From Anaerolineaceae bacterium (lineage in GTDB: Bacteria > Chloroflexota > Anaerolineae > Aggregatilineales > Phototrophicaceae), in NCBI GenBank assembly GCA_007693385.1, contig REDR01000070.1:1-58796 (forward strand): a stretch of 58,796 bases of DNA, given 5' to 3'. Shown one piece after another: positions 1 through 58,796 of this stretch. A program made the position numbers and the translations under genes. The notes under the pieces were generated by a model. It was not told the DNA's origin and did no database searches. It saw only the letters and a list, made by a program, of their open reading frames with translations. Each line of letters starts with the position of its first letter. Positions within the stretch are counted from its first letter, which is position 1.

Positions 1-82
1 TGGGCGCACCGGTCTTGACCTTGCGCCGCGCCGGTTTGCTGATATGCTTCACATCGGTAGACCGTTTGTGAATTGAGGTTCA

Positions 83-1255
83 ATGATTATGTGGCTTAAC
101 AGGCTGAAGTGGCGACGCATTTTACTTCTGGCTGGCGTTTGTCTGCTGATTATCGTGCCGGTGACGGCGCAACCTTCCGCGCCCAGCGCCGCCGTGCTGG
201 TTGATGAAGCGTCCGGCGTGCGCTATACAGTGGAGCGTTTCATCAGCGCGAATTTTCCGGTGGGCATGGTGTTTACGGCGGATGGCCGCCTGTTCTACAA
301 CGAAAAGATGACCGGCAATGTTCGCGTCGTCGCGCCGGACGGCACGTTACAACGCGAGCCGGTCATTTCGGTGGCGGTGGATGGCGCGGTAGAGCGCGGC
401 TTGCTGGGCATCGCGCTTGATCCGGCCTACGACGAGAACGGCGTCATCTGGATTGTGTACACCGCCGTCGGCACGGCGACCGCATGGCCGACCAACGTCA
501 TCGCCCGTTTCGTTGAGGAAGATGGCGTCGGGCGTGATCTGGAAATCCTGTACGATCTGCCCATCGAAACCGGCCAATTGATCCACAACGGCGGCAACAT
601 CCGCTTTGATGATGAAGGCCGCCTGTATTGGAGCGTCGGCGACTACAATGAACCCGCCCATTCGCAGGATTTGACCACGCCACAGGGCGCGATCCATCGC
701 TTTGACGTGATCGACGGCGAATTGCGTCCGGCGGCGGGCAACCCGTTCCCCGATAGCAGTATCTACGCTTACGGCTTCCGTAACCCGTTCGACATCGCGC
801 TTGATCCGGTTAGCGGGCAGGTGTGGACGACGGAGAACGGCCCGGCCTGTGACGATCAGCTAAATATCGCGCTGGCCGGTTTTAACTATGGCTGGGGGCC
901 GGATTACGCCTGCTCCGGCTATGACATGATCGCCGGATTGCGCGATTATATGCCGCCCGTCCTCAACCTGACGCAGAGCATCGGCATTTCCGGGCTGGCG
1001 TTTTACGATCATGACGCCATTCCCGAATGGCAAAACGATCTATTCTTCTGCGATTGGTCGTGGGGATTGTTGCGCCGTGTGGAGATTGACGACTCGCGTA
1101 GTCGCGTTCTGGATGTGCATGAGATGGCGCTGGGCGGGGAGATTGACTGTCGGCTGACGCTGGCTGTATCGCCGGATGGGGCGCTGTACTTCGGCACGGT
1201 GGGCGGCGGTGACGGCGCGATCTATCGCCTGCAAGTCGTCGATGAATCCGGTTAA
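83..1255 (+). CDS. Secreted PQQ-type sugar dehydrogenase (glucose/sorbosone dehydrogenase family)
   Basis: About 390 residues. A basic N-terminus followed by a hydrophobic stretch (residues about 14-29, ending VTAQ) looks like a signal peptide, so the protein is probably exported. The mature part reads as a six-bladed beta-propeller of the soluble glucose/sorbosone dehydrogenase family: HNGGNIRFDDEGRLYWSVGD, then YAYGFRNPFDIALDP, then ENGPACDDQLNIALAGFNYGWGP, the usual order of conserved strips. Members oxidise sugars with PQQ, but many homologues have no proven substrate; no PQQ biosynthesis gene is in the window. GAGG at 75-78 lies 4 nt before the ATG at 83 and 10 nt before a second in-frame ATG at 89, so either start is possible. 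The 3' end overlaps the convergent gene at 1252 by 4 nt. Confidence 0.82.
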   Translation: MIMWLNRLKWRRILLLAGVCLLIIVPVTAQPSAPSAAVLVDEASGVRYTVERFISANFPVGMVFTADGRLFYNEKMTGNVRVVAPDGTLQREPVISVAVDGAVERGLLGIALDPAYDENGVIWIVYTAVGTATAWPTNVIARFVEEDGVGRDLEILYDLPIETGQLIHNGGNIRFDDEGRLYWSVGDYNEPAHSQDLTTPQGAIHRFDVIDGELRPAAGNPFPDSSIYAYGFRNPFDIALDPVSGQVWTTENGPACDDQLNIALAGFNYGWGPDYACSGYDMIAGLRDYMPPVLNLTQSIGISGLAFYDHDAIPEWQNDLFFCDWSWGLLRRVEIDDSRSRVLDVHEMALGGEIDCRLTLAVSPDGALYFGTVGGGDGAIYRLQVVDESG

Positions 1256-1797
1256 GGCGTCGGCGTCGGTTCGGGCGGCATCCCGCCCCATAGCACTTCG
1301 CTGAAAAGCTCAAAGCGCGTCCGCGTCGGGCTGGGGTGATAATCCGGCTCGATGTGGACTTGCCAGCGCAAGCCGAAGATCGAAAACGGGAAGACGTGTT
1401 CGCACACCGCGAAATGATCGACGCGGAAAGTCGGGCGGCGGTACGTGCCATCAGCCCCACAGCCGCCATCATCGAAACGGCAGACTCCGCCCGCCGCTTC
1501 GTAGAACGCGACCACCTCACACGGCGACAGGTCGCTCTGATATTGCCAGCGATCCGCCCGCGTCCCTTCGGACTGGTGCGCCAGTTCGATCAACCCCGCC
1601 GGACGCGGTGCGCTCGGCGGGAATACCAGACCATACACCACATTGAGTAACTGCACGCTGAAAATACCGGCGAAGATCAGCACGACCAGCGCCACGCCGA
1701 CCAACCATAGCGGCGGCTGGCATCCGGTGGGCGCGTTTTCCTGCTCGTCGTCGGCGTGGACTTCTTCCGGCGTGCGCGGATACGGGTCTTGTGTCAT
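1252..1797 (-). CDS. Membrane-anchored protein of unknown function (VVAFY motif, copy A)
   Basis: 181 residues, not recognised. It has a short acidic cytoplasmic N-terminus, one clear transmembrane helix (residues about 28-50) and an exterior domain carrying P-C-E-VVAFYEAAGG, followed by several cysteines and a proline/threonine tail. The upstream gene (1794-2330) has the same plan and a matching stretch, P-E-D-VVAFYQAELD, so the two look like diverged tandem paralogues. The start overlaps the upstream stop by 4 nt (ATGA), implying translational coupling. It is the last gene of a seven-gene minus-strand operon. The cysteines could form disulfides outside the cell; that is inference. Confidence 0.7.
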   Translation of the reverse strand: MTQDPYPRTPEEVHADDEQENAPTGCQPPLWLVGVALVVLIFAGIFSVQLLNVVYGLVFPPSAPRPAGLIELAHQSEGTRADRWQYQSDLSPCEVVAFYEAAGGVCRFDDGGCGADGTYRRPTFRVDHFAVCEHVFPFSIFGLRWQVHIEPDYHPSPTRTRFELFSEVLWGGMPPEPTPTP

Positions 1798-2330
1798 CGT
1801 GACCAGCGTTGATCGTAGATGATGAACGTGTAGCCGGTGTTGTCGATGTCGAGATTATCGGCGCGGACGCCGGGCTGTATCTCCACGACGGTTGATTGTT
1901 GCGATCCGAAGAAGGCGTTATCGAAGCCGCAACGATGATAAAACGGCAGGGTGCCATCACCCGGCACGTAGTCGGTGAATTCACCGGCCACCGGCACGCG
2001 CACGCACAGCGTATGCGTATTCCCGCGCAACGGATCACGCGGGTCTTGATCGAGATGGCGGTCAAGTTCGGCTTGATAGAAGGCGACGACATCCTCCGGC
2101 GGCGCTTGCACGCGGAAGATGATATTGCGCTGTGTGGCGCTGTTGTCGTCGCGGCGGATTTCTTCCGCATTCGGGAAAACCGCCACATTGAACGGTGAGC
2201 GCCGCGCCTGATGTTCCAGTTGCCAGAAGACGAAACCGGCCAATACCGCCAGCAAGCCAATCATGCTGACCAGAACGCCAAGCCGGAAGTAAGAGAGCGT
2301 ACCCTGTTTATTGGTCAAAATGCCAGCCAA
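1794..2330 (-). CDS. Membrane-anchored protein of unknown function (VVAFY motif, copy B)
   Basis: 178 residues, not recognised. One transmembrane helix (residues about 17-37) precedes an exterior domain containing VQAPPEDVVAFYQAELDRH. The motif recurs in the next gene downstream, which it overlaps by 4 nt. The start is a TTG at 2330; a GGAGGG sequence 8 nt upstream on the coding strand supports it over any internal ATG. It follows the TPR gene at 2359-3144 after 28 nt in the same operon. A periplasmic or surface sensing or structural role is a guess from topology only. Confidence 0.7.
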   Translation of the reverse strand: MAGILTNKQGTLSYFRLGVLVSMIGLLAVLAGFVFWQLEHQARRSPFNVAVFPNAEEIRRDDNSATQRNIIFRVQAPPEDVVAFYQAELDRHLDQDPRDPLRGNTHTLCVRVPVAGEFTDYVPGDGTLPFYHRCGFDNAFFGSQQSTVVEIQPGVRADNLDIDNTGYTFIIYDQRWSR

Positions 2331-2358
2331 GCCGTCAACCCTCCGATTGTGTATGGGA

Positions 2359-3144
2359 TTAAGCGCCGGTCATCGCGTTGACATCATCAGCCACCGCCTG
2401 ACCGTAGGGCGTATCCCGGAATAAGTGTGCCTGTGTCCGCCAGAACGCGAGCGCGTCCGCAGAGACATCCGGCGCGGGGCGTTCCGCCAGTTGATGCAAT
2501 AGATAGTCGGCCATCAATGCGCGGTGCGGCTCGTCGTCCAGTTCTGGACGGACGGCCAGCAACAGACGGCGGGCGGCTTCCGTGTCGCCGCTTCGATAAT
2601 GCGATTCCGCTAGATCAAAGCGCACGACGGCGGGCGCTCCGTTTTCCAGCGCGGCGTGGATGTTTTCGGCGGCGCGGGCGTAGTGCCCCTGTGCTAATAG
2701 TGTACGCCCAAACCCGTACAGCGGAAAATAGTGCGTCGGGTAGATGTTAAGGCACTCTGACAAAATAGCCGCGCTTTTTTCCAGTTGGCCGACCTGCCGA
2801 TAGGTATTGCCCAGCAGGGTGAGCGCCGATACATCGCGCTTGCCATCCGCCCGCAATTTCTCCAGAATAGCCAGCGCTTGCTCGAATTCACCGGCGCGAT
2901 AAGCGCGTTGTGCCGCCGCGAATGGCGTCACCATGTTGCGATTCGCCCACAGGAAGATGCCCTGCATGACCATCATCACCGCTACCGCGCTCAATGCGGC
3001 GGCGGCGCGGATGCCGCTATCCGCCGCGCTGACGGCCACCACCAGAAGCGGAAGCAGGACGACCAGCGCCATGAAAAAGCCGATCTGCGCCGGACGTTCC
3101 CAGTTCGATAACCGCTTGAATATCTGTGCGGTCAGCCAGCCCAT
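2359..3144 (-). CDS. Membrane-anchored TPR protein
   Basis: 261 residues. Two hydrophobic segments near the N-terminus (about 22-40 and 45-68) anchor a C-terminal helical domain with tetratricopeptide-like repeats (AQRAYRAGEFEQALAILEKL, ALTLLGNTYRQVGQLEKSA, GFGRTLLAQGHYARAA). TPRs mediate protein-protein contacts; the partner is unknown. Its start codon overlaps the stop of the preceding TPR gene by one base (TGATG), so the two are probably translated together, perhaps as a hetero-oligomer. No signal peptidase site is obvious. Confidence 0.78.
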   Translation of the reverse strand: MGWLTAQIFKRLSNWERPAQIGFFMALVVLLPLLVVAVSAADSGIRAAAALSAVAVMMVMQGIFLWANRNMVTPFAAAQRAYRAGEFEQALAILEKLRADGKRDVSALTLLGNTYRQVGQLEKSAAILSECLNIYPTHYFPLYGFGRTLLAQGHYARAAENIHAALENGAPAVVRFDLAESHYRSGDTEAARRLLLAVRPELDDEPHRALMADYLLHQLAERPAPDVSADALAFWRTQAHLFRDTPYGQAVADDVNAMTGA

Positions 3145-4130
3145 CAGGACAATTGCTCCACGTCCGCGTCTTCATACAGGATGCGCTCGATCAGCGCGAT
3201 GTCGTCGGCGATCACATTACGCAATGTCTCGGCTTGCTCACTCTGCAAGATGACCTGCCACTGATTCAGCCCGCCGCCGTGTCTGCGTAGTTGCTTGAGC
3301 GCGGCCTGTGCCGCTTCTTCATCGCCCAGACGCGCATATCCCCGCGCCATATACAGATGAATCAACAGGCGATGCCGTGCATCCGGCACTTTAGCGTCCA
3401 GCGCCGCCTGTAGGTTCCGTACCGCGTTTTCGGCGTCGCCGGTGCGATCCTGTATCATGCCCAGATTATAGGCGGCCACCCACGCCGAAGGCGCGAGTTC
3501 CAGCGCTTTGACGGCGGCTTGCTCCGCTTCGGGATAATTGCCGCTTTGCAATTCGACTTCGGCGAGTCCGTTCCATGCGACGGCCATATCCGGCGCGAGT
3601 TCGATCATCTTCTGATAATCCCGCCGCGCACGATCCAGCCGCCCCCACACGCGGAACAACTCCGCACGGAAGCGATAATGCGCCGGTTCTTCCGGCTGGC
3701 GCTTAATCAGCGCGGTCATCTCCTCCACGCCTTCTTTGTAGCGGCCTTTGCGGAGGTGGCGCACCGCACTGCGGTATTCTTGCGGCGAGCGCGGACGGAA
3801 GATCAGCCCACCAGCGATCACCCAGCCCACCGCCAGACCGAGCATCAAGCCCAGCAAGCTGGGGAATAACAGGCCGAGAATCACCGCGCCGCCCGCCGGA
3901 ACCAGAATGCCGATCCAGCGCCCGCGCTCGAAGGCGTCCATCGCCGAGATGATGATGCCGATTGTGCCGAATAACCAGACCGCCACCAGCACCGTCTGGC
4001 CGTCCCGCGCCCATGTGCTTTCGTCGGCTACGCTGTTGAGTACCGCGCTGGTGAGGCCGGTCAGCGCGAACAGGGCGATCAGCGCTTGAATGCGCCCGAT
4101 GCCCAGAAATGTGATCAGACTTCTAACCAT
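3144..4130 (-). CDS. Polytopic membrane TPR protein
   Basis: 328 residues. About four hydrophobic helices occupy residues 10-112, then a soluble region with at least four TPR units (SAVRHLRKGRYKEGVEEM, AELFRVWGRLDRARRDYQKM, NGLAEVELQSGNYPEAEQAA, YNLGMIQDRTGDAENAVRN). It shares architecture with the downstream gene, with which it overlaps by one base. The pair probably forms a membrane scaffold; which complex it serves cannot be read from the window. The gene lies 33 nt downstream of the unknown gene at 4164-4760. Confidence 0.78.
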   Translation of the reverse strand: MVRSLITFLGIGRIQALIALFALTGLTSAVLNSVADESTWARDGQTVLVAVWLFGTIGIIISAMDAFERGRWIGILVPAGGAVILGLLFPSLLGLMLGLAVGWVIAGGLIFRPRSPQEYRSAVRHLRKGRYKEGVEEMTALIKRQPEEPAHYRFRAELFRVWGRLDRARRDYQKMIELAPDMAVAWNGLAEVELQSGNYPEAEQAAVKALELAPSAWVAAYNLGMIQDRTGDAENAVRNLQAALDAKVPDARHRLLIHLYMARGYARLGDEEAAQAALKQLRRHGGGLNQWQVILQSEQAETLRNVIADDIALIERILYEDADVEQLS

Positions 4131-4163
4131 AATATCAAGCCCTGTCTTTGATTGGTGCGGCGG

Positions 4164-4760
4164 TCAAAGCAATTCTGCGCCCGCCATGTAATCGGTCAGG
4201 TGATACGCGCCGTCGTCGTCTTCGTAGCTGGTGGGGATGCCATCCGCGCCGCGCTTGATGGTCGCCGTCCCCCAGCGCATCGCACCCTCCGCGCCCGCGC
4301 TGACATCCGTCGGCAGGCGCAGAACGTGACAATCGTCGTCGAGACTCAGCACATCCGCCGCGTCATTCAATTGCGTGATAGCCAGTCCCGCGCCCAGTAT
4401 ACCGGGCAAAACCAGCACGCTATCCGGCGCGGCGTCGAGCGTGGTCTGCTGGCGTCCGTGGCGACCAACCCCGCGCCCGTGTTCCAGCGCTCCGGCTTCG
4501 TCGCCGCGTTGTAGGGTGGCGCGGATGGTCGGCGTCGAGAGGCGAAAAGCGTCGAGGCGTTCGATGCGCCCGCCTTCGTCATCCGGCGCCCGCCAGCCTT
4601 CGATCAACATCGCCCGCACCACGCGATCCACGCGCACCAGCCACGCGCCATCTGGTAAGACGTGGATGCTCCACGCTTCGACGGGCTGGCCGTCCGCGCC
4701 GACGTAGACGCCACTGCTCAATAACTTCTCCGCCAAGCCGACGGCGTGTAAATAACGCAT
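4164..4760 (-). CDS. Hypothetical protein, 198 residues
   Basis: Not recognised. A soluble, acidic protein without signal peptide or membrane segment. The composition is mixed alpha/beta, with a run of short beta-type stretches (WSIHVLPDGAWLVRVDRVVRAMLIEG) and an Asp-rich C-terminus (YEDDDGAYHLTDYMAGAELL). GGATG 5 nt upstream of the ATG may serve as a weak ribosome site. It sits in the middle of the operon, 27 nt after the GNAT gene and 33 nt before the first TPR gene, and all neighbours are on the same strand with near-zero spacing, which supports it being real. Confidence 0.65.
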   Translation of the reverse strand: MRYLHAVGLAEKLLSSGVYVGADGQPVEAWSIHVLPDGAWLVRVDRVVRAMLIEGWRAPDDEGGRIERLDAFRLSTPTIRATLQRGDEAGALEHGRGVGRHGRQQTTLDAAPDSVLVLPGILGAGLAITQLNDAADVLSLDDDCHVLRLPTDVSAGAEGAMRWGTATIKRGADGIPTSYEDDDGAYHLTDYMAGAELL

Positions 4761-4787
4761 CGTGTCATCCGTTCGCTGTGTTCGTCG

Positions 4788-5291
4788 TTAAAGGTCTAGT
4801 CGCATCCGGAGCATGATCTCGCGCCCGCCCAGCGATTGCCAGAAAGCGCGTCCGGACTGATTGCGGGCGGCGACGTACCATTCCATGCGCGTGACGCCGC
4901 GTGATTTGAACCAATCGCCCAGCGCCGACACGATGCGCCGCCCGACGCCTGTCCCGCGATACGCTTCTTCCACGAAAATATCGGCTAGAAAGCCGTTTGT
5001 CTCCGGCTCGAACATCTCCGGCGTCATATCCATGATGACGCCGATCACGAAAGCGACCAGCCGCCCGCCATGCGTCGCCACGATGACGCGGCTATACGGA
5101 TCATCAAGCTGACTGCCGATGCGATCCGCGTAGCGATCCGCCCCGCCGATGCTGGCGCGGGGCATGGCGGCGTCTAGCGCCGCATGATAGCCGACCAGCT
5201 TCTCCCACAACGCGCCGATTTCCGGCAGGTCTTCGGCCTGCGCCGGACGTATTATAATGTCATCCAGATGTATTGCGGGCTGATCTGCCAT
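4788..5291 (-). CDS. GNAT family N-acetyltransferase
   Basis: About 167 residues from the ATG at 5291 (a second ATG lies at 5306). The reading frame stays open further upstream, but that part is the shadow of the next GNAT gene. The domain begins IIIRPAQAEDLPEIGALWEKL. It contains the acetyl-CoA loop region with FVEEAYRGTGVGRRIVSALGDW and ends with the usual ARNQSGRAFWQSLGGRE strand. GNAT enzymes acetylate an amine on small molecules or protein N-termini; the substrate is not predictable. The start lies about 40 nt inside the end of the preceding GNAT gene, so the two form an overlapping tandem pair. Confidence 0.83.
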   Translation of the reverse strand: MADQPAIHLDDIIIRPAQAEDLPEIGALWEKLVGYHAALDAAMPRASIGGADRYADRIGSQLDDPYSRVIVATHGGRLVAFVIGVIMDMTPEMFEPETNGFLADIFVEEAYRGTGVGRRIVSALGDWFKSRGVTRMEWYVAARNQSGRAFWQSLGGREIMLRMRLDL

Positions 5292-5683
5292 CGCGCTTCT
5301 GTCCATTCTTTCGCGCCTGATGCCCGCCAGAAAGCCTGCTCCACCGGATGATAACGCGGGACGCGGGCGACGATCTGCGTGACCGGCTGTGTGCTGAACC
5401 ACCGCGCCGCCGCATCTACCAGCGCCCGCGCCACGCCACCATGATAAACATGAGCATCGAGCGCGATGTCGGTGATGATGCCGACATCTTCGTGGGTGGT
5501 ACACGCCACAAAGCCGACGACGGCTTGATCGCGCCCCGCGACGAAAAATGTGTGGTCATCGGGGAAGTCGTCGCGCCCGCCGGAGGCGAAACGGGCGTCC
5601 ATCTGCGCGAGTATGGTCAGGCGTTCTTGCCATAGCTGTATGATCGCTGGCCGGTCTTGTTCAATGGCGGGTCGGATAATCAT
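5252..5683 (-). CDS. GNAT family N-acetyltransferase
   Basis: About 143 residues from the ATG at 5683, chosen because the family's first strand begins MIIRPAIEQDRPAIIQLW. The frame is open to 5884, but the extra part lies antisense to the next gene. Conserved elements: ITDIALDAHVYHGGVARALVDAAARWF (strand 4 and the acetyl-CoA loop, here HGGVAR instead of the commoner RGxGIG) and VEQAFWRASGAKEW near the C-terminus. It is the first gene of the minus-strand operon and is divergent from the gene at 5733, with 49 nt between the two starts. Substrate unknown. Confidence 0.8.
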   Translation of the reverse strand: MIIRPAIEQDRPAIIQLWQERLTILAQMDARFASGGRDDFPDDHTFFVAGRDQAVVGFVACTTHEDVGIITDIALDAHVYHGGVARALVDAAARWFSTQPVTQIVARVPRYHPVEQAFWRASGAKEWTEARWQISPQYIWMTL

Positions 5684-5720
5684 AACGCTAAAGATAGCAT
5701 CGCGATAAACGCATTTCAAG

Positions 5721-5726
5721 TACAAT
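5721..5726 (+). promoter_or_regulatory. -10 element, probable leaderless transcript
   Basis: TACAAT sits 6 nt before the ATG at 5733, so transcription would start at or next to the first base of the start codon. There is no Shine-Dalgarno sequence upstream and no convincing -35 box. Confidence 0.45.
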
Positions 5727-5732
5727 AGGCGT

Positions 5733-8084
5733 ATGGAAAACGAACACGACATCCCGACGGAAAATCTGCCCCCATGGATGCGCCACGCTCGCCAGAGCAT
5801 CGACTGGGGCATCTTGATTGTATTGAGCTTCAGCCTGCTGATCGCGTGGCCGTTCATCGCGCATGAGGGGTTGCCGCGCACCAATTCGGCGGAGAATCAC
5901 GTTTACGCGGTGGCTGAATATGCCGACGCCATCCGCGAAGGGACGCTTTACCCGCGCTGGAGCGCCTCATCCGCCGTCGGTTATGGCGCTCCGGTCTATA
6001 ACTACCAGCCGCCCGGCTTGCATTATCTGGCCGGTATGACCGATGTCCTGCTGTTGACGGAGAACCCGACGCTGGCGCTACGTCTGGTGCTGGTCGTCGC
6101 TTTCGCCTTTGCCGGTACGATGACCTACGTCGCGGTGTTGCGTGTGTCCGGCGCGGCCACCGCGATTCTGGCCGCCATGCTGTATCTATACAGCCCATAT
6201 ATCGGCCTGACCGCGCCGCATCTGCTCGGCGATTACGCGGGCGTGCTGACCTTCGCGCTGTATCCGGCTCTGCTATGGAGCGTGACGCGCCTGTTCGCCT
6301 TCCGCAACCCGTTTGATGTTCTGCTGTGCGCGTTGATCGTCGGCGGGCTGATTCTGGTGCGGCCTACCGCGTTGATGATCGCGCTGGTGCTGTGCGTGCC
6401 GGTGCCGGTCTGGTACGCATGGCATCGCCCCGATAACCCGTTTGATGTGCTGGTCGGCATGGGGCGCGTCGGCGTCGCGCTGATCGTCGGCGCGGGATTG
6501 TCCGCTTTTTTCTGGCTTCCGGCTCTGCTGGAAGCGGGCGCGGTGACGTGGGTGCACATCGGGCCGGACGTGGTGCGCCCCGCGTTGACGTGGGGCGAAA
6601 TATGGCTTCCGGCCATGCGGGTTGATCCGGCAGGGTTGATGCCCGCGCCACAGATGCGGATTGGCTGGCCGTCCCTGTTGGCGGTGTTGGCGGCGGGCGC
6701 GTTGATCGTCCGGCGCGGGCGGCGCGGCCAGTGGCCGTTAGCGGCGATGTGGCACGCGCTGTATCTGCTACTCGGCGCTGGCTTGTTGATGGCGGCGCTG
6801 ACCACATGGCCGGAATCGCGTGATCTGACCGCCGCCGTGATGTTGTGTGCCGCGCTGGGCGGGTCGCTGGCGCATGGCTGGGCGGAGGAGCGCATCGCGG
6901 GGAAGCGGCGCAGGCGCTATGTATTGCCGCCACTGCTGGCCGTCGTGTTTTTGCTATCCGCGCCGGTATGGTTGAGCGTTCGCCCCGCGCCGGTCTTCGA
7001 CGCGACGGATGATTATGCGCGGATCACGTATGAACAACAGGGATTCGGCACGGCGGTATTGCCCGCCAATCAGCCCGCACCGCTAACGTTGACCGTGCCC
7101 TATACGCTGAATCGTGTGCTGGTTGATGGCTACCGCGAAGGCGAGCCGGTACGGATACCCAACATTCGCCTGACCGGTGAAAAACGCGCCAATTTTATCT
7201 CGGCGGGCAGTCACAGTGACCGCTATCTGATCGACACGACGAATACCGTCGTCTTTGATGTGCTACGCGCCTATTCTGCTGGCTGGGTGGCGACGCTGGA
7301 TGGGCGGCGCGTGGCATTAGAGCCGAATCCGGCTAACGGCTTGATGCAATTGCGCGTCCCGCCGGTGCAGGGCGGCCAGCTTGATCTGCACTATGGCGCG
7401 ACGCCGCCGCGTGCGGTGGGTTGGCTGGTGGTGCTGGTCGTGCTCGTGTTCATGGCGGTGCGGACGGTGCGCGTCGCCTCGCGCTATGAAAGCCGCGCAC
7501 AGGACGACGATCTGCGTTATATGCCGTCCGGCGATGCGCGACTGGTGGCGGTGGTCTGCCTGTTGATGGGGTTGGCTGTCTTGCTGATCGCCTCGCCGCA
7601 TCGCGTCGTCTCCGTAGAGGCAGAGGCGGATTCCGCGCTGGCGCGATACACCGCGCTTGATTATCGCTCCGATGTCGGGCTGGAAGTGATCGCGCATAAC
7701 ATCGGCACGGACGACATCCACGCCCGCGCCGGTGATACGTTATCGCTGACGGTGGCATGGCGAACGCTGGTGCCCCTCCTGCACAATTATCAAGTGCGCG
7801 TCTCGCTGGTGACGGTGGCCGATGGCCGCCGCGTGATGGCCTCTCCGCCGCGCCACATCGGTGATTATCCGAGTCGGCGCTGGGAGGCCGGTTATTATGT
7901 GTTGCATCATGCCGAAATCCCGCTAGCGAATATTCCGTCGGGGCGCTATCAGATCGCGCTGGAATTGCTGATCTGTGATCCTGATTGCCGCGCCGATACG
8001 CGCCCGATCTTCTTCGATGAGGCCGGTGAATCGCTGGGCGCGATGTTGCGCTTTCCGCCGCAACTGGTTGTCGGTATGCGATAG
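5733..8084 (+). CDS. Large polytopic membrane protein, 6-pyruvoyl-tetrahydropterin-synthase-related/GT-C-like family
   Basis: 783 residues with roughly a dozen or more hydrophobic helices through residues 25-420 and again near 565-640. The first exterior loop carries GTLYPRWSASSAVGYGAPVYNYQPPG, the hallmark strip of bacterial membrane proteins annotated as 6-pyruvoyl-tetrahydropterin synthase-related and resembling YfhO/GT-C glycosyltransferases. These proteins are thought to handle lipid-linked sugars at the outer face of the membrane, although direct evidence is thin. The C-terminal about 140 residues form a soluble beta-rich exterior domain (GRRVMASPPRHIGDYPSRRWEAG). It is probably transcribed without a leader (see 5721). 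It stands alone between two transcription units. Confidence 0.72.
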   Translation: MENEHDIPTENLPPWMRHARQSIDWGILIVLSFSLLIAWPFIAHEGLPRTNSAENHVYAVAEYADAIREGTLYPRWSASSAVGYGAPVYNYQPPGLHYLAGMTDVLLLTENPTLALRLVLVVAFAFAGTMTYVAVLRVSGAATAILAAMLYLYSPYIGLTAPHLLGDYAGVLTFALYPALLWSVTRLFAFRNPFDVLLCALIVGGLILVRPTALMIALVLCVPVPVWYAWHRPDNPFDVLVGMGRVGVALIVGAGLSAFFWLPALLEAGAVTWVHIGPDVVRPALTWGEIWLPAMRVDPAGLMPAPQMRIGWPSLLAVLAAGALIVRRGRRGQWPLAAMWHALYLLLGAGLLMAALTTWPESRDLTAAVMLCAALGGSLAHGWAEERIAGKRRRRYVLPPLLAVVFLLSAPVWLSVRPAPVFDATDDYARITYEQQGFGTAVLPANQPAPLTLTVPYTLNRVLVDGYREGEPVRIPNIRLTGEKRANFISAGSHSDRYLIDTTNTVVFDVLRAYSAGWVATLDGRRVALEPNPANGLMQLRVPPVQGGQLDLHYGATPPRAVGWLVVLVVLVFMAVRTVRVASRYESRAQDDDLRYMPSGDARLVAVVCLLMGLAVLLIASPHRVVSVEAEADSALARYTALDYRSDVGLEVIAHNIGTDDIHARAGDTLSLTVAWRTLVPLLHNYQVRVSLVTVADGRRVMASPPRHIGDYPSRRWEAGYYVLHHAEIPLANIPSGRYQIALELLICDPDCRADTRPIFFDEAGESLGAMLRFPPQLVVGMR

Positions 8085-8085
8085 C

Positions 8086-8113
8086 TTGTTTTTCCGGCAG
8101 AATGACTTAAAAT
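8086..8113 (+). promoter_or_regulatory. Candidate sigma-70-type promoter for the 8160 operon
   Basis: TTGTTT (8086-8091), 16-nt spacer, TAAAAT (8108-8113). It starts 2 nt after the preceding stop codon and would give a leader of about 40 nt containing the GAGGAG ribosome site at about 8145. A second -10-like TATGAT lies at 8137. Confidence 0.4.
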
Positions 8114-8159
8114 CTATACCATCATCACCCGCTATTTATGATATGAGGAGTTTTCGCAG

Positions 8160-8540
8160 ATGAGCGATCAAAACAATAATTCCGTCATCGGTCAGGCTTG
8201 GGGCTTGCACCGTGAAGACCGCAACGATGAAGCTATCGACACCTTCCGCACCGTGTTGAACGCCGATGGCGACGACATCGACGCTAATTACGGCATCGGG
8301 CTGGCTTATCGGGCGTCGGGCAATGCCGAAAAGGCGGTCACGCATATGAAACGCGCCCGTCAGGTGGTGACTCGCGCCCTGCTCGAATTGCGCGAAGAGC
8401 AAAGGCGTGAAGGTGTGGCGCTGGCCGATAACCTGCGTACGACATTGGCTGACCGTTACATGATGCTCTCGCGCATGACTTACCAGCGCCTGTCAGAAAT
8501 GGGCGTTGATGTCGAGCTATTCGACGAAGAAGTATTCTAG
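8160..8540 (+). CDS. Small TPR protein
   Basis: 126 residues, soluble. Two tetratricopeptide-like units are visible: GQAWGLHREDRNDEAIDTFRTVL and NYGIGLAYRASGNAEKAVTHMKR, followed by a long charged helix. TPRs bind partner proteins; the partner is unknown. A strong GAGGAG ribosome site lies about 10 nt before the ATG. It leads a plus-strand run with the URO-D-fold gene (15-nt gap), rsmD and the ImmA/IrrE-like gene, so all four are probably cotranscribed. Confidence 0.75.
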   Translation: MSDQNNNSVIGQAWGLHREDRNDEAIDTFRTVLNADGDDIDANYGIGLAYRASGNAEKAVTHMKRARQVVTRALLELREEQRREGVALADNLRTTLADRYMMLSRMTYQRLSEMGVDVELFDEEVF

Positions 8541-8555
8541 CCGCCGCGCATCCTG

Positions 8556-9539
8556 ATGATGCAAAAGGGGGAGCGACTGCGAAACGCGCTGGCCGGTGCG
8601 GATGTTGACCGCCTGCCGGTTGCCATCTGGCGTCATTGGCCGGGCGACGATCAGCGTCCGGCGGATTTTGCGCGTTGTCTGGTCGGCTTTCAGCGTGCTT
8701 ACGACTGGGATTTCATCAATGTGACGCCGTTCAGCGCGTACATGACGGCTGATTATGGTGTGCATACCATGTGGCAGGCGGATATGACCGGTGATCGCGC
8801 CATCATCAAGCGGGCGTTGACGCGCTCCATCGAGTGGACGGAACTCCGCACGCTCGACGCCGGACGCGGCGTGCTGGCGAAAACGCTGGAAGCGGTGCAT
8901 CTGGTGGATGATGCGCTAGGCACGGCGGACGATCCGCCGCCGATTATCGTCAGCATCCCCAGCCCGTTGACACAAGCGGGACAGATCGCCGGTCATGATC
9001 TGCTGTTGCGCCACATCCGCACCGCGCCGGATCGCGTGCGAACCGGCCTGAGTACCATCACCGATAGCGTCTTGCGCTTCATGGCGGAGTTACGGCGCGA
9101 GTCGATAGCGGGCATACATTACACGATGGATTACGCTAGTTTTGACCGGCTATCGGCGGACGAATACCGCGCCTTCGGTGAGCCGTTTGATCGTCAAATC
9201 CTATCGGCCATGCCTGATAAATGGTGGCTCAACATCTTGCAGTTACCCGCCACCGCCCCGATGTTTGATCTGGCGGTGACGTATGCTCTGCCGGTCATCC
9301 AGTATGATATGACGCTGGACGATTTATCGCGGGCGCGGGTGACGTTTGACGGGGTGCTGTGCGGTGGCACGACGGCCAGCCAGCTTAACATGGAATCGCC
9401 CACCGCTTTCCGCGATACCGCCCGCCGTATCGCGCTGGATATGAACCGGCGGCGCATGATCTTATCGGCGTCTGCGCCCGTCATGGTCTGTACGCCCCGT
9501 GCTAACCTGCGGGCGGTGCGCGAAATCGTGGAGGAGTAG
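8556..9539 (+). CDS. Uroporphyrinogen decarboxylase-fold protein (URO-D superfamily)
   Basis: 327 residues, close to the length of HemE/MtaA-type proteins. The N-terminus (KGERLRNALAGADVDRLPVAIWRHWPGDD) and the LVGFQRAYDWDFINVTPFSAYM strip match the superfamily, which forms a TIM barrel and includes heme-pathway decarboxylases and corrinoid methyltransferases. It lacks the PxWxMRQAGR start signature of true HemE, and no heme gene is nearby. I therefore call only the fold, with function unknown. Alternative starts are the tandem ATGs at 8556 and 8559; neither has a clear ribosome site. Confidence 0.72.
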   Translation: MMQKGERLRNALAGADVDRLPVAIWRHWPGDDQRPADFARCLVGFQRAYDWDFINVTPFSAYMTADYGVHTMWQADMTGDRAIIKRALTRSIEWTELRTLDAGRGVLAKTLEAVHLVDDALGTADDPPPIIVSIPSPLTQAGQIAGHDLLLRHIRTAPDRVRTGLSTITDSVLRFMAELRRESIAGIHYTMDYASFDRLSADEYRAFGEPFDRQILSAMPDKWWLNILQLPATAPMFDLAVTYALPVIQYDMTLDDLSRARVTFDGVLCGGTTASQLNMESPTAFRDTARRIALDMNRRRMILSASAPVMVCTPRANLRAVREIVEE

Positions 9540-9545
9540 AACATC

Positions 9546-10124
9546 ATGTCACATCGAGTCATCGGCGGCACCGCCAGAGGGCGCAAACTTCAGCTTGTGC
9601 CCGGCGATAGCACCCGCCCGATCAAAGACCTTGTTAAAGAATCGCTATTCAACATTATCGGCGGCGACATCGTGGACGCCCGCGTGCTGGATTTATTCGG
9701 CGGGACGGGCGCAGTCGGCATTGAAGCGCTGAGTCGCGGCGCGGCGTCGGCGGTATTCTGCGAATTAGACCGGCTGGCGCTCCGGACGATTGAGGAAAAT
9801 CTGACGCATACCAAGCTCAAGGCGCGGGCGGATGTGCGCCGCGTTGATGCGCTGGCGATGTTGCGCGGTGCGCCCCCTCCTGAGCCGTATCACTATATCT
9901 ACGTCGCGCCGCCACAGTACAAAGGCGTATGGCTGGAAGTGTTGAACATTCTGGACGATAACGACGGCTGGCTGGGCGATGAGACGACGGTCATCGCCCA
10001 GATCGACCCGCACGAGTATACTGAAGCGATCTTCGATCATCTGGAATTGACAGACCGGCGTACATACGGCAAGACCACACTGTTATTCTATATGCGTTAC
10101 GGTGACGCGCTCGACGCTGAGTGA
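9546..10124 (+). CDS. rsmD: 16S rRNA (guanine966-N2)-methyltransferase RsmD
   Basis: 192 residues, usual length. RsmD uses S-adenosylmethionine to methylate G966 of 16S rRNA in the assembled 30S subunit. It opens with SHRVIGGTARGRKLQ and has TRPIKDLVKESLFNII and motif I VLDLFGGTGAVGIEALSRGA (residues 47-66). The catalytic motif IV, normally DPPF/Y, reads APPQ at residues 121-124 (YIYVAPPQYKG), so the expected Asp is absent. I believe related lineages show the same variant but cannot verify it here. A GGAGGAG ribosome site lies about 10 nt upstream. Six nt separate it from the URO-D-fold gene. Confidence 0.85.
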   Translation: MSHRVIGGTARGRKLQLVPGDSTRPIKDLVKESLFNIIGGDIVDARVLDLFGGTGAVGIEALSRGAASAVFCELDRLALRTIEENLTHTKLKARADVRRVDALAMLRGAPPPEPYHYIYVAPPQYKGVWLEVLNILDDNDGWLGDETTVIAQIDPHEYTEAIFDHLELTDRRTYGKTTLLFYMRYGDALDAE

Positions 10125-10151
10125 TCGCGTGAACTAAAGGAGTAGCACCTG

Positions 10152-10583
10152 ATGGATGTGGAACAACGCGAGCAACTCGAAGCGGCGACGCAAGCGCTTT
10201 TAGCCGCCTTCGATATTTACGCGCCGCCGGTGCCGGTGGAGACTATGCTCCAGAATCCGCCGCCCGGCATGTGGAACAACGTGGACATCAACCAGCTTTC
10301 CGGCACGTTTCTCGTGCTGAAAGACCAGTATTCGCCGCGCATGTCGCTAGCGCGTCTGCTGGGGCGGCATGTCGCCAGCAGTGAATGGGGCGCGGCGCGG
10401 GGACTGTATGAGATCATCATCGGCAATGAGGACAATCTACGCATCTTCGCCCGCATGTTGGTGATGCCCCGCGACATGATCCAGAGTTTGACCCCGGCCA
10501 CGCGCAACGCCATCGCCATCAGCGACGAGTTTGAAGTGCCGGAAGAAGACGCGCAGACCCGCCTCGATGAATTGCTGGGATGA
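10152..10583 (+). CDS. ImmA/IrrE-like protein lacking the zinc-binding HExxH motif
   Basis: 143 residues. The start (AALLAAFDIYAPPVPVETMLQ) and the end (EDNLRIFARMLVMPRDMIQSL) follow the M78 (ImmA/IrrE) peptidase pattern, where PPVPVE precedes a beta-sheet and FAxxLLMP follows the zinc ligands. The segment where the family has xxAHELGHxxL reads MSLARLLGRHVASSEWGAARG, so HExxH is gone. I infer a catalytically dead relative. M78 peptidases usually cleave repressors; a dead copy might only bind. An AAAGGAG ribosome site lies 9 nt upstream. Last gene of the run, 27 nt after rsmD. Confidence 0.55.
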   Translation: MDVEQREQLEAATQALLAAFDIYAPPVPVETMLQNPPPGMWNNVDINQLSGTFLVLKDQYSPRMSLARLLGRHVASSEWGAARGLYEIIIGNEDNLRIFARMLVMPRDMIQSLTPATRNAIAISDEFEVPEEDAQTRLDELLG

Positions 10584-10590
10584 TGCTGTT

Positions 10591-11055
10591 TTAGCGCAGT
10601 TTGCGACTCTCTAGCCGCGCATGGATGTTCAAGTAGCGCAACCATGCGGCGGCGGATAGCGCCCCGTACGTATCATGCGCGACTTTGCGATCCGCGCCGA
10701 CGTTGGCTTCTGCCAGCGCCTCAGTCAGCGCGATTGTCTCCTGCCGGGTGGCTTCAAATAGCGGCGATAATTCAGCCCATTTTGTATTGCGCGGCGGGCG
10801 ATAGCTGTCGTATTCTGCTTCGCCCGCTTCGCCGCCGAGTATCTCGCGCAGGCGCGTTTGTCCCCAGCGCTCAATGCCGATGATGTGAGTGATTAGGCTA
10901 TGGTTGCGCTTGTTGGCGCTATCCGCCGCCTGAATACGCTCGGTGATTGTCGCGCCGTCCTCGCGCAATTTCGATATGATCTGTTCGTAGGTGTTTTCGT
11001 TGTATCGCTTCTCGAAGAAGAAGCGGGCGAACCCCACCGCAATCGGATTTGCCAT
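10591..11055 (-). CDS. DinB-like four-helix-bundle protein
   Basis: 154 residues. The pattern SLITHIIGIERWGQTRLREILGG in the middle and WLRYLNIHARLESRKLR at the end fits the DinB/DUF664 superfamily, in which histidines from these helices bind a metal. Family members include thiol-dependent transferases (bacillithiol/mycothiol type), but many are unassigned. The DinB name derives from a damage-inducible gene; no SOS box was seen. A GGGAGG ribosome site precedes the ATG at 11055. It follows tlpA by 25 nt on the same strand, which hints at, but does not prove, a thiol link. Confidence 0.68.
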   Translation of the reverse strand: MANPIAVGFARFFFEKRYNENTYEQIISKLREDGATITERIQAADSANKRNHSLITHIIGIERWGQTRLREILGGEAGEAEYDSYRPPRNTKWAELSPLFEATRQETIALTEALAEANVGADRKVAHDTYGALSAAAWLRYLNIHARLESRKLR

Positions 11056-11080
11056 CAGTTTATCGCCTCCCTATGTTTGT

Positions 11081-11638
11081 TCATGATTCCAGCCATCCGG
11101 CTATCGTCCGGCGGATCGTCTCCGCGTTGACCGGGCCGTATTCAATGCGGCTGATGACCCCATCCGGCGCGATGAAGTAAGTCGCGGGCGGGCCATAACG
11201 CGGATACGAGCGCACCACATCGCCCGCCGGATCAAGCACGATGTCGAATGTCAGGCCGAGTTGATCCGCCCATTGTGCCACCAGTCGCCGCGATTCGCCC
11301 AGATTCACCGCGACGATCCGCAGGCCGTCCGCCGCGTGTTCTTCGTAAACTTGCTGTAGTTCCGGCATTTCGGTGATGCACGGGGCGCACCACGTCGCCC
11401 AGAAATTGACGATCACCGGCGCACCGCGCATCCGCCACAGATCAACCGCGTCATCGCTCAGCGTGTCGGCCTGAATCGGCGGGGCTAATGCGCCGATCTC
11501 CGCCGCTACCGGCAACGCCTCGCCGGGCACGAAGTAGCCGGTATACGCGGCGCGTTGCGGCAATCCGGCGCTGACCAGCACCGCCACGCCCAGCGCCACC
11601 GATAGCAGGCCGGACAATATCAACACGGCACGGCGCAT
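11081..11638 (-). CDS. TlpA-family membrane-anchored thiol-disulfide oxidoreductase
   Basis: 185 residues. A single N-terminal helix (residues 4-24) anchors a thioredoxin fold outside the membrane. Active site WATWCAPC has cysteines 84 and 87. It is followed by EMPELQQVYEEH and, later, GPPATYFIAPDG with the cis-proline of the fold. TlpA/ResA proteins keep cysteines reduced in the exterior, for example on apocytochrome c or copper-site proteins. The gene starts on the base right after the ccdA stop, so the two form a classical pair: CcdA carries electrons across the membrane to this protein. No cytochrome c maturation gene is in the window. Confidence 0.9.
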   Translation of the reverse strand: MRRAVLILSGLLSVALGVAVLVSAGLPQRAAYTGYFVPGEALPVAAEIGALAPPIQADTLSDDAVDLWRMRGAPVIVNFWATWCAPCITEMPELQQVYEEHAADGLRIVAVNLGESRRLVAQWADQLGLTFDIVLDPAGDVVRSYPRYGPPATYFIAPDGVISRIEYGPVNAETIRRTIAGWLES

Positions 11639-12922
11639 TTAGTCCTCGCCGCCACCGTCGCCAGTCGTCAACGGCGCGTTGGCCGGATTGCCGTAGCGCG
11701 GTATATCGGCGATGGCGGCGTCGATGCGCTCCTGCGATAGCACGGCGGTCAGGTCGTAGGCCGGATAGTTCCGCAGGATACTGCGAATCTCGCCCGACGT
11801 GATCTCGCGTCCGCTATGCTGATATTCCAGCACCGATAACGGCACATTATCGCCGACGCATGTCGGGAAGTCGCCCCAGCCGATATGTCCGCGAAAGCCG
11901 CGCTCGAAACATTCTTCAATGCGGATGGTCACATCACCGAAACTGTTGTTGACCTGCACGCTGAGCGCCTTCATCTGGCCGGTGAGCATCATCGTTCCGA
12001 CGAAGATCAGCAGAATGCCGGTGACCACTTTCACCTTGGGTAGATGCTTGTTTAGCCTGCGGATTTGCCCCTGTGCGCTATCGAACATCAACGCGGTGAG
12101 GATGAACGGCACGCCCAGCCCTAGCGAAAACGCGGTGATCCGCAATGTCGCGTCCAGCAATGCACCATCATTGACCGCCAGACCCATCGCCGCGCCCAGT
12201 ACCGGGCCGATGCACGGCGTCCAGCCCGCCGCGAAAACCAGCCCCATGCTGAACGAACCCCACAGCCCTTTATCGCCCTCCGCGATCATCTGGCGGCGTG
12301 TATCGGCGTAGAAGGCTTGATCGATGGTGTTGATCGCCTTGTGCCAGAATGCGGACGGGCGCGTGAACGCATCGCCCAGAAACAGCGCCAGCCACACCAG
12401 CGCCGCCAGAAATCCGCCGAAGATCAGCGCCCATGTGAACTCGGATTCCAGCATCCACACGCTCAGCGTGCCGGTGAACCCCCACAGCAAGCCCGCCGTC
12501 AATAACAGCCCGACGGCTAACGTGGTCAATGGGCTGGCTAGCAGGTGCGGATTGCGCCGCAACCACGCGAAAGCGGCGGGTATCACGCCCATGAAATGCA
12601 AGCCGAAGAACACGATCAAGATGCCGCCGACGCGCATCAACGCGCCTTCAAACGCATAGTTGAGCAGTGAAAAGGGCAGGGTGAGCAACACAAACACCGT
12701 CGTGAAGCCCAGCACAAACGCCGTCCCGTGCAAACCCATCGCAAAGCGCGAGCCGGCCTGCTTCAAGACCGCCGTGCCATCTGCCCCCATCTTGACCTGT
12801 GCCTCGACGGTATTTGACACGCGCCCGGCCATATAGCTGATATAAGCCGGTACAAGCGGCAGGACGCACGGCGACATAAACGCCAGTATGCCCGCGAACC
12901 ACGCCAATATAATCTCAAACAC
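11639..12922 (-). CDS. ccdA: CcdA/DsbD-type thiol-disulfide transporter with extracytoplasmic C-terminal extension
   Basis: 427 residues. The conserved redox helices are clear: MSPCVLPLVPAYISYMAG near the N-terminus (Cys19) and FAAGWTPCIGPVLGAAMG in the second half. Together they move electrons from cytosolic thioredoxin to an exterior acceptor, here probably the adjacent TlpA. The family core is about 220-240 residues. This protein has a longer loop between the halves and a C-terminal soluble tail of about 100 residues (from about 330) with two cysteines (ECFERG and FPTCVGDN), which may be an extra redox or binding domain. The start is GTG at 12922 with GGAG 8 nt upstream. Confidence 0.88.
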   Translation of the reverse strand: MFEIILAWFAGILAFMSPCVLPLVPAYISYMAGRVSNTVEAQVKMGADGTAVLKQAGSRFAMGLHGTAFVLGFTTVFVLLTLPFSLLNYAFEGALMRVGGILIVFFGLHFMGVIPAAFAWLRRNPHLLASPLTTLAVGLLLTAGLLWGFTGTLSVWMLESEFTWALIFGGFLAALVWLALFLGDAFTRPSAFWHKAINTIDQAFYADTRRQMIAEGDKGLWGSFSMGLVFAAGWTPCIGPVLGAAMGLAVNDGALLDATLRITAFSLGLGVPFILTALMFDSAQGQIRRLNKHLPKVKVVTGILLIFVGTMMLTGQMKALSVQVNNSFGDVTIRIEECFERGFRGHIGWGDFPTCVGDNVPLSVLEYQHSGREITSGEIRSILRNYPAYDLTAVLSQERIDAAIADIPRYGNPANAPLTTGDGGGED

Positions 12923-13030
12923 GGTAAATGCTCCACTGATTCCAAGCTATTGATTGACTATCTTTAGTGTACAACCACCGGACGGCGCTTGAAAGATGCA
13001 CCCGCGCCATTGCCTATCAGACGCGATGAA

Positions 13031-13060
13031 TTCATAGAATCGGCGTAACTATGCTGTAAA
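13031..13060 (-). promoter_or_regulatory. Candidate promoter for ccdA-tlpA with adjacent palindrome
   Basis: On the minus strand: TTTACA (13055-13060), 18-nt spacer, TATGAA (13031-13036). The odd palindrome TGTGTTaAACACA at 13064-13076 sits just upstream of the -35 box, where an activator or repressor could bind. Confidence 0.3.
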
Positions 13061-13127
13061 AAGTGTGTTAAACACAGTGTAGAGCGATGACAGTTCGGCG
13101 CTATACACCCGTCAAGGGGAAGCAGAG

Positions 13128-13146
13128 GCCGGGAGCAACGCCCGGC
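13128..13146 (-). terminator. Hairpin downstream of the cupin gene
   Basis: GCCGGG, 7-nt loop, CCCGGC, about 36 nt beyond the cupin stop. There is no T-run, so it is at best a weak or factor-assisted terminator, or a 3'-end stabiliser. Confidence 0.35.
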
Positions 13147-13181
13147 TCGATGTGAAAGTACGAGGTGACAAGCCCATCTGT

Positions 13182-13529
13182 CTAGCGTGTTGTGCGAGAT
13201 GGGCGCAGGGCGGCTTCGAGGCACTTTGCGCCACTTGCACCGACAATCAGACTGTAGCGTACATACGCGGGAATTTCCACGCGATCACCGGCGCGTAGCG
13301 GGTAGCCGACGTTGCTATCCGGCAGGTCGATCTCTACCGCACCTTCGACGACGTAAAACGTTTTCTTAAACCCGTGCGAATGGGCGGGTTGGCGTTTATT
13401 GGGGGTGTATATCGCGTGATAGGGAGTCAGCCCCTCTTTGTTCATCAGGCGGCTGATGTTGGAAAGTGACGGATGTTGCGAGCCATGCCAGCGCACAACC
13501 CGGACATTTTCGCTTTGATATACAGCCAT
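13182..13529 (-). CDS. Small cupin-domain protein
   Basis: 115 residues forming one beta-barrel. Motif 1 region reads PAHSHGFKKTFYVVEG and motif 2 region GDRVEIPAYVRYSLIV. Canonical cupins bind a metal with HxH, E and H. Here HxH is kept, but the Glu position is Thr and the second-motif His is Tyr or Arg, so the metal site looks reduced or altered. Function unknown; small cupins often bind sugars or act as isomerases. GAGG lies just before the ATG, and a strong promoter precedes the gene (13576-13604), so it is probably transcribed by itself. Confidence 0.78.
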   Translation of the reverse strand: MAVYQSENVRVVRWHGSQHPSLSNISRLMNKEGLTPYHAIYTPNKRQPAHSHGFKKTFYVVEGAVEIDLPDSNVGYPLRAGDRVEIPAYVRYSLIVGASGAKCLEAALRPSRTTR

Positions 13530-13575
13530 TCAAACCTCACAAAAACTCAACGGACAATTAAAGTAAACTTGCCGA

Positions 13576-13604
13576 ATCATATCAGAATCCGATCTATTGT
13601 GCAA
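13576..13604 (-). promoter_or_regulatory. Sigma-70-type promoter for the cupin gene
   Basis: On the minus strand: TTGCAC (13599-13604), 17-nt spacer, TATGAT (13576-13581). The predicted start near 13569 gives a leader of about 40 nt with a GAGG ribosome site. The promoter lies immediately beyond the stop of the upstream GNAT gene. Confidence 0.6.
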
Positions 13605-13605
13605 A

Positions 13606-14136
13606 TCATAACTTTTTCTCCATGACCCAGCTTGGCTCGTGGACGTGACGGGTGATGCCCTGATGGTCGATGTAATGCCAGTGGCCGCTATCCTCCGCGA
13701 CGATGCGATAGCCCAGCCGCCGATACAGGCGGAACGCGCCTTCGTTGTCGCGGGCGACGGCGATTGTCGCCCAGCGAAAGCCGCGATCCTGCAAGATCGC
13801 CTCCGCACATCCGAGTAGATACGTGCCGACGCCCCGCCCGCGAAATAACTCGAAGACGCGGAAAGCGTACAGATAAGCGCGGGTTGCGCCGTCCGCGATG
13901 CGCCGATTCTGCGCGGCGTACTGGACGAACAATTGCCCGATGGGAAACCCGCCGAAGTCGGCCACCAGCAGGAGGCGATGGCCGCGTTTCTGCTCCTGAT
14001 AAGCTCGCCCGATGATGTTGCGATAGTGCGTGTATTGCCCGTACCATTCCAGCTTTTGCAGGTCGTCACGCACGGCGGAACGCACGCGCACATCGGCCAT
14101 CAGCCGAAAAGTCGCGCTGTCATCGTCAGCGTTCAT
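13606..14136 (-). CDS. GNAT family N-acetyltransferase
   Basis: 176 residues. It starts with a disposable leader of about 15 residues, then VRVRSAVRDDLQKLEWYG. The acetyl-CoA site is RVFELFRGRGVGTYLLGCAEAIL, and the C-terminal strand region is VARDNEGAFRLYRRLGYRIV, both textbook GNAT. The end (GHWHYIDHQGITRHVHEPSWVMEKKL) resembles ribosomal-protein-type acetyltransferases but is not decisive. The start overlaps the stop of the upstream tRNA nucleotidyltransferase-fusion gene by 4 nt (ATGA), so it is the last gene of that operon. Confidence 0.85.
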   Translation of the reverse strand: MNADDDSATFRLMADVRVRSAVRDDLQKLEWYGQYTHYRNIIGRAYQEQKRGHRLLLVADFGGFPIGQLFVQYAAQNRRIADGATRAYLYAFRVFELFRGRGVGTYLLGCAEAILQDRGFRWATIAVARDNEGAFRLYRRLGYRIVAEDSGHWHYIDHQGITRHVHEPSWVMEKKL

Positions 14137-16787
14137 CGGCTGTCACTCTCCGCGATTAAGCGCTGGAGTAGCGCCTGCTCGCCCGCTTCATCGGTGATGT
14201 CGCCATCCAGCCATGCGTCGCGCAGGCCATCCAGCACGGCGCGGAAGCGCGGCCCCGGCTTATAGCCCATCGTCTTGAGCGCGTGCCCGTCGATGTTGGG
14301 CTGGATGGTGCGCCAATGCGTGATGTAGCGCGTGATGCGCTCGCGGCGCAGATCATCACCGATCACCCAACCGGCCAGCAATGCCAGATCGCGCACGCCA
14401 TCCAGACGGCGGGCGATGGCGCTCGGCGGCGCGTCGGCCTCATCTAACGCGCCGCCCTCCAGCATCAATTCGCTGGCCTGCACGAACGCCCGCATAAACG
14501 GCCTGCTGAAGCGCAGGCGTTCCACGATATGGCTGACCGCCTCCGGCGACAGATGCGCCATCATCACCGCCCAATACAGATGCCGCAGGCGCACCGGCTG
14601 AATCGGCCATTCGGTTTGACTGCGCCGCGCAGTGACGAACGCCTCCGCCGCTTCCGCACCGAAGTGAATATCGGGGTGGATGCCCTGCAAGATGCCGCGT
14701 TCGTCCAGCTTTTGCAGGGCGCGTTCCGGCTCGCCTTCGTTCATCAGTAACTTCAATTCGTTACGCAGGCGTTCGCCGGTGATGCGCCTCAGCATCGGGT
14801 GGGCGCGTTCGATTAGTTGCGCGGTGCGTGGCTCGATGTCGAACCCCAGACGATGCTCGAAGCGAACCGCACGTAAAACGCGCGTCGGATCGTCCACGAA
14901 GCTCAGGCTGTGTAGCACGCGGATGCGCCGTTCGTCCAGATCGCGCAGGCCGCCGTAAAAATCCAGCAGGCGATATTGCGTCAACGGGCTGATCTGCACC
15001 GCCAGCGTGTTGATGGTGAAATCGCGGCGGTGTAAATCCAGCTTGATCGAACCGCCATAAACCGACGGGAGCGCGGTGGGATGCACGTAAATCTCATTGC
15101 GGGCGGTGGCAAAATCGACATGCGCCGGTAAATCGACTAGCGGCACGCCGATCTGATCGGCGACGGCCTGATCTAAAATCCATGTGGCGGTACCGAATGG
15201 GCGATAACTGCTGATCTTGCCGCCATACGCCGCGCAGATCGCTTCCGCGAAGGCGATGCCGCCATTTTCCATCGGGCGCTCGGCGCGGAGGTCGCCGCCT
15301 TCGATCACGAAATCGACATCATCGTTGTGACGCCCTAGCAAAATATCGCGCACGATGCCGCCGACGATGTACAGCTTGACGCCGCGTTCGCGCCCGAATT
15401 CCGCCACGCGCTCGACGAAGATCGCCACCGATTCGCCCAGCGCTGACGCCATATCGGGCAGGTCGCTTGACGGCGCTTTGTCGGCGGTGGGCGCGGGATG
15501 CACCGTCGCCCAATGCTTGATGAGGTCGGTGCGCGTCACAATGCCGATGAGCTGACCGTTGTTCACCACCGGAATCTGCCCCCAGCCGCTATCGACGATC
15601 AGGCTTTCCAGCACGGCGACGCCATCATCCGGCGTTAACATGACCTCTCCGGCGGTCATCACATCGCGGACGGTGGCCTCTTTCAACCCATGCTCCAGAG
15701 CGCGATCCGCGTCGCGCCGCGTCAACAGGCCGACCACGCGCCCGTCGTCCTCAAGTACCGGATAGCCCTCATGCCCGACTTTGCGTAACTGCTTGATGAT
15801 GTCTTTGACGATGGCCGACGCCGCCACCGTCCGCGCCCCGTGCGACATCAGATCGGCCACGCGCACGGCGGGCTTGATGGTCAACGTCAGCATGTCCCAC
15901 AGTTGATCGCACACGTCATCCAATCTCGCGGAGACGTTGGCCGCCGCCGCCCGCCCGTGTCCGCCGCCGCCAAAATGCGACGCGATCATGCCGCAGTCGA
16001 TGGCGTCCGTGCGCGAACGACAAATCATCTGCACGTGTGGGTGTTCGCTCTTATCCGGCATTTCCACCAGCAAGAACAGCGCGTCCGGGTCGAGCAAGTC
16101 GCGCAAGCGATGGGCGATGCTGTTGATGTTCTCGACGTATTCATCCAGCTTGATCGCGCCCACCGTCACCGCGTAGCCCTGTAATTCTCGCGTTTCTTCT
16201 ACGTCGATCAACTTATCGAGCAGGTCGCGCAGGGTATCGTTAATCGGCGGCGCGAGGAAATTCCGCACGGTATCGACGGCGGCGCGTTGTTCCAGTAACC
16301 AGCCCGCCGCGTAAGCGTCACGCGGGGTTGTCGTGCCGTATGTCAACGCGCCGGTATCGCTATAAATGCCCAGCAACAACAGCGTGGCCTCTAGCCCGTT
16401 GATGGTGATACCGCCGCGCCCGCGCATCTGCTCGACTAAAAGCGTGGTGGTCGCGCCCACTATCGCACCGCTAAACGTCACGTTAGGGCGATCATCCGGC
16501 TTTTGCGGGTGATGGTCGATGATGAGAACCGGCGTGTCGCGGGTGACGCGCTTGATGTCGGGCGCTTTCTGCGTATCCACCAGAATTACACGATCGACAC
16601 GGCGCGGTTTGAAGTCGCGCCAGCGCACGAACGGCAGGCCGTTTTGATACAGCGCGATGAATTCGCGCACGCCACGCCCCAGTCGCGGCGGCAATAGCGG
16701 CACGGAATCCGGATACAGTTTGTGTGCCGCTAGCATCGCGGCGATGCCGTCGAAATCGGCGGTGTCGTGCGTGGTGATAACCTGCAT
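14133..16787 (-). CDS. DHH phosphoesterase - CBS pair - tRNA nucleotidyltransferase fusion
   Basis: 884 residues with three parts. Residues 1-310 are a DHH/DHHA1 phosphoesterase: HDTADFDG at 7-14, DTQ at 71-73, DHH at 91-93 and GGGGHGRAAAANV near 270-285. Residues about 315-435 are two CBS repeats (VADLMSHGARTV and VRDVMTAGEVMLTPDDG). Residues about 455-884 are a class II polymerase-beta-type nucleotidyltransferase, with VGGIVRDILLGRHNDDVDF near 470-490 and the RNA-binding head RRDFTINTLAV. Such fusions occur in several deep bacterial lineages as CCA- or A-adding enzymes for tRNA 3' ends; the DHH part may degrade nanoRNA or cyclic dinucleotides. Which nucleotides it adds cannot be read here. 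Confidence 0.88.
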   Translation of the reverse strand: MQVITTHDTADFDGIAAMLAAHKLYPDSVPLLPPRLGRGVREFIALYQNGLPFVRWRDFKPRRVDRVILVDTQKAPDIKRVTRDTPVLIIDHHPQKPDDRPNVTFSGAIVGATTTLLVEQMRGRGGITINGLEATLLLLGIYSDTGALTYGTTTPRDAYAAGWLLEQRAAVDTVRNFLAPPINDTLRDLLDKLIDVEETRELQGYAVTVGAIKLDEYVENINSIAHRLRDLLDPDALFLLVEMPDKSEHPHVQMICRSRTDAIDCGMIASHFGGGGHGRAAAANVSARLDDVCDQLWDMLTLTIKPAVRVADLMSHGARTVAASAIVKDIIKQLRKVGHEGYPVLEDDGRVVGLLTRRDADRALEHGLKEATVRDVMTAGEVMLTPDDGVAVLESLIVDSGWGQIPVVNNGQLIGIVTRTDLIKHWATVHPAPTADKAPSSDLPDMASALGESVAIFVERVAEFGRERGVKLYIVGGIVRDILLGRHNDDVDFVIEGGDLRAERPMENGGIAFAEAICAAYGGKISSYRPFGTATWILDQAVADQIGVPLVDLPAHVDFATARNEIYVHPTALPSVYGGSIKLDLHRRDFTINTLAVQISPLTQYRLLDFYGGLRDLDERRIRVLHSLSFVDDPTRVLRAVRFEHRLGFDIEPRTAQLIERAHPMLRRITGERLRNELKLLMNEGEPERALQKLDERGILQGIHPDIHFGAEAAEAFVTARRSQTEWPIQPVRLRHLYWAVMMAHLSPEAVSHIVERLRFSRPFMRAFVQASELMLEGGALDEADAPPSAIARRLDGVRDLALLAGWVIGDDLRRERITRYITHWRTIQPNIDGHALKTMGYKPGPRFRAVLDGLRDAWLDGDITDEAGEQALLQRLIAESDSR

Positions 16788-16817
16788 CAGCGTTCTTCCA
16801 TCTTCCCGCCTGTTATC

Positions 16818-17648
16818 TCAATCAGGCAACGGCCAGCCGCCCGCCGTGAAGCGTAGCGGTATCGACTCATCCGCCAGATAGCGAATGGGGAGCGTGTACA
16901 GTTCGCGGACGGCAGATTCGCCGAATAGCCCGCGCCACACCGCCGCCTCATCCGCCCCGCTCCACACGACCAGCGCCGCGTCGATCTGTGCGGCGGCCAG
17001 CGCCGCGCTGATGGCATCGGGCGGCATGGCTTGCGTTCGCGTCATCACGTTGAGGCTTTCCAGCGCTGATTGCACCGCCGCGATTCCCGGCACGTTCGCC
17101 GCGCCCATCACCAGCCCGACGCCATCCGGCCAGCCGCTATTTGCCATGCGTTCACGCAGGGCGCGGCTATCGCCCGCCACTATGCCGGAGGCGTCCGCGC
17201 CTTCAAACGGCAGTTCGGCGATGATGCGCCCGGTGTCGATGTGGCGCAAAATATCGCCCGCCAGATCATCGGGCAGGGCATCAGGACGGATGACCAGCGC
17301 GACCTGTGCGGTGATCGGGCTGGCGTTCCAGCCCTCAGCGCGGCCATACGCGGCGATGATGTCGAAGCGCTCACCCAGATCGGCGGGGGCGGCGGTGTCG
17401 GTCAGTGTTTGCACGTCCGCCGCGCTCCGTAATAGCGCGATCTCGCCCACATATCCGGCGGTGTTGGCGTCCAGCGCGTAGCGCACCGTCGGGCGCGGGG
17501 TTGGCTCGGCGGTGGGCGTCGGCGTGCCCGGGCGCTCCGCCGGAAACGGAGTCGGTGAAGCCGCCGTATCACAGGCGGCCATCCAGCACGCCAGCAATAG
17601 CCAGCAACCGGCGATGATGCCGCGTCGCGCTACGGCTGATCCAGCCAT
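16818..17648 (-). CDS. Predicted lipoprotein of unknown function
   Basis: 276 residues. The signal peptide ends in a lipobox-like LLLACWMAAC (Cys26), followed by a proline/threonine linker (SPTPFPAERPGTPTPTAEPTPRPT) typical of surface lipoproteins in this group. The rest is a mixed alpha/beta domain of about 220 residues. Its pattern of short strands and helices (FDIIAAYGRAEGW, AQVALVIRPDALP, DAALVVWSGADEAAVWRGLFG) would suit a periplasmic-binding-protein-like fold, but no family is recognised. The start overlaps the preceding membrane gene by 19 nt, and 30 nt separate its stop from the DHH-CBS-CCA gene. Confidence 0.68.
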   Translation of the reverse strand: MAGSAVARRGIIAGCWLLLACWMAACDTAASPTPFPAERPGTPTPTAEPTPRPTVRYALDANTAGYVGEIALLRSAADVQTLTDTAAPADLGERFDIIAAYGRAEGWNASPITAQVALVIRPDALPDDLAGDILRHIDTGRIIAELPFEGADASGIVAGDSRALRERMANSGWPDGVGLVMGAANVPGIAAVQSALESLNVMTRTQAMPPDAISAALAAAQIDAALVVWSGADEAAVWRGLFGESAVRELYTLPIRYLADESIPLRFTAGGWPLPD

Positions 17649-18022
17649 GCGTCAACCATGCCGCGCTGTTGCATACTGAACGCCACCGAAGCGTTGAAGA
17701 AGCCCAGCACCGCGAAGGCGATCCCCGCCGTGTGATCGTCGCGCCCGCGTAGCAGGCTGAACAATCCCGGCATGATGATGAGCAGATAGACCATGTACAG
17801 GAAGTACAGCCCCAGCCGACCATCACGCGGGCGGAAGCCCTGCAACGTCAGCGCCAGCCCGACGACAGCAGTCACCAGCACCAGCCCGACGAATGTCGCA
17901 ATCGCCCCCCAGTAATTGCCGGATAGCGGCTGTTTTTGCGCGGCCAGCACCGCCGCCCAGATGCCGAGCGCCAGCGAATACAAAATCTGCATGTTGAACA
18001 GGATGTCGTGAAACTCTGCCAT
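17630..18022 (-). CDS. Four-helix membrane protein of unknown function
   Basis: 130 residues with four predicted membrane helices (about 10-27, 38-60, 72-92, 98-117) and short loops. The N-terminus MAEFHDILFNMQILYSLALGIWAA is conserved-looking, but I cannot assign a family. It lies 15 nt downstream of the UbiA gene and overlaps the lipoprotein gene, so it belongs to the UbiA operon; a small partner of the prenyltransferase or of the lipoprotein is conceivable. Confidence 0.68.
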   Translation of the reverse strand: MAEFHDILFNMQILYSLALGIWAAVLAAQKQPLSGNYWGAIATFVGLVLVTAVVGLALTLQGFRPRDGRLGLYFLYMVYLLIIMPGLFSLLRGRDDHTAGIAFAVLGFFNASVAFSMQQRGMVDAWLDQP

Positions 18023-18037
18023 CTTCTTCTGTTGTCC

Positions 18038-18970
18038 TTAGGGGATATAGCCCATCGCCCAGACCACCCAGATGCTAATGCTGATGGTCAGCGCGAACCA
18101 CACACCCAACTGTAAGCGCCCCGTCCAGTCCAGCGCCGGTTTGCCGCCCGCGTCGATCTCCTGCGCGAAGAACCACACATAGCCGAAGCCGCCGATCACC
18201 GAACCGGCGATCACCCACACCAGCCAGCTCGGATAATCCATGTAATGGAACGCCTGCCAGCCGCACAACAACGTCAGCACGATAGCGCCGTAAGCGGCCA
18301 CCCACGTCAGGCGCTCGCCTAGCCGGATGGACACGTTGACGATGCCGACTTTTTTATCCGTCTCGTAGTCGCGCAACTGGTTATAAAGCTGGCCGTATGT
18401 CGAGCCGAGCGTACAGGCCAACACCATCATGACGATGGCCGGATGAAATTCCGTGCTGTAGATGAAATAACCGGCCAATGGCAACAGCCCGCCCAGCATC
18501 AGCGTGTGCGATACGATGTCCAGCCCAATTGTCGATGACTTGAGGCGCACCGGCCTCCATGAGTACAGGAACGACAGCAGAAGGTTGACCCCGCCGACGA
18601 CCAGCACGATCCAGCCGCCGATGGCGTACAGGATCAACGCGGTGACGACCACCACCACGCAAGCCGCCCACGCGGTACGGATGTCCAGCGTGCCATTGGC
18701 TACCGGGTTGCGCTTGGCGCTGTGCGGGTTCTTGGCGTCGTCGGCGGCGTCTTCGATGTCGTTAATCATGAAGGCGAACGTTACCGTCAGGAAGTTGGCG
18801 ACCATCACCAGTAACAAACGCCAATCCAGCCGAATATCATGCACGCTGAACGCGACTAACGCACCAAGAACGGTCAGCGATATGAGCGGTAATTGCTCTT
18901 TCCAGCGCGATAGGCCGATTAATCCGGCCACGATTCCCTGCTTGTTCTCAAACGTATCTAAACGAGCCAA
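18038..18970 (-). CDS. UbiA-family prenyltransferase
   Basis: 310 residues, about eight to nine membrane helices. Both Asp-rich motifs that hold the Mg-diphosphate are present: NDIEDAADD (residues 70-78, NDxxDxxxD) and LRDYETDKKVG (D201-D205). The strip KRNPVANGTLD between them is typical. UbiA enzymes attach a prenyl chain to an aromatic or glycerol acceptor (quinones, chlorophyll-type tails, archaeal-type lipids); no quinone gene is nearby, so the acceptor is open. The start is TTG at 18970. A -10-like TACAAT ends at that TTG, and an in-frame GTG at 18931 preceded by CAGGGA is an alternative start. Confidence 0.86.
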   Translation of the reverse strand: MARLDTFENKQGIVAGLIGLSRWKEQLPLISLTVLGALVAFSVHDIRLDWRLLLVMVANFLTVTFAFMINDIEDAADDAKNPHSAKRNPVANGTLDIRTAWAACVVVVVTALILYAIGGWIVLVVGGVNLLLSFLYSWRPVRLKSSTIGLDIVSHTLMLGGLLPLAGYFIYSTEFHPAIVMMVLACTLGSTYGQLYNQLRDYETDKKVGIVNVSIRLGERLTWVAAYGAIVLTLLCGWQAFHYMDYPSWLVWVIAGSVIGGFGYVWFFAQEIDAGGKPALDWTGRLQLGVWFALTISISIWVVWAMGYIP

Positions 18971-19193
18971 TTGTACAGACCCCCATTCAAAGTTGACAGT
19001 TATTGGTTGGTCGCCTGCGGCTAGCGCGATGCTCCCGCCGGAATGTGACCGGATGTTGCAGTTGTGTTTGATCTCTACAAGGATAACACGAACTGCGCCC
19101 TGACGTTATGCCTATGCCGCGAATCAACCGTGATTCAAACCGTGCATCCCGTCCGGCGCGGCAATTCCCCGTGCGGAATCGCCGCCGACATTG

Positions 19194-19199
19194 TATGAT
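19194..19199 (+). promoter_or_regulatory. -10 element, probable leaderless transcript
   Basis: TATGAT ends 7 nt before the ATG at 19207. There is no ribosome site between them, so transcription would begin at the start codon. No good -35 box is seen. Confidence 0.42.
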
Positions 19200-19206
19200 A
19201 CGGTGC

Positions 19207-20631
19207 ATGAACAGACTATACATTTACCCGATCATATTGACGATAGCTTTCGCGCTTTTCTCTGCCGATGCATCGCCGGTAACGGCATCTGATGACTGCC
19301 CGCCGCTTGATCGCACACAGCCGACGGCGGCGCATGTCGTGACGGCTGATCTGGATTATGCGGCTAAGACGGTGCATGTCCGCCAGCAGACGCGCTACAT
19401 CAACCAGACCGCCGAAGCCCTGAATGATCTGGCGTTCAACGCCGCGCCGAATCGCTGGTCGGGCGTGATGGCGCTCGGCGAAGTCCGCGCCGGTGACATC
19501 GCGCTTGATTTTGCGTTGGATGGCACGCGCATCTCGTTTGATCTGCCGGAGGCGCTGGCGACGGGGTGCGAAGTGCATATCACGCTGGATTTCACGCTGG
19601 CGTTACCGGACGCCACCGGCGGGCCGACGCGCCGCAAGGGGTACTTCGGCCACACGCCGCGCCAGATCAATCTTGGCCGGTGGTTGCCCACCGTCGCGCC
19701 GCGCATTGATGGACGCTGGATCACACATCAGCCGATCATGATCGGTGAGCAGGATATTCTGGAAGTCGCCGACTGGGACGTGACGCTGATCTTGCACAAT
19801 AGCCCGCCCGATGTGCTGGTGGCCGGTCCCGGCATCGGCGGGCGCGTGGACGCGAATCACTGGCATTTCGTCCACGCTTCCGCCCGCGAGATCGCGTTCA
19901 GCCTCAGCCCGCAATTCCGCGAAGATGCGGCGCTAACGCACGATGGCGCGGTGGTCAACGCTTATACACTCTCCGCCACATCACCGATGGCGGCGGCGCA
20001 TTTTCTGGAAGTGGCGGCGCAGAGCTTGAGCATCTACGGGAATTTGTTCACGCCGTACCCGCGTGAACGGCTGGTCGTGGTGCAGGGTGATTTCCCCGAT
20101 GGCATGGAGTTTGACGGGCTGGTGTTCGTCGGTGATGGCTGGTTCGTCAACTGGAACGGCGAGCCGCGCTCCTACCTGACGCTCATCACCGCGCATGAGG
20201 TGGCGCATCAGTGGTGGTATGCCCGCGTCGGCAATGACTCGGCGCTGGCACCATGGCTAGACGAAGCGCTGGCGACGTACAGCGAATACCTGTATCTGGA
20301 ATTGGCCTACCCGCAAATCACCGATTGGTGGTGGCATTTCCGCGTGGACAACCTGGCGCCGCAAGGCTTTGTCGATGGCACGGTGTATGAATTCAGCAAT
20401 GCCCGCGAGTACATCAACGCGGTGTATTTGCGCGGCGTGCGCTTCCTGCACGATCTACGCGGCGATCTAGGCGACGATGCCTTCTTCGCGCTCCTGCGTG
20501 ATTACGCCACGACATACGACGGACAAATCGCCACGCCGGATGATTTCTGGGCGTTGCTGACCGCCGAACAGCGCGAATTGACCGCCGCGACGCGGGCGCG
20601 TTATCTGCGCCAGCCGGACATCGACGGGTAG
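19207..20631 (+). CDS. Secreted M1-family (gluzincin) metallopeptidase
   Basis: About 474 residues from the ATG at 19207, where a signal peptide begins (MNRLYIYPIILTIAFALFSADASP); an upstream ATG at 19108 would add an arginine-rich stretch that masks it. The zinc site is HEVAHQWWY (H330, E331, H334), with E353 in WLDEALATYSEYL after 18 intervening residues, exactly the M1 aminopeptidase spacing. The N-terminal beta-saddle contains RQTRYINQTAEALNDLAFN. The substrate-side GAMEN motif of aminopeptidases appears as FPDGMEFDGLVF, a variant. The protein is shorter than classic APN because the C-terminal helical domain is brief. It likely trims extracellular peptides. Confidence 0.86.
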   Translation: MNRLYIYPIILTIAFALFSADASPVTASDDCPPLDRTQPTAAHVVTADLDYAAKTVHVRQQTRYINQTAEALNDLAFNAAPNRWSGVMALGEVRAGDIALDFALDGTRISFDLPEALATGCEVHITLDFTLALPDATGGPTRRKGYFGHTPRQINLGRWLPTVAPRIDGRWITHQPIMIGEQDILEVADWDVTLILHNSPPDVLVAGPGIGGRVDANHWHFVHASAREIAFSLSPQFREDAALTHDGAVVNAYTLSATSPMAAAHFLEVAAQSLSIYGNLFTPYPRERLVVVQGDFPDGMEFDGLVFVGDGWFVNWNGEPRSYLTLITAHEVAHQWWYARVGNDSALAPWLDEALATYSEYLYLELAYPQITDWWWHFRVDNLAPQGFVDGTVYEFSNAREYINAVYLRGVRFLHDLRGDLGDDAFFALLRDYATTYDGQIATPDDFWALLTAEQRELTAATRARYLRQPDIDG

Positions 20632-20670
20632 CGCGGCGCATCTGAAAGCGAACGAAGAAACGGGGGAAGC

Positions 20671-22305
20671 ATGATCTACTGGCTTTTGATTCTGGCGGCG
20701 GTGTGGGTGGTCGGTACGTGGGCGCGGGTGTATCGTCAGGCGCGGTACTTTCAGATCGAAGAATACATGAACGGGCGCTATCTGCGCTGGTGCGCCCGCG
20801 ATTTCACGCGCATATTTCCGTTGCGGGCGGTTATCATGCTGGCATTCGGCGCGGGGCTGGCATTGATCCCTATGGGATCGTCGCAGTCGCGTATGCCCGC
20901 CGTCATCGCCATCTTGATCGCGCTGATCGCGGTTTGGCCGCCGGATGAGGGCGTCGTCAAGAAGCCGTTCCGCCGCACCGGACGCGCCACGCGACTATTG
21001 GGCGCGGCCTTCGCGGTGACGCTATTCGACATCGCGCTGTATAGCTTTCTCATCAGCCTGCTGGATGTCGCCGCGTTTCGCTGGCAGGTGATCGCGCTGT
21101 CGCTGGCCGGCTTCGTGCTGTATTTCTCCGCGCCGTTGATTCTGGTCAGCGGCAACATCCTGATGATGCCGGTTGAGGCGCTGTTGCGGCGGCGATTCAT
21201 CGGCGCGGCGCGGGGCGTGATGCGCCAGCTACAGCCGACGGTGATCGGCATTACCGGCAGTTATGGCAAGACGACAACCAAGAACTTCGTCTCGGAAATC
21301 CTCAACGGGCGCTATAAAGCCTACGCCACGCCCAAGAGTTATAACACGATGATGGGCGTCTGTCTGGCGATCAACAACGATTTGAAAGACGATTACAGCG
21401 TCGATTATTTCGTGGTGGAGATGGGCGCATACGTGCGCGGCGAAATCGCCCGCATCTGCGCGTTGACCCCGCCCGATATTTCGATTGTGACCGCCGTCGG
21501 GCCGCAACATCTGGAGCGCTTCGGCTCGCTGGAAAACATCCAGACCGCGAAATATGAGATCATCAGGCATCTGCCGCCGGATGGCGTCGGCGTGTTCAAC
21601 TGGGATAACGAGTACGTGCGAGCGATGATGGACATGGGCTACCCGCAGACGCGCATCGGCGTTAGCTATACCGCATCGCCGGACGACCCCGACGCGCCGC
21701 GCTTCATCGCGGAGGACGTGAAAGAGACGCTAGACGGCCTATCATTCACGGTGATTGACCGTGAAACCGGCGAACGTGAACGCTTTCAGACGGCGGTCAT
21801 CGGCCTGCATAACGTGACTAACATCTTGCTGGCGACGGCTGTCGGCGTTCATGCGGGCTTGTCTCTGCGTGATGTCGCCTTCCGCGTGCGCGGCCTCAAA
21901 ATGCCGGAGAGCCGTCTGGCACGGCACACGGCGGCGGGCGGAATCACCGTGATTAACGATGGCTACAGCGCCAACCCGGACGGCATCGTGAGCGCGTTGC
22001 GCGTGCTGGCCTTGCACCAGACCGGACGGCGTGTGCTGGTCACGCCCGGTATGATCGAATTGGCCGATTTGCATTACAAAGAGAATGAACGACTGGGGCG
22101 TTTGGCGGCGGAACATGCCACCGATGTGATTCTGGTTGGCGCGACACAGACCCAACCGATTCACGATGGCCTGACCTCCGCCGGATTCGACGGTGAGCGC
22201 TTGCAGGTGGTTAATGCGCTACATGAGGCGGTGACGTGGATTGAGCGCAACCTGCAAGCGGGCGATACCGTGCTGTTCCTCAACGATCTGCCGGACACGT
22301 ACTAG
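20671..22305 (+). CDS. Mur ligase family protein (MurF-like) with N-terminal membrane domain
   Basis: 544 residues. Residues 1-175 contain about five hydrophobic helices, in place of the UDP-MurNAc-binding domain of MurF. From residue 190 the Mur ligase core starts: P-loop GITGSYGKTTTKN (G196-T202), then TPKSYNTMMGVCLAINNDL, VVEMGAYVRGEIARI and the C-terminal domain INDGYSANPDGIVSALRVL. These match MurF best. MurF adds D-Ala-D-Ala to the peptidoglycan stem; a membrane-bound relative could instead act on a lipid-linked or other amide substrate. Ddl, which makes D-Ala-D-Ala, is about 7 kb away. GGGGGAAG before the ATG is the ribosome site. Confidence 0.78.
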   Translation: MIYWLLILAAVWVVGTWARVYRQARYFQIEEYMNGRYLRWCARDFTRIFPLRAVIMLAFGAGLALIPMGSSQSRMPAVIAILIALIAVWPPDEGVVKKPFRRTGRATRLLGAAFAVTLFDIALYSFLISLLDVAAFRWQVIALSLAGFVLYFSAPLILVSGNILMMPVEALLRRRFIGAARGVMRQLQPTVIGITGSYGKTTTKNFVSEILNGRYKAYATPKSYNTMMGVCLAINNDLKDDYSVDYFVVEMGAYVRGEIARICALTPPDISIVTAVGPQHLERFGSLENIQTAKYEIIRHLPPDGVGVFNWDNEYVRAMMDMGYPQTRIGVSYTASPDDPDAPRFIAEDVKETLDGLSFTVIDRETGERERFQTAVIGLHNVTNILLATAVGVHAGLSLRDVAFRVRGLKMPESRLARHTAAGGITVINDGYSANPDGIVSALRVLALHQTGRRVLVTPGMIELADLHYKENERLGRLAAEHATDVILVGATQTQPIHDGLTSAGFDGERLQVVNALHEAVTWIERNLQAGDTVLFLNDLPDTY

Positions 22306-22306
22306 G

Positions 22307-23842
22307 CTAGAATTCCGCCTGCTTGGGGCGATATTGCACCGCCTCCGCGACGTGATGCACTTCGATGTGGTCGCTGTCGTTCAGGTCGGCGATGGTTCGG
22401 CTGAGCTTCAGCACGCGATGATAAGATCGGGCGCTGAGTTGCATCCGCCGCGTTGAGAGTTCCAGCAGTTGTTGTGCTTCCGGCCTGAGCTGGCACAGCG
22501 TTTGTATCTGCCCGACGTTCATATCGGAATTGGTGTATAGGCCGACCATATCGGCGAAGCGTTCGGCCTGTCGCACACGGGCGGATTCGACGCGGGCGCG
22601 GATGTCGGCGGATGTCTCGGCGCGTTCGTCGCTCATCAGCTTATCGTATTCCACACGCGGCACGTCAATATGAATGTCGATGCGATCTAGCAACGGCCCG
22701 GATAGCCGCGACTGATAGCGCTGGATCATGTTCGGCGAGCAAGTGCAGGTCTGTACCGGATCGCCGTAGTTCCCGCACGGGCACGGATTCCGCGCCGCGA
22801 CCAGCAGGAAATTAGCCGGAAAGCTGACGCTCCCTTTGGCGCGGCCTATCGTCACGACCTTATCTTCGATGGGCTGGCGCAACACTTCTAGCACTTTCGT
22901 CGGATACTCGACGATCTCATCCAGAAACAACACGCCGCGATGCGCCAGACTGATCTCGCCCGGCTTGGGGATGGTGCCGCCGCCGACTAAGCCAGCCTGC
23001 GAGATGGTATGGTGCGGTGCGCGGAACGAGCGCTGTTGTACCAGCCCGCGCCCGCCCAGCAAATCAGCAATCGAATAGATGCGCGTGACTTCCAGCGCTT
23101 CATCCATCGACAGGCGCGGCAAGATACCCGGCATCGCCCGCGCCATCAGGCTTTTGCCGGTGCCCGGCACGCCGGTCATGATGACGTTATGGCCGCCCGC
23201 CGCCGCGATTTCCAGCGCCCGCTTGACGTGTTGCTGGCCTTTGATGTCGGCGAAGTCGGTCAGGTTGTCGTCGCGTGGCATCGCGTCGAAGGGCTGAATC
23301 GGCGTTTGATGCGGTGGGATGCGCTTCAGGCCGTACAGATGCTCGACCATCTCGCCCAGCGTGTTCACCGGAATCACGTCGATACCCTCGATCAAGCCGG
23401 CCTCGTCCGCGTCTTCGGCGGGCACATAAACCGTCTGATAACCGGCCTGTTGTGCGGTGTACACCATCGGCAAAATGCCTTTGATGTGACGTACCGAGCC
23501 ATCCAGCGATAGCTCACCGAGAAACATCGCGCCTTCCAGCCGTTCAAGCGGTAGCTGGTCAGTGGCGGCCAGTATGCCGGTGGCGATGGATAGATCATAC
23601 GCGGTGCTGTGCTTGGGTAAATCCGCCGGAAACAGGTTGACGACATAGCCCTTGTTGGGGAATTGCAGGCCGCTATTCTTGATGGCGGCGCGGACACGCT
23701 CGCGGCTTTCGCGCACGGCGGAATCGGGCAAGCCAACCAGTGAAAATGACGGCAGTTGGGCGCGGGGGTTGAAGTCAACCTGTACCTCCACGATGCACCC
23801 TTCCAACCCGATCACCGCGCACGCCCGCACCATCGCTAACAT
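22307..23842 (-). CDS. YifB/ComM-family Mg-chelatase-like AAA+ ATPase
   Basis: 511 residues, standard length. The N-terminal ChlI-like domain (IEVQVDF in place of the common VEVDI, then LPSFSLVGLPDSAVRESRERVRAAIKNSGLQFP) is followed by the AAA+ core with Walker A GVPGTGKSLMARAMPGILP (about residues 222-240), GGTIPKPGEISLAHRGVLFLDE and a cysteine cluster NPCPCGNYGDPVQTCTCSP. The C-terminal part is RQAERFADM to SYHRVLKLSRTIADL. ComM is a helicase that promotes branch migration during natural transformation; YifB homologues are widespread. It converges with the Mur ligase gene, with only 1 nt between the stops. Confidence 0.92.
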   Translation of the reverse strand: MLAMVRACAVIGLEGCIVEVQVDFNPRAQLPSFSLVGLPDSAVRESRERVRAAIKNSGLQFPNKGYVVNLFPADLPKHSTAYDLSIATGILAATDQLPLERLEGAMFLGELSLDGSVRHIKGILPMVYTAQQAGYQTVYVPAEDADEAGLIEGIDVIPVNTLGEMVEHLYGLKRIPPHQTPIQPFDAMPRDDNLTDFADIKGQQHVKRALEIAAAGGHNVIMTGVPGTGKSLMARAMPGILPRLSMDEALEVTRIYSIADLLGGRGLVQQRSFRAPHHTISQAGLVGGGTIPKPGEISLAHRGVLFLDEIVEYPTKVLEVLRQPIEDKVVTIGRAKGSVSFPANFLLVAARNPCPCGNYGDPVQTCTCSPNMIQRYQSRLSGPLLDRIDIHIDVPRVEYDKLMSDERAETSADIRARVESARVRQAERFADMVGLYTNSDMNVGQIQTLCQLRPEAQQLLELSTRRMQLSARSYHRVLKLSRTIADLNDSDHIEVHHVAEAVQYRPKQAEF

Positions 23843-23980
23843 GATTCCCCCTCGCCACCCTACGGCTTGATAATGTCCTGTCAGTTTATTGCATGATTGC
23901 TCATGGGGTTAAGTATGCCCGCACCGGCGAATCCGCGCAAGTTGCGGATAACCCGCCGTTTTAGCGTAGGGCGTTCGTAC

Positions 23981-24008
23981 TTGGCGTTAGACCAACGTCA
24001 TGTAAAAT
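23981..24008 (+). promoter_or_regulatory. Candidate promoter for the RodZ-hydrolase fusion gene
   Basis: TTGGCG (23981-23986), 16-nt spacer, TAAAAT (24003-24008). The predicted start near 24015 lies about 20 nt before the TTG start and 50 nt before the alternative ATG. Confidence 0.4.
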
Positions 24009-24036
24009 AGACGCTATATGCGACACGCGACATACT

Positions 24037-26247
24037 TTGACCATCTGGGATAATCTACACGAACTGATGAACGGGTATACACTGGGACGACAATTACGCC
24101 AGACACGCGAAGGTTTAGGCTTGACGCTGGATGATGCCGTCGAGAGCTTACGAATCCGGCGGGCTGTGCTGGAGTCATTCGAGCTTGGCGATTTCGATGT
24201 ACCCGGCGCGTCAGAAGTGCAGGTGCGCGGTTTCGTGCGTAATTATGCGCGTTTCCTGCATCTCGATGAAGAAGCGGTACTGATGGATTATGAGGCGGCG
24301 CTAGTCGATGCGCGTAAGATGGCGAAGCGCCGCGAAGACCGCCGCCGCGCCCGTCTTGGTGATTCCGCCGAGACGCAACGTGCGATTCCGGCGGTGTCGC
24401 AGGTGCGCCCGCCCACGCCGCTACCACTGCCGCCGCGCAGTCGTGCCGCCCGCGCCCGTCGCCCGCGTTCATCCGGCGGCGGTGGCATGATGCTGATGCT
24501 GGTCGGGATGATGGTCGGTTCGGCCACGCTGACCGGCACATTCTTTCTGGTGCTGTATCTGCTGTATCAAATGTTTCCGGTGATCGCTGATGACTCCGGC
24601 GGCGTCGGCCAGCAGATCGTCGTGCCGCCGGTGGTGACGTTCACGCCCGCGCCGGGCACATCCGGCGGGCGCGGTGGTGCGCCGTCAGTGGGGGTGCTGG
24701 TGGCGCTGGAGGGCCGTCAGAACGGTTGGATGCAGGTCACGATTGACGGTCGGCCATTGGCGGCGCGTCCCATCGGCAACGGCGAGCGCGTCGAATACGT
24801 CGCCAATACCGAGATCATCGTGGAGACTTCCGACGCGGCGACGTTTGCAATCGCCTATAACGATGAGCAAGTCGGCATGGTCGGTCAGACTGGCGAGCCG
24901 GTGCGCGTCGTCTTCTCGCGGGATGGCTACGCGCTCAGTGATGATGTGGCGCTGGTCGGTCAACCGGCGATGCCCGATGAGTTGATCCTCATGCCGATTG
25001 TCACGCCGCGCGGCCTCGATCAAGTCTCGCGGCTGGATGCGCCGCATACCACCCGCTTTGTTGATCTCAAGCTGAATCGCCCGTTGACGTTGTTCTTCTA
25101 CGATGTGACCAACGATGAGATGCTGGCCGGAATCGACGTGGAGAAGCAGATGCCGGTTGTCTCCGCCGTCAAAGGGCCTATTTTGATGTACTTCTTCGAC
25201 GTTGTGCCGGAAGAAATCTGGAATACCGTGCCGGTTGAACTGTGGAATATCCGCGATGAGGCGCTCGTGCCGGAATTCTACCGCGCCACATGGAACCAGC
25301 ACCGCGAAATCCTGCGCGATCTGTACCGGATGATCGTCGTCAGCGATAACACCTCAACCGGTAACGCGCTCCGCTATGCGTATGATTATTATAGTCCGCC
25401 CGGCATGAACCCGATTCAGGCGTTTAATCATTGGTCGATGGAAGTCGTCGGCATGTCGGCGGAGTCCGGGATGCGCCAATGGGATGAGGGCGGCACGAAC
25501 GATCCATCGTGGATTGAGCCACGCTTCAACACGCGCATGACCTCTATCTACAATTCGATGCGCCAGTACAACAATACATATTCCGCGCTCGATCTCGCCC
25601 GTTTCTACACATGGGTGTATACCCAAGCGCCGCGTCAGGTTTATCAGCGCACGTTTGATGTGATGTCGATTGTCGAAGGTTCACCCGGATTTTTGGAAGA
25701 TACCGCGTTCAGTCTGGGCGGGACGCCGGTCAGCAAAGATGGCTATGTCGGGCCCGGTGCGCGGAATAACTTCCGCGACGAGCATCTGACCGCCGACGCT
25801 GGCCTGATCTTACTCAATGACCGCGCCTATATCGTGGTGACGATGGGCGTCGATGGTGGTGATCGCCTGTCGTACATCTACGGCGAAATCCGGCGCGTCA
25901 TCAATCAAGAGCGCCGCACGCTGTATTGGCCGTCCGGCGTCAGCTTCGCCGCGTGGGTGCGTAGCCCGGAAGGTCCGTATGAAGGCCGCCCGTTGAGCGT
26001 GGAAGGCGCTAATTTTGTGCTGGATTACCTGAAAGAAGTCGGTCAGGAGCCGGTGCGTAACGTCAACATGGATGACCGCCGCTTCTACTTCGATCAAGCG
26101 CGGGCGGTGTGGTTCGCGTTCTTCCCCAATGACACCGTGCCCAGTGCCCGCACGCCGGAGCAGGAGCGCGTCATCGCCGCCCGTTATGGCGGTAGCGGCG
26201 AGACGATTCATCAGATCGCCGTCGAACTGAACTACGTGCGCCCGTGA
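24037..26247 (+). CDS. RodZ-like HTH/transmembrane protein fused to a serine beta-lactamase-fold domain
   Basis: 736 residues from a TTG; an ATG at 24067 is an alternative start. Residues about 15-95 are a RodZ-type HTH (GRQLRQTREGLGLTLDDAVE, then VQVRGFVRNYARFLHL). A basic linker leads to one membrane helix (about 149-180). Residues about 215-315 resemble the exterior beta domain of RodZ. Residues about 335-650 form a class A beta-lactamase/PBP-like hydrolase with S376-A-V-K379 (SxxK), S436-D-N438 (SxN) and S566-K567-D-G569 in the KTG position. RodZ links MreB to the cell-wall machinery; the attached serine hydrolase could be a D,D-carboxypeptidase, lactamase or inactive sensor. No mre genes are in the window. 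Function of the fusion is inferred. Confidence 0.8.
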   Translation: MTIWDNLHELMNGYTLGRQLRQTREGLGLTLDDAVESLRIRRAVLESFELGDFDVPGASEVQVRGFVRNYARFLHLDEEAVLMDYEAALVDARKMAKRREDRRRARLGDSAETQRAIPAVSQVRPPTPLPLPPRSRAARARRPRSSGGGGMMLMLVGMMVGSATLTGTFFLVLYLLYQMFPVIADDSGGVGQQIVVPPVVTFTPAPGTSGGRGGAPSVGVLVALEGRQNGWMQVTIDGRPLAARPIGNGERVEYVANTEIIVETSDAATFAIAYNDEQVGMVGQTGEPVRVVFSRDGYALSDDVALVGQPAMPDELILMPIVTPRGLDQVSRLDAPHTTRFVDLKLNRPLTLFFYDVTNDEMLAGIDVEKQMPVVSAVKGPILMYFFDVVPEEIWNTVPVELWNIRDEALVPEFYRATWNQHREILRDLYRMIVVSDNTSTGNALRYAYDYYSPPGMNPIQAFNHWSMEVVGMSAESGMRQWDEGGTNDPSWIEPRFNTRMTSIYNSMRQYNNTYSALDLARFYTWVYTQAPRQVYQRTFDVMSIVEGSPGFLEDTAFSLGGTPVSKDGYVGPGARNNFRDEHLTADAGLILLNDRAYIVVTMGVDGGDRLSYIYGEIRRVINQERRTLYWPSGVSFAAWVRSPEGPYEGRPLSVEGANFVLDYLKEVGQEPVRNVNMDDRRFYFDQARAVWFAFFPNDTVPSARTPEQERVIAARYGGSGETIHQIAVELNYVRP

Positions 26248-26264
26248 TCCACGCGCAAGCATGA

Positions 26265-26284
26265 GGCGTAGCACCGGCTACGCC
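26265..26284. repeat. Intergenic palindrome GGCGTAGC/GCTACGCC, copy 1
   Basis: A perfect 8-bp inverted repeat with a 4-nt loop, 18 nt past the stop of the fusion gene and between two converging genes. It may act as a bidirectional terminator. Related copies are at 33189, 36228 and 41385-41449. Confidence 0.55.
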
Positions 26285-26341
26285 CCTACATCGACATATT
26301 GCCGTGAAAATCACCGGCATCTGTATTTTTGCTGTGGCGGC

Positions 26342-27565
26342 CTAACCGTCCGCCGCCAGCGCCTCCAGAATGGCGGGCGGTATTAGCACGCCGTCAATCG
26401 TATGGATGACGCCATTCGTCGCGCCGCGATCCGGCGTGGAGATGAAGACGCTTTGATTCAGCCGCACACGTCCGGTATCGGTATCCACGCCGATGAATGT
26501 TTCCGCACCGTTCAGCAGTAGGGCACTGTTCAGCGAGTCGCCCGCCGATGCGCGGATGTCGCGGGCGCTCAACGCGCCGTCTACCAGATGATAGGCGATG
26601 ATTTGCCGTGCGATAGTCGGCTCGGCCAGCAGATCATCCACGCGCAACCCTAGACGGTTGAGCGTGACCACAAACGCGCTGTTGGTCGGCGCGAAAAGCG
26701 TCACGTCTACATCCGCGCTGTTCAACAGGTCGATATAATCCGGCGCGACGGCCAACATCAGATCGCGCAGGGTGGAATAGCGGCTATCACTGGCGACCCG
26801 TCCGGCGATGGTCAGCCGGTCAGCGAACGTGGCGACGGTGATGATCTCGCTTTGTGGCGCGTCGGCGTGAATCTCGGCGCCGGTCAACTGCAAGCCGTCG
26901 GTTGTATCAACTCCGCCACCCATGCCACCCGCTTCTTGACCGCTTCCAAACGTCACACGCGGGGGCGTCTGGGCAGTCGGGGCGGGGTCGGCGGCGTCTG
27001 GTGTGCTGGCTGTGCCGCGCATCGCCTCTAGCGCGTCCTGCACGGTGAACGGGAACACCATATCTGATAGCGTGTGGACGATGCCGTTACTGGCTGGACG
27101 GTCAAACGGCGCGATGACGCGCACGATGTCATTCAGCCGCACCACGCCGCCCACCACATTCACGCGCACCCGCGCTTCGGATAGCGTCTCCATCGCGCCG
27201 CCGTCGAGTTCGGCGACCTGTCCGGCGGTCAGGGCGGCGGGCGCTACGTGATACAGCAGTAACTCGGTGACGATGGCCGGATCACCTAGCAGAGTCTCCA
27301 GATCAGTCTCGAAGAATGATGCCAGATTGCGGAATGCCTGATTGGTCGGCGCGAAAAGCGTCAATTGCCCGCCCGCGTCGCTCAACACCTCAAGGATGAC
27401 CGGATCGGCGGACTGTACCGCCGAGAATAGCAGGCTGTAGCGCTCGTCAGTGGTGACGATCTCGGCGATGGTGGGTAGCGCTCCGTCGTCCTGTGCGCTG
27501 ATGGGCGCTGTGAACAGCACCAGCGAGAGCGCAACGAGCAAGCCCGAAATGAGACGTTTCATCAT
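26342..27565 (-). CDS. Secreted protein with two FAS1 (fasciclin) domains
   Basis: About 407 residues from the ATG at 27565, preceded by AAGGAG; an upstream in-frame ATG would only add a non-hydrophobic leader. A signal peptide (LISGLLVALSLVLFTAPISAQ) precedes two FAS1 modules of about 135 residues. Each has the H1 motif LTLFAPTNQAF or VTLFAPTNSAF, a YH motif (LLLYHVAPA, IIAYHLVDG) and an H2-type end (ASNGIVHTLSDM, ATNGVIHTIDGV). The linker between them is Gly/Met/Asp-rich (GGMGGGVDTTDG). FAS1 domains mediate adhesion between cells or to matrix. The protein shares its plan with the neighbour at 27673, suggesting duplication; a terminator hairpin separates them. Confidence 0.9.
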   Translation of the reverse strand: MMKRLISGLLVALSLVLFTAPISAQDDGALPTIAEIVTTDERYSLLFSAVQSADPVILEVLSDAGGQLTLFAPTNQAFRNLASFFETDLETLLGDPAIVTELLLYHVAPAALTAGQVAELDGGAMETLSEARVRVNVVGGVVRLNDIVRVIAPFDRPASNGIVHTLSDMVFPFTVQDALEAMRGTASTPDAADPAPTAQTPPRVTFGSGQEAGGMGGGVDTTDGLQLTGAEIHADAPQSEIITVATFADRLTIAGRVASDSRYSTLRDLMLAVAPDYIDLLNSADVDVTLFAPTNSAFVVTLNRLGLRVDDLLAEPTIARQIIAYHLVDGALSARDIRASAGDSLNSALLLNGAETFIGVDTDTGRVRLNQSVFISTPDRGATNGVIHTIDGVLIPPAILEALAADG

Positions 27566-27606
27566 GGCTTTTCTCCTTACATTATTCGATTGTGTGTTAA
27601 ACCAAA

Positions 27607-27629
27607 AGAGGCCGGACAAGCCGACCTCT
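27607..27629 (-). terminator. Rho-independent terminator of the upstream FAS1 gene
   Basis: On the minus strand a 9-bp stem (one U-G pair) with a 5-nt loop is followed by UUUU-GG-U. It lies about 45 nt past the stop at 27673, so it ends the 27673-28938 transcript before the second FAS1 gene. Confidence 0.6.
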
Positions 27630-27672
27630 CTTTAGTGGTTAAAGCAAAGGTATAACGATGTGGCCGGTAGCC

Positions 27673-28938
27673 TTAGTCCATGCTGATGCCGAGCGCACCC
27701 AGCGTCGCAATGGTGCTTTCGGAGAGCAGAACGCCGTCGATGACGTGGATCACGCCATTGCTGGCGAAGATGTCTGTCGCCACGACGTTGACCATACCGT
27801 TCAGCACGACGCCACCGTCAACGATGCTGATGACGATGGATTCGCCCTGCACGGTCTCAACCGCTTCGCCGTCCAGCGTCACCACGACTTCCGCCGGGAC
27901 GGTGCCCTCGACGACATGGTAAGCCAGAATCTCAACGAGGATGTCGGGGAACATCATAGCGGCTTCGATGTCGATGCCGAGCGCGGCACCCAGCGCGTCG
28001 AAGGCGTCGTTGGTCGGCGCGAACACGGTGAAGTCACTCGCCGGATCGCTCAGCAGTTCGAGGAAGTCCGGCGCGGCACCGCTCAACACCATGACCAGCG
28101 TCGAGAAGTCTTCGTTACCAGCCGCGATTTCAGCGATGGTCGGCTCGCCAGCTTCTTCTTCGGCTTCGTCACCAGCGCTACCCATCAAACGGCCAACGGC
28201 GGAGGCGATGTCCTCACCAGTCGGCGGGCCAGCTTCTTCTTCCTCTTCTTCTTCGGCTTCGCCAGCGCTACCGAGCAGGCGGCCAACGGCGGAAGCGATG
28301 TCCTCACCAGTCGGCGGGCCAGCTTCTTCTTCTTCAGCCGCTTCCGGCGCATCACCGGCGATTATCGCGGCAACCGCGTCTTGCAGTGACGGCGGGATCA
28401 GCACACTTTCGATGATGTGGATCACGCCATTATCGGCGAAGAAGTCCAGACCGCCATCGGTACGCAGGAACGCATCGTTGATGAAGATGCCGCGATCCGT
28501 CGATATCACTTCGATTGTCTCGCCCAGCAGGGTCTCAACGACGAAGCCGCCCTGATTTTCTTCCAGCAAGGCCAGCACATCGGTTGAAGTCGCACGGATG
28601 GGCAGGACGTGGTACAGCAGAATATCAGTCAGCAGTTCGGGGCTATTCAACACCGCATCCAGCACTTCTTCCGGCAGGGCGTTGAAAGCGCGATCTGCGG
28701 GTGCAAATACAGTCAGGCGTTGTGCGGGATCGGATAGCGTCTCGGCGATGATGTCATCAGCCGCCTGCACCGCCGCTAGAAGCGCGGTGAACTGCGCGGG
28801 GTTGCCGCTACTGGCACGGACGACGACATCGACGATAGTGTTGCTGTCTTCTTCTTGCGCTGATACCGTGAATGCCATCAGTCCCGCAACGGCGGCCAAG
28901 AGCATGGCAAGTACAACGGACATCCTAATATGTTTCAT
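27673..28938 (-). CDS. Secreted protein with two FAS1 domains and an acidic repeat linker
   Basis: About 421 residues from the ATG at 28938 (GGGAG upstream); the signal peptide is MSVVLAMLLAAVAGLMAFTVSAQ. Two FAS1 modules flank an unusual linker. Module 1 has LTVFAPADRAFNALP, ILLYHVLPI and ADNGVIHIIESV; module 2 has FTVFAPTNDAFDALG, ILAYHVVEG and ASNGVIHVIDGV. The linker holds two copies of a 30-residue unit with a glutamate run followed by AGPPTGEDIASAVGRL. At the DNA level this is a direct repeat with 90-nt period (28172-28332). FAS1 proteins are adhesins; the acidic linker may bind cations or act as a spacer. Its leader contains a hairpin (28969-29006). Confidence 0.9.
   Translation of the reverse strand: MKHIRMSVVLAMLLAAVAGLMAFTVSAQEEDSNTIVDVVVRASSGNPAQFTALLAAVQAADDIIAETLSDPAQRLTVFAPADRAFNALPEEVLDAVLNSPELLTDILLYHVLPIRATSTDVLALLEENQGGFVVETLLGETIEVISTDRGIFINDAFLRTDGGLDFFADNGVIHIIESVLIPPSLQDAVAAIIAGDAPEAAEEEEAGPPTGEDIASAVGRLLGSAGEAEEEEEEEAGPPTGEDIASAVGRLMGSAGDEAEEEAGEPTIAEIAAGNEDFSTLVMVLSGAAPDFLELLSDPASDFTVFAPTNDAFDALGAALGIDIEAAMMFPDILVEILAYHVVEGTVPAEVVVTLDGEAVETVQGESIVISIVDGGVVLNGMVNVVATDIFASNGVIHVIDGVLLSESTIATLGALGISMD
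28172..28332. repeat. Direct repeat, period 90 nt, inside the FAS1 gene
   Basis: Units at 28172-28242 and 28262-28332 are nearly identical and encode the tandem acidic AGPPTGEDIASAVGRL linker. The repeat keeps the reading frame, so copy number could vary by slippage without breaking the gene. Confidence 0.8.
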
Positions 28939-28968
28939 ACAAAATTCTCCCTGTTGTCGTGGTGAAAA

Positions 28969-29006
28969 AGCCGCTTTTCGGTTCAAAAAAGCAAATATAA
29001 GCGGCT
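28969..29006 (-). promoter_or_regulatory. Terminator-like hairpin in the leader of the FAS1 gene
   Basis: On the minus strand AGCCGCTT, 22-nt loop, AAGCGGCT, then a T-run (five Ts) about 30 nt before the start at 28938. No gene lies upstream on this strand within 240 nt, so this looks like a leader attenuator rather than an end-of-gene terminator. Confidence 0.42.
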
Positions 29007-29108
29007 GAAAACAAAATACATTGCCTCTCTCTCAATTGTCTGCATTCCCTATAAGGCAAATATTAGCGCTTTTTAAGAAAGAAATGAGCGCCTTGTCGGC
29101 ACTTGTCA

Positions 29109-29137
29109 TTGACAATCGCTGTGTTTGCTTGCATATT
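29109..29137 (+). promoter_or_regulatory. Sigma-70-type promoter for ddl
   Basis: TTGACA (29109-29114), 17-nt spacer, CATATT (29132-29137). The predicted start near 29144 falls downstream of the ATG at 29021, which supports the ATG at 29183 as the real start of Ddl. Confidence 0.55.
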
Positions 29138-29182
29138 AGCCGCAATCACAGTCAGGAATCAGCGAAGAAAGTGACACACGGC

Positions 29183-30391
29183 ATGAGTGCAAAGCGTAAA
29201 CAGACGATCGGGGTGATATTCGGTGGGCGCAGTGTCGAGCATGACGTGAGCATCGTCACCGGTCATCAGATCATGCGGGCATTTGACCGTGAACGTTATG
29301 AAGTCGTGCCGGTTTTCATCACCCGTGACGGCAAATGGTACACCGGCGAGCCGCTATTGGAGCTGGATAACTTCCGCGATGAAGAAGTCATCAGCTATCG
29401 CGGCGTGCATAGCGCGGTGCTATCGCCCAGCGTCCAACATCACGGCCTGATCGTCAATCCGATCTCTGGTCGCCTGCAACGGAGCGAAGTCAAGCGTCTT
29501 GATGTGGTGTTTCCGGCGGTGCATGGTTCGCACGGTGAGGACGGCACATTGCAGGGCTTATGCGAACTGGCCGACATCCCCTATGTCGGATGCGGCGTGC
29601 TGGCCTCCGCGCTGGCGAACGATAAAGCGATGACAAAATCCGTCCTGCAAGCGGCGGAAATTCCGGTGATTGACGGCCTGACGCTGACCCGCGATAGCTG
29701 GCTGGATGATCGGGAGGGGACGGTGGCGCGTATCGCGGAAGCGCTGGGCTATCCGGTATTCGTCAAACCGGCGACGCTCGGCTCTAGCATCGGGGTGGCG
29801 CGGGCGGATGACGAAAACGCGCTGACGCTGGCTATCGACATCGCCGCCAGCTTTGATCGCCATTTGATCGTAGAACGCGCGGCGGTCAAGGCGGTAGAGA
29901 TCAACTGCGCGGTGATGGGTTACGGCGATGATATGCAGGCCAGCGTACTCGAACAGCCGGTATCGTGGGAAGAATTCCTGACATACGAAGAGAAATACAT
30001 GCGCGGCGGCGGCGGCATGAAAAGCGCGGAGCGCATCATCCCCGCGCCACTAGATGAGGCGCTCACCGCCCGCATTCAGCAGACCGCCGTTTCTGCGTTC
30101 CGCGCGGTGGGGGGGCACGGCATCGCCCGCATTGATTTTCTGTACGATGAATCCACCGATCAGGTCTATCTCAATGAGATCAACACCATGCCCGGCTCGC
30201 TGGCCTTCTATTTGTGGCAGGAAACCGGACTTAGCGCGGGGGAAGTGGTCGATAAGCTGGTATCGCTGGCGGGATCGGCCTATGCCGACAAGCGGCGCAA
30301 CACCTACAACTATCAGACTAGCCTGATTAACCTGACCGCCTCACGCGGGTTGAAGGGCGTCAAAGGGAGCAAGGCGGGCGGTAGCGTTTAA
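29183..30391 (+). CDS. ddl: D-alanine-D-alanine ligase
   Basis: 402 residues from the ATG at 29183, chosen because Ddl begins IGVIFGGRSVEHDVSIVTG and because the promoter lies just upstream. An ATP-grasp enzyme that joins two D-alanines for peptidoglycan. Visible: VFPAVHGSHGEDGTLQG, PYVGCGVLASALANDKAMTK, FVKPATLGSSIGVARA, GGMKSAERIIPAPL and the C-terminal ARIDFLYDESTDQVYLNEINTMPGSLAFYLW with the Mg-binding Asp, Glu and Asn. It is the longer Ddl type (VanA-like length), with a basic disordered tail. It ends one base before the convergent response regulator. Substrate for the Mur ligase at 20671 may come from here. Confidence 0.95.
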   Translation: MSAKRKQTIGVIFGGRSVEHDVSIVTGHQIMRAFDRERYEVVPVFITRDGKWYTGEPLLELDNFRDEEVISYRGVHSAVLSPSVQHHGLIVNPISGRLQRSEVKRLDVVFPAVHGSHGEDGTLQGLCELADIPYVGCGVLASALANDKAMTKSVLQAAEIPVIDGLTLTRDSWLDDREGTVARIAEALGYPVFVKPATLGSSIGVARADDENALTLAIDIAASFDRHLIVERAAVKAVEINCAVMGYGDDMQASVLEQPVSWEEFLTYEEKYMRGGGGMKSAERIIPAPLDEALTARIQQTAVSAFRAVGGHGIARIDFLYDESTDQVYLNEINTMPGSLAFYLWQETGLSAGEVVDKLVSLAGSAYADKRRNTYNYQTSLINLTASRGLKGVKGSKAGGSV

Positions 30392-31105
30392 TCAGCGCAC
30401 GCCCCCGCCGATGTTGGATACGAAGCGGTAGCCGACGCCGTACTCATTGTGAATATAGGTGGGGTTCTTATAGTCCGGCTCGATCTTGCGGCGCAGATGT
30501 GACACGTAAATGCGTGGGTAATGATGTTCGTTGTCGTATTCTGGCCCCCAGACCTTTTCCAGAATTTCCCCGAAGCTCAAGACCTGTCCTTCGTTTTGCA
30601 CGAATACCGTCAACAGACTGAATTCGGTGGGTGTCAGGCGTACTTCGCGCCCTTCGATGTAAACGCGCCGACTGCTGATGTCGATGCTCATGTAATCGTC
30701 TTCATAGTTGATGATGGTGCGGCGGGCGTCCTGCTCCATCGTGGTGCGCCGCATCAGCGCTTTGAGGCGGGCGGCCAGCTCGATATTGCCCAGTGGCTTG
30801 AGCATGTACTCATCCGCGCCGATGTCCAACCCTTCGGCGATGTCCTCCTCCGTGATGGCGGTGGCGCTCATCATCAGAATGGGCACGTTTGATTTATGGC
30901 GGATGCGGCGACAGACATCATGGCCGGTCATATCTGGCAATACGATGTCGAGCATGACGACATCCGGCTTGATTTCGTCGAATTTGCGTAGTCCGGTCTG
31001 GCCGTCGTGTGTCAATATGACTTCATAGCCGGTATCCGCCAGATTGATTTGTAAAATACGCGCCATGCTCTCGTCGTCTTCTACGATTAAGATTTTCGCG
31101 CTCAT
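30392..31105 (-). CDS. OmpR/PhoB-family response regulator
   Basis: About 237 residues from the ATG at 31105; the frame runs on to 31129, but the receiver domain starts SAKILIVEDDES. The receiver has the acidic pocket EDD (9-11), the phosphoacceptor D53 in VVMLDIVLPD, and T/K residues in MMSATA and LKPLGN. The C-terminal winged-helix domain contains EVRLTPTEFSLLTVFVQNEGQVLSFGEILEKVWG and RIYVSHLRRKIEPD. It binds DNA as a phosphorylation-dependent dimer. No kinase is adjacent; the only kinase in the window is at 51945. Targets unknown. It is divergent from the glycosyltransferase gene at 31322. Confidence 0.92.
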   Translation of the reverse strand: MSAKILIVEDDESMARILQINLADTGYEVILTHDGQTGLRKFDEIKPDVVMLDIVLPDMTGHDVCRRIRHKSNVPILMMSATAITEEDIAEGLDIGADEYMLKPLGNIELAARLKALMRRTTMEQDARRTIINYEDDYMSIDISSRRVYIEGREVRLTPTEFSLLTVFVQNEGQVLSFGEILEKVWGPEYDNEHHYPRIYVSHLRRKIEPDYKNPTYIHNEYGVGYRFVSNIGGGVR

Positions 31106-31173
31106 CGGCAATGTCCTATGGTTCTGCAAGGCTAGTTAAAGATCGTATATCTTTTTAGTTTACCATCTCTGCG

Positions 31174-31195
31174 CGGGGATTGCACCACATCCCCG
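31174..31195. repeat. Inverted repeat between the regulator and glycosyltransferase genes
   Basis: CGGGGAT, 8-nt spacer, ATCCCCG: a perfect 7-bp palindrome in the 216-nt divergent spacer, without a T-run on either side. It could be an operator used by the regulator itself. Confidence 0.35.
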
Positions 31196-31321
31196 ACACC
31201 CGCCCCAGCCATACGCTCGCCCTGTTCATGCCTGACGGTGGCGTGCATATTTGCAGAGGGCGTGCTATCATAGTGCCGTTTTGTGATGATGGCCCGATGA
31301 CCTGCGATTGATGAGGCAAAC

Positions 31322-32872
31322 TTGTCTTGTTCACTGCCTGAAGACTCGCTTTATGCCAGCGCCAGCCCACCGGATCAGCACGATAACGCATCGCCCATAC
31401 TGGACGCCTTGCCCGGCACTATGGCGTGGTTGTCCCTGCTGATGTGTGTAGTCGGTCTGGTATACCTGCCGTTTCCATTGCTGACCGTCTCCGCATCGCT
31501 GGCGCTTTACGTCGCGTCTCGCTTCTCGGTTGCGATCTATGCCAACATCAAAGGGCTAGGCGACATCCGGCGGGCGGAGCGCACCAACTGGCGCGATTAT
31601 TACGCGGCGCATCGCACCGACCCCGCGCTGGCATGGGACGACGTGCATCATCTGGTGATCGTGCCCAATTACGCCGAGCCAATCGCCCTGCTACGGCACA
31701 CGCTGACGCATCTGGCCGCCTGTGATGGCGCGGAGCGCATGACGATCATGCTGGCGATGGAGGCGCGAGAAGCCGACGCCGAAGCGAAAGCGCGACAATT
31801 GCGCGATGAATTCGACGGGCGTTTCGCCCGTGTGCTGTACGCGCTACACCCCGACGGCCTGCATGGTGAAAGCCGTTGTAAATCGGCCAATCAGAATTGG
31901 GCGGCGCGGTGTGCGGTGCGCCGTCTGGTCGATGATCTGGGCTACCGACGCGATCATATCATCGTCACCACGATGGACGCCGACACGCTCTGGCATCCGC
32001 ATTATTTCGCCGCGCTAACCGCGTATTTCGCCACCGACCCCGAACGCTACCGGCGCATGTGGCAAGCCCCCATCCGCTATCATGCCAATGTCCATGCGAT
32101 TAACCCGCTTATGCGGCTGGTCAATGCCTACGCCACCGCGTTCGAGCTGGCATTTCTGGCGGCGAATTGGTGGCTGTCTCTGCCGATTTCGTCCTATTCG
32201 CTCAGCTTGAATCTGCTGGAGGCGTGCGACTATTGGGACACCGACGTGATCGCGGATGAATGGCGGACGTACATCAAAGCGTTTGCCGCTACCGATGGCC
32301 GCGTCATCATCCAGCCGGTGTTCCTGCCGTTTCTGGCGCAGGCCACCACCGGCGATACGTTCCTTCAAGCCTGTATCAACCGCTATCGTCAATCACTGCG
32401 GCATGGCTGGGGCAGTAAAGAGCTAGGCACCGCGATTCGCATCGCGCAGAAGAACCGCCACATCCCGCTATCGCAGAGCGTCCGCTTGATCGCCCGCATC
32501 GCGCATGACATCCTGTTGCCGGGCGCGGGCTGGATCATCGTCACGGTGGGCGCACAGATGCCGTTTTTGTTTCATCCGGCCATGCGTGAATCGCTCCTGC
32601 ATGATCCGTTTAGCTCACCATCTTACATCGTCTTGCAATGTGCTTTCGTGCTGTTCACGGTCTGCGGGGTGGCGGTGTGGTGGATTGATGTCATCACGCG
32701 CCCGCCACGTCACACACCGCGATGGCGCGGGGAGTCCGCGCTGGTGGTGCTGGGCTTTTTCGCGTTGCCGTTGATGACGTTCTTCTTCGTGGCGTTGCCG
32801 CTATTGCAGGCGCAAACCCGCTTGATCCTGCGTGACCGGCTGGACTTTCAGGTCACGGCCAAGCAGACGTAA
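31322..32872 (+). CDS. Membrane glycosyltransferase, GT2-like
   Basis: 516 residues. Two membrane helices (about 34-68) come first, then a GT-A domain. HLVIVPNYAEP opens the domain, SANQNWAARCAVRRL follows, TTMDADTLWHPHYF gives the DxD metal site, and DVIADEW supplies the acidic base. The QxxRW motif of processive synthases appears only as RYRQSLRHGWG. Four more helices lie at the C-terminus. The layout resembles cellulose-synthase-like and lipid glycosyltransferases. The sugar and acceptor are unknown. The start is TTG at 31322, supported by GAGG 5 nt upstream; the first in-frame ATG at 31421 would cut into the first helix. Confidence 0.8.
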   Translation: MSCSLPEDSLYASASPPDQHDNASPILDALPGTMAWLSLLMCVVGLVYLPFPLLTVSASLALYVASRFSVAIYANIKGLGDIRRAERTNWRDYYAAHRTDPALAWDDVHHLVIVPNYAEPIALLRHTLTHLAACDGAERMTIMLAMEAREADAEAKARQLRDEFDGRFARVLYALHPDGLHGESRCKSANQNWAARCAVRRLVDDLGYRRDHIIVTTMDADTLWHPHYFAALTAYFATDPERYRRMWQAPIRYHANVHAINPLMRLVNAYATAFELAFLAANWWLSLPISSYSLSLNLLEACDYWDTDVIADEWRTYIKAFAATDGRVIIQPVFLPFLAQATTGDTFLQACINRYRQSLRHGWGSKELGTAIRIAQKNRHIPLSQSVRLIARIAHDILLPGAGWIIVTVGAQMPFLFHPAMRESLLHDPFSSPSYIVLQCAFVLFTVCGVAVWWIDVITRPPRHTPRWRGESALVVLGFFALPLMTFFFVALPLLQAQTRLILRDRLDFQVTAKQT

Positions 32873-32890
32873 GGCGGGCGCGGGGCGTTC

Positions 32891-33121
32891 TTAAGCGGTT
32901 GGTTGCGGCTTCGGTTCGGGGATTTCTTTCCCATCTTCGATCATGATGGTCAACCATAACGACATCGCTTCACGGATCATCCGCTGGATGTCTTCCCATC
33001 GTTCCGCGTGTGTATGGCATCCGGGCAGATCGGGGAGGTGAACGCCGTACCCCTCATCATCCGGTGTGATGACAATTTGATAGGGCAAATCCATGTAGTA
33101 ACTGACCGGTTTATCTGTCAT
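32891..33121 (-). CDS. HicB-like antitoxin-family small protein without HicA partner
   Basis: 76 residues. YQIVITPDDEGYGVHLPDLPGCHTHAERWEDIQRMIREAMSLWL (split here for reading) is the HicB partial RNase-H-like fold: a sheet with the DLPGC strip and a helix. Classical HicB carries a DNA-binding C-terminus and is paired with the HicA mRNA interferase. Here the tail is short (EDGKEIPEPKP), and no HicA-like ORF lies on either side, so this is an orphan and perhaps not a toxin-antitoxin system. AGGA lies 8 nt before the ATG. Confidence 0.75.
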   Translation of the reverse strand: MTDKPVSYYMDLPYQIVITPDDEGYGVHLPDLPGCHTHAERWEDIQRMIREAMSLWLTIMIEDGKEIPEPKPQPTA

Positions 33122-33188
33122 ATGAAATATCCTATAACGCTAATTTGTCGATAGCGACCAAGTTTAACAATATAGGCTGTACAAGGGA

Positions 33189-33203
33189 CGTAGCCACGCT
33201 ACG
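33189..33203. repeat. Intergenic palindrome CGTAGC/GCTACG, copy 2
   Basis: CGTAGC, CAC loop, GCTACG, flanked by GGGA and CCCCC. It lies 22 nt past the korB stop on the minus strand and may end the korAB transcript. Confidence 0.5.
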
Positions 33204-33224
33204 CCCCCGATATAACCTCCCTGC

Positions 33225-34262
33225 CTACTTGAACTGCGCCATCAACGCATCCAGCTTATCTTTTGACGGGCGGGCTTGCGCGTCGTTGATGTCGGCTAGC
33301 GGCGTGTCGATCAGGTTCTCGACATCGGCCAGCGTGCGGCGCGGCTCTTCGTAGTAGATCAAGCCGGTGAGGAACAGGTGATCGCGCTGGGCTTCTTCCA
33401 GCACCGATAGCGCACGGGCACGACTGCGCGGATCATGCTCCCGTCCGAGCTTCTTTAGCTGAACGATGGTGCCGTCGTGCATATCCACTTCGATGATCTC
33501 GCCCGCCGGATAGTCGTCTATGGCGATCTCCTCACGATCCTGCACATAGCCGGGCATCATCACCTGAATATCGTGCAGGCTGATCTGATGCTCTTTGCCG
33601 TAGGGGTAGCTCTTGGTGGATGTCGCCGCATTATTGAACGTCACGCACGGGCTGATGATGTCCAGAACCGCGATGCCATTATGACGGATGGCGGCCTTTA
33701 ACAGCGATTGTACCTGCTTCGCGTCGCCGCTAAAGCTACGGGCGACGAATGTCGCGCCGCCGATGATAGCCTCCATCGCCAGATCAATCGGCGGTAGGTC
33801 GTTACGCCCGTAATATTTGAGCGCCTGCCCTTCGTCCGCCGTCGCGCTGAATTGGCCTTTGGTCAGGCCGTACACGCCGTTATTCTCGATGATGTACACG
33901 AACGGGATGTTGCGGCGGATGACGTGCTTGAATTGCCCCATGCCGATACTGCCGGTGTCGCCGTCGCCACTGACCGCCACACATTTCAACTCACGATTGC
34001 CGATTAACGCGCCGGTGACGACGGACGGCATCCGCCCATGTAGCGCGTTGAACCCGTGCGATTTGCCCAGAAAATAAGCCGGTGTCTTGCTCGAACAGCC
34101 GATGCCGCTCATCTTGATGAGCTTGTGTTGCTCGATGCCGACATCATAAGCCATGCTGATGATCTGATTCGAGATGGAGTCGTGGCCGCATCCCGGGCAC
34201 AGCGTACTTTTACGGCCACGATAGGCGTCGCGGGTCAATCCGATTGCATTTGTCTTTGCCAT
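33225..34262 (-). CDS. korB: 2-oxoacid:ferredoxin oxidoreductase, beta subunit (KorB-like)
   Basis: 345 residues. Binds thiamine diphosphate and a 4Fe-4S cluster and, with the alpha subunit, converts a 2-oxoacid plus CoA to acyl-CoA, CO2 and reduced ferredoxin. Seen: TLCPGCGHDS near the N-terminus (cluster Cys22 and Cys25), MSGIGCSSKTPAYF, ALHGRMPSVVTGA, then the TPP site GDGDTGSIGMGQFKHVIRR and ENNGVYGLTKGQ, and ISPCVTFNNA. The sequence pattern suits 2-oxoglutarate rather than pyruvate oxidoreductases, but specificity is not certain. AAAGGA lies upstream of the ATG, and 13 nt separate it from korA. A separate ferredoxin gene was not seen. Confidence 0.93.
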   Translation of the reverse strand: MAKTNAIGLTRDAYRGRKSTLCPGCGHDSISNQIISMAYDVGIEQHKLIKMSGIGCSSKTPAYFLGKSHGFNALHGRMPSVVTGALIGNRELKCVAVSGDGDTGSIGMGQFKHVIRRNIPFVYIIENNGVYGLTKGQFSATADEGQALKYYGRNDLPPIDLAMEAIIGGATFVARSFSGDAKQVQSLLKAAIRHNGIAVLDIISPCVTFNNAATSTKSYPYGKEHQISLHDIQVMMPGYVQDREEIAIDDYPAGEIIEVDMHDGTIVQLKKLGREHDPRSRARALSVLEEAQRDHLFLTGLIYYEEPRRTLADVENLIDTPLADINDAQARPSKDKLDALMAQFK

Positions 34263-34275
34263 GATAGTTTATCCT

Positions 34276-36123
34276 TTACGCCTTCTGTTCTCTGCTCATG
34301 ATGTTGTCGGCCAACCACAGCGCGGTCATCGGCAGGCCATCGCCCAGCCGCAACGATGTAACGTGCGAGAGGTCGCGGTCTGTGCCGATGCGGATGATCT
34401 GGTGCAGTTGCCCGTCGAAGTTATTCTCCGCCACATAGACGCGCTTGTGCCCGTCAATGAACTGGTAAACGTCATCGCATAGCGGCAGGGCACGCACCCG
34501 CAAATAGCTAGTGTGGATTCCGGCACGGTGCAGGCGGTCACGGGCTTCGGCGGCGGCGGGTTCATTACTGCCGAATGTGATGATGCCGACTTCCGCTTCT
34601 TCGTCGATCTCTTTGATCGGCGCGGGCAGGAAGCCGCGCACCGTGCCCATCTTCTTGGCGAGGCGGTGCATGTTGCGTAGCCAGACATCGCTATCTTCGG
34701 TGTAGGTCGCCATTTCGTCATGGCCGGTGCCGCGTGCGAAGTATGCCGCGTTCGGATGGTCGGTGCCGGGCACGGTGCGGTAGGGGATGCCGTCGCCGTC
34801 GATGTCCAGATAGCGCCCCCATTGCCCGTGCTGGTCGATGATCGCTTGCAAGCTCTCCGCATCCAGACGCTTACCGCGCTGAATCGGCTCGTCGGGGTAT
34901 TCAAACGGATCGGCCATCCAGTTATTCATGCCTAAGTCAAGGTCGCTGAGGACGAACACCGGCCACTGGGCGCGGTCGGCGATGTCGAACGCTTTCCAGC
35001 CGAATTCGAACGCTTCTTCAACCGAGCCGGGCAACAGCACGATCTGACGCGAGTCGCCGTGTCCGAGAAAATGCGTGAACAGTAGATCGCCCTGACTGGT
35101 GCGCGTCGGCATACCGGTTGACGGCCCCATGCGGGCGATGTCCCAGATCACGCACGGGATTTCCGCGAAGTAGGCAAGACCGGCGAACTCCGACATCAGG
35201 CTGATGCCCGGCCCGCTGGTGGCGGTCATCGCCCGCGCCCCGACGAACCCCGCGCCGATAATCATGCCGATGGCGGCCAATTCGTCTTCCGCCTGTATGA
35301 TGGCGACGGTATTCTGGCCGGTTTCGGGGTCGGTGCGGATGCCTTTATGGGTCATCATCGCGTCAACAAGGCTGGTTGATGGGGTAATCGGATACCACGC
35401 GACCACATTCGCGCCGCCGAACAACGCACCCAACCCACCGGCCTCGTTACCGGTGATGAAGATTTTGCCTTCTGTCTGGTTGTCGTAGGCGAAGGTGAAC
35501 GGGTCTTTTTTGCTGATGTTGGCCGCCGCCCACTCGTGCGCCAGTTGCACCACGCCGAAATTCATCATGGCCGGTTTTTCGCGCCCGCCGAAGTTATCCA
35601 GCAGGGCGCGTTTGATCTCGTCTAGCGGGATGTCGAATAACTGCGCCATCACGCCGACATAGGTCATATTCTCCACTAACTTCACGAAGTCCCGCGGTAC
35701 GTCGGCGTCTTTCATCAACGCCTTGACCGGAATTTCGTACCACGTCACATCGTCGCGTGTTTGCCCCCATTTGAAATCGCCATTGATGATGCACACGCCG
35801 CCGGGCGGCAAGTTGGCGATGTCCTGCGCGGCGGTATCTTGATTGTAGGCGACGACGATCTCGGTGGTGTGCCTGCGGGCGGTGTAGCCGTCAGCACTGA
35901 CGCGGATCGTGTACCATGTCGGCAAGCCTTTGATGTTGGACGGGAACAGGTTCTTGCCGTTGACCGGAATCCCCATGTTGAATAATGACTTGACCAGCAC
36001 ATTATTCGATGTTTGACTGCCGGAGCCGTTCTTGGTGGCGACCACGAAGGCGAAATCGTTAACGACCCGGCCATTCTCTCCGGCTTTGCCGGTGGTTGCT
36101 TGTGTCTGCACATTCATAGTCAT
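34276..36123 (-). CDS. korA: 2-oxoacid:ferredoxin oxidoreductase, alpha subunit with fused gamma domain (KorA-like)
   Basis: 615 residues. Residues 1-190 are the gamma domain (FAFVVATKNGSGSQTSNNVLVKSLF, then DGYTARRH). Residues about 215-450 hold the pyrimidine-binding TPP domain (GNEAGGLGALFGGANVVAWYPITPSTSL, then EDELAAIGMIIGAGFVGARAMTATSGPG). The C-terminal transketolase-like part contains GIITFGSNEPAAAEARDRL and YVAENNFDGQLHQIIR. The gamma-alpha fusion is the form common in bacterial KorA. It pairs with korB (13-nt gap). With aconitase at 45 kb this fits oxidative or reductive TCA-cycle use. Start at 36123 or the ATG at 36117; no ribosome site is clear. Confidence 0.94.
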   Translation of the reverse strand: MTMNVQTQATTGKAGENGRVVNDFAFVVATKNGSGSQTSNNVLVKSLFNMGIPVNGKNLFPSNIKGLPTWYTIRVSADGYTARRHTTEIVVAYNQDTAAQDIANLPPGGVCIINGDFKWGQTRDDVTWYEIPVKALMKDADVPRDFVKLVENMTYVGVMAQLFDIPLDEIKRALLDNFGGREKPAMMNFGVVQLAHEWAAANISKKDPFTFAYDNQTEGKIFITGNEAGGLGALFGGANVVAWYPITPSTSLVDAMMTHKGIRTDPETGQNTVAIIQAEDELAAIGMIIGAGFVGARAMTATSGPGISLMSEFAGLAYFAEIPCVIWDIARMGPSTGMPTRTSQGDLLFTHFLGHGDSRQIVLLPGSVEEAFEFGWKAFDIADRAQWPVFVLSDLDLGMNNWMADPFEYPDEPIQRGKRLDAESLQAIIDQHGQWGRYLDIDGDGIPYRTVPGTDHPNAAYFARGTGHDEMATYTEDSDVWLRNMHRLAKKMGTVRGFLPAPIKEIDEEAEVGIITFGSNEPAAAEARDRLHRAGIHTSYLRVRALPLCDDVYQFIDGHKRVYVAENNFDGQLHQIIRIGTDRDLSHVTSLRLGDGLPMTALWLADNIMSREQKA

Positions 36124-36527
36124 AGCGATTTTTCGTTAAATCCTTTCTGAAAAATACATTTGTTATAAAGTCAGGCGTCCCATGTGGGAGGCGCGACGCA
36201 TGGCGCGGGCGTCATCATGCTCAATTGGTAGCACGCTACGCCGCTATGTTCAGCAGTGTGTATCCATGAATTAGGCTGAAAAATGAGGCTATCCGCACGT
36301 AGAATCAAGACAGAGCCGATCTTCTCGTCTAATCCGGTGATCGCGGGGGGACGATCTTCGTGATTTGATGCCAACCGGCGCTCACCGGCGGCTGACGCTG
36401 ACTCGGACTCTGTGGCGGACAAGAGTGATTACATCCCGTCTATCTTGCTGAAACGCATCTGCCAGCATTTTAACATAGCATTAAGGCAGTGTCCATCAGG
36501 CCAGATTTTGCGCTTGGGGAAGGCCGG
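36124..36527. other. 404-nt non-coding stretch upstream of korA
   Basis: No convincing gene. The minus-strand open frame at 36171-36422 starts at a TTG, has no ribosome site and no recognisable domain. The stretch holds one repeat copy (36228-36239), a TATAAC-like -10 for korA near 36162-36167 without a -35 box, and AT-richer sequence around 36430-36500. Confidence 0.5.
36228..36239. repeat. Intergenic palindrome GTAGC/GCTAC, copy 4 (short)
   Basis: GTAGC-AC-GCTAC, the core of the same repeat family as 26265, 33189 and 41428, here in the 5' region of korA rather than at a gene end. Confidence 0.4.
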
Positions 36528-36758
36528 TTAATCGTCCAGCAATCCCGCTTGCCGCAGGCGCTCTAGGCCGGTATTTTCGTCCGGTTCGGGCGCGTCTTTC
36601 AGCGCGTTGACGATGGCACGCAGGACTTCATCGCGCTCGGCGGGCGTCGGTGGGCGGCCTTCGCGCTTATAAGGCCGCCCGTTGATGAATGCCTGTAGCG
36701 CCTCCAGTTGTTCCGGCGCGAGTCGCTCCATCTGTTCAAACAGCGCATTGATGTTCAT
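36528..36758 (-). CDS. Small hypothetical protein (antitoxin-like size)
   Basis: 76 residues, mostly helical and charged: MNINALFEQMERLAPEQLEAL, a GRPYKREGRPPTPAERDEVL linker, and an acidic end GLERLRQAGLLDD. It resembles small DUF2281-like or antitoxin-type proteins in size and composition, but I cannot assign a family, and no toxin gene is next to it. The ribosome site is weak (GGATG). The start at 36758 is 75 nt past the stop of the transsulfuration gene on the same strand, so it might be cotranscribed with it. Confidence 0.5.
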   Translation of the reverse strand: MNINALFEQMERLAPEQLEALQAFINGRPYKREGRPPTPAERDEVLRAIVNALKDAPEPDENTGLERLRQAGLLDD

Positions 36759-36832
36759 AAAGGTTCATCCGGTCACACGGTCATCGGTATGTCCCTATCT
36801 TCGCATCGTTTGCGCCGCCGGTGCATTAAGAT

Positions 36833-37975
36833 TTAACCGAGCGCTGAGGTTAAATCGGCTTTCAAATCGTCTACATACTCAATGCCGACACTCAGGCGCA
36901 CCAGACCGGGCGGCACGGCGATCTCGCTATCGGCGGTGCTGGCGTGCGTCATGCTGTACGGATGCTCGATCAAGCTCTCCACGCCGCCCAGCGATTCGGC
37001 AAGGCTGAAGATGCGCGTGCGCGTGCAAATTTCGCGGGCTTTCTGCTCGTCGTTCACGATGAAGCTAATCATGCCACCGGCATAGCGCATCTGCTGGCGG
37101 GCGAGATCGTACTGCGGATGATCCGGCAGGCCGGGATACAGCACGCGCTCGACGGCGGGGTGCGCCGCCAACATCTCCGCGATAGCGCCCGCGTTTTCGC
37201 TGTGCCGCGCCATGCGTAGATGCAGGGTTTTGATGCCGCGCAATACCAGAAAGCAATCCATCGGGCCGGGCACCGCGCCGACGGCGTTCTGCAAGAATTT
37301 GAGTGTGGTGTATAGCTCGTCATCGTTGAACACCAGCGCCCCGCCCACCACATCGCTATGGCCGCCGAGATACTTGGTGCTACTGTGCATCACAATATCC
37401 GCCCCCATCTTTAGCGGTTGCTGGCTGGCCGGTGATGCGAAGGTGTTATCGACGGCCACGCGCACGCCCTCCGGCGCGATGGCGGCTAGCTGGCGGATGT
37501 CGGCCAGACGCATCATCGGATTGGTCGGCGTTTCCAGCCACAGCAGGCGCGTCTCCGGACGGAAAGCGGCTTTCACCGCGTCGATGTCGGTCAGGTTCAC
37601 CCAGCTAAAGGTGATGCCGTAGCGGGCGATGACGCGCTCGAATAGGCGATACGTGCCGCCGTAGACATCATCGCCGACGACCACATGATCGCCGGGCTTT
37701 AGCAAGCGCAACACGGTATCAATCGCCGCCAGTCCACTGGCGAATACCAGCCCGTGCTTGCCGCCTTCTAGCGCGGCGATGCTGGCCTGTAGCGCGGTGC
37801 GCGTCGGGTTGTCGCTCCGGCTGTATTCATAGCCGCTATGCTGGCCGGGCGCGGATTGGACGAATGTCGATGTCTGGTAGATCGGCGTCATGATCGCGCC
37901 GGTGTGCGGTTCCGGCTCGACGCCGCCGTGTACCGAGATCGTGTCGAAGTGATGGTTGTTTTGATCGTCGCTCAT
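36833..37975 (-). CDS. Transsulfuration-type PLP enzyme (cystathionine gamma-synthase / gamma-lyase family)
   Basis: 380 residues, family length. Cys/Met metabolism PLP fold: GAIMTPIYQTSTF, YEYSRSDNPTRTALQ, ALEGGKHGLVFASGLAAI, DDVYGGTYRLF, ETPTNPMMRLADI and the PLP-lysine strip MHSSTKYLGGHSDVVGGALV. The C-terminus has SLGGVESLIEHPYSMTHAS. It could make cystathionine from O-succinyl/acetyl-homoserine, or split cystathionine or methionine; the members are too similar to decide by eye. No other methionine gene is nearby. AGAAAGA lies about 10 nt before the ATG. Confidence 0.92.
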   Translation of the reverse strand: MSDDQNNHHFDTISVHGGVEPEPHTGAIMTPIYQTSTFVQSAPGQHSGYEYSRSDNPTRTALQASIAALEGGKHGLVFASGLAAIDTVLRLLKPGDHVVVGDDVYGGTYRLFERVIARYGITFSWVNLTDIDAVKAAFRPETRLLWLETPTNPMMRLADIRQLAAIAPEGVRVAVDNTFASPASQQPLKMGADIVMHSSTKYLGGHSDVVGGALVFNDDELYTTLKFLQNAVGAVPGPMDCFLVLRGIKTLHLRMARHSENAGAIAEMLAAHPAVERVLYPGLPDHPQYDLARQQMRYAGGMISFIVNDEQKAREICTRTRIFSLAESLGGVESLIEHPYSMTHASTADSEIAVPPGLVRLSVGIEYVDDLKADLTSALG

Positions 37976-38064
37976 GCTGTAACATCTTTCTAATTTTATG
38001 GCTCAATGGCACAATGTAACGGGCAATATCAACAGGCATTATAGCGCTTGAGGAGAGATTTTTG

Positions 38065-38793
38065 ATGGGGCGGGATGGGCGAATCATGGCGGTGGGCGGT
38101 CTGATGGCTTTGATGGGGATTATATTGGCGTGGGCGTTGTTCTCCGGCGCGGGGCAGAGCGGTACGACGCCGGGCGAGCGCGGTGTGCGGATCGCGTTCC
38201 CGCCGGATGGCGCGATCATCTACGCCGCCGCGCTGACGGTGCGCGGGGAATCGGCGGGCGCTGATTCCTTTCGCGTCGAGTTGCTGGTCGATTCCGCCGA
38301 CGAACTGCGCCGCATCGCGGGCGCGACGGTGACGACTGCGGCGGGTGACTGGTCGCTTGAACTGCCGCACGGCTACGACGGCGACCCGTCAGAGGCGATC
38401 ATCCGCGCTGTGTCGCTGGATGGTGAGCGCGAATATAGCCGCGCTTTGATCGCGCTCAGTCCGCTTTCGGCGCGTCCCGCCGGTATGGTCTACACGATCA
38501 CCCGTCCGGTGATGGGCGCGGAAGTCGGCGGCGATGTGGTTCAGCTTGAAGGCCGCGCTTCCGGCGTGCCGGATAATGTGCTGGTCGTCACCCTGCGCGA
38601 TGATCGCAGTGAGACGATTGAGCGAACGACAGTGTTTTTGGAGAATCCGTATTACGTCGATGACATCCCCTTCACGGTGGATTTACACACGCGGGGCTAC
38701 ACCGGCCCGGCGACGATCACCGTCGCGTTTGGCGAAGCGCCGGACGCGCCGACGGAGGTCATCGCGGTGACGGTTAGCGCGGCGGCGGGTTAA
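38065..38793 (+). CDS. Membrane-anchored protein with Ig-like (Gmad2-type) domains
   Basis: About 242 residues from the ATG at 38065, 7 nt after AGGAGAG; a TTG three bases earlier is unlikely. One N-terminal membrane helix (GGLMALMGIILAWALF) is followed by two beta-sandwich-type repeats. The first is IAFPPDGAIIYAAALTVRGESA with FRVELLVDS; the second is ITRPVMGAEVGGDVVQLEGRAS with LVVTLRDD. Both follow the I-x-x-P-x-x-G-x-x-V-x-x-x-x-V-x-G pattern of Gmad2 domains, found in bacterial spore- or surface-associated proteins. Precise function unknown. It stands alone upstream of the deoxynucleoside kinase gene. Confidence 0.65.
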   Translation: MGRDGRIMAVGGLMALMGIILAWALFSGAGQSGTTPGERGVRIAFPPDGAIIYAAALTVRGESAGADSFRVELLVDSADELRRIAGATVTTAAGDWSLELPHGYDGDPSEAIIRAVSLDGEREYSRALIALSPLSARPAGMVYTITRPVMGAEVGGDVVQLEGRASGVPDNVLVVTLRDDRSETIERTTVFLENPYYVDDIPFTVDLHTRGYTGPATITVAFGEAPDAPTEVIAVTVSAAAG

Positions 38794-38821
38794 CGGGTTA
38801 AACGGGGCGGTTTTCCACAAT

Positions 38822-38851
38822 CAATCAGCCGACATACAATCAGCCGACATA
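38822..38851. repeat. Perfect tandem 15-bp repeat upstream of the deoxynucleoside kinase gene
   Basis: CAATCAGCCGACATA occurs twice head to tail, ending 23 nt before the ATG at 38875. It lies in the leader or promoter region and could be a double protein-binding site. Confidence 0.6.
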
Positions 38852-38874
38852 ACGACAGAAAGTGATTATTCATC

Positions 38875-39522
38875 ATGCGCGATTATTTCATCGCAATCGC
38901 CGGCAACATCGGCGCGGGCAAGAGTACGCTAACCGGCATGTTAGCGCGTAATCTGGGCTGGCAACCGTTTTATGAGGCCAATGACGAAAACCCGTATCTG
39001 GAAGATTTCTACCGCGATATGCGCCGGTGGAGCTTTCAGTCGCAGGCGTTTTTCCTCAGTAAGCGGCTGGAACATCACCGCCAGCTTGTGGACTATCCGG
39101 GCAGTGTGGTACAAGATCGCACCGTGTACGAAGACGCGGAAGTATTCGCCCGTAATCTGCACCGCCGCGACGAGATGACGGCGCGTGATTACCAGACATA
39201 CCGCAGTCTGTACGGCGCGATCTGTCAATTTCTGCCGCCGCCCGATCTGGTGATCTACTTGCAGGCGTCCGTCGATACGCTATTGCGCCATATCGCACGG
39301 CGCGGGCGCGACTTCGAGCAGACCATCCAGCGCCAATATGTGGCTGATCTCAACGGGCTGTATGATGAATGGATTGACGGCTGGACGGCCTCGCCGGTCT
39401 TGCGCGTAGACATGAACCGCTACGACTTCCAGCACGATGACGCCGACTTCCAGATGATCCTCGCCGGTGTCGATCATCATCTCGGCTTCAGCCCGCGCCG
39501 CGCACAAGGGCAACCGGATTAA
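38875..39522 (+). CDS. Deoxynucleoside kinase
   Basis: 215 residues. The P-loop GNIGAGKSTLTGML (10-23) heads a dNK/dGK-dAK family enzyme that phosphorylates deoxynucleosides with ATP for salvage. Other marks: YEANDENPYLEDFYRDMRRW (substrate lid and the catalytic Glu), QAFFLSKRLEHHRQLV, VVQDRTVYEDAEVFARNL (the DRS-like motif with R contacting the substrate) and the LID arginines in RRGRDFEQTIQRQYV. Which base it prefers (dA, dG, dC) is not readable. No strong ribosome site; AGAAAG lies about 13 nt upstream. The tandem 15-bp repeat sits just before. Confidence 0.92.
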   Translation: MRDYFIAIAGNIGAGKSTLTGMLARNLGWQPFYEANDENPYLEDFYRDMRRWSFQSQAFFLSKRLEHHRQLVDYPGSVVQDRTVYEDAEVFARNLHRRDEMTARDYQTYRSLYGAICQFLPPPDLVIYLQASVDTLLRHIARRGRDFEQTIQRQYVADLNGLYDEWIDGWTASPVLRVDMNRYDFQHDDADFQMILAGVDHHLGFSPRRAQGQPD

Positions 39523-39564
39523 CGTCATATAACATGCACCAATGGCGCGGCCTGTATCACGGTT

Positions 39565-39570
39565 TATAAT
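39565..39570 (+). promoter_or_regulatory. -10 element for the aminotransferase gene
   Basis: A perfect TATAAT. No -35 box matches at 16-18 nt. The leader would be about 70 nt and contains a 7-bp hairpin, CCCGCTT/AAGCGGG at 39603-39625, ending 9 nt before the GGGAGG ribosome site. Confidence 0.45.
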
Positions 39571-39649
39571 AGAAATGTGACTATAGACCGTTTTCAGCCT
39601 CACCCGCTTGTGCGATGAAAGCGGGCGGCAAACAGGGAGGACAATCAAG

Positions 39650-40969
39650 TTGGCTTCAAAATCGTCTGAAGTAAGTTTAGACACGCCGGAATTTGCCGTA
39701 CCGTCCGCGAATCGTGTGGCGGTGAATCGCTACGTCGCGGACATGATGCCGATTCCCGCCTCGCGCATGTTCGAGATCAAAGAAGCGCTGGCGAAGTACA
39801 AAGAGACGGCTGGCGCAGATGCGCCGATTTACGATGCCTCGCAGGGAGACGGCGGCGCTAGCTTGCCCGGCGTGCCCGCTCACATTCTGGAACGCGCCTA
39901 CCAGCTACAGGTCGAGCATGGCACCGGCTACGATAAACCGTATGGCACGGACGCCTTCCGCAAAATCGCCGCCGAGAACTACTGGCAACTGGATGCCGCC
40001 ACCGGCTGGGGGCCACAGAACATCATCTTCACGCAGGGCGGGCGTGATGGCCTGCAAAAAGCGTATGGCGCGATGATCGCGCTGGGCAACCAACAGATTG
40101 GCGATGCGCTGGTCGTCAGCCGCGTGCCGTGGGTCAGCTATAACTGGGGGCCGTATGATGTCGGCTTGAACGTGCTACGAGCGCCCGGACGCCCCGAAGA
40201 CCAATGGCGCTACACGCCGGAAGGCATCAAAGCGTGTGTGGACTACGCCGAACGCGAAGGGCGCAAAGTGGCCGGACTGGTCATCACATCGCCGGATAAC
40301 CCCACCGGACGCACCATCCCGCTATCCGAACAAATCGAACTGGCACGCACCGCGCTAGAGGCCGGTTATCCGTTCGTGCTGTTCGACTGGATTTACCATT
40401 GGGTGAGCGACGGCGGCCCCAACGACATCAACGAAGTGCTGAACGCCTTTTCCCCCGCCGAGCGTGATCGGCTGATCTTTCTGGATGGCATCACCAAGAG
40501 TCTCGGCGCGTCGAATATTCGTAGCGCGCATCTAGTGGCGGGCGCGGGCTTCGTCAAGTACATCAACAGCCGCGCTTCGCATGGCGTCATCCCCAGTTTT
40601 TACGCGCAAGCGGTGGCGATGGCCGCGTATGAAGAAGGCTTCGGCAAGGCCGCCGCGCCGATCATCTCCGCGTGTGGCGAAAGCCGCGTTGTGATGCGCG
40701 AAGTGCTGGGCGCGTCCGGCGTCGATTATGTGCTGGGAGATGGCTATTACGCTTTTATCGACATCAGCAAGTACATTCAGGCGGCGGGCATGAGCGACGG
40801 CGCGGCGGTTAGCGCATGGCTCGGCCAGACGTACGGCGTCACCGTTGTGCCCGGCGTGCATTTCTCGTCGGCGGGCGCGGACTGGGTGCGCTTCTCGTAT
40901 GCGCTCCCGCCGGAAAAGACGCGCCTCGCCGTTGACCGCTTCTTTGAAGGGCTGAACAGCTTGCTTTAA
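39650..40969 (+). CDS. Class I/II PLP-dependent aminotransferase
   Basis: About 439 residues from a TTG at 39650. GGGAGG at 39635-39640 lies 9 nt upstream, which favours this start over the open frame beginning at 39608. Fold-type I marks: GDGGASLPGVPAHILERAYQL, TQGGRDGLQKAYGAM, VSRVPWVSYNWGPYDVG, ITSPDNPTGRTIPLSEQ, FDWIYHWVSDGG and the PLP-lysine region FLDGITKSLGASNIRSAHLV. The C-terminal VTVVPGVHFSSAGADWVRFSYALP supplies the substrate-carboxylate Arg. It moves an amino group between an amino acid and a 2-oxoacid; the specific amino acid is not clear. Confidence 0.9.
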   Translation: MASKSSEVSLDTPEFAVPSANRVAVNRYVADMMPIPASRMFEIKEALAKYKETAGADAPIYDASQGDGGASLPGVPAHILERAYQLQVEHGTGYDKPYGTDAFRKIAAENYWQLDAATGWGPQNIIFTQGGRDGLQKAYGAMIALGNQQIGDALVVSRVPWVSYNWGPYDVGLNVLRAPGRPEDQWRYTPEGIKACVDYAEREGRKVAGLVITSPDNPTGRTIPLSEQIELARTALEAGYPFVLFDWIYHWVSDGGPNDINEVLNAFSPAERDRLIFLDGITKSLGASNIRSAHLVAGAGFVKYINSRASHGVIPSFYAQAVAMAAYEEGFGKAAAPIISACGESRVVMREVLGASGVDYVLGDGYYAFIDISKYIQAAGMSDGAAVSAWLGQTYGVTVVPGVHFSSAGADWVRFSYALPPEKTRLAVDRFFEGLNSLL

Positions 40970-41027
40970 GCGGCACTCTGCGTCAAGATGCAAGGCTGAA
41001 GGAGCGAACATCAGGAGGTTGATCGGC

Positions 41028-41378
41028 ATGAGTACGATATTCAAAAAGATCATTGATCGGGAGATTCCGGCGGACATCGTTTATGAGACGGACGATGTGC
41101 TGGCGTTCAAAGACATCGCGCCGCGTGCGCCGGTACACATTCTCATCATCCCCAAGAAGGAAATCGCCACCGTCAACGATGTGGCCGATGAGGACGCGCC
41201 CGTGATGGGGCAGTTGTTCGTGGCCGCGAAGCACATCGCGCAGGCGCAGGGCATCGCGGAAAGCGGCTATCGCCTGATTATGAACGTCGGCGATCACGGC
41301 GGGCAGGAGGTCTATCACGTGCATCTGCATCTGATCGGCGGGCATCCGGTGGGGCCGATGACCGTCAAGAAGAAATAA
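41028..41378 (+). CDS. HIT-family protein (HINT-type nucleotide phosphoramidase)
   Basis: 116 residues from the ATG at 41028, 9 nt after AGGAGG; a TTG at 41019 is inside that ribosome-site region and is unlikely. It starts STIFKKIIDREIPADIVYETDDVLAFKD, the HINT signature (split), followed by PRAPVHILIIPKKEI and the catalytic histidine triad VYHVHLHLIGG near residue 98. HINT proteins hydrolyse adenosine phosphoramidates in the cytosol. It follows the aminotransferase by 58 nt and may be cotranscribed. Confidence 0.94.
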   Translation: MSTIFKKIIDREIPADIVYETDDVLAFKDIAPRAPVHILIIPKKEIATVNDVADEDAPVMGQLFVAAKHIAQAQGIAESGYRLIMNVGDHGGQEVYHVHLHLIGGHPVGPMTVKKK

Positions 41379-41384
41379 CCAGTA

Positions 41385-41449
41385 GGGGGCGCAACACATC
41401 GCGCCCCCCATTGATGATCTGTGATGCGGGGCGTAACACGCTACGCCCC
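41385..41449. repeat. Intergenic double palindrome, copy 3 of the GGGGCGTA family
   Basis: Two hairpins in tandem between convergent genes: GGGGGCGC/GCGCCCCC at 41385-41408 (8-nt loop) and GGGGCGTA/TACGCCCC at 41428-41449 (6-nt loop). Both read G(5)-C-G-x-AACAC-loop, as if one unit had been duplicated. Likely a bidirectional terminator. Confidence 0.55.
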
Positions 41450-41456
41450 TACGGAT

Positions 41457-43046
41457 TTATTCGTCGTCAGATTCTTCTTCTTCTTCTTCTTCGGGTTCAT
41501 CCTCGTCCGCGCCGGATGCGATAGCGGCTTCCAGTGCTTCCACTGTGATTTCCGACAATTCTTCGCCGTTCACGAACAGAGTCGGCGTGCCGGTCACGTC
41601 GCGGTCATTGACGTTCTGCATGGAATCTTCGATGAAGGCGTTGGCCTCATCACTATCCAGACATTCGGTGAACGCTTCGACATCCAGCCCCAGATTATCC
41701 GCACCAGCGATCAAGCGCCCGCGCAGGAACGAATCGTCGTTGAATTGCGATTGCCAGCTATACAACATGCCGGAATAGCTGAAGAAGGCGTCCTGCTGAC
41801 CAGCGCAGAAAGCGGCCTTCGTCGCGGATTCCAGATGCTCGGCGCTGATACTGCCGGTAAAGTGCGCGAAGTAGACCAGCGCGACGCGGCCTTCGCGGAT
41901 GTGTTCAAGCAGAACGTCGGCGCTCTCCGCGTACCATTCGGCGCAAAGCGGACAGCTATAACTGCCGAATTCCTCCACGATCACCGGCGCGTCCGGATCG
42001 CCCAGCACGAAGCTGAGGCCGTCTTGCGTCTGCGCGATGTCGTCATAACGCTCACTGAGGCCGAGCGGCACCGGCGCACCGAGCGCGGTATCGTCTTCGG
42101 CCTCATCGCCGGTATCGTCGGGGGTGGTCGGTTGTAGTTCGGGCGGTAGCGTCTCATCAATTGCGGCGGGCGGGCGCGGTTGCTGACTACCCAGCGCGGA
42201 GATCACCTGTTGCCGCAGGTCGGGCAGGGTGGTGTTGACCTGCACGCCGTTGACGGTGGTGATCGGCGCACCGATGAACCCGCGATTGTTGGCTTCGTTG
42301 TTGGCGTTGTTGACGTGGCGATTAGCCGCGCCACTGCTCAAGCAACTGCGGAAATCACCGGTATTCAGTCCCAGATTGGCCGCGCCGCTTGCCATGCGAT
42401 TCTGCGTGAAGGCGGTATTGCCGAATGTGTTCTGCCAGCTAAAAAGCGTGTCGTGCATCTCGTAGAACATGCCCTGCTCACCGGCGCAATAAGCCGCCCG
42501 TGCCGCGCCTTCCGGGTTCTGGAAGCTACCGACGAAACGCGGGATGAACGTATAAGAGATGATGCCCTGCTCGGCGTATTCGATGATCTGATCCATCGCG
42601 GTCTCGTAGAAGTCCAGACAGGCCGGACAGGTGAAACTGGAATATTCCACGACGTTGACCGGCGCCGCCGGATTGCCCAGTACGAAGAATCCGGAGTCAT
42701 TGACCTGTTGCGGCAACGCGGCGTAACGCTCCATCACGCCATCAGGCAGGGGGGCGTCCGCCGGTTGGTTGACGAAGAAGATCACGGTGACGAACAGCAC
42801 CGCGATGACCGCGCCGATGATGCTCATATTGGTCAGGCGGCGTTTGCGCTGTTTACGCTTGAGTTCGGCGGCGCGTTGTTTGGCGCGTTCGCGTTCGCCG
42901 CCACCACTCTTGACCGCTTTCGCCTCCGCGTCGTCTGCATCCGGCGTGCCACCGGCGGCGCGTTCTTTGGCGCGTTTGGCCGCCTGTTTGCTGGTTGTGG
43001 TCTTGGGCGTCTGCTTGCTGGTTTGTTTCTTCTTCGATTTAGCCAT
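41457..43046 (-). CDS. Membrane-anchored protein with two tandem DsbA-like thioredoxin domains
   Basis: 529 residues. A long Lys/Arg/Ala-rich cytosolic leader (1-70) precedes one helix (73-93). Exterior domain 1 has the redox site FTCPACLDFYETA (C140, C143); domain 2 has GSYSCPLCAEWYA (C365, C368). Both continue with the cis-proline strand seen as GAPITTVNG and GTPTLFVNG. An acidic linker (residues about 300-325) joins them, and the protein ends in a Glu/Asp run. Each domain carries additional cysteines in YCAGEQGM and FCAGQQDA. DsbA-type proteins make disulfides in exported proteins; a reoxidising partner (VKOR/DsbB) was not seen. AAGGAG lies 9 nt before the ATG. Confidence 0.88.
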   Translation of the reverse strand: MAKSKKKQTSKQTPKTTTSKQAAKRAKERAAGGTPDADDAEAKAVKSGGGERERAKQRAAELKRKQRKRRLTNMSIIGAVIAVLFVTVIFFVNQPADAPLPDGVMERYAALPQQVNDSGFFVLGNPAAPVNVVEYSSFTCPACLDFYETAMDQIIEYAEQGIISYTFIPRFVGSFQNPEGAARAAYCAGEQGMFYEMHDTLFSWQNTFGNTAFTQNRMASGAANLGLNTGDFRSCLSSGAANRHVNNANNEANNRGFIGAPITTVNGVQVNTTLPDLRQQVISALGSQQPRPPAAIDETLPPELQPTTPDDTGDEAEDDTALGAPVPLGLSERYDDIAQTQDGLSFVLGDPDAPVIVEEFGSYSCPLCAEWYAESADVLLEHIREGRVALVYFAHFTGSISAEHLESATKAAFCAGQQDAFFSYSGMLYSWQSQFNDDSFLRGRLIAGADNLGLDVEAFTECLDSDEANAFIEDSMQNVNDRDVTGTPTLFVNGEELSEITVEALEAAIASGADEDEPEEEEEEESDDE

Positions 43047-43112
43047 CGAATGACTCTCCTTGCTCGGTTGTGTGAAAAATCCAAAAATCCGGCGACGTAA
43101 AAATCCGGTTCA

Positions 43113-44930
43113 TCAATCCCGCGATGATCGCATCTGAGCGCCCATCTGCCTCAGATAGGTCACGATGTCGGTGCGGTCAGTTGAAAATTGGTCGTGCATC
43201 ACCGGATATTTTATCAACTGTCCGGCGCCGGGTCGATTCAAAATTGACGCATCCAGCCGGAAACCCGCCGCCCGCATACCGGTCACCACGTCTCCGTTGA
43301 GCATCTCGGCCTCCGTGATGCGATCATGTGCGATCAAATCCGCCAGCAGAATCTTGATCTGACGCTCGTCCTCATCACGAATCGGGCGATAGCAAGCATG
43401 GCGCAAGCGTCCGTTCGGGTCAAAAGATAGCGTCAATCCCCCGAATAAGTCAACCTTCGCGTCGTTGAATTGCCGGAATTGCTCGCCGTCTAGCGTGATG
43501 CGCCGCGTCAAGAAGTACGTCAGGAAGGCGTAATCGTTGGCGTTGCGATAGGCCGCCATCGGCACGAACTCCGCGTCCGGATCGAGTTCTAGCGCCGGGA
43601 TGATGTCGCGCTCTAAAAACAGCGCGGACGCCATCGCCGAGTTGATCGTGTCCGGCAGTGATACGGCGGGCATCTGGCGCATTTGTGCGATGTATGCGCC
43701 GCAATCGTCGGCTGTGATGATGCGGCGCTCGTCCAGACGGCGGGCGATCACGTCATAGTAGCGCCCATTGTACAGGATTTCGTCGGCGGCCAGCAGACAC
43801 CGCCCGACATCGGTATAGTCGAATTCGCCTATCGCGCCGATCTCAATGCTAAAGACCAGCATCGCACCGGCGGCATCGCGGGCGCGGTAGATGGCGATAT
43901 GCGGCGGGCAGGTCTGCGTCTGATATTCGTATATGCCGGAGAAAATGTCATAGAATAGGCCGGTCAGCAGGCGTGAATAGTTGTGCGGCTGGCGGCCTAG
44001 CGTGAATTCCGGCTCGACGGGATCATATTCTAGCTCGTCGAACGGCATCAGCACGAAATCATTGAAGGCGTTACGCAGATAGATGTTGTGCGCCTGTAGC
44101 CGCAGGTCGTCGGCTTCTAACAGCGCTTGCGTCAGATGCTCCGCGACTTGCGTCACGAAGTTGTTGGTGCGCAGATCGCCGTCCGTCCAGTCCAGCAAGC
44201 GCCGCACCAGCGAATCATCGTGCAGGGCGACCAGCATCGAGGTGATGTCGGCGAAGCTCTCGTGATAGGCTGACGGCCCCAGTCCGAACGATTCGTTGTA
44301 CAGATCGCGCAGGCCATCGAGAACGGCGTGCGCCGCTTCATGCGCGATGATGTCGGCGCTATGCGCGGTGCTGATGCGGTCTCCGTTGGCCTCAAAAGCG
44401 TGGAAACCGAGCAGGCGATCCTGTTCGCTGTAGAACGCATTGGCCTGTCGTCCGGCGTGCGGGTTGACCGTCAGGCGTGGCGAGGGGAACGCCCACGGCA
44501 AGGCGCGACGGGCGTAACGCTCGTACATGCGTAGCGTGAACGTGGTGAAATAAAACACATTGACCTGATCGAAGCGCGGATCACCCGGCCAGAACATATA
44601 ATTGCCGTCTTCGTCGGGCACGGCCAGTTGACTGGGGCGGCCTTGCACGCGCACCCGCGAGTTAATCAGGCCGGGCGCGATGTCGTGCGCGTTCATCGTC
44701 CGCACTTCCGGCTCGCTGATGAACGGGTCTTGCGGATAGATCGTGACCAGTACGCTGTCGTTGGCCTCAATCGGCAATGGCTCGCGGTGCAGGGTGAATG
44801 TGCTGGTGGAGCGATGCGCCAGCACCGCCGGAATGTTGGCGCGGCTGTGTTCTTGCAGGCGGCGCAGGCGATTGTACGCGCTGGCGCTGTGTTCGGTGTG
44901 TTTGTGCGGCTTGTTGGCATCGTCGGGCAT
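43113..44930 (-). CDS. Gluzincin-like metallopeptidase (M4/M36-type motif), no signal peptide
   Basis: 605 residues. SADIIAHEAAHAVLDGL gives HExxH at H197-H201, and HESFADITSMLVAL supplies a glutamate at 224, the third zinc ligand of thermolysin-like enzymes; the next Asp228 fits the ESxxD pattern. That region is flanked by a loop FYSEQDRLLGFHAFEANGD, as in M4/M36 peptidases. The N-terminus is hydrophilic with no signal peptide or helix, so it is cytosolic or exported unusually. Residues 430-600 form a separate C-terminal region without a recognised fold. AGGAG lies upstream of the ATG. It is divergent from aconitase, with a palindrome between. Confidence 0.65.
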   Translation of the reverse strand: MPDDANKPHKHTEHSASAYNRLRRLQEHSRANIPAVLAHRSTSTFTLHREPLPIEANDSVLVTIYPQDPFISEPEVRTMNAHDIAPGLINSRVRVQGRPSQLAVPDEDGNYMFWPGDPRFDQVNVFYFTTFTLRMYERYARRALPWAFPSPRLTVNPHAGRQANAFYSEQDRLLGFHAFEANGDRISTAHSADIIAHEAAHAVLDGLRDLYNESFGLGPSAYHESFADITSMLVALHDDSLVRRLLDWTDGDLRTNNFVTQVAEHLTQALLEADDLRLQAHNIYLRNAFNDFVLMPFDELEYDPVEPEFTLGRQPHNYSRLLTGLFYDIFSGIYEYQTQTCPPHIAIYRARDAAGAMLVFSIEIGAIGEFDYTDVGRCLLAADEILYNGRYYDVIARRLDERRIITADDCGAYIAQMRQMPAVSLPDTINSAMASALFLERDIIPALELDPDAEFVPMAAYRNANDYAFLTYFLTRRITLDGEQFRQFNDAKVDLFGGLTLSFDPNGRLRHACYRPIRDEDERQIKILLADLIAHDRITEAEMLNGDVVTGMRAAGFRLDASILNRPGAGQLIKYPVMHDQFSTDRTDIVTYLRQMGAQMRSSRD

Positions 44931-44980
44931 GGGTTTCTCCTGTTGCGGTCTCGTCTCTATTGTAACCCGAATATAACCTG

Positions 44981-45006
44981 AAAGTGACCGGAAATGCCGT
45001 CACTTT
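44981..45006. promoter_or_regulatory. Palindromic operator candidate upstream of aconitase
   Basis: AAAGTGAC, 10-nt spacer, GTCACTTT: a perfect 8-bp inverted repeat in the divergent 236-nt spacer, centred about 65 nt upstream of the aconitase -10 box. Half-sites are 18 nt apart, about two helical turns. Confidence 0.5.
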
Positions 45007-45044
45007 GCGCGAAAATGGCGGGTTGTTCTTCCGCAGGCTGTCCG

Positions 45045-45073
45045 ATGACACCGGCTTAAACTTCCGGTACAAT
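45045..45073 (+). promoter_or_regulatory. Sigma-70-type promoter for aconitase
   Basis: ATGACA (45045-45050), 17-nt spacer, TACAAT (45068-45073). Predicted start near 45080, leader about 87 nt to the ATG at 45167. Confidence 0.6.
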
Positions 45074-45166
45074 GTGGTTAACTTTTCCGCAACCCGTAAT
45101 TAAATCTGCTCTTCGGATGTGCGGCGGATTTACCACGACGGACTATATCTAAGAAAAGGTGTGTAT

Positions 45167-47878
45167 ATGACTCAATATCTCGATAGCTTTGGCGCTCGTG
45201 GCACGTTTGACACGGGCAACGGCGAAGCCATTATTTACCGGCTCAGTAAGCTGTCCGAAGCGGGCATCGGCCATATTGACCGCCTGCCATTCAGCATCAA
45301 GATCATGCTGGAAAATGCGCTTCGCAATCTGGACGGCGAAACCGTCACCGAACAGGATGTACGCAACATCGCTCAATGGGATCACACCAGCGTGGCCGAC
45401 ATCGAGATTCCGTATGTACCGGCGCGGGTGATCTTGCAGGACTTCACCGGCGTACCGGCCATCGTTGATCTGGCCGCGTTGCGCGACGCGATGGCGCGAC
45501 TGGGCGGCGATCCGGCTAGAATCAATCCGGTGATCCCCGTCGATCTGGTCATCGACCATTCGGTGCAGGTGGATTCCTTCGCCGATCCGGACTCGCTACG
45601 CATCAATGCCGAATACGAATTCCACCGCAACCGCGAGCGCTACGAGTTCCTACACTGGGGACAGAAAGCGTTCGATAACTTCAAGGTCGTGCCCCCCGCG
45701 ACGGGTATTGTGCATCAGGTTAATCTGGAATATCTGGCGCGGGTGGTGCAACTGTACGACGATCCGCAAGGCGAAGGCAAAATCGCCCTGCCCGATACGC
45801 TGGTCGGCACGGATAGCCACACCACCATGATTAACGGTCTGGGCGTCGTCGGCTGGGGCGTGGGCGGCATCGAAGCGGAAGCGGCGATGCTGGCACAGCC
45901 GATCTATATGTTGATGCCGGAAGTCATCGGCTTCAAGCTGACCGGACGCCTGCCGGAAGGCGCGACGGCTACCGATCTTGTGCTGGTCGTCACCGAGATT
46001 TTGCGTGAGCATGGTGTCGTCGGCAAGTTCGTGGAATTCTACGGCACCGGCCTCAGCAGTATGTCCCTGCCGGATCGCGCTACAATCGCCAACATGGCGC
46101 CGGAATACGGCGCGACGATGGGCTTCTTTCCGGTAGATGAGGAGGCGCTGGAATATCTGCGCCGCACCGGACGCGACGAAGCATTGATCGAACTGGTGGA
46201 GCGTTACTGCAAAGAGCAGGGCATCTTCCGCACCGACGCCACGCCTGATCCGGCCTTCCACGAGACGCTAGAGCTTGACCTCAGCACGGTTGAGCCGAGC
46301 ATGGCCGGGCCGATGCGCCCGCAAGACCGCGTGTTATTGCGCGAAGCCAAGACCGCATTTGAAAAGGTACTCCGCGCCCCCACCGGGCCGCAGGGCTTCG
46401 AGTTGACCGACGACCACATCGCGAAGAAGGCCGTCGTGCGGAATAACGGCGATAGCTTTGAAATCTCGCACGGCGCGGTGACGATTGCCGCCATCACCTC
46501 CTGCACCAATACCAGCAATCCGTCGGTGATGATCGCGGCGGGTTTGGTGGCGAAGAAAGCGGTGGAGATGGGGCTGGATCGTAAGCCGTATGTCAAAACA
46601 TCGCTGGCGCCCGGCTCGAAGGTCGTCACCGAATATCTGAACGCGGCGGGCTTAACGCCGTATCTGGAGCAAATCGGCTTCCACACCGTCGGCTATGGCT
46701 GTACGACGTGCATCGGCAATAGCGGCCCGTTGCCGGAGGCGGTCAGCGCCGCCATCCATGAGGCCGATCTGGTGGCGGCGGGCGTGCTGAGTGGTAACCG
46801 CAACTTCGCCGGACGCATCAGTTCAGACGTGAAGGCCAATTATCTGGCATCGCCGCCGCTCGTGGTGGCCTATGCGCTGGCCGGCACGGTAGACATCGAC
46901 CTGATGAATGACGTGATCGGCACCGGCAAAGACGGCCAGCCGGTTTATCTGCGCGACATCTGGCCGACACAGCAAGAGATCATCGACGTGATCCAGTCGT
47001 CGCTGTCGCCGGATATGTTCAAAGAGCAATATGGCAACGTGTATGACGGCAACCAGACATGGAACGACATCCCCAGCACCGACTCCGCGCTGTATCCATG
47101 GAGCGACGCCAGCACGTACATTCAAGAGCCGCCGTTCTTCCTTGAGACCGGCATGGACGTTGACACCATCACGCCGATTCAAGATGCACGGGCGCTGGTC
47201 ATGGTCAGCGACTCCATCACCACCGACCACATCTCGCCAGCCGGTAGCATCAAGAGCGATAGTCCGGCGGGGCTGTATCTGTCGGAGCGCGGCGTAGCGC
47301 GGAAAGACTTCAATAGCTATGGCAGTCGGCGCGGTAATGACCGCGTGATGACACGCGGCACGTTCGCCAATGTGCGCCTGCGTAATCAACTGGTCGAGAC
47401 GGAAGGCGGCTACACGCGGTATCTACCCACCGGCGAGGAAATGTCGATCTACGACGCGGCCATGCGTTACCAGCAAGATGACACTTCGTTGATCGTGCTG
47501 GCCGGTAAAGACTACGGCATGGGTTCCAGCCGCGACTGGGCGGCGAAGGGCACATTCTTGCTCGGCGTGGAGGCGGTTATCGCGGAGAGCTTCGAGCGTA
47601 TTCACCGGAGCAATCTGGTCATGATGGGCATTCTGCCGCTAACCTTCCAGAGTGGGCAGGGCTGGCAGACACTCGGCTTGACCGGCCAAGAGACGTTTGA
47701 AATCCCGATTACCGACGACATCAAGCCCAAGCAGACCATCAAAGTGACCGCGACGGACGCCGACGGCCACACCAAGCAATTCGACGCGGTGGTGCGTCTG
47801 GATACCAAGATCGAGATTGAATACTACCGTAACGGCGGCATCTTGCAGACCGTGTTACGTAATTTCATCCGCCAGTAG
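45167..47878 (+). CDS. acnA: Aconitate hydratase (AcnA/IRP type)
   Basis: 903 residues from the ATG at 45167; the frame is open from 45119, but the family starts near [20 protein letters not shown] lies just upstream. Converts citrate to isocitrate through a 4Fe-4S cluster. The cluster cysteines are in [17 protein letters not shown] and [12 protein letters not shown], the Cys-x-x-Cys pair of the AcnA class. Also visible: [85 protein letters not shown] and [15 protein letters not shown] (swivel domain). It is the TCA-cycle enzyme closest to korAB in the window. A GC-rich hairpin follows the stop. Confidence 0.97.
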
Positions 47879-47886
47879 AGCGCGGC

Positions 47887-47953
47887 GGGCGGGGCGCGTC
47901 TGTGTGGCGTCCCGCCCATCTCCTGCATGATAACGCCGCGTGCTAGGCGGCGT
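47887..47953. terminator. Hairpins between acnA and the convergent MFS gene
   Basis: An 11-bp GC-rich stem (47887-47897 with 47907-47917, one G-U pair) follows acnA by 8 nt. A second 7-bp stem, ACGCCGC/GCGGCGT at 47933-47953, spans the MFS stop codon. Neither has a T-run. Confidence 0.5.
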
Positions 47954-48254
47954 CCGGCTCTGTCCTGCTAGGCGGCATTTTCACCAGCAAGCCGCCGATC
48001 AGCGCGATAGCCGCCAGCCCGATCCCGAGCATCGCCCCCGCGTCATATCCGCCCAGATAATCATACGATAGCCCGTAGATCACCGGGCCGAGCGCGGTGC
48101 CGGTGACGCCGGTCATGGCGACGAAGCCGCGAATCGCGCCTTGATTGCGCCGTCCGAATAGGTTCACCCAGACCGTACCATCGAACACCGCGCCCGATCC
48201 CATCATCACGCCATACGCCACCGTGTACACCCACAACAGCCACGCCTCGCGCAT
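47943..48254 (-). pseudogene. MFS transporter, C-terminal part, out of frame with the rest
   Basis: About 103 residues from MREAWLLWVYTVAYGVMMGSG to the end, containing the last helices of an MFS permease (GFVAMTGVTGTALGPVIYGLSYDYL and GIGLAAIALIGGLLV). Upstream in the same frame the sequence reads GLIASCILSIYMREAW, hydrophobic and continuous with the larger fragment once one extra C is added to the C6 run at 48285-48290. The frame break therefore separates two parts of one gene, about 432 residues in all (47943-49240). Confidence 0.72.
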
Positions 48255-48280
48255 GTAGATTGATAGGATGCACGACGCGA

Positions 48281-49240
48281 TCAGCCCCCCATGTGAATGG
48301 CGATCATGTAGTGCGGGCGGATGCGGTCAATCAACCAACCGGCGGCTAACGTGGCGACGGCGGTCATCACGGCGGCCTGCCCGTGTGTGTTGGCGGCCAC
48401 GCTCGCCTCATAGCCCAGTTCCCCGAAGATCGAGATTTGATGGAAGATCAACGCCGTGCCCCACGCCCCGGCCAGCATCCGCGCAAATATGAACACCCAC
48501 AGGATCGGCGTGCGGAGCGCCTCGCGCAGTTCCCAGTTCTCCTCGATGATGCTCGGGAAGTCTCCGCCGGAGTCGTCGCCGTCGCGATGTGGTGGTTCGC
48601 CATCCGGCAACAGGCCGAAATCCTCCGGACGATTCCGCAGGAAAATCCACAGCATTGGCGTCACGAAGAACGCCATCACCAACCCGACGAAAATCCACGC
48701 CGTCCGCCAGCCGTTGACCTCGATGAAGTTCTGCATCCACGGCAGATAAAAGCGCTGAAATAGCGCGAAGCCCACCAGCGACAAGCCCAGCACCCAGCCG
48801 CGCCGCTTATAGAACCATTGCGCGATGATCGTCGTGCTGGTCAGCCCTAGCGATCCCTGCCCTAACCCGCGAATGGCGATGAAGCTCAAGAAGATGGTGA
48901 ACGGCCCGATGATGAACGAACACGCGATCAGTACCACCGCGAATGTTCCAGCGATCAGCACGCTGGTCACGCGGTTGCCGCGCCGGTCAATCTGCCTGCC
49001 GACCCACGTCAGCCCCAGCGCCGCGATGAATGTCCCCAGCCCGTACAGGCTGGAAACGGTGGTGCGGTCTATGTTGAAATCCGCGATGTAATGGTCAATG
49101 AACAGGGACACCGAGAAACTTTGCCCCGGTGAGGTGGCGAATAATCCGATTGAGGCCACGAACCAGATCACCCACCCGTAAAATACCGGTGAGCGATCAA
49201 CGAGCCAACTCTGTTTGATGGGTTGTGTTTGTGTAGTCAT
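48281..49240 (-). pseudogene. MFS transporter, N-terminal part, frameshifted
   Basis: About 319 residues from the ATG at 49240 (MTTQTQPIKQSWLVDRSPVFYGWVIWF). It covers roughly the first ten helices, with the MFS loop motif GRQIDRRGNR after helix 2 and LITSTTI-type transport helices. The family resembles oxalate/monocarboxylate antiporters (YhjX/OxlT-like) by SPVFYGWVIWFVASIGLF. It stops early at HMGG because of the C6 tract. The break may be a real lesion or a base-calling error; a phase-variable tract is also conceivable. It converges with acnA. Confidence 0.72.
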
Positions 49241-49380
49241 GGGTAGCAGTTTCGCAGACCGTAGCCGGAAAATCAACCAGACCGTATAGCGCCATTCGCG
49301 CCACGCCTTGCCGCTTGTTGTAGCGCCCTCCCTGTGCCACAATCTAAACGTGATGATCGTCCGTGATGAAATGGCGTGTT

Positions 49381-51936
49381 ATGCTCCCGATTAGCTTAAA
49401 AATGCACAATTTCTTGCCCTATCGCTCACCGGATGCGGTGCGTTTTGAAGGGATTCATCTGGCCTGCTTGACCGGCGCGAATGGCGCGGGCAAATCGTCC
49501 CTGCTGGATGCGATCACATGGGCGATCTGGGGCAAATCCCGCGCCCGCCGTGACGATGATCTGGTACACATGGGGCAGGGCGATATGTACGTTCAATTGG
49601 ATTTCGAGCAGGAGTCCATCCGCTATCGCGTCTTGCGCCGCCGCAACGCGGGCAAGCGCGGGCAGGGCACGCTTGATCTTTTCGTGTTCGACAGCGACGG
49701 CCAGCCGCAGACCATCACCGAGCCATCCATCCGCGCCACGCAAGCCCGCATCAACGCGCTATTGCGCCTTGATTACGAAACGTTCGTGCATTCGTCATTT
49801 CTGCAACAGGGCAAAGCCGACGCTTTCACCACGCGCACCCCTGCGGAGCGTAAGCGCATCTTAGGCGAGATATTGGGGCTGGAACGCTGGGCGACATACG
49901 AAGAAGCGGTCAAAGCGCGTTTGAAAGAGATCGGCAATAACCTTCGGCTGTACGAGACGCGCATTGACGAGATCGAGCGCGAATTGGCGCGGCGTCCGGC
50001 GCTGGAGGATGAACTGGGATCGGCGCAGGCCAACCACACGCAAGCGCAGGAAGCGTTGAGCGCGGCGGAAGCCCGCCTCAAAGAAGTGGAATCCGCGCCC
50101 GCCGACCTCAAGCACGCCCGCGCCCAGCGCGAATCATTGGCGGCGCGTCTGCGTGAGATCGAGCGCGACATCGAAGGCGTTAACGCCAATATCGACTCGA
50201 CCACCGCGCAGATCGAAACTTACCGGCAGGTCATCGAATCGGCGGACGACATCGAAGCCGGATACGCCGCGCTACAATCCGCCCGCCAGACCGACGCCCG
50301 CCTAGCCGATACACTGCGCCGCCTGACTCCGCTTAATGATGAGCGCAACCGGCTAGCCAACCAGATCGACAGCGCCCGCGCCCGTCTGGAAAGTGACCGC
50401 GCCGCGCTCATGCGCCGCCGCGATGAATTGCAGGGGCAACTGGACGCCGACCCCACCGACGAGATCGAATCCGTGCAGGCTGAAGTCACCGAACTACAGG
50501 CGCTTGATGCCGAGCGCGTGCGCCTGCAAGATGTGATGAGCGCCAACCGTGAAGCCCGCGCCGAAGCGTTAGCCCGCCTCAAGACGGTTGAAGCGGAGGG
50601 GCTATCCCTGCGCGAACAGTTGCAGAAGCTCGGTCAGGCCGCGCCGGAACTCGCCATCTGCCCGACGTGCGGCCAATCGCTCAGCGCCGAGCGCCGCCAG
50701 ACGGTGATGGCCGATTTAGAATCCGGCGTCGAAGAACGGCGCGAACAATATAAACAGATCAGCGCGTCGATCAAAGACTACGACGCCGACATCGCGCAGG
50801 ACGGCGCGACGCACAAAGCGCAACAGACCGAACTCAAGCGGCTGTCGCCATTGCTACAAAGGCTGGGCACCCTGCAACAGCAGGCCGGAGATCGTGCGGA
50901 TGCACAGATGCGGCTGGATGCGGTGCAGGTCGAAATCGCCGCGCTGGACGATCAACTGCAAGCCGAGTCATACGCCGATGACTTGCGCGAACAACTGGAC
51001 ACCATCGAACGCGAACGCGCCGGACTCGGCTATGACGATAGCGCCGCGCAGGACGCCCGCGACACCATCGACGCGCATCTGGCCTATGAGGAACAGCACA
51101 CCCGCCTGACCGTCGCCCGCGAATCCTTGCCCGCCTATCAAAACCAATTGGACGGCTATCATCGCCATCTGGCGAATTTACAGACCACCCGCGCCGAGAA
51201 GCAACAGGAAGCCGCCGCAGTTGATGAGACGATCACGCGGCTAGAGGTGCTAGTCGCGGAGTTTCAACGCCGTGAGCAGGACGTACTGACGCATCGCACC
51301 ACCGAGCGCAATCTATATGAGCGCGTCGTCAATTGTCGTCAGGAATTGCAATCGCTGGATCAGCAGGCCGAACGGCGGGCGGATTTCATCGGGCGGCGCG
51401 ACGAAGCCCGCGCACAGGAGGCCTTGCATAACCAATTGCGGCAGGCTTTCGGCAAGAATGGCGTGCCGGCCATGATGATCGAATCCGCTATCCCGGAACT
51501 AGAGCAGGCCGCTAACGCGCTGTTGGGCAAGATGACCGATGGCCGGATGCACCTGCGCCTGAACACACAGCGCGAGAAAGTGACCGGCGGCCAGATGGAA
51601 ACGCTGGAAATCGCCATCGCCGATGAACTGGGCGAGCGCAGTTATGAGTTATACTCCGGCGGGGAGGCGTTCCGCATCAACTTCGCGATTCGCGTCGCGC
51701 TCAGTCAGATGTTAGCGCGGCGGGCGGGGGCGCATCTGCGCACGTTGTTCATTGATGAGGGCTTCGGCACGCAGGACGATAACGGGCGCGATAAGCTGGT
51801 GGAGGCCATCAACGCCATACAGGACGAGTTCGACATGGTGCTGGTCATCACCCATATTCACGAACTGCGCGATAATTTTCCGGTGCATATTGAGGTTGAA
51901 AAGACCGCTAACGGCAGTCGGGTTGTGGTGCGCTGA
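49381..51936 (+). CDS. sbcC: SbcC/Rad50-type SMC ATPase
   Basis: About 851 residues from the ATG at 49381, since homologues begin M-x-P-x-x-L-x-x-x-N-F-x-x-Y; in-frame GTG/ATG at 49363-49366 would add six residues. With SbcD it cuts hairpins and clears blocked DNA ends; SbcD is not in the window. Walker A TGANGAGKSSLLDAITWAIWG has its lysine at 38. Long coiled coils (about 180-420 and 440-680) flank a zinc hook CPTCGQSLS (C427, C430) that dimerises two molecules. The C-terminal lobe holds the signature LYSGGEAFRINFAIRVALSQML and Walker B LRTLFIDEGFG. It has no clear ribosome site. Confidence 0.94.
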   Translation: MLPISLKMHNFLPYRSPDAVRFEGIHLACLTGANGAGKSSLLDAITWAIWGKSRARRDDDLVHMGQGDMYVQLDFEQESIRYRVLRRRNAGKRGQGTLDLFVFDSDGQPQTITEPSIRATQARINALLRLDYETFVHSSFLQQGKADAFTTRTPAERKRILGEILGLERWATYEEAVKARLKEIGNNLRLYETRIDEIERELARRPALEDELGSAQANHTQAQEALSAAEARLKEVESAPADLKHARAQRESLAARLREIERDIEGVNANIDSTTAQIETYRQVIESADDIEAGYAALQSARQTDARLADTLRRLTPLNDERNRLANQIDSARARLESDRAALMRRRDELQGQLDADPTDEIESVQAEVTELQALDAERVRLQDVMSANREARAEALARLKTVEAEGLSLREQLQKLGQAAPELAICPTCGQSLSAERRQTVMADLESGVEERREQYKQISASIKDYDADIAQDGATHKAQQTELKRLSPLLQRLGTLQQQAGDRADAQMRLDAVQVEIAALDDQLQAESYADDLREQLDTIERERAGLGYDDSAAQDARDTIDAHLAYEEQHTRLTVARESLPAYQNQLDGYHRHLANLQTTRAEKQQEAAAVDETITRLEVLVAEFQRREQDVLTHRTTERNLYERVVNCRQELQSLDQQAERRADFIGRRDEARAQEALHNQLRQAFGKNGVPAMMIESAIPELEQAANALLGKMTDGRMHLRLNTQREKVTGGQMETLEIAIADELGERSYELYSGGEAFRINFAIRVALSQMLARRAGAHLRTLFIDEGFGTQDDNGRDKLVEAINAIQDEFDMVLVITHIHELRDNFPVHIEVEKTANGSRVVVR

Positions 51937-51944
51937 CGGCGGAT

Positions 51945-54245
51945 TCACACGATCATCAACGGAAGCTCGAAGCCAAAGCGACTGCCTTCGCCATGTGCGC
52001 TCTCGAAGCGGATAGCGCCGCCATGTCGCTCGATGATGCTCTTGACCAGATGCAAGCCCAACCCCGTCCCGTCGATGTTGACCGTCTCGTGCTGGTTGAT
52101 GCGCGAGAACGGCTTGAACAGCTTATCCTGCTGATCTGCGGGGATGCCGTAACCGTTATCGACGACATCCAGCACCAGACTGCGATCTGTCATTTGCAGG
52201 CTGACCTGTATCGTGCCGCCTTCCGGCGTGTATTTGATCGCGTTGGTGATGAGATTGGCGATCACTTCGCCCAGTTGCGCCTTGTCGCCGTGCGTGACGA
52301 TCTCCGGCAGATCAGTCTCGAATGTCAGCGTCAGCGCCTTGTTCTCCGCCTGCGGCTGATGCACCCCCACGATGTCCTGTGCCAGCGCCACCAGATCGAC
52401 GTTGCCGGTATGTCGCCCACCCTGCGCCCGTTCAATGGATAGAATGTCGTTGATGATCGCGTTCATGCGCTCCGTCTGGCGCTCGATACCGTACAGGATG
52501 TCCTGTTGTTCGGTGTTGAGCAGATGGCCGTCCATGCGTAGTAGTTCCAGATAGCCCTGCACATTGCCCAATGGTGAGCGTAAATCATGCGAGGCCAGCC
52601 GCAACATATCACTGCGGAAGCGCTCTAAATCGCTGACTTGCACGTATAGATCGCGCAGTTCGGCCAGTTGATTTTGCGTGGTGGTGAACAGATCAGCGTT
52701 TTCGATGGCGCTGGCGATACGCGCCGCCAGCAAGCGCACGAAGTCGAAAGCCTCCCGCGTGAAGTTATCCAGCGCTAGCGACTCCAGATTTAGCACGCCG
52801 ATCATGCGATCATGAGCGATGAGCGGATAGGTGATCTGTGAGCGTGTGTCGGGCAGTTCGGCGTAGTATTTCGGCTCGGCGCTGGTATCGGTTACCATGT
52901 GCGGCTTGCCGGTGCGGATGACGTAGCCGGTTATGCCGATGTTGAAGGCGAAGAATTGCCCGACCAGATCGCCGGTATAGCGCCCCATCGCCTGCACGAT
53001 GCGCTGTTGATCGCCTTCGATCAAGCTGATGAATCCGGCGTCGGCGTCGCTCATCTTCATGGCGAAGACCAGCGCGTGATGCAGAACGTCGTCCATGTTC
53101 AACATGCTAGAGATGCGCGTGTCGATGTCGCGCAGGATGGTTAGCTCGGTCATGCGACGGCTGGCGATATTCTGCGCTTTTTTGTGCAGGCTGATGTCGC
53201 GCAGTTGCAACAACCGCGCCACCGGAAGCCCGTTGGTTGATCTGACCGGCGAAATCCGCAGGAATAGATAATCAATCCTGCTACCCGGACGCCGCACCCG
53301 CACTTCGCGCTGGGGGTTGGTGCTGAGTGGATCGACGATGTAATGATACGCCTCCATGAGTTCGGGATGGTCGGCGAATACCGAGCGTAGCGGTTTGCCG
53401 GTGGCTGTGGCGGCGTCCATGCTCAGCAGTTCGATAGCGGTCTGGTTGAATTCCATGACGCGCCCCGCCTGATCGATGATGATGATGCCATCGGTCATGC
53501 TATCCATCACGCTATCGCGGGCGATGAGTGGCAGGCGCAACCCCTCATAGCGCACCAGCACCCAGCCGACAATCGCGCCGGACGCTACGAAACTGATCGG
53601 CGTCAGGTCGAGGCCGGGCAACGGCGAAACGTTGGTGACGGATAGCAAATTGCCCGCCCACGGGATCAAGCTACCGAACACGATCCAGAACGCCTGCCGT
53701 TGTTGTGGCCGGATGGTGGTCGCCGCGACGCGCAATAATGCGGTCAGCGCATAGGCCATCAGCCCGTAGGCGTAAATCGCGCTGGCCCAGAACGCCGGGC
53801 CGTATTCGGCGCGGTAGACTTCAAAATCATTGATGATGATGGTATTGATCTGATGCCAGTGTAGATGATGCCATTCGTTGGTCATCACCAGCGCCAGCGA
53901 CACGACAGGCATAGCGAATAATAGCGCGGTGTTGCGCTTGAATTGCGGGTGTGCCGCGCTCAGCCAGTGAATAGAATCCGTGTGCAGGCCGACGAAGATC
54001 AACCACGTGGGCGGGGCGGTCAGGATGCCGATGTAGGAGAGTTTGCTGAAAGCATTACTGAGGGCGGTATCGCCGCTACTGGCTAACTCTAGCGTGTAGA
54101 AAGCTGACCAGACGAGCATCGTCAACGCGAACATGGCGAACGCGAGGCCGCTGGCGGTATGTCGTCGTCGCCATCCGAAGAACATGAGCCACGCGGACAC
54201 GATAACCGCCGATGATGTCAGGCTAATATACAGGATTGCGGTCAT
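51945..54245 (-). CDS. Membrane sensor histidine kinase (7TM - PAS - GAF - HisKA - HATPase)
   Basis: About 766 residues from the ATG at 54245, with AGGAAA upstream; the frame is open to 54437, but that stretch overlaps the dnaX side and has no domain. Residues 1-225 form seven membrane helices (the HisKA-associated 7TM type). A PAS domain (DSVMDSMTDGIIIIDQAGRVMEFNQTA) and a GAF domain (GNIGITGYVIRTGKPHMV-like pattern, VLNLESLALDNFTREAFDFVRLLA) follow. The phosphoacceptor is in RLASHDLRSPLGNVQGYLELL, and the ATPase has NLITNAIKYTPEGG, DNGYGIPADQQDKLF and GTGLGLHLVKSIIERHGG. No regulator gene is adjacent. Confidence 0.93.
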   Translation of the reverse strand: MTAILYISLTSSAVIVSAWLMFFGWRRRHTASGLAFAMFALTMLVWSAFYTLELASSGDTALSNAFSKLSYIGILTAPPTWLIFVGLHTDSIHWLSAAHPQFKRNTALLFAMPVVSLALVMTNEWHHLHWHQINTIIINDFEVYRAEYGPAFWASAIYAYGLMAYALTALLRVAATTIRPQQRQAFWIVFGSLIPWAGNLLSVTNVSPLPGLDLTPISFVASGAIVGWVLVRYEGLRLPLIARDSVMDSMTDGIIIIDQAGRVMEFNQTAIELLSMDAATATGKPLRSVFADHPELMEAYHYIVDPLSTNPQREVRVRRPGSRIDYLFLRISPVRSTNGLPVARLLQLRDISLHKKAQNIASRRMTELTILRDIDTRISSMLNMDDVLHHALVFAMKMSDADAGFISLIEGDQQRIVQAMGRYTGDLVGQFFAFNIGITGYVIRTGKPHMVTDTSAEPKYYAELPDTRSQITYPLIAHDRMIGVLNLESLALDNFTREAFDFVRLLAARIASAIENADLFTTTQNQLAELRDLYVQVSDLERFRSDMLRLASHDLRSPLGNVQGYLELLRMDGHLLNTEQQDILYGIERQTERMNAIINDILSIERAQGGRHTGNVDLVALAQDIVGVHQPQAENKALTLTFETDLPEIVTHGDKAQLGEVIANLITNAIKYTPEGGTIQVSLQMTDRSLVLDVVDNGYGIPADQQDKLFKPFSRINQHETVNIDGTGLGLHLVKSIIERHGGAIRFESAHGEGSRFGFELPLMIV

Positions 54246-54396
54246 GAGTCTATTTCCTGCGTCGATGTCGTTATCTATCATGATAGACGAAAAAATCATG
54301 AACGAGAATGCCAACTTGCACCGGCGGTTAGGCGGGCGCGGTTGTATGGATATATCGCTTATGATAGACTCTAGCGTGTGGCTGTTGGCCGGTTGA

Positions 54397-56016
54397 ATGA
54401 GGAAAAACCCCTTGCCTGAACAAGCATTATATCTCAAATGGCGTCCGTTGAGCTTTGATGACGTGATCGGTCAGGAACACATCACGCGCACACTTCGCAA
54501 CTCACTCAAGACCGGACGCATCCGCCATGCGTATTTGTTTAGCGGGCCACGCGGTACCGGCAAGACGACCAATGCGCGTCTGCTGGCGAAGGCGGTCAAT
54601 TGCACGCATCCCGACGCGGGCAAACGCCCGTGTAACGAGTGCCCGCAATGCGTGGCGATCAACGAAGGCCGCTACATGGACTTGATCGAGATCGACGCCG
54701 CCACCCATACCGGCGTTGACGATGTGCGCGACCTGCGCGATAAGATCGCGTTTTCGCCCGGCGAAGGCCGCTATAAAGTGTATATCATCGACGAAGTACA
54801 CCGCTTCACCGGCAACGCCTTCGACGCTCTGCTCAAGACGCTGGAAGAGCCGCCCGACCATGCGATCTTTGTATTGGCGACCACCGAGATCGACAAAGTG
54901 CCGGACACTATCAAGAGCCGTTGCCTACAATTCGAGTTCCGCCGCGTATCTCTGCACGAAGTCGCCGACCATCTGGGGATTATCGCCAGCAACGAAGGAT
55001 TGAACATCGAGCGCGGCGCGTTGGAGATCATCGCCCGTCAGGGCACGGGTAGCGTGCGCGATAGCATCAGTCTGCTGGATCAGATCGTCAGCGATCCGGA
55101 AGAAGTCATCACGGTGGCGACAGTCCAGCGCATACTGGGCACGGCGGACGATGGCGCGGTGCGCGATGTGGTGGAGGCGCTCATCGCGGAGGACGTGACC
55201 GGCGGCCTGCACGTCATCAACACGGCGGTTGATTCCGGCAGTGACCCGCGTCACTTCGGCCAGCAGATCGTCGAGAACTTACGCGCTATCATGCTGGCAC
55301 AGACCGCCAGCGCCGACTTGATCGAAGCGGCGGAAGATGACCGTCAGCGCTACCAGAAACAGGCCGGACGCATTGACCGCGCCCGCCTGTTGCGGGCGAT
55401 CCGCTTATTTAACGATGCGGTCAACGACCTGCGGAGCGGCTGGCAACCGCAATTGAGTCTGGAGTTGGCGTTGATCGAAGCGGTGCGTACCGCGCCGCCC
55501 GTCGTCGCGCAACCGGCACAACAGGTCGCAACGCCCGCACAGGCCGCCCCCGCATCTGGCGGTGGTGTGCCCGTTGAGTCTGCGCCGCCGGATGTTGAAC
55601 CGCTTCCGGTGGGTTCCGCGCCCGTCGTGGAGGTCGAGTCGTTGCGCCAGCGCTGGAACGAGGTATTATCCGCGCTGTACCAGATTCACACAGGCGCACC
55701 GGCTGTCTTGCAATATTACCGCGTGCATCATGTGGATGGTCACACCGTTTATCTATGCACCGACAATGCGCTGTACTTCCAACGATTGGACGGTCAGGAG
55801 CAAAAGCTGAACATCATCGAGAAAGCGCTGTGGCGCGTGTATCAAAAGTCCCTGCGCGTGCAGGTGATGATGGTGCAGGACATTAACCGCGTCGGCGCGT
55901 CGGCTGTCAGTGATACCCGCGACATCCCCGATGCCGTTCTGCGTAGCGGCGTAGAGCAACTTGGCGGGCAATATCATGCAGATGATAAATATCATGCAGA
56001 TGATGCCGACAATTAG
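54397..56016 (+). CDS. dnaX: DNA polymerase III subunit gamma/tau
   Basis: 539 residues. The clamp-loader ATPase starts QALYLKWRPLSFDDVIGQEHI, with Walker A GPRGTGKTTNARLLAKAVNC (50-69), the zinc cysteines C69, C79, C82 and C85, Walker B VYIIDEVHRF and the SRC motif DTIKSRCLQFEFRRV. The C-terminal third is a Pro/Ala-rich linker and a tau-type tail. No A-rich slippery site for programmed frameshifting was seen. ATG at 54397 is annotated, but TTG at 54412 follows GAGG at 54399-54402 by 9 nt and is a strong alternative. The order dnaX-ybaB-recR is conserved in bacteria; here three genes are inserted before recR. Confidence 0.95.
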   Translation: MRKNPLPEQALYLKWRPLSFDDVIGQEHITRTLRNSLKTGRIRHAYLFSGPRGTGKTTNARLLAKAVNCTHPDAGKRPCNECPQCVAINEGRYMDLIEIDAATHTGVDDVRDLRDKIAFSPGEGRYKVYIIDEVHRFTGNAFDALLKTLEEPPDHAIFVLATTEIDKVPDTIKSRCLQFEFRRVSLHEVADHLGIIASNEGLNIERGALEIIARQGTGSVRDSISLLDQIVSDPEEVITVATVQRILGTADDGAVRDVVEALIAEDVTGGLHVINTAVDSGSDPRHFGQQIVENLRAIMLAQTASADLIEAAEDDRQRYQKQAGRIDRARLLRAIRLFNDAVNDLRSGWQPQLSLELALIEAVRTAPPVVAQPAQQVATPAQAAPASGGGVPVESAPPDVEPLPVGSAPVVEVESLRQRWNEVLSALYQIHTGAPAVLQYYRVHHVDGHTVYLCTDNALYFQRLDGQEQKLNIIEKALWRVYQKSLRVQVMMVQDINRVGASAVSDTRDIPDAVLRSGVEQLGGQYHADDKYHADDADN

Positions 56017-56027
56017 CCATAGGCGTG

Positions 56028-56033
56028 TATAAT
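56028..56033 (+). promoter_or_regulatory. -10 element between dnaX and ybaB
   Basis: A perfect TATAAT 72 nt before the ybaB ATG, 12 nt after the dnaX stop. No -35 box matches well, so it may be a weak or alternative-sigma promoter allowing ybaB-recR expression apart from dnaX. Confidence 0.35.
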
Positions 56034-56104
56034 AATCTAGCGAATGAACGCGATTTTGTATCGAACGATAGCGAATTCCCACATCAGGGAGAGGAGTAAA
56101 TCAC

Positions 56105-56467
56105 ATGGCAAAAGGTAGAGGCGGAATGCCCGGCGGTGGCGGCGCCAACATGATGAAGCAACTACAGAAGATGCAACAGGACATGGCCGAAGCGCAGGCC
56201 GCGCTGGAACACGAGACGGTTGAAGTCTCCGTCGGTGGCGGCGCGTTGACCATCGTCGTGACCGGCCATCAGCGCGTGCAGTCCATCACCATCAACCCCG
56301 ACATGGTGGATACCACCGATGAGGAATGGCTGACCGACATGCAAGATTTGCTGGTCGCTGGCGTGAATCAAGCCATCGAGCAAAGCCAGACGATGGCGGC
56401 GGAGAAACTGGAAGCGATCACCGGCGGGCTGGGTAACATGCCGGGCTTGGGCGGCTTGCTCGGTTAG
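56105..56467 (+). CDS. YbaB/EbfC nucleoid-associated protein
   Basis: 120 residues with the family signature GGGANMMKQLQKMQQDMAEAQAALEHETVEVSVGGGALTIVVTGHQ (read in pieces here). The protein is a DNA-binding dimer with a tweezer shape; it coats DNA and affects nucleoid and repair, often encoded between dnaX and recR as here. The C-terminus is a Gly-rich tail (GLGNMPGLGGLLG). GAGAGGAG 9 nt before the ATG is a strong ribosome site. It may have its own promoter at 56028. Confidence 0.94.
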   Translation: MAKGRGGMPGGGGANMMKQLQKMQQDMAEAQAALEHETVEVSVGGGALTIVVTGHQRVQSITINPDMVDTTDEEWLTDMQDLLVAGVNQAIEQSQTMAAEKLEAITGGLGNMPGLGGLLG

Positions 56468-56475
56468 GCGCTGAC

Positions 56476-57195
56476 GTGAACCCCGACCCGCATCCCCCAC
56501 TAAAGCCCGATCCCGATGAAGAAGTCTGGACTTATCGCGGTTATCACCTGACTGCCGGACAATTCACAACCGCGATGGTGCATCTGTTTCGCGGTGAGTT
56601 GGATCGGGCGAATGTGTGGCGCGAACGGTTGGACGCGACGACCAACTGGGCGGTGATTACGACGGGCGCGGTGTTGTCTTTCGCGTTCGCGGAGCCAACC
56701 GCCCATCATAGCGTGGTCATCCTCAATACGCTTCTGGTCACGCTTTTCCTATATATAGAGGCGCGGCGCTATCGCTACTATGAAGTATGGAGTCGGCGGG
56801 TGCGCCTGCTGGAAACCGATTTCTTCGCGGCGATGCTGATGCCGCCGTTTCAACCGTCGCCGGAATGGGCGGCGCGACTGGCGGATTCCCTGCATCGCCC
56901 ACGCTTCACCATCACCTATTGGGAAGCACTCGGACGACGCTTCCGCCGCAATTACGTCTGGATTTACCTGTTACTGGCGGTGGCATGGGTGATGAAAGTG
57001 GCGTTAATGCCGGAGACGATCACATCATTTGATGAATTCCTGCAACGTGCCGCCGTCGGCAGTGTGCCCGGCGAGGCGATGCTGGCGCTTGGCTTCATCA
57101 TTAACGCCGCGTTGCTGGCTGTCGGCATCCTGACGCGCAACATGCACGACGCCGACGGTGAAATCCTGTCTGCTGATGACGAGTTCCGACGTTGA
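56476..57195 (+). CDS. DUF2270-domain membrane protein
   Basis: 239 residues starting at a GTG 8 nt after the ybaB stop. The soluble N-terminus carries YHLTAGQFTTAMVHLFRGELDRANVWRERLD, the DUF2270 signature; helices at about 58-95, 168-185 and 200-220 make it a membrane protein. The function of the family is unknown. Its end overlaps the next small ORF by 20 nt, and the stop is at 57195. The position inside the dnaX-recR block suggests coexpression with DNA-replication genes, though a functional link is not shown. Confidence 0.85.
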   Translation: MNPDPHPPLKPDPDEEVWTYRGYHLTAGQFTTAMVHLFRGELDRANVWRERLDATTNWAVITTGAVLSFAFAEPTAHHSVVILNTLLVTLFLYIEARRYRYYEVWSRRVRLLETDFFAAMLMPPFQPSPEWAARLADSLHRPRFTITYWEALGRRFRRNYVWIYLLLAVAWVMKVALMPETITSFDEFLQRAAVGSVPGEAMLALGFIINAALLAVGILTRNMHDADGEILSADDEFRR

Positions 57196-57292
57196 TAAAG
57201 CTGGCGGCGCGTCCGAATGGCGTCCGGCTGGCCTGATATTTTTCGTCCTGATAGTGGCTACCGTGTGGGTAGCATGGCGTGAGGTGTGTTGA
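57176..57292 (+). CDS. Coupled 38-residue single-helix membrane protein (unannotated small ORF)
   Basis: From the ATG at 57176 the frame reads MTSSDVDKAGGASEWRPAGL, then a hydrophobic helix IFFVLIVATVWVAW, then REVC and a TGA. The start lies 20 nt inside the end of the DUF2270 gene; the TGA overlaps the ATG of the deacetylase at 57292 by one base (TGATG). Such a double overlap is what translated operon genes look like. The helix is about 15-16 residues flanked by charged or Trp residues, compatible with a membrane span. No homologue is recognised. Without it, 57196-57291 would be an unusually long gap in a tight operon. Confidence 0.5.
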   Translation: MTSSDVDKAGGASEWRPAGLIFFVLIVATVWVAWREVC

Positions 57293-58080
57293 TGAGTCTA
57301 ACACGGCGGCAGTTTTTAGGGCTGGGCGCGGGACTATCGTTAGGGGCGATGTTGTCGTCGGCGTGGCCGGTGCGGGCGTTGACCGATGTCGCGTCGCGCC
57401 GCAACATCCGCTTGATCCGGCGCGGGCGGGCGGATTTACCGCAAATCGCGCTGACATTTGATGATTGCTGGTTTGAAGCGGAGACGCTCCGCATCGCGTC
57501 AGCATTCGCCGAGCGTGATGTGAAGGTGACGTTCTTTCCGGCGGGCACGGCGATCCGCGCCAACATTGACTCCCCGACGGACGGCCACGAAGACCTATAC
57601 CCGCGCCTGTACGAGATGGGGCACGAATTCGGCTGTCACACCTTCACGCATCCCGACATCACCGAGTTGACCGCGCATCGGCTGGTCTGGTGGGAGATAC
57701 AGCCGTGGATCGACGTATTAAACGAAGCGCTCGGCTTCGAGTACCAGCCGGTTTCGTTCCGCCCGCCGTATGGCATCATCACCGATGCGCTGTTTGATGC
57801 TTGCTGGCAGACTCAGCTTGATGTGGTGCTGTGGAGCGCCGACCTGAACGACGGGGTATGCGCCGCCGATACGTGCCAATCGTACATGACGCGCCGCATG
57901 GTTGATCTGCTGGAAAATGATAACGGCGGCAACGGCGAGCTAATCCTGCAACACACCACCCCAGCCTCCGTCGATTTTGTCGATGCACAACTGGACATAA
58001 TCGAAGCGGCAGAACTGGAGCCGGTCTTGATCTCCGAGATGCTGGCCGCCTTAGATGAAGAGGAGACGGAGCAATCATGA
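57292..58080 (+). CDS. Tat-exported polysaccharide deacetylase-like protein
   Basis: About 262 residues from the ATG at 57292 (GAGGTG 6 nt upstream); a GTG at 57286 is less likely. The signal has a twin-arginine motif, LTRRQFLGLGAGLSLGAMLSSAW. The NodB-type catalytic motifs are ALTFDDCWFEAETL (motif 1, normally TFDDG), CHTFTHPDITEL (metal histidines) and FRPPYGIITDALF. Such enzymes remove acetyl groups from cell-wall or surface sugars; substrate unknown. The Gly-to-Cys change after DD is unusual. The 3' end overlaps recR by 4 nt (ATGA). Confidence 0.85.
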   Translation: MSLTRRQFLGLGAGLSLGAMLSSAWPVRALTDVASRRNIRLIRRGRADLPQIALTFDDCWFEAETLRIASAFAERDVKVTFFPAGTAIRANIDSPTDGHEDLYPRLYEMGHEFGCHTFTHPDITELTAHRLVWWEIQPWIDVLNEALGFEYQPVSFRPPYGIITDALFDACWQTQLDVVLWSADLNDGVCAADTCQSYMTRRMVDLLENDNGGNGELILQHTTPASVDFVDAQLDIIEAAELEPVLISEMLAALDEEETEQS

Positions 58081-58685
58081 GTAAGGCCATTCCCGAACCG
58101 GTTACTCGCTTAATTGAAGCGTTCGCCAGTCTGCCCGGCGTCGGCCCGAAGACCGCCTCCCGCCTGACGTTCTATCTGCTCCGCGCACCCGATCATCTGT
58201 CGGCTGATCTGTCCGCCGCTTTGCACGATCTCAAGTCCAAGACGCGGCTATGTTCGGTGTGCTACAACATCACCGGCGACGATCAAGACCCCTGTGCCAT
58301 CTGCGCCGATACGCACCGCGATTCCAGCGTGGTGATGGTGGTCGAAGAGCCGCTTGATGTGCTGGCGATTGAACGCACCGCCAGCTATAACGGAAAATAC
58401 CACGTCCTGCACGGCGCGATTTCGCCGGTAGACGGCATCGGCCCGGACGATCTACGGATCAAAGAGCTAGTGGCGCGGGTGACGGCTGGCGGCATCGTTG
58501 AGATCATCATCGCCACTAATCCCAGCCTGGAAGGGGATACCACCGCGCTTTACATCCAGCGCGAATTGCAGAATAAAGGCGTGAAGATCACCCGATTGGC
58601 GCGTGGTCTGCCCGTCGGCGGCGATCTGGAATACGTCGATTCGGTCACGCTGATGCGAGCTTTGCAGGGGCGCAACGAAATCTAA
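58077..58685 (+). CDS. recR: Recombination protein RecR
   Basis: 202 residues, standard. RecR works with RecO and RecF to load RecA on gapped DNA. It starts with the helix-hairpin-helix LIEAFASLPGVGPKTASRLTFYL, then the zinc finger with C59, C62, C73 and C76 (CSVCYNITGDDQDPCAIC), the Toprim core VMVVEEPLDVLAIERT with YHVLHGAISPVDGIGPDDL, and the C-terminal TRLARGLPVGGDLEYVDSVTLMRAL. The start overlaps the deacetylase stop by 4 nt, so it is translationally coupled to that gene. Confidence 0.97.
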   Translation: MSKAIPEPVTRLIEAFASLPGVGPKTASRLTFYLLRAPDHLSADLSAALHDLKSKTRLCSVCYNITGDDQDPCAICADTHRDSSVVMVVEEPLDVLAIERTASYNGKYHVLHGAISPVDGIGPDDLRIKELVARVTAGGIVEIIIATNPSLEGDTTALYIQRELQNKGVKITRLARGLPVGGDLEYVDSVTLMRALQGRNEI

Positions 58686-58718
58686 CGCTGTTTTGATGGA
58701 TTTTCGTTTGGAACGCCC

Positions 58719-58747
58719 TTGACTCTGCGCCGCATACCGGCTATATT
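58719..58747 (+). promoter_or_regulatory. Sigma-70-type promoter for a gene beyond the window
   Basis: TTGACT (58719-58724), 17-nt spacer, TATATT (58742-58747), 33 nt past the recR stop. The transcript would run off the right edge of the window, so the target gene is not visible. Confidence 0.5.
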
Positions 58748-58796
58748 TCCCGTCGCTCAGTCGCACATGACCAACCACATATCAGCACGACGCAGG

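Follow-up and report, generated by a model that had tools for sequence, protein, structure and literature searches.

In the genome of an Anaerolineaceae bacterium, one open reading frame joins a RodZ-type membrane protein to an enzyme domain with the fold shared by PBP-A and the class A beta-lactamases. This union is a real, new architecture assembled from known parts, and it was seen once. Judged from the sequence comparisons described below, the most likely role of the product would be that of a RodZ-anchored D,D-carboxypeptidase. To the proposal that a secreted serine D,D-peptidase is anchored in the membrane by a duplicated RodZ-type protein, with wall trimming confined to MreB-directed elongation, we give an even chance.

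The gene occupies positions 24037-26247 of the forward strand of the window (the whole stretch of DNA analysed, 58,796 nucleotides) and encodes 736 amino acids from a TTG start. There is no stop in frame from 23965 to 26244, and the stop codon follows at 26245-26247; a RodZ-type half and a hydrolase are therefore present in a single uninterrupted chain, as the first-pass annotation of this DNA had stated. An alternative ATG start at 24067 (residue 11 of the longer form), which would yield a protein of 726 amino acids, coincides with the beginning of the RodZ-like paralog in the same genome (L002), so the true start of the fusion may be at 24067. The features referred to in the text are as follows:

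24037..26247, + strand: whole fusion gene (736 aa from TTG at 24037; possible ATG at 24067)
24091..24279, + strand: HTH_25 domain, predicted cytosolic, residues 19-81 (Pfam E 1e-14)
24490..24570, + strand: single predicted membrane helix, residues about 152-178 (hydropathy scan; low-confidence full-length model, 151-178)
24709..24903, + strand: RodZ_C-like domain, predicted exterior, residues 225-289 (Pfam 21.3 bits, cut-off 23.9)
24937..25005, + strand: junction between RodZ homology and enzyme homology, residues about 301-323 (ends and starts of matches; hydropathy)
25027..25914, + strand: predicted enzyme domain of class A beta-lactamase/PBP-A fold, residues about 331-626 (structure alignment of model residues 13-308 with PBP-A and class A enzymes)
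25162..25173, + strand: SxxK motif S376-A-V-K379, putative nucleophile and base (S and K each in 27/27 rows)
25342..25350, + strand: SDN motif S436-D-N438 (S and N each in 27/27 rows)
25516..25518, + strand: E494, acidic residue of the D/E-x-R-F motif in the loop, candidate for a deacylation base or for a salt bridge (D/E in 26/27 rows)
25732..25743, + strand: SKDG motif S566-G569, equivalent of KTG (K and G in 26/26 rows; set on the KTG of PER-2 by profile alignment)
25915..26244, + strand: C-terminal helical extension, residues 627-736 (alignment with stand-alone relatives; model helices, block pLDDT 84-95)

The RodZ-type half

The N-terminal half carries a RodZ-type HTH and one hydrophobic segment, in agreement with the first-pass annotation, which had described a RodZ-type HTH followed by a single membrane helix. 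In Pfam, HTH_25 is found at residues 19-81 (E 1e-14, 54.3 bits against a cut-off of 24.6), and in the comparison within the genome the fused copy scores 59.4 bits against 54.2 for the other RodZ-like gene; since HTH_25 also finds matches in 13 of 14 control genomes, archaea included, this domain alone is not diagnostic of RodZ. The RodZ_C match (residues 225-289) lies below its cut-off with 21.3 bits against 23.9, whereas the paralog L002 passes with 31.6 bits. The curated NCBIfam RodZ models also remain below their cut-offs (NF041534, 33 bits against 375; NF008109, 26.3 against 208), and these are a weak test for Chloroflexota, their names suggesting models of Streptococcus and enterobacterial RodZ. 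By sequence, the closest kin of this half are RodZ and RodZ-like proteins; among solved structures, phmmer matched residues 15-89 to 4gqm (CT009) and residues 15-104 to 2wus, which we take to be a Thermotoga-type RodZ.

The only membrane-capable segment (19-residue hydropathy above 1.6) was located by the hydropathy scan at about residues 152-184. The full-length model (mean pLDDT 68), which had no related rows for the RodZ half in its alignment and from which the helix position alone was taken, shows a helix at residues 151-178 with low confidence. The net charge is +11 over residues 85-151, before the helix, and -2 after it. According to the positive-inside rule, the positively charged flank of a membrane helix lies on the cytosolic side, and from this we infer a topology with the HTH in the cytosol and the RodZ_C-like domain and the enzyme outside.

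In the tree alignment with 26 relatives from the family, the identity of this half to any one of them does not exceed 36%, and its branch has a length of 2.06 changes per column. It is a divergent second copy of a RodZ-type gene, whose origin and placement in the tree are unsure, and the very long branch implies that its function may have shifted. A recent duplication of the genome's own rodZ was considered and is not supported, as the fused copy lies on a long branch away from L002.

The same genome contains two strong mreB matches (PF06723), with one mreC match about 0.5 kb from one of them on the same strand, so that the link to the cytoskeleton suggested at first pass is possible. In the available text of one study (PMC4047632), MreB binding is reported to need F60 and Y64 in E. 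coli RodZ and Y66 and F70 in the Chlamydia protein. In the alignments to 2wus and 4gqm, F60 and Y64 correspond to Q62 and F66 of the fusion, i.e. the first aromatic residue is replaced and the second is kept. Among 55 RodZ-like rows (the fusion and 54 RodZ-type loci, taken from the best matches of the genome, phylum and order searches), residue 62 is Q in 41 and Y in seven, residue 66 is F in 25, M in 18 and L in nine, and residue 70 is Y in 54. Hence the fused copy, with its Q62, resembles its relatives at the MreB-contact surface, and the contact aromatics are a poor membership trait in this phylum. MreB binding by the HTH half is plausible.

These data also bear on the possibility that the RodZ half is a mere membrane anchor or export device for the D,D-peptidase, with MreB binding and positional control lost. 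We regard this scenario as unlikely, albeit worth serious consideration. It is consistent with the very long branch of the RodZ half, with the glutamine at the MreB-contact position, and with the presence of an ordinary RodZ-like gene that is still available in the genome for MreB work. However, the HTH, which an anchor would not need, is fully kept and even scores higher than that of the ordinary copy, and Q62 is the usual residue in the RodZ-like proteins of the relatives.

The enzyme half

Pfam assigns residues 353-601 of the fusion to Beta-lactamase2 (PF13354; E 4e-5, 23.4 bits, cut-off 22), and the motifs SAVK (376-379), SDN (436-438) and SKDG (566-569) are found at exactly the residues named in the first-pass annotation. 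That annotation had also proposed a comparison of predicted structures, with the absence of a lactamase fold from residues 335-650 as a refuting outcome. The model of residues 319-736, built with nine related rows, has a mean pLDDT of 89, and a serine beta-lactamase-like fold is present in it. In VIA-align, the top match is PBP-A (2j7v; Z 23.7, rmsd 3.1, 226 aligned residues, 20% identity), tied with class A beta-lactamases at Z 23.0-23.6; the 50 matches listed all lie within 1 Z, and these scores do not separate PBP-A from class A beta-lactamases. Similarity at this level lies far above chance. The best 50 matches listed by Foldseek all belong to the class A beta-lactamases, at E of about 1e-7 to 1e-6, with no PBP-A among them.

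In a search with a profile of 11 rows, the best solved relative is PBP-A (E 2.3e-6), followed by PER-2 and LRA-5. This search shifted the KxG region against PBP-A, and that part of the alignment is not relied on; the profile alignment lays the SKDG of the fusion onto the KTG of PER-2. With phmmer, the enzyme half gives a weak match to PBP-A (2j9o, E 0.08). At E 0.01, PF13354 is found in nine of the 11 rows of the enzyme family, and no NCBIfam model matches any of the 11 members. The C-terminal extension (residues 627-736), common to the fusion and its stand-alone relatives, matched no Pfam family and is helical in the model (block pLDDT 84-95). We conclude that the second half is, as predicted by the model, a complete enzyme of the class A beta-lactamase/PBP-A fold, starting from about residue 324.

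Conservation of the active site was assessed in 27 rows from 26 different genes, comprising frames that match the enzyme profile at E below 1e-15; one gene is included twice with different truncation, one row stops before KxG, and four weaker matches, to other PF13354 proteins, were not included. S376, K379, S436, N438 and W482 are invariant (27/27), and so are K567 and G569 in the 26 rows that reach KxG. The residue between them, 568, is D in 18 of 26 rows, N in three, and S, G, E, H or Y in one each. KDG is thus the usual spelling in this family and not a sign of decay; the idea that it marks a dead enzyme was therefore rejected, and the ground on which activity had been called doubtful at first pass is not supported. 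The enzyme of the fusion is probably active.

Class A beta-lactamases carry the motif E-x-x-L-N, and in the true members of this class the triad reads KTG or KSG. At residue 494 the alignment has D in 24 of 27 rows, E in two (the fusion and L067) and V in one, and at residue 483, which is D in the fusion and another candidate for the Glu166 place, it has D or E in 14 of 27. The fusion reads EPRFN at 494-498, which at first looked like an exact copy of E-x-x-L-N; the likeness is weakened by the relatives, in which the motif is D-x-R-F without a conserved asparagine. The EPRFN loop may still hold a deacylation base. In the order's other PF13354 proteins (L078-L096), no clear E-x-x-L-N motif was seen by eye, so that they gave no yardstick for Glu166. 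In the available text of PMC11189452, PBP-A is described as a D,D-carboxypeptidase and endopeptidase, and an acid at the Glu166 position as the trait that separates beta-lactamases from it.

It is conceivable in this context that the fusion is a tethered true beta-lactamase that shields the growth zone from beta-lactams: class A enzymes fill the best 50 matches listed by Foldseek and reach Z 23.0-23.6, and the acid at 494 (26/27 rows), situated in the loop between SxN and KxG, could act as Glu166. We find this improbable, because PBP-A is the best match by profile and tied best in structure, no member of the family is matched by an NCBIfam model, the triad is KDG (D in 18/26 rows) instead of KTG or KSG, and two relatives have a wall enzyme as partner domain (see below).

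Relatives of the enzyme and origin of the fusion

The stand-alone relatives L065 (= G498) and L066 are 51% and 49% identical, respectively, to the enzyme half of the fusion and can be aligned to it from about residue 324 onward. They have no RodZ part, and their N-terminus is, judged by eye, a short hydrophobic stretch that resembles an export segment. At the junction of the fusion, the 19-residue hydropathy is at most 1.3 and no export segment of the stand-alone kind is found; hence export must rest on the RodZ helix, and that the enzyme half would not leave the cell without this helix argues for a functional fusion. Most of the long RodZ matches run out at about residues 280-328 and one runs on to 356; residue 324 is where the closest enzyme match begins. 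From these boundaries it appears that a whole RodZ-type protein has replaced the export segment of a stand-alone enzyme. In the synteny comparison, no neighbour of the enzyme gene in L065, L066, L067, L068 or L120 matched the neighbours of the fusion. An aminotransferase is shared, at 78.8% identity, by the window (39608-40966) and L120 (147-1481), 9-14 kb from the enzyme gene in each.

Another group of relatives is linked to a wall enzyme. According to Pfam, L070 and L072 contain the PF13354 domain and a C-terminal YkuD L,D-transpeptidase in one chain, and L071 looks alike by eye; the YkuD-linked members read KNG or KSG. For the E. coli L,D-transpeptidase YcbB, the available text of PMC5089857 reports that tetrapeptide donors are used and pentapeptide donors are not, the tetrapeptide being made by the D,D-carboxypeptidase DacA/PBP5. 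Since YcbB needs the DacA-made tetrapeptide, a carboxypeptidase and an L,D-transpeptidase in one chain make sense, and the YkuD partner suggests a peptidoglycan D,D-carboxypeptidase rather than a resistance enzyme. A VanW-like N-terminal domain, suspected by eye in L034 and L069, was rejected, as L034 showed only PF13354 (Pfam, E 0.01).

Distribution

In the own genome of the fusion (G000), a search with the whole protein at E up to 1 found three places: the fusion itself; L002, a RodZ-like gene beside rplI (recognised by eye) that has no enzyme and is 37% identical over fusion residues 10-315; and L003, a separate enzyme-like protein with a hydrophobic N-terminus, 29% identical to the enzyme of the fusion. 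In the phylum, 159 of 400 genomes match at 1e-5, and among the matches listed both halves are covered in G000 only. Matches at 0.001 occur in 94 of 101 genomes of the order, chiefly to the RodZ half; the strong enzyme-half matches elsewhere in the order (G498, G454, G451 and G441) are each accompanied by a RodZ match on a different contig, and the fusion was not found in any other of the 101 genomes. Residues 339-648 alone match in three of 298 class genomes, G447 with a weak match to a seemingly unrelated binding protein, and the profile search of 396 class genomes gave seven matching at 1e-10.

The survey of the domain pair in related genomes, also proposed at first pass, found the fusion in one of 98 family genomes. 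The enzyme half is matched in 14 of the 98 at 1e-5, four of them at E below 1e-100 (G000, G498, G742 and G752), and is fused in G000 alone among these four: the enzyme frames of G498 and G742 (441 and 470 codons) are too short for a RodZ half, and the match in G752 begins at a contig edge. The match in G844 lies in a frame of 691. Below E 1e-10, HTH_25 has 47 matches, spread over 46 of the 47 family genomes examined, and G000 is the only genome with two. The profile scan of contigs gave nine loci, eight labelled as Chloroflexi, Phototrophicales, Anaerolineae or Anaerolineales and one as Nanoarchaeota, and none is fused among the eight with a known N-terminus (NCBI places Phototrophicales in Chloroflexota). 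A joint HMM check of all frames, carried out on 107 and then on 135 loci, found both domains only in the fusion gene and its copies, and a literature search with little subscription coverage gave, among the papers listed, no report of a RodZ-beta-lactamase or RodZ-peptidase fusion.

With an HTH on the inside and, in the same chain, a penicillin-recognising fold on the outside, the protein could also be read as a one-component membrane sensor, in which acylation of the outer domain by a muropeptide or a beta-lactam would alter the binding of the HTH to nucleic acid or MreB; RNA binding is reported for Shigella RodZ in the available text of PMC7018016. This reading seems to us quite improbable, as no other frame among the examined loci has both domains, the other enzymes of this family stand alone or, in L070 and L072, are joined to a wall enzyme, the catalytic residues, which a pure sensor would not need, are all kept, and by sequence the N-terminal half is closest to RodZ and RodZ-like proteins.

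Integrity and surroundings of the gene

The halves fit the window in GC3 (0.71 and 0.72) and in codon use, where their scores of -1.02 and -0.89 fall inside the interval spanned by 13 window genes (-1.08 to -0.88). Two separate genes were considered and rejected: in the assembled sequence no stop interrupts the frame, and the enzyme half is without an export segment of its own. The internal ATG at 24970 (M312, MPDEL) has no evident Shine-Dalgarno sequence upstream (by eye), and around it there is only a weakly hydrophobic stretch, with a 19-residue mean of 1.3 at residue 304. It is very improbable that the fusion is an artefact, be it an assembly join of unrelated genes or an inactive fusion being lost, for although it comes from one draft assembly of 137 contigs and no other of the 98 family genomes is fused, the join is in frame in the middle of a 58.8 kb contig, the codon use of both halves is typical for the window, neither half has a near-identical separate copy elsewhere in the genome (best identities 37% and 29%), an export segment, which the enzyme half would need alone, is missing from it, and the catalytic residues and the HTH are intact.

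The gene stands alone, with a Mg-chelatase/ComM-like gene (22307-23842) before it and a fasciclin gene (26342-27619) after it, both on the opposite strand. Within 5 kb of it there are genes for a Mur ligase (20671-22305) and for a D-Ala-D-Ala ligase (29021-30391), and the 20 other scanned frames of the window have mixed functions. Promoter-like matches upstream, at 23981 and 24027, are weak evidence, with three in 23700-26500 against 1.4 +/- 1.2 in shuffled sequences.

Proposed function

Our preference for a D,D-peptidase follows from the position of PBP-A as the closest solved relative by profile, from the YkuD L,D-transpeptidase partner in L070 and L072, and from the wall-growth anchor in the fusion. 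We infer the substrate, activity and localisation of the fusion as follows. The HTH would remain in the cytosol, with MreB or the Rod complex as its probable docking partner; the single helix would span the membrane, and the RodZ_C-like domain with the linker would keep the enzyme outside, near the growing wall. There, Ser376 would attack the D-Ala-D-Ala end of the stem peptide, with protons relayed by Lys379 and by the Ser436/Lys567 pair, and the last D-Ala would be removed, which would make the enzyme a D,D-carboxypeptidase and perhaps a D,D-endopeptidase. Trimming would be restricted to the sites where MreB directs elongation. A direct version of this mechanism, in which MreB, via the RodZ head, itself carries the D,D-carboxypeptidase along the exterior of the membrane and cross-link precursors are trimmed where the cytoskeleton moves, we put forward tentatively and with some doubt.

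The transmission of MreB position to the outer wall enzymes has usually been studied via multi-protein complexes (MreC, MreD, RodZ, RodA and PBP2), and in the known Rod complex RodZ, to our knowledge, carries no enzyme itself. If our proposal is true, the natural link between a RodZ head and a D,D-peptidase in one chain would provide a single-gene test of MreB-to-wall signalling, in which the RodZ head is altered or broken and the change in wall chemistry is read. It would also suggest that outer enzymes can acquire RodZ paralogs as their anchors, and it adds a PBP-A-like family of Chloroflexota with a mostly conserved KDG triad.

Comparison with known systems

The fusion resembles RodZ (YfgA) of E. 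coli, Thermotoga maritima (2wus) and Chlamydia (CT009, 4gqm) in the HTH_25 domain, the one membrane helix and, with a match below the Pfam cut-off, a RodZ_C-like outer domain. It differs from them in about 410 extra residues, predicted to be exterior and to form an enzyme, in Q62 at the position of the first MreB-contact aromatic residue, and in being the second RodZ-type gene of its genome. In the enzyme half, SxxK and SxN align with those of PBP-A from Thermosynechococcus (Tll2115; 2j7v, 2j9o); PBP-A, however, reads KTG where the fusion reads KDG, and in the fusion the loop from SxN to KxG is longer and a helical C-terminal extension and the RodZ anchor are added. The class A beta-lactamases (PER-2, BlaC, PenP and LRA-5) share the fold and the order of the motifs, but the identity to them is 9-16%, the fusion has KDG, and only a candidate equivalent of Glu166 is found. 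The stand-alone relatives from Chloroflexota (L065, L066 and L067, the last cut at a contig edge) are 49-51% identical over the enzyme and the C-terminal extension and have the same SKDG. Finally, the YkuD-linked proteins L070 and L072 have the same PF13354 domain and motifs, and in them the partner is a C-terminal YkuD domain instead of the RodZ part.

Architecture of the fusion protein and its RodZ-like relatives

A helical C-terminal extension (residues 627-736, window 25915-26244) is common to the fusion protein, in which a RodZ-type half precedes a PBP-A-like enzyme half, and to its stand-alone relatives, and a Pfam scan matched no family in it. With respect to the RodZ side, some Chloroflexota RodZ-like proteins carry two copies of the HTH_25 domain per chain, e.g. 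the 808 aa frame at L023 1-2424, in which Pfam finds two HTH_25 stretches and a terminal RodZ_C. In family f2, among the matches listed for class relatives, paired HTH matches occur at short distance in many genomes, often in the same frame.

Other genes of the window

Pfam detects the following feature, and the second of its two genes contains the acidic repeat EEAGPPTGEDIASAVGRL:

26342-28986, minus strand, two adjoining genes with two fasciclin stretches each

Two long frames, 5733-8084 (783 aa) and 43113-44930 (605 aa), gave no Pfam match at E 1e-5.

Other members of the enzyme family

A contig labelled Nanoarchaeota holds a divergent member (L073 2884-4191), which may result from transfer or from wrong binning. 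Two neighbouring family genes with overlapping open frames, each with an unassigned N-terminal region of about 200 aa, are found in L069 (5014-6843 and from 6768) and also in L034. Elsewhere, the PBP-A-like domain is joined to a YkuD L,D-transpeptidase in a single protein:

L070 5743-7815, Pfam
L072 5746-7809, Pfam
L071 5740-7803, likeness to L070 and L072 judged by eye

The Pfam scan behind this architecture covered only L070 and L072. Judging from its domain composition, it is possible that this protein is a self-contained 3-3 cross-linking enzyme, which would provide its own supply of tetrapeptide donors.
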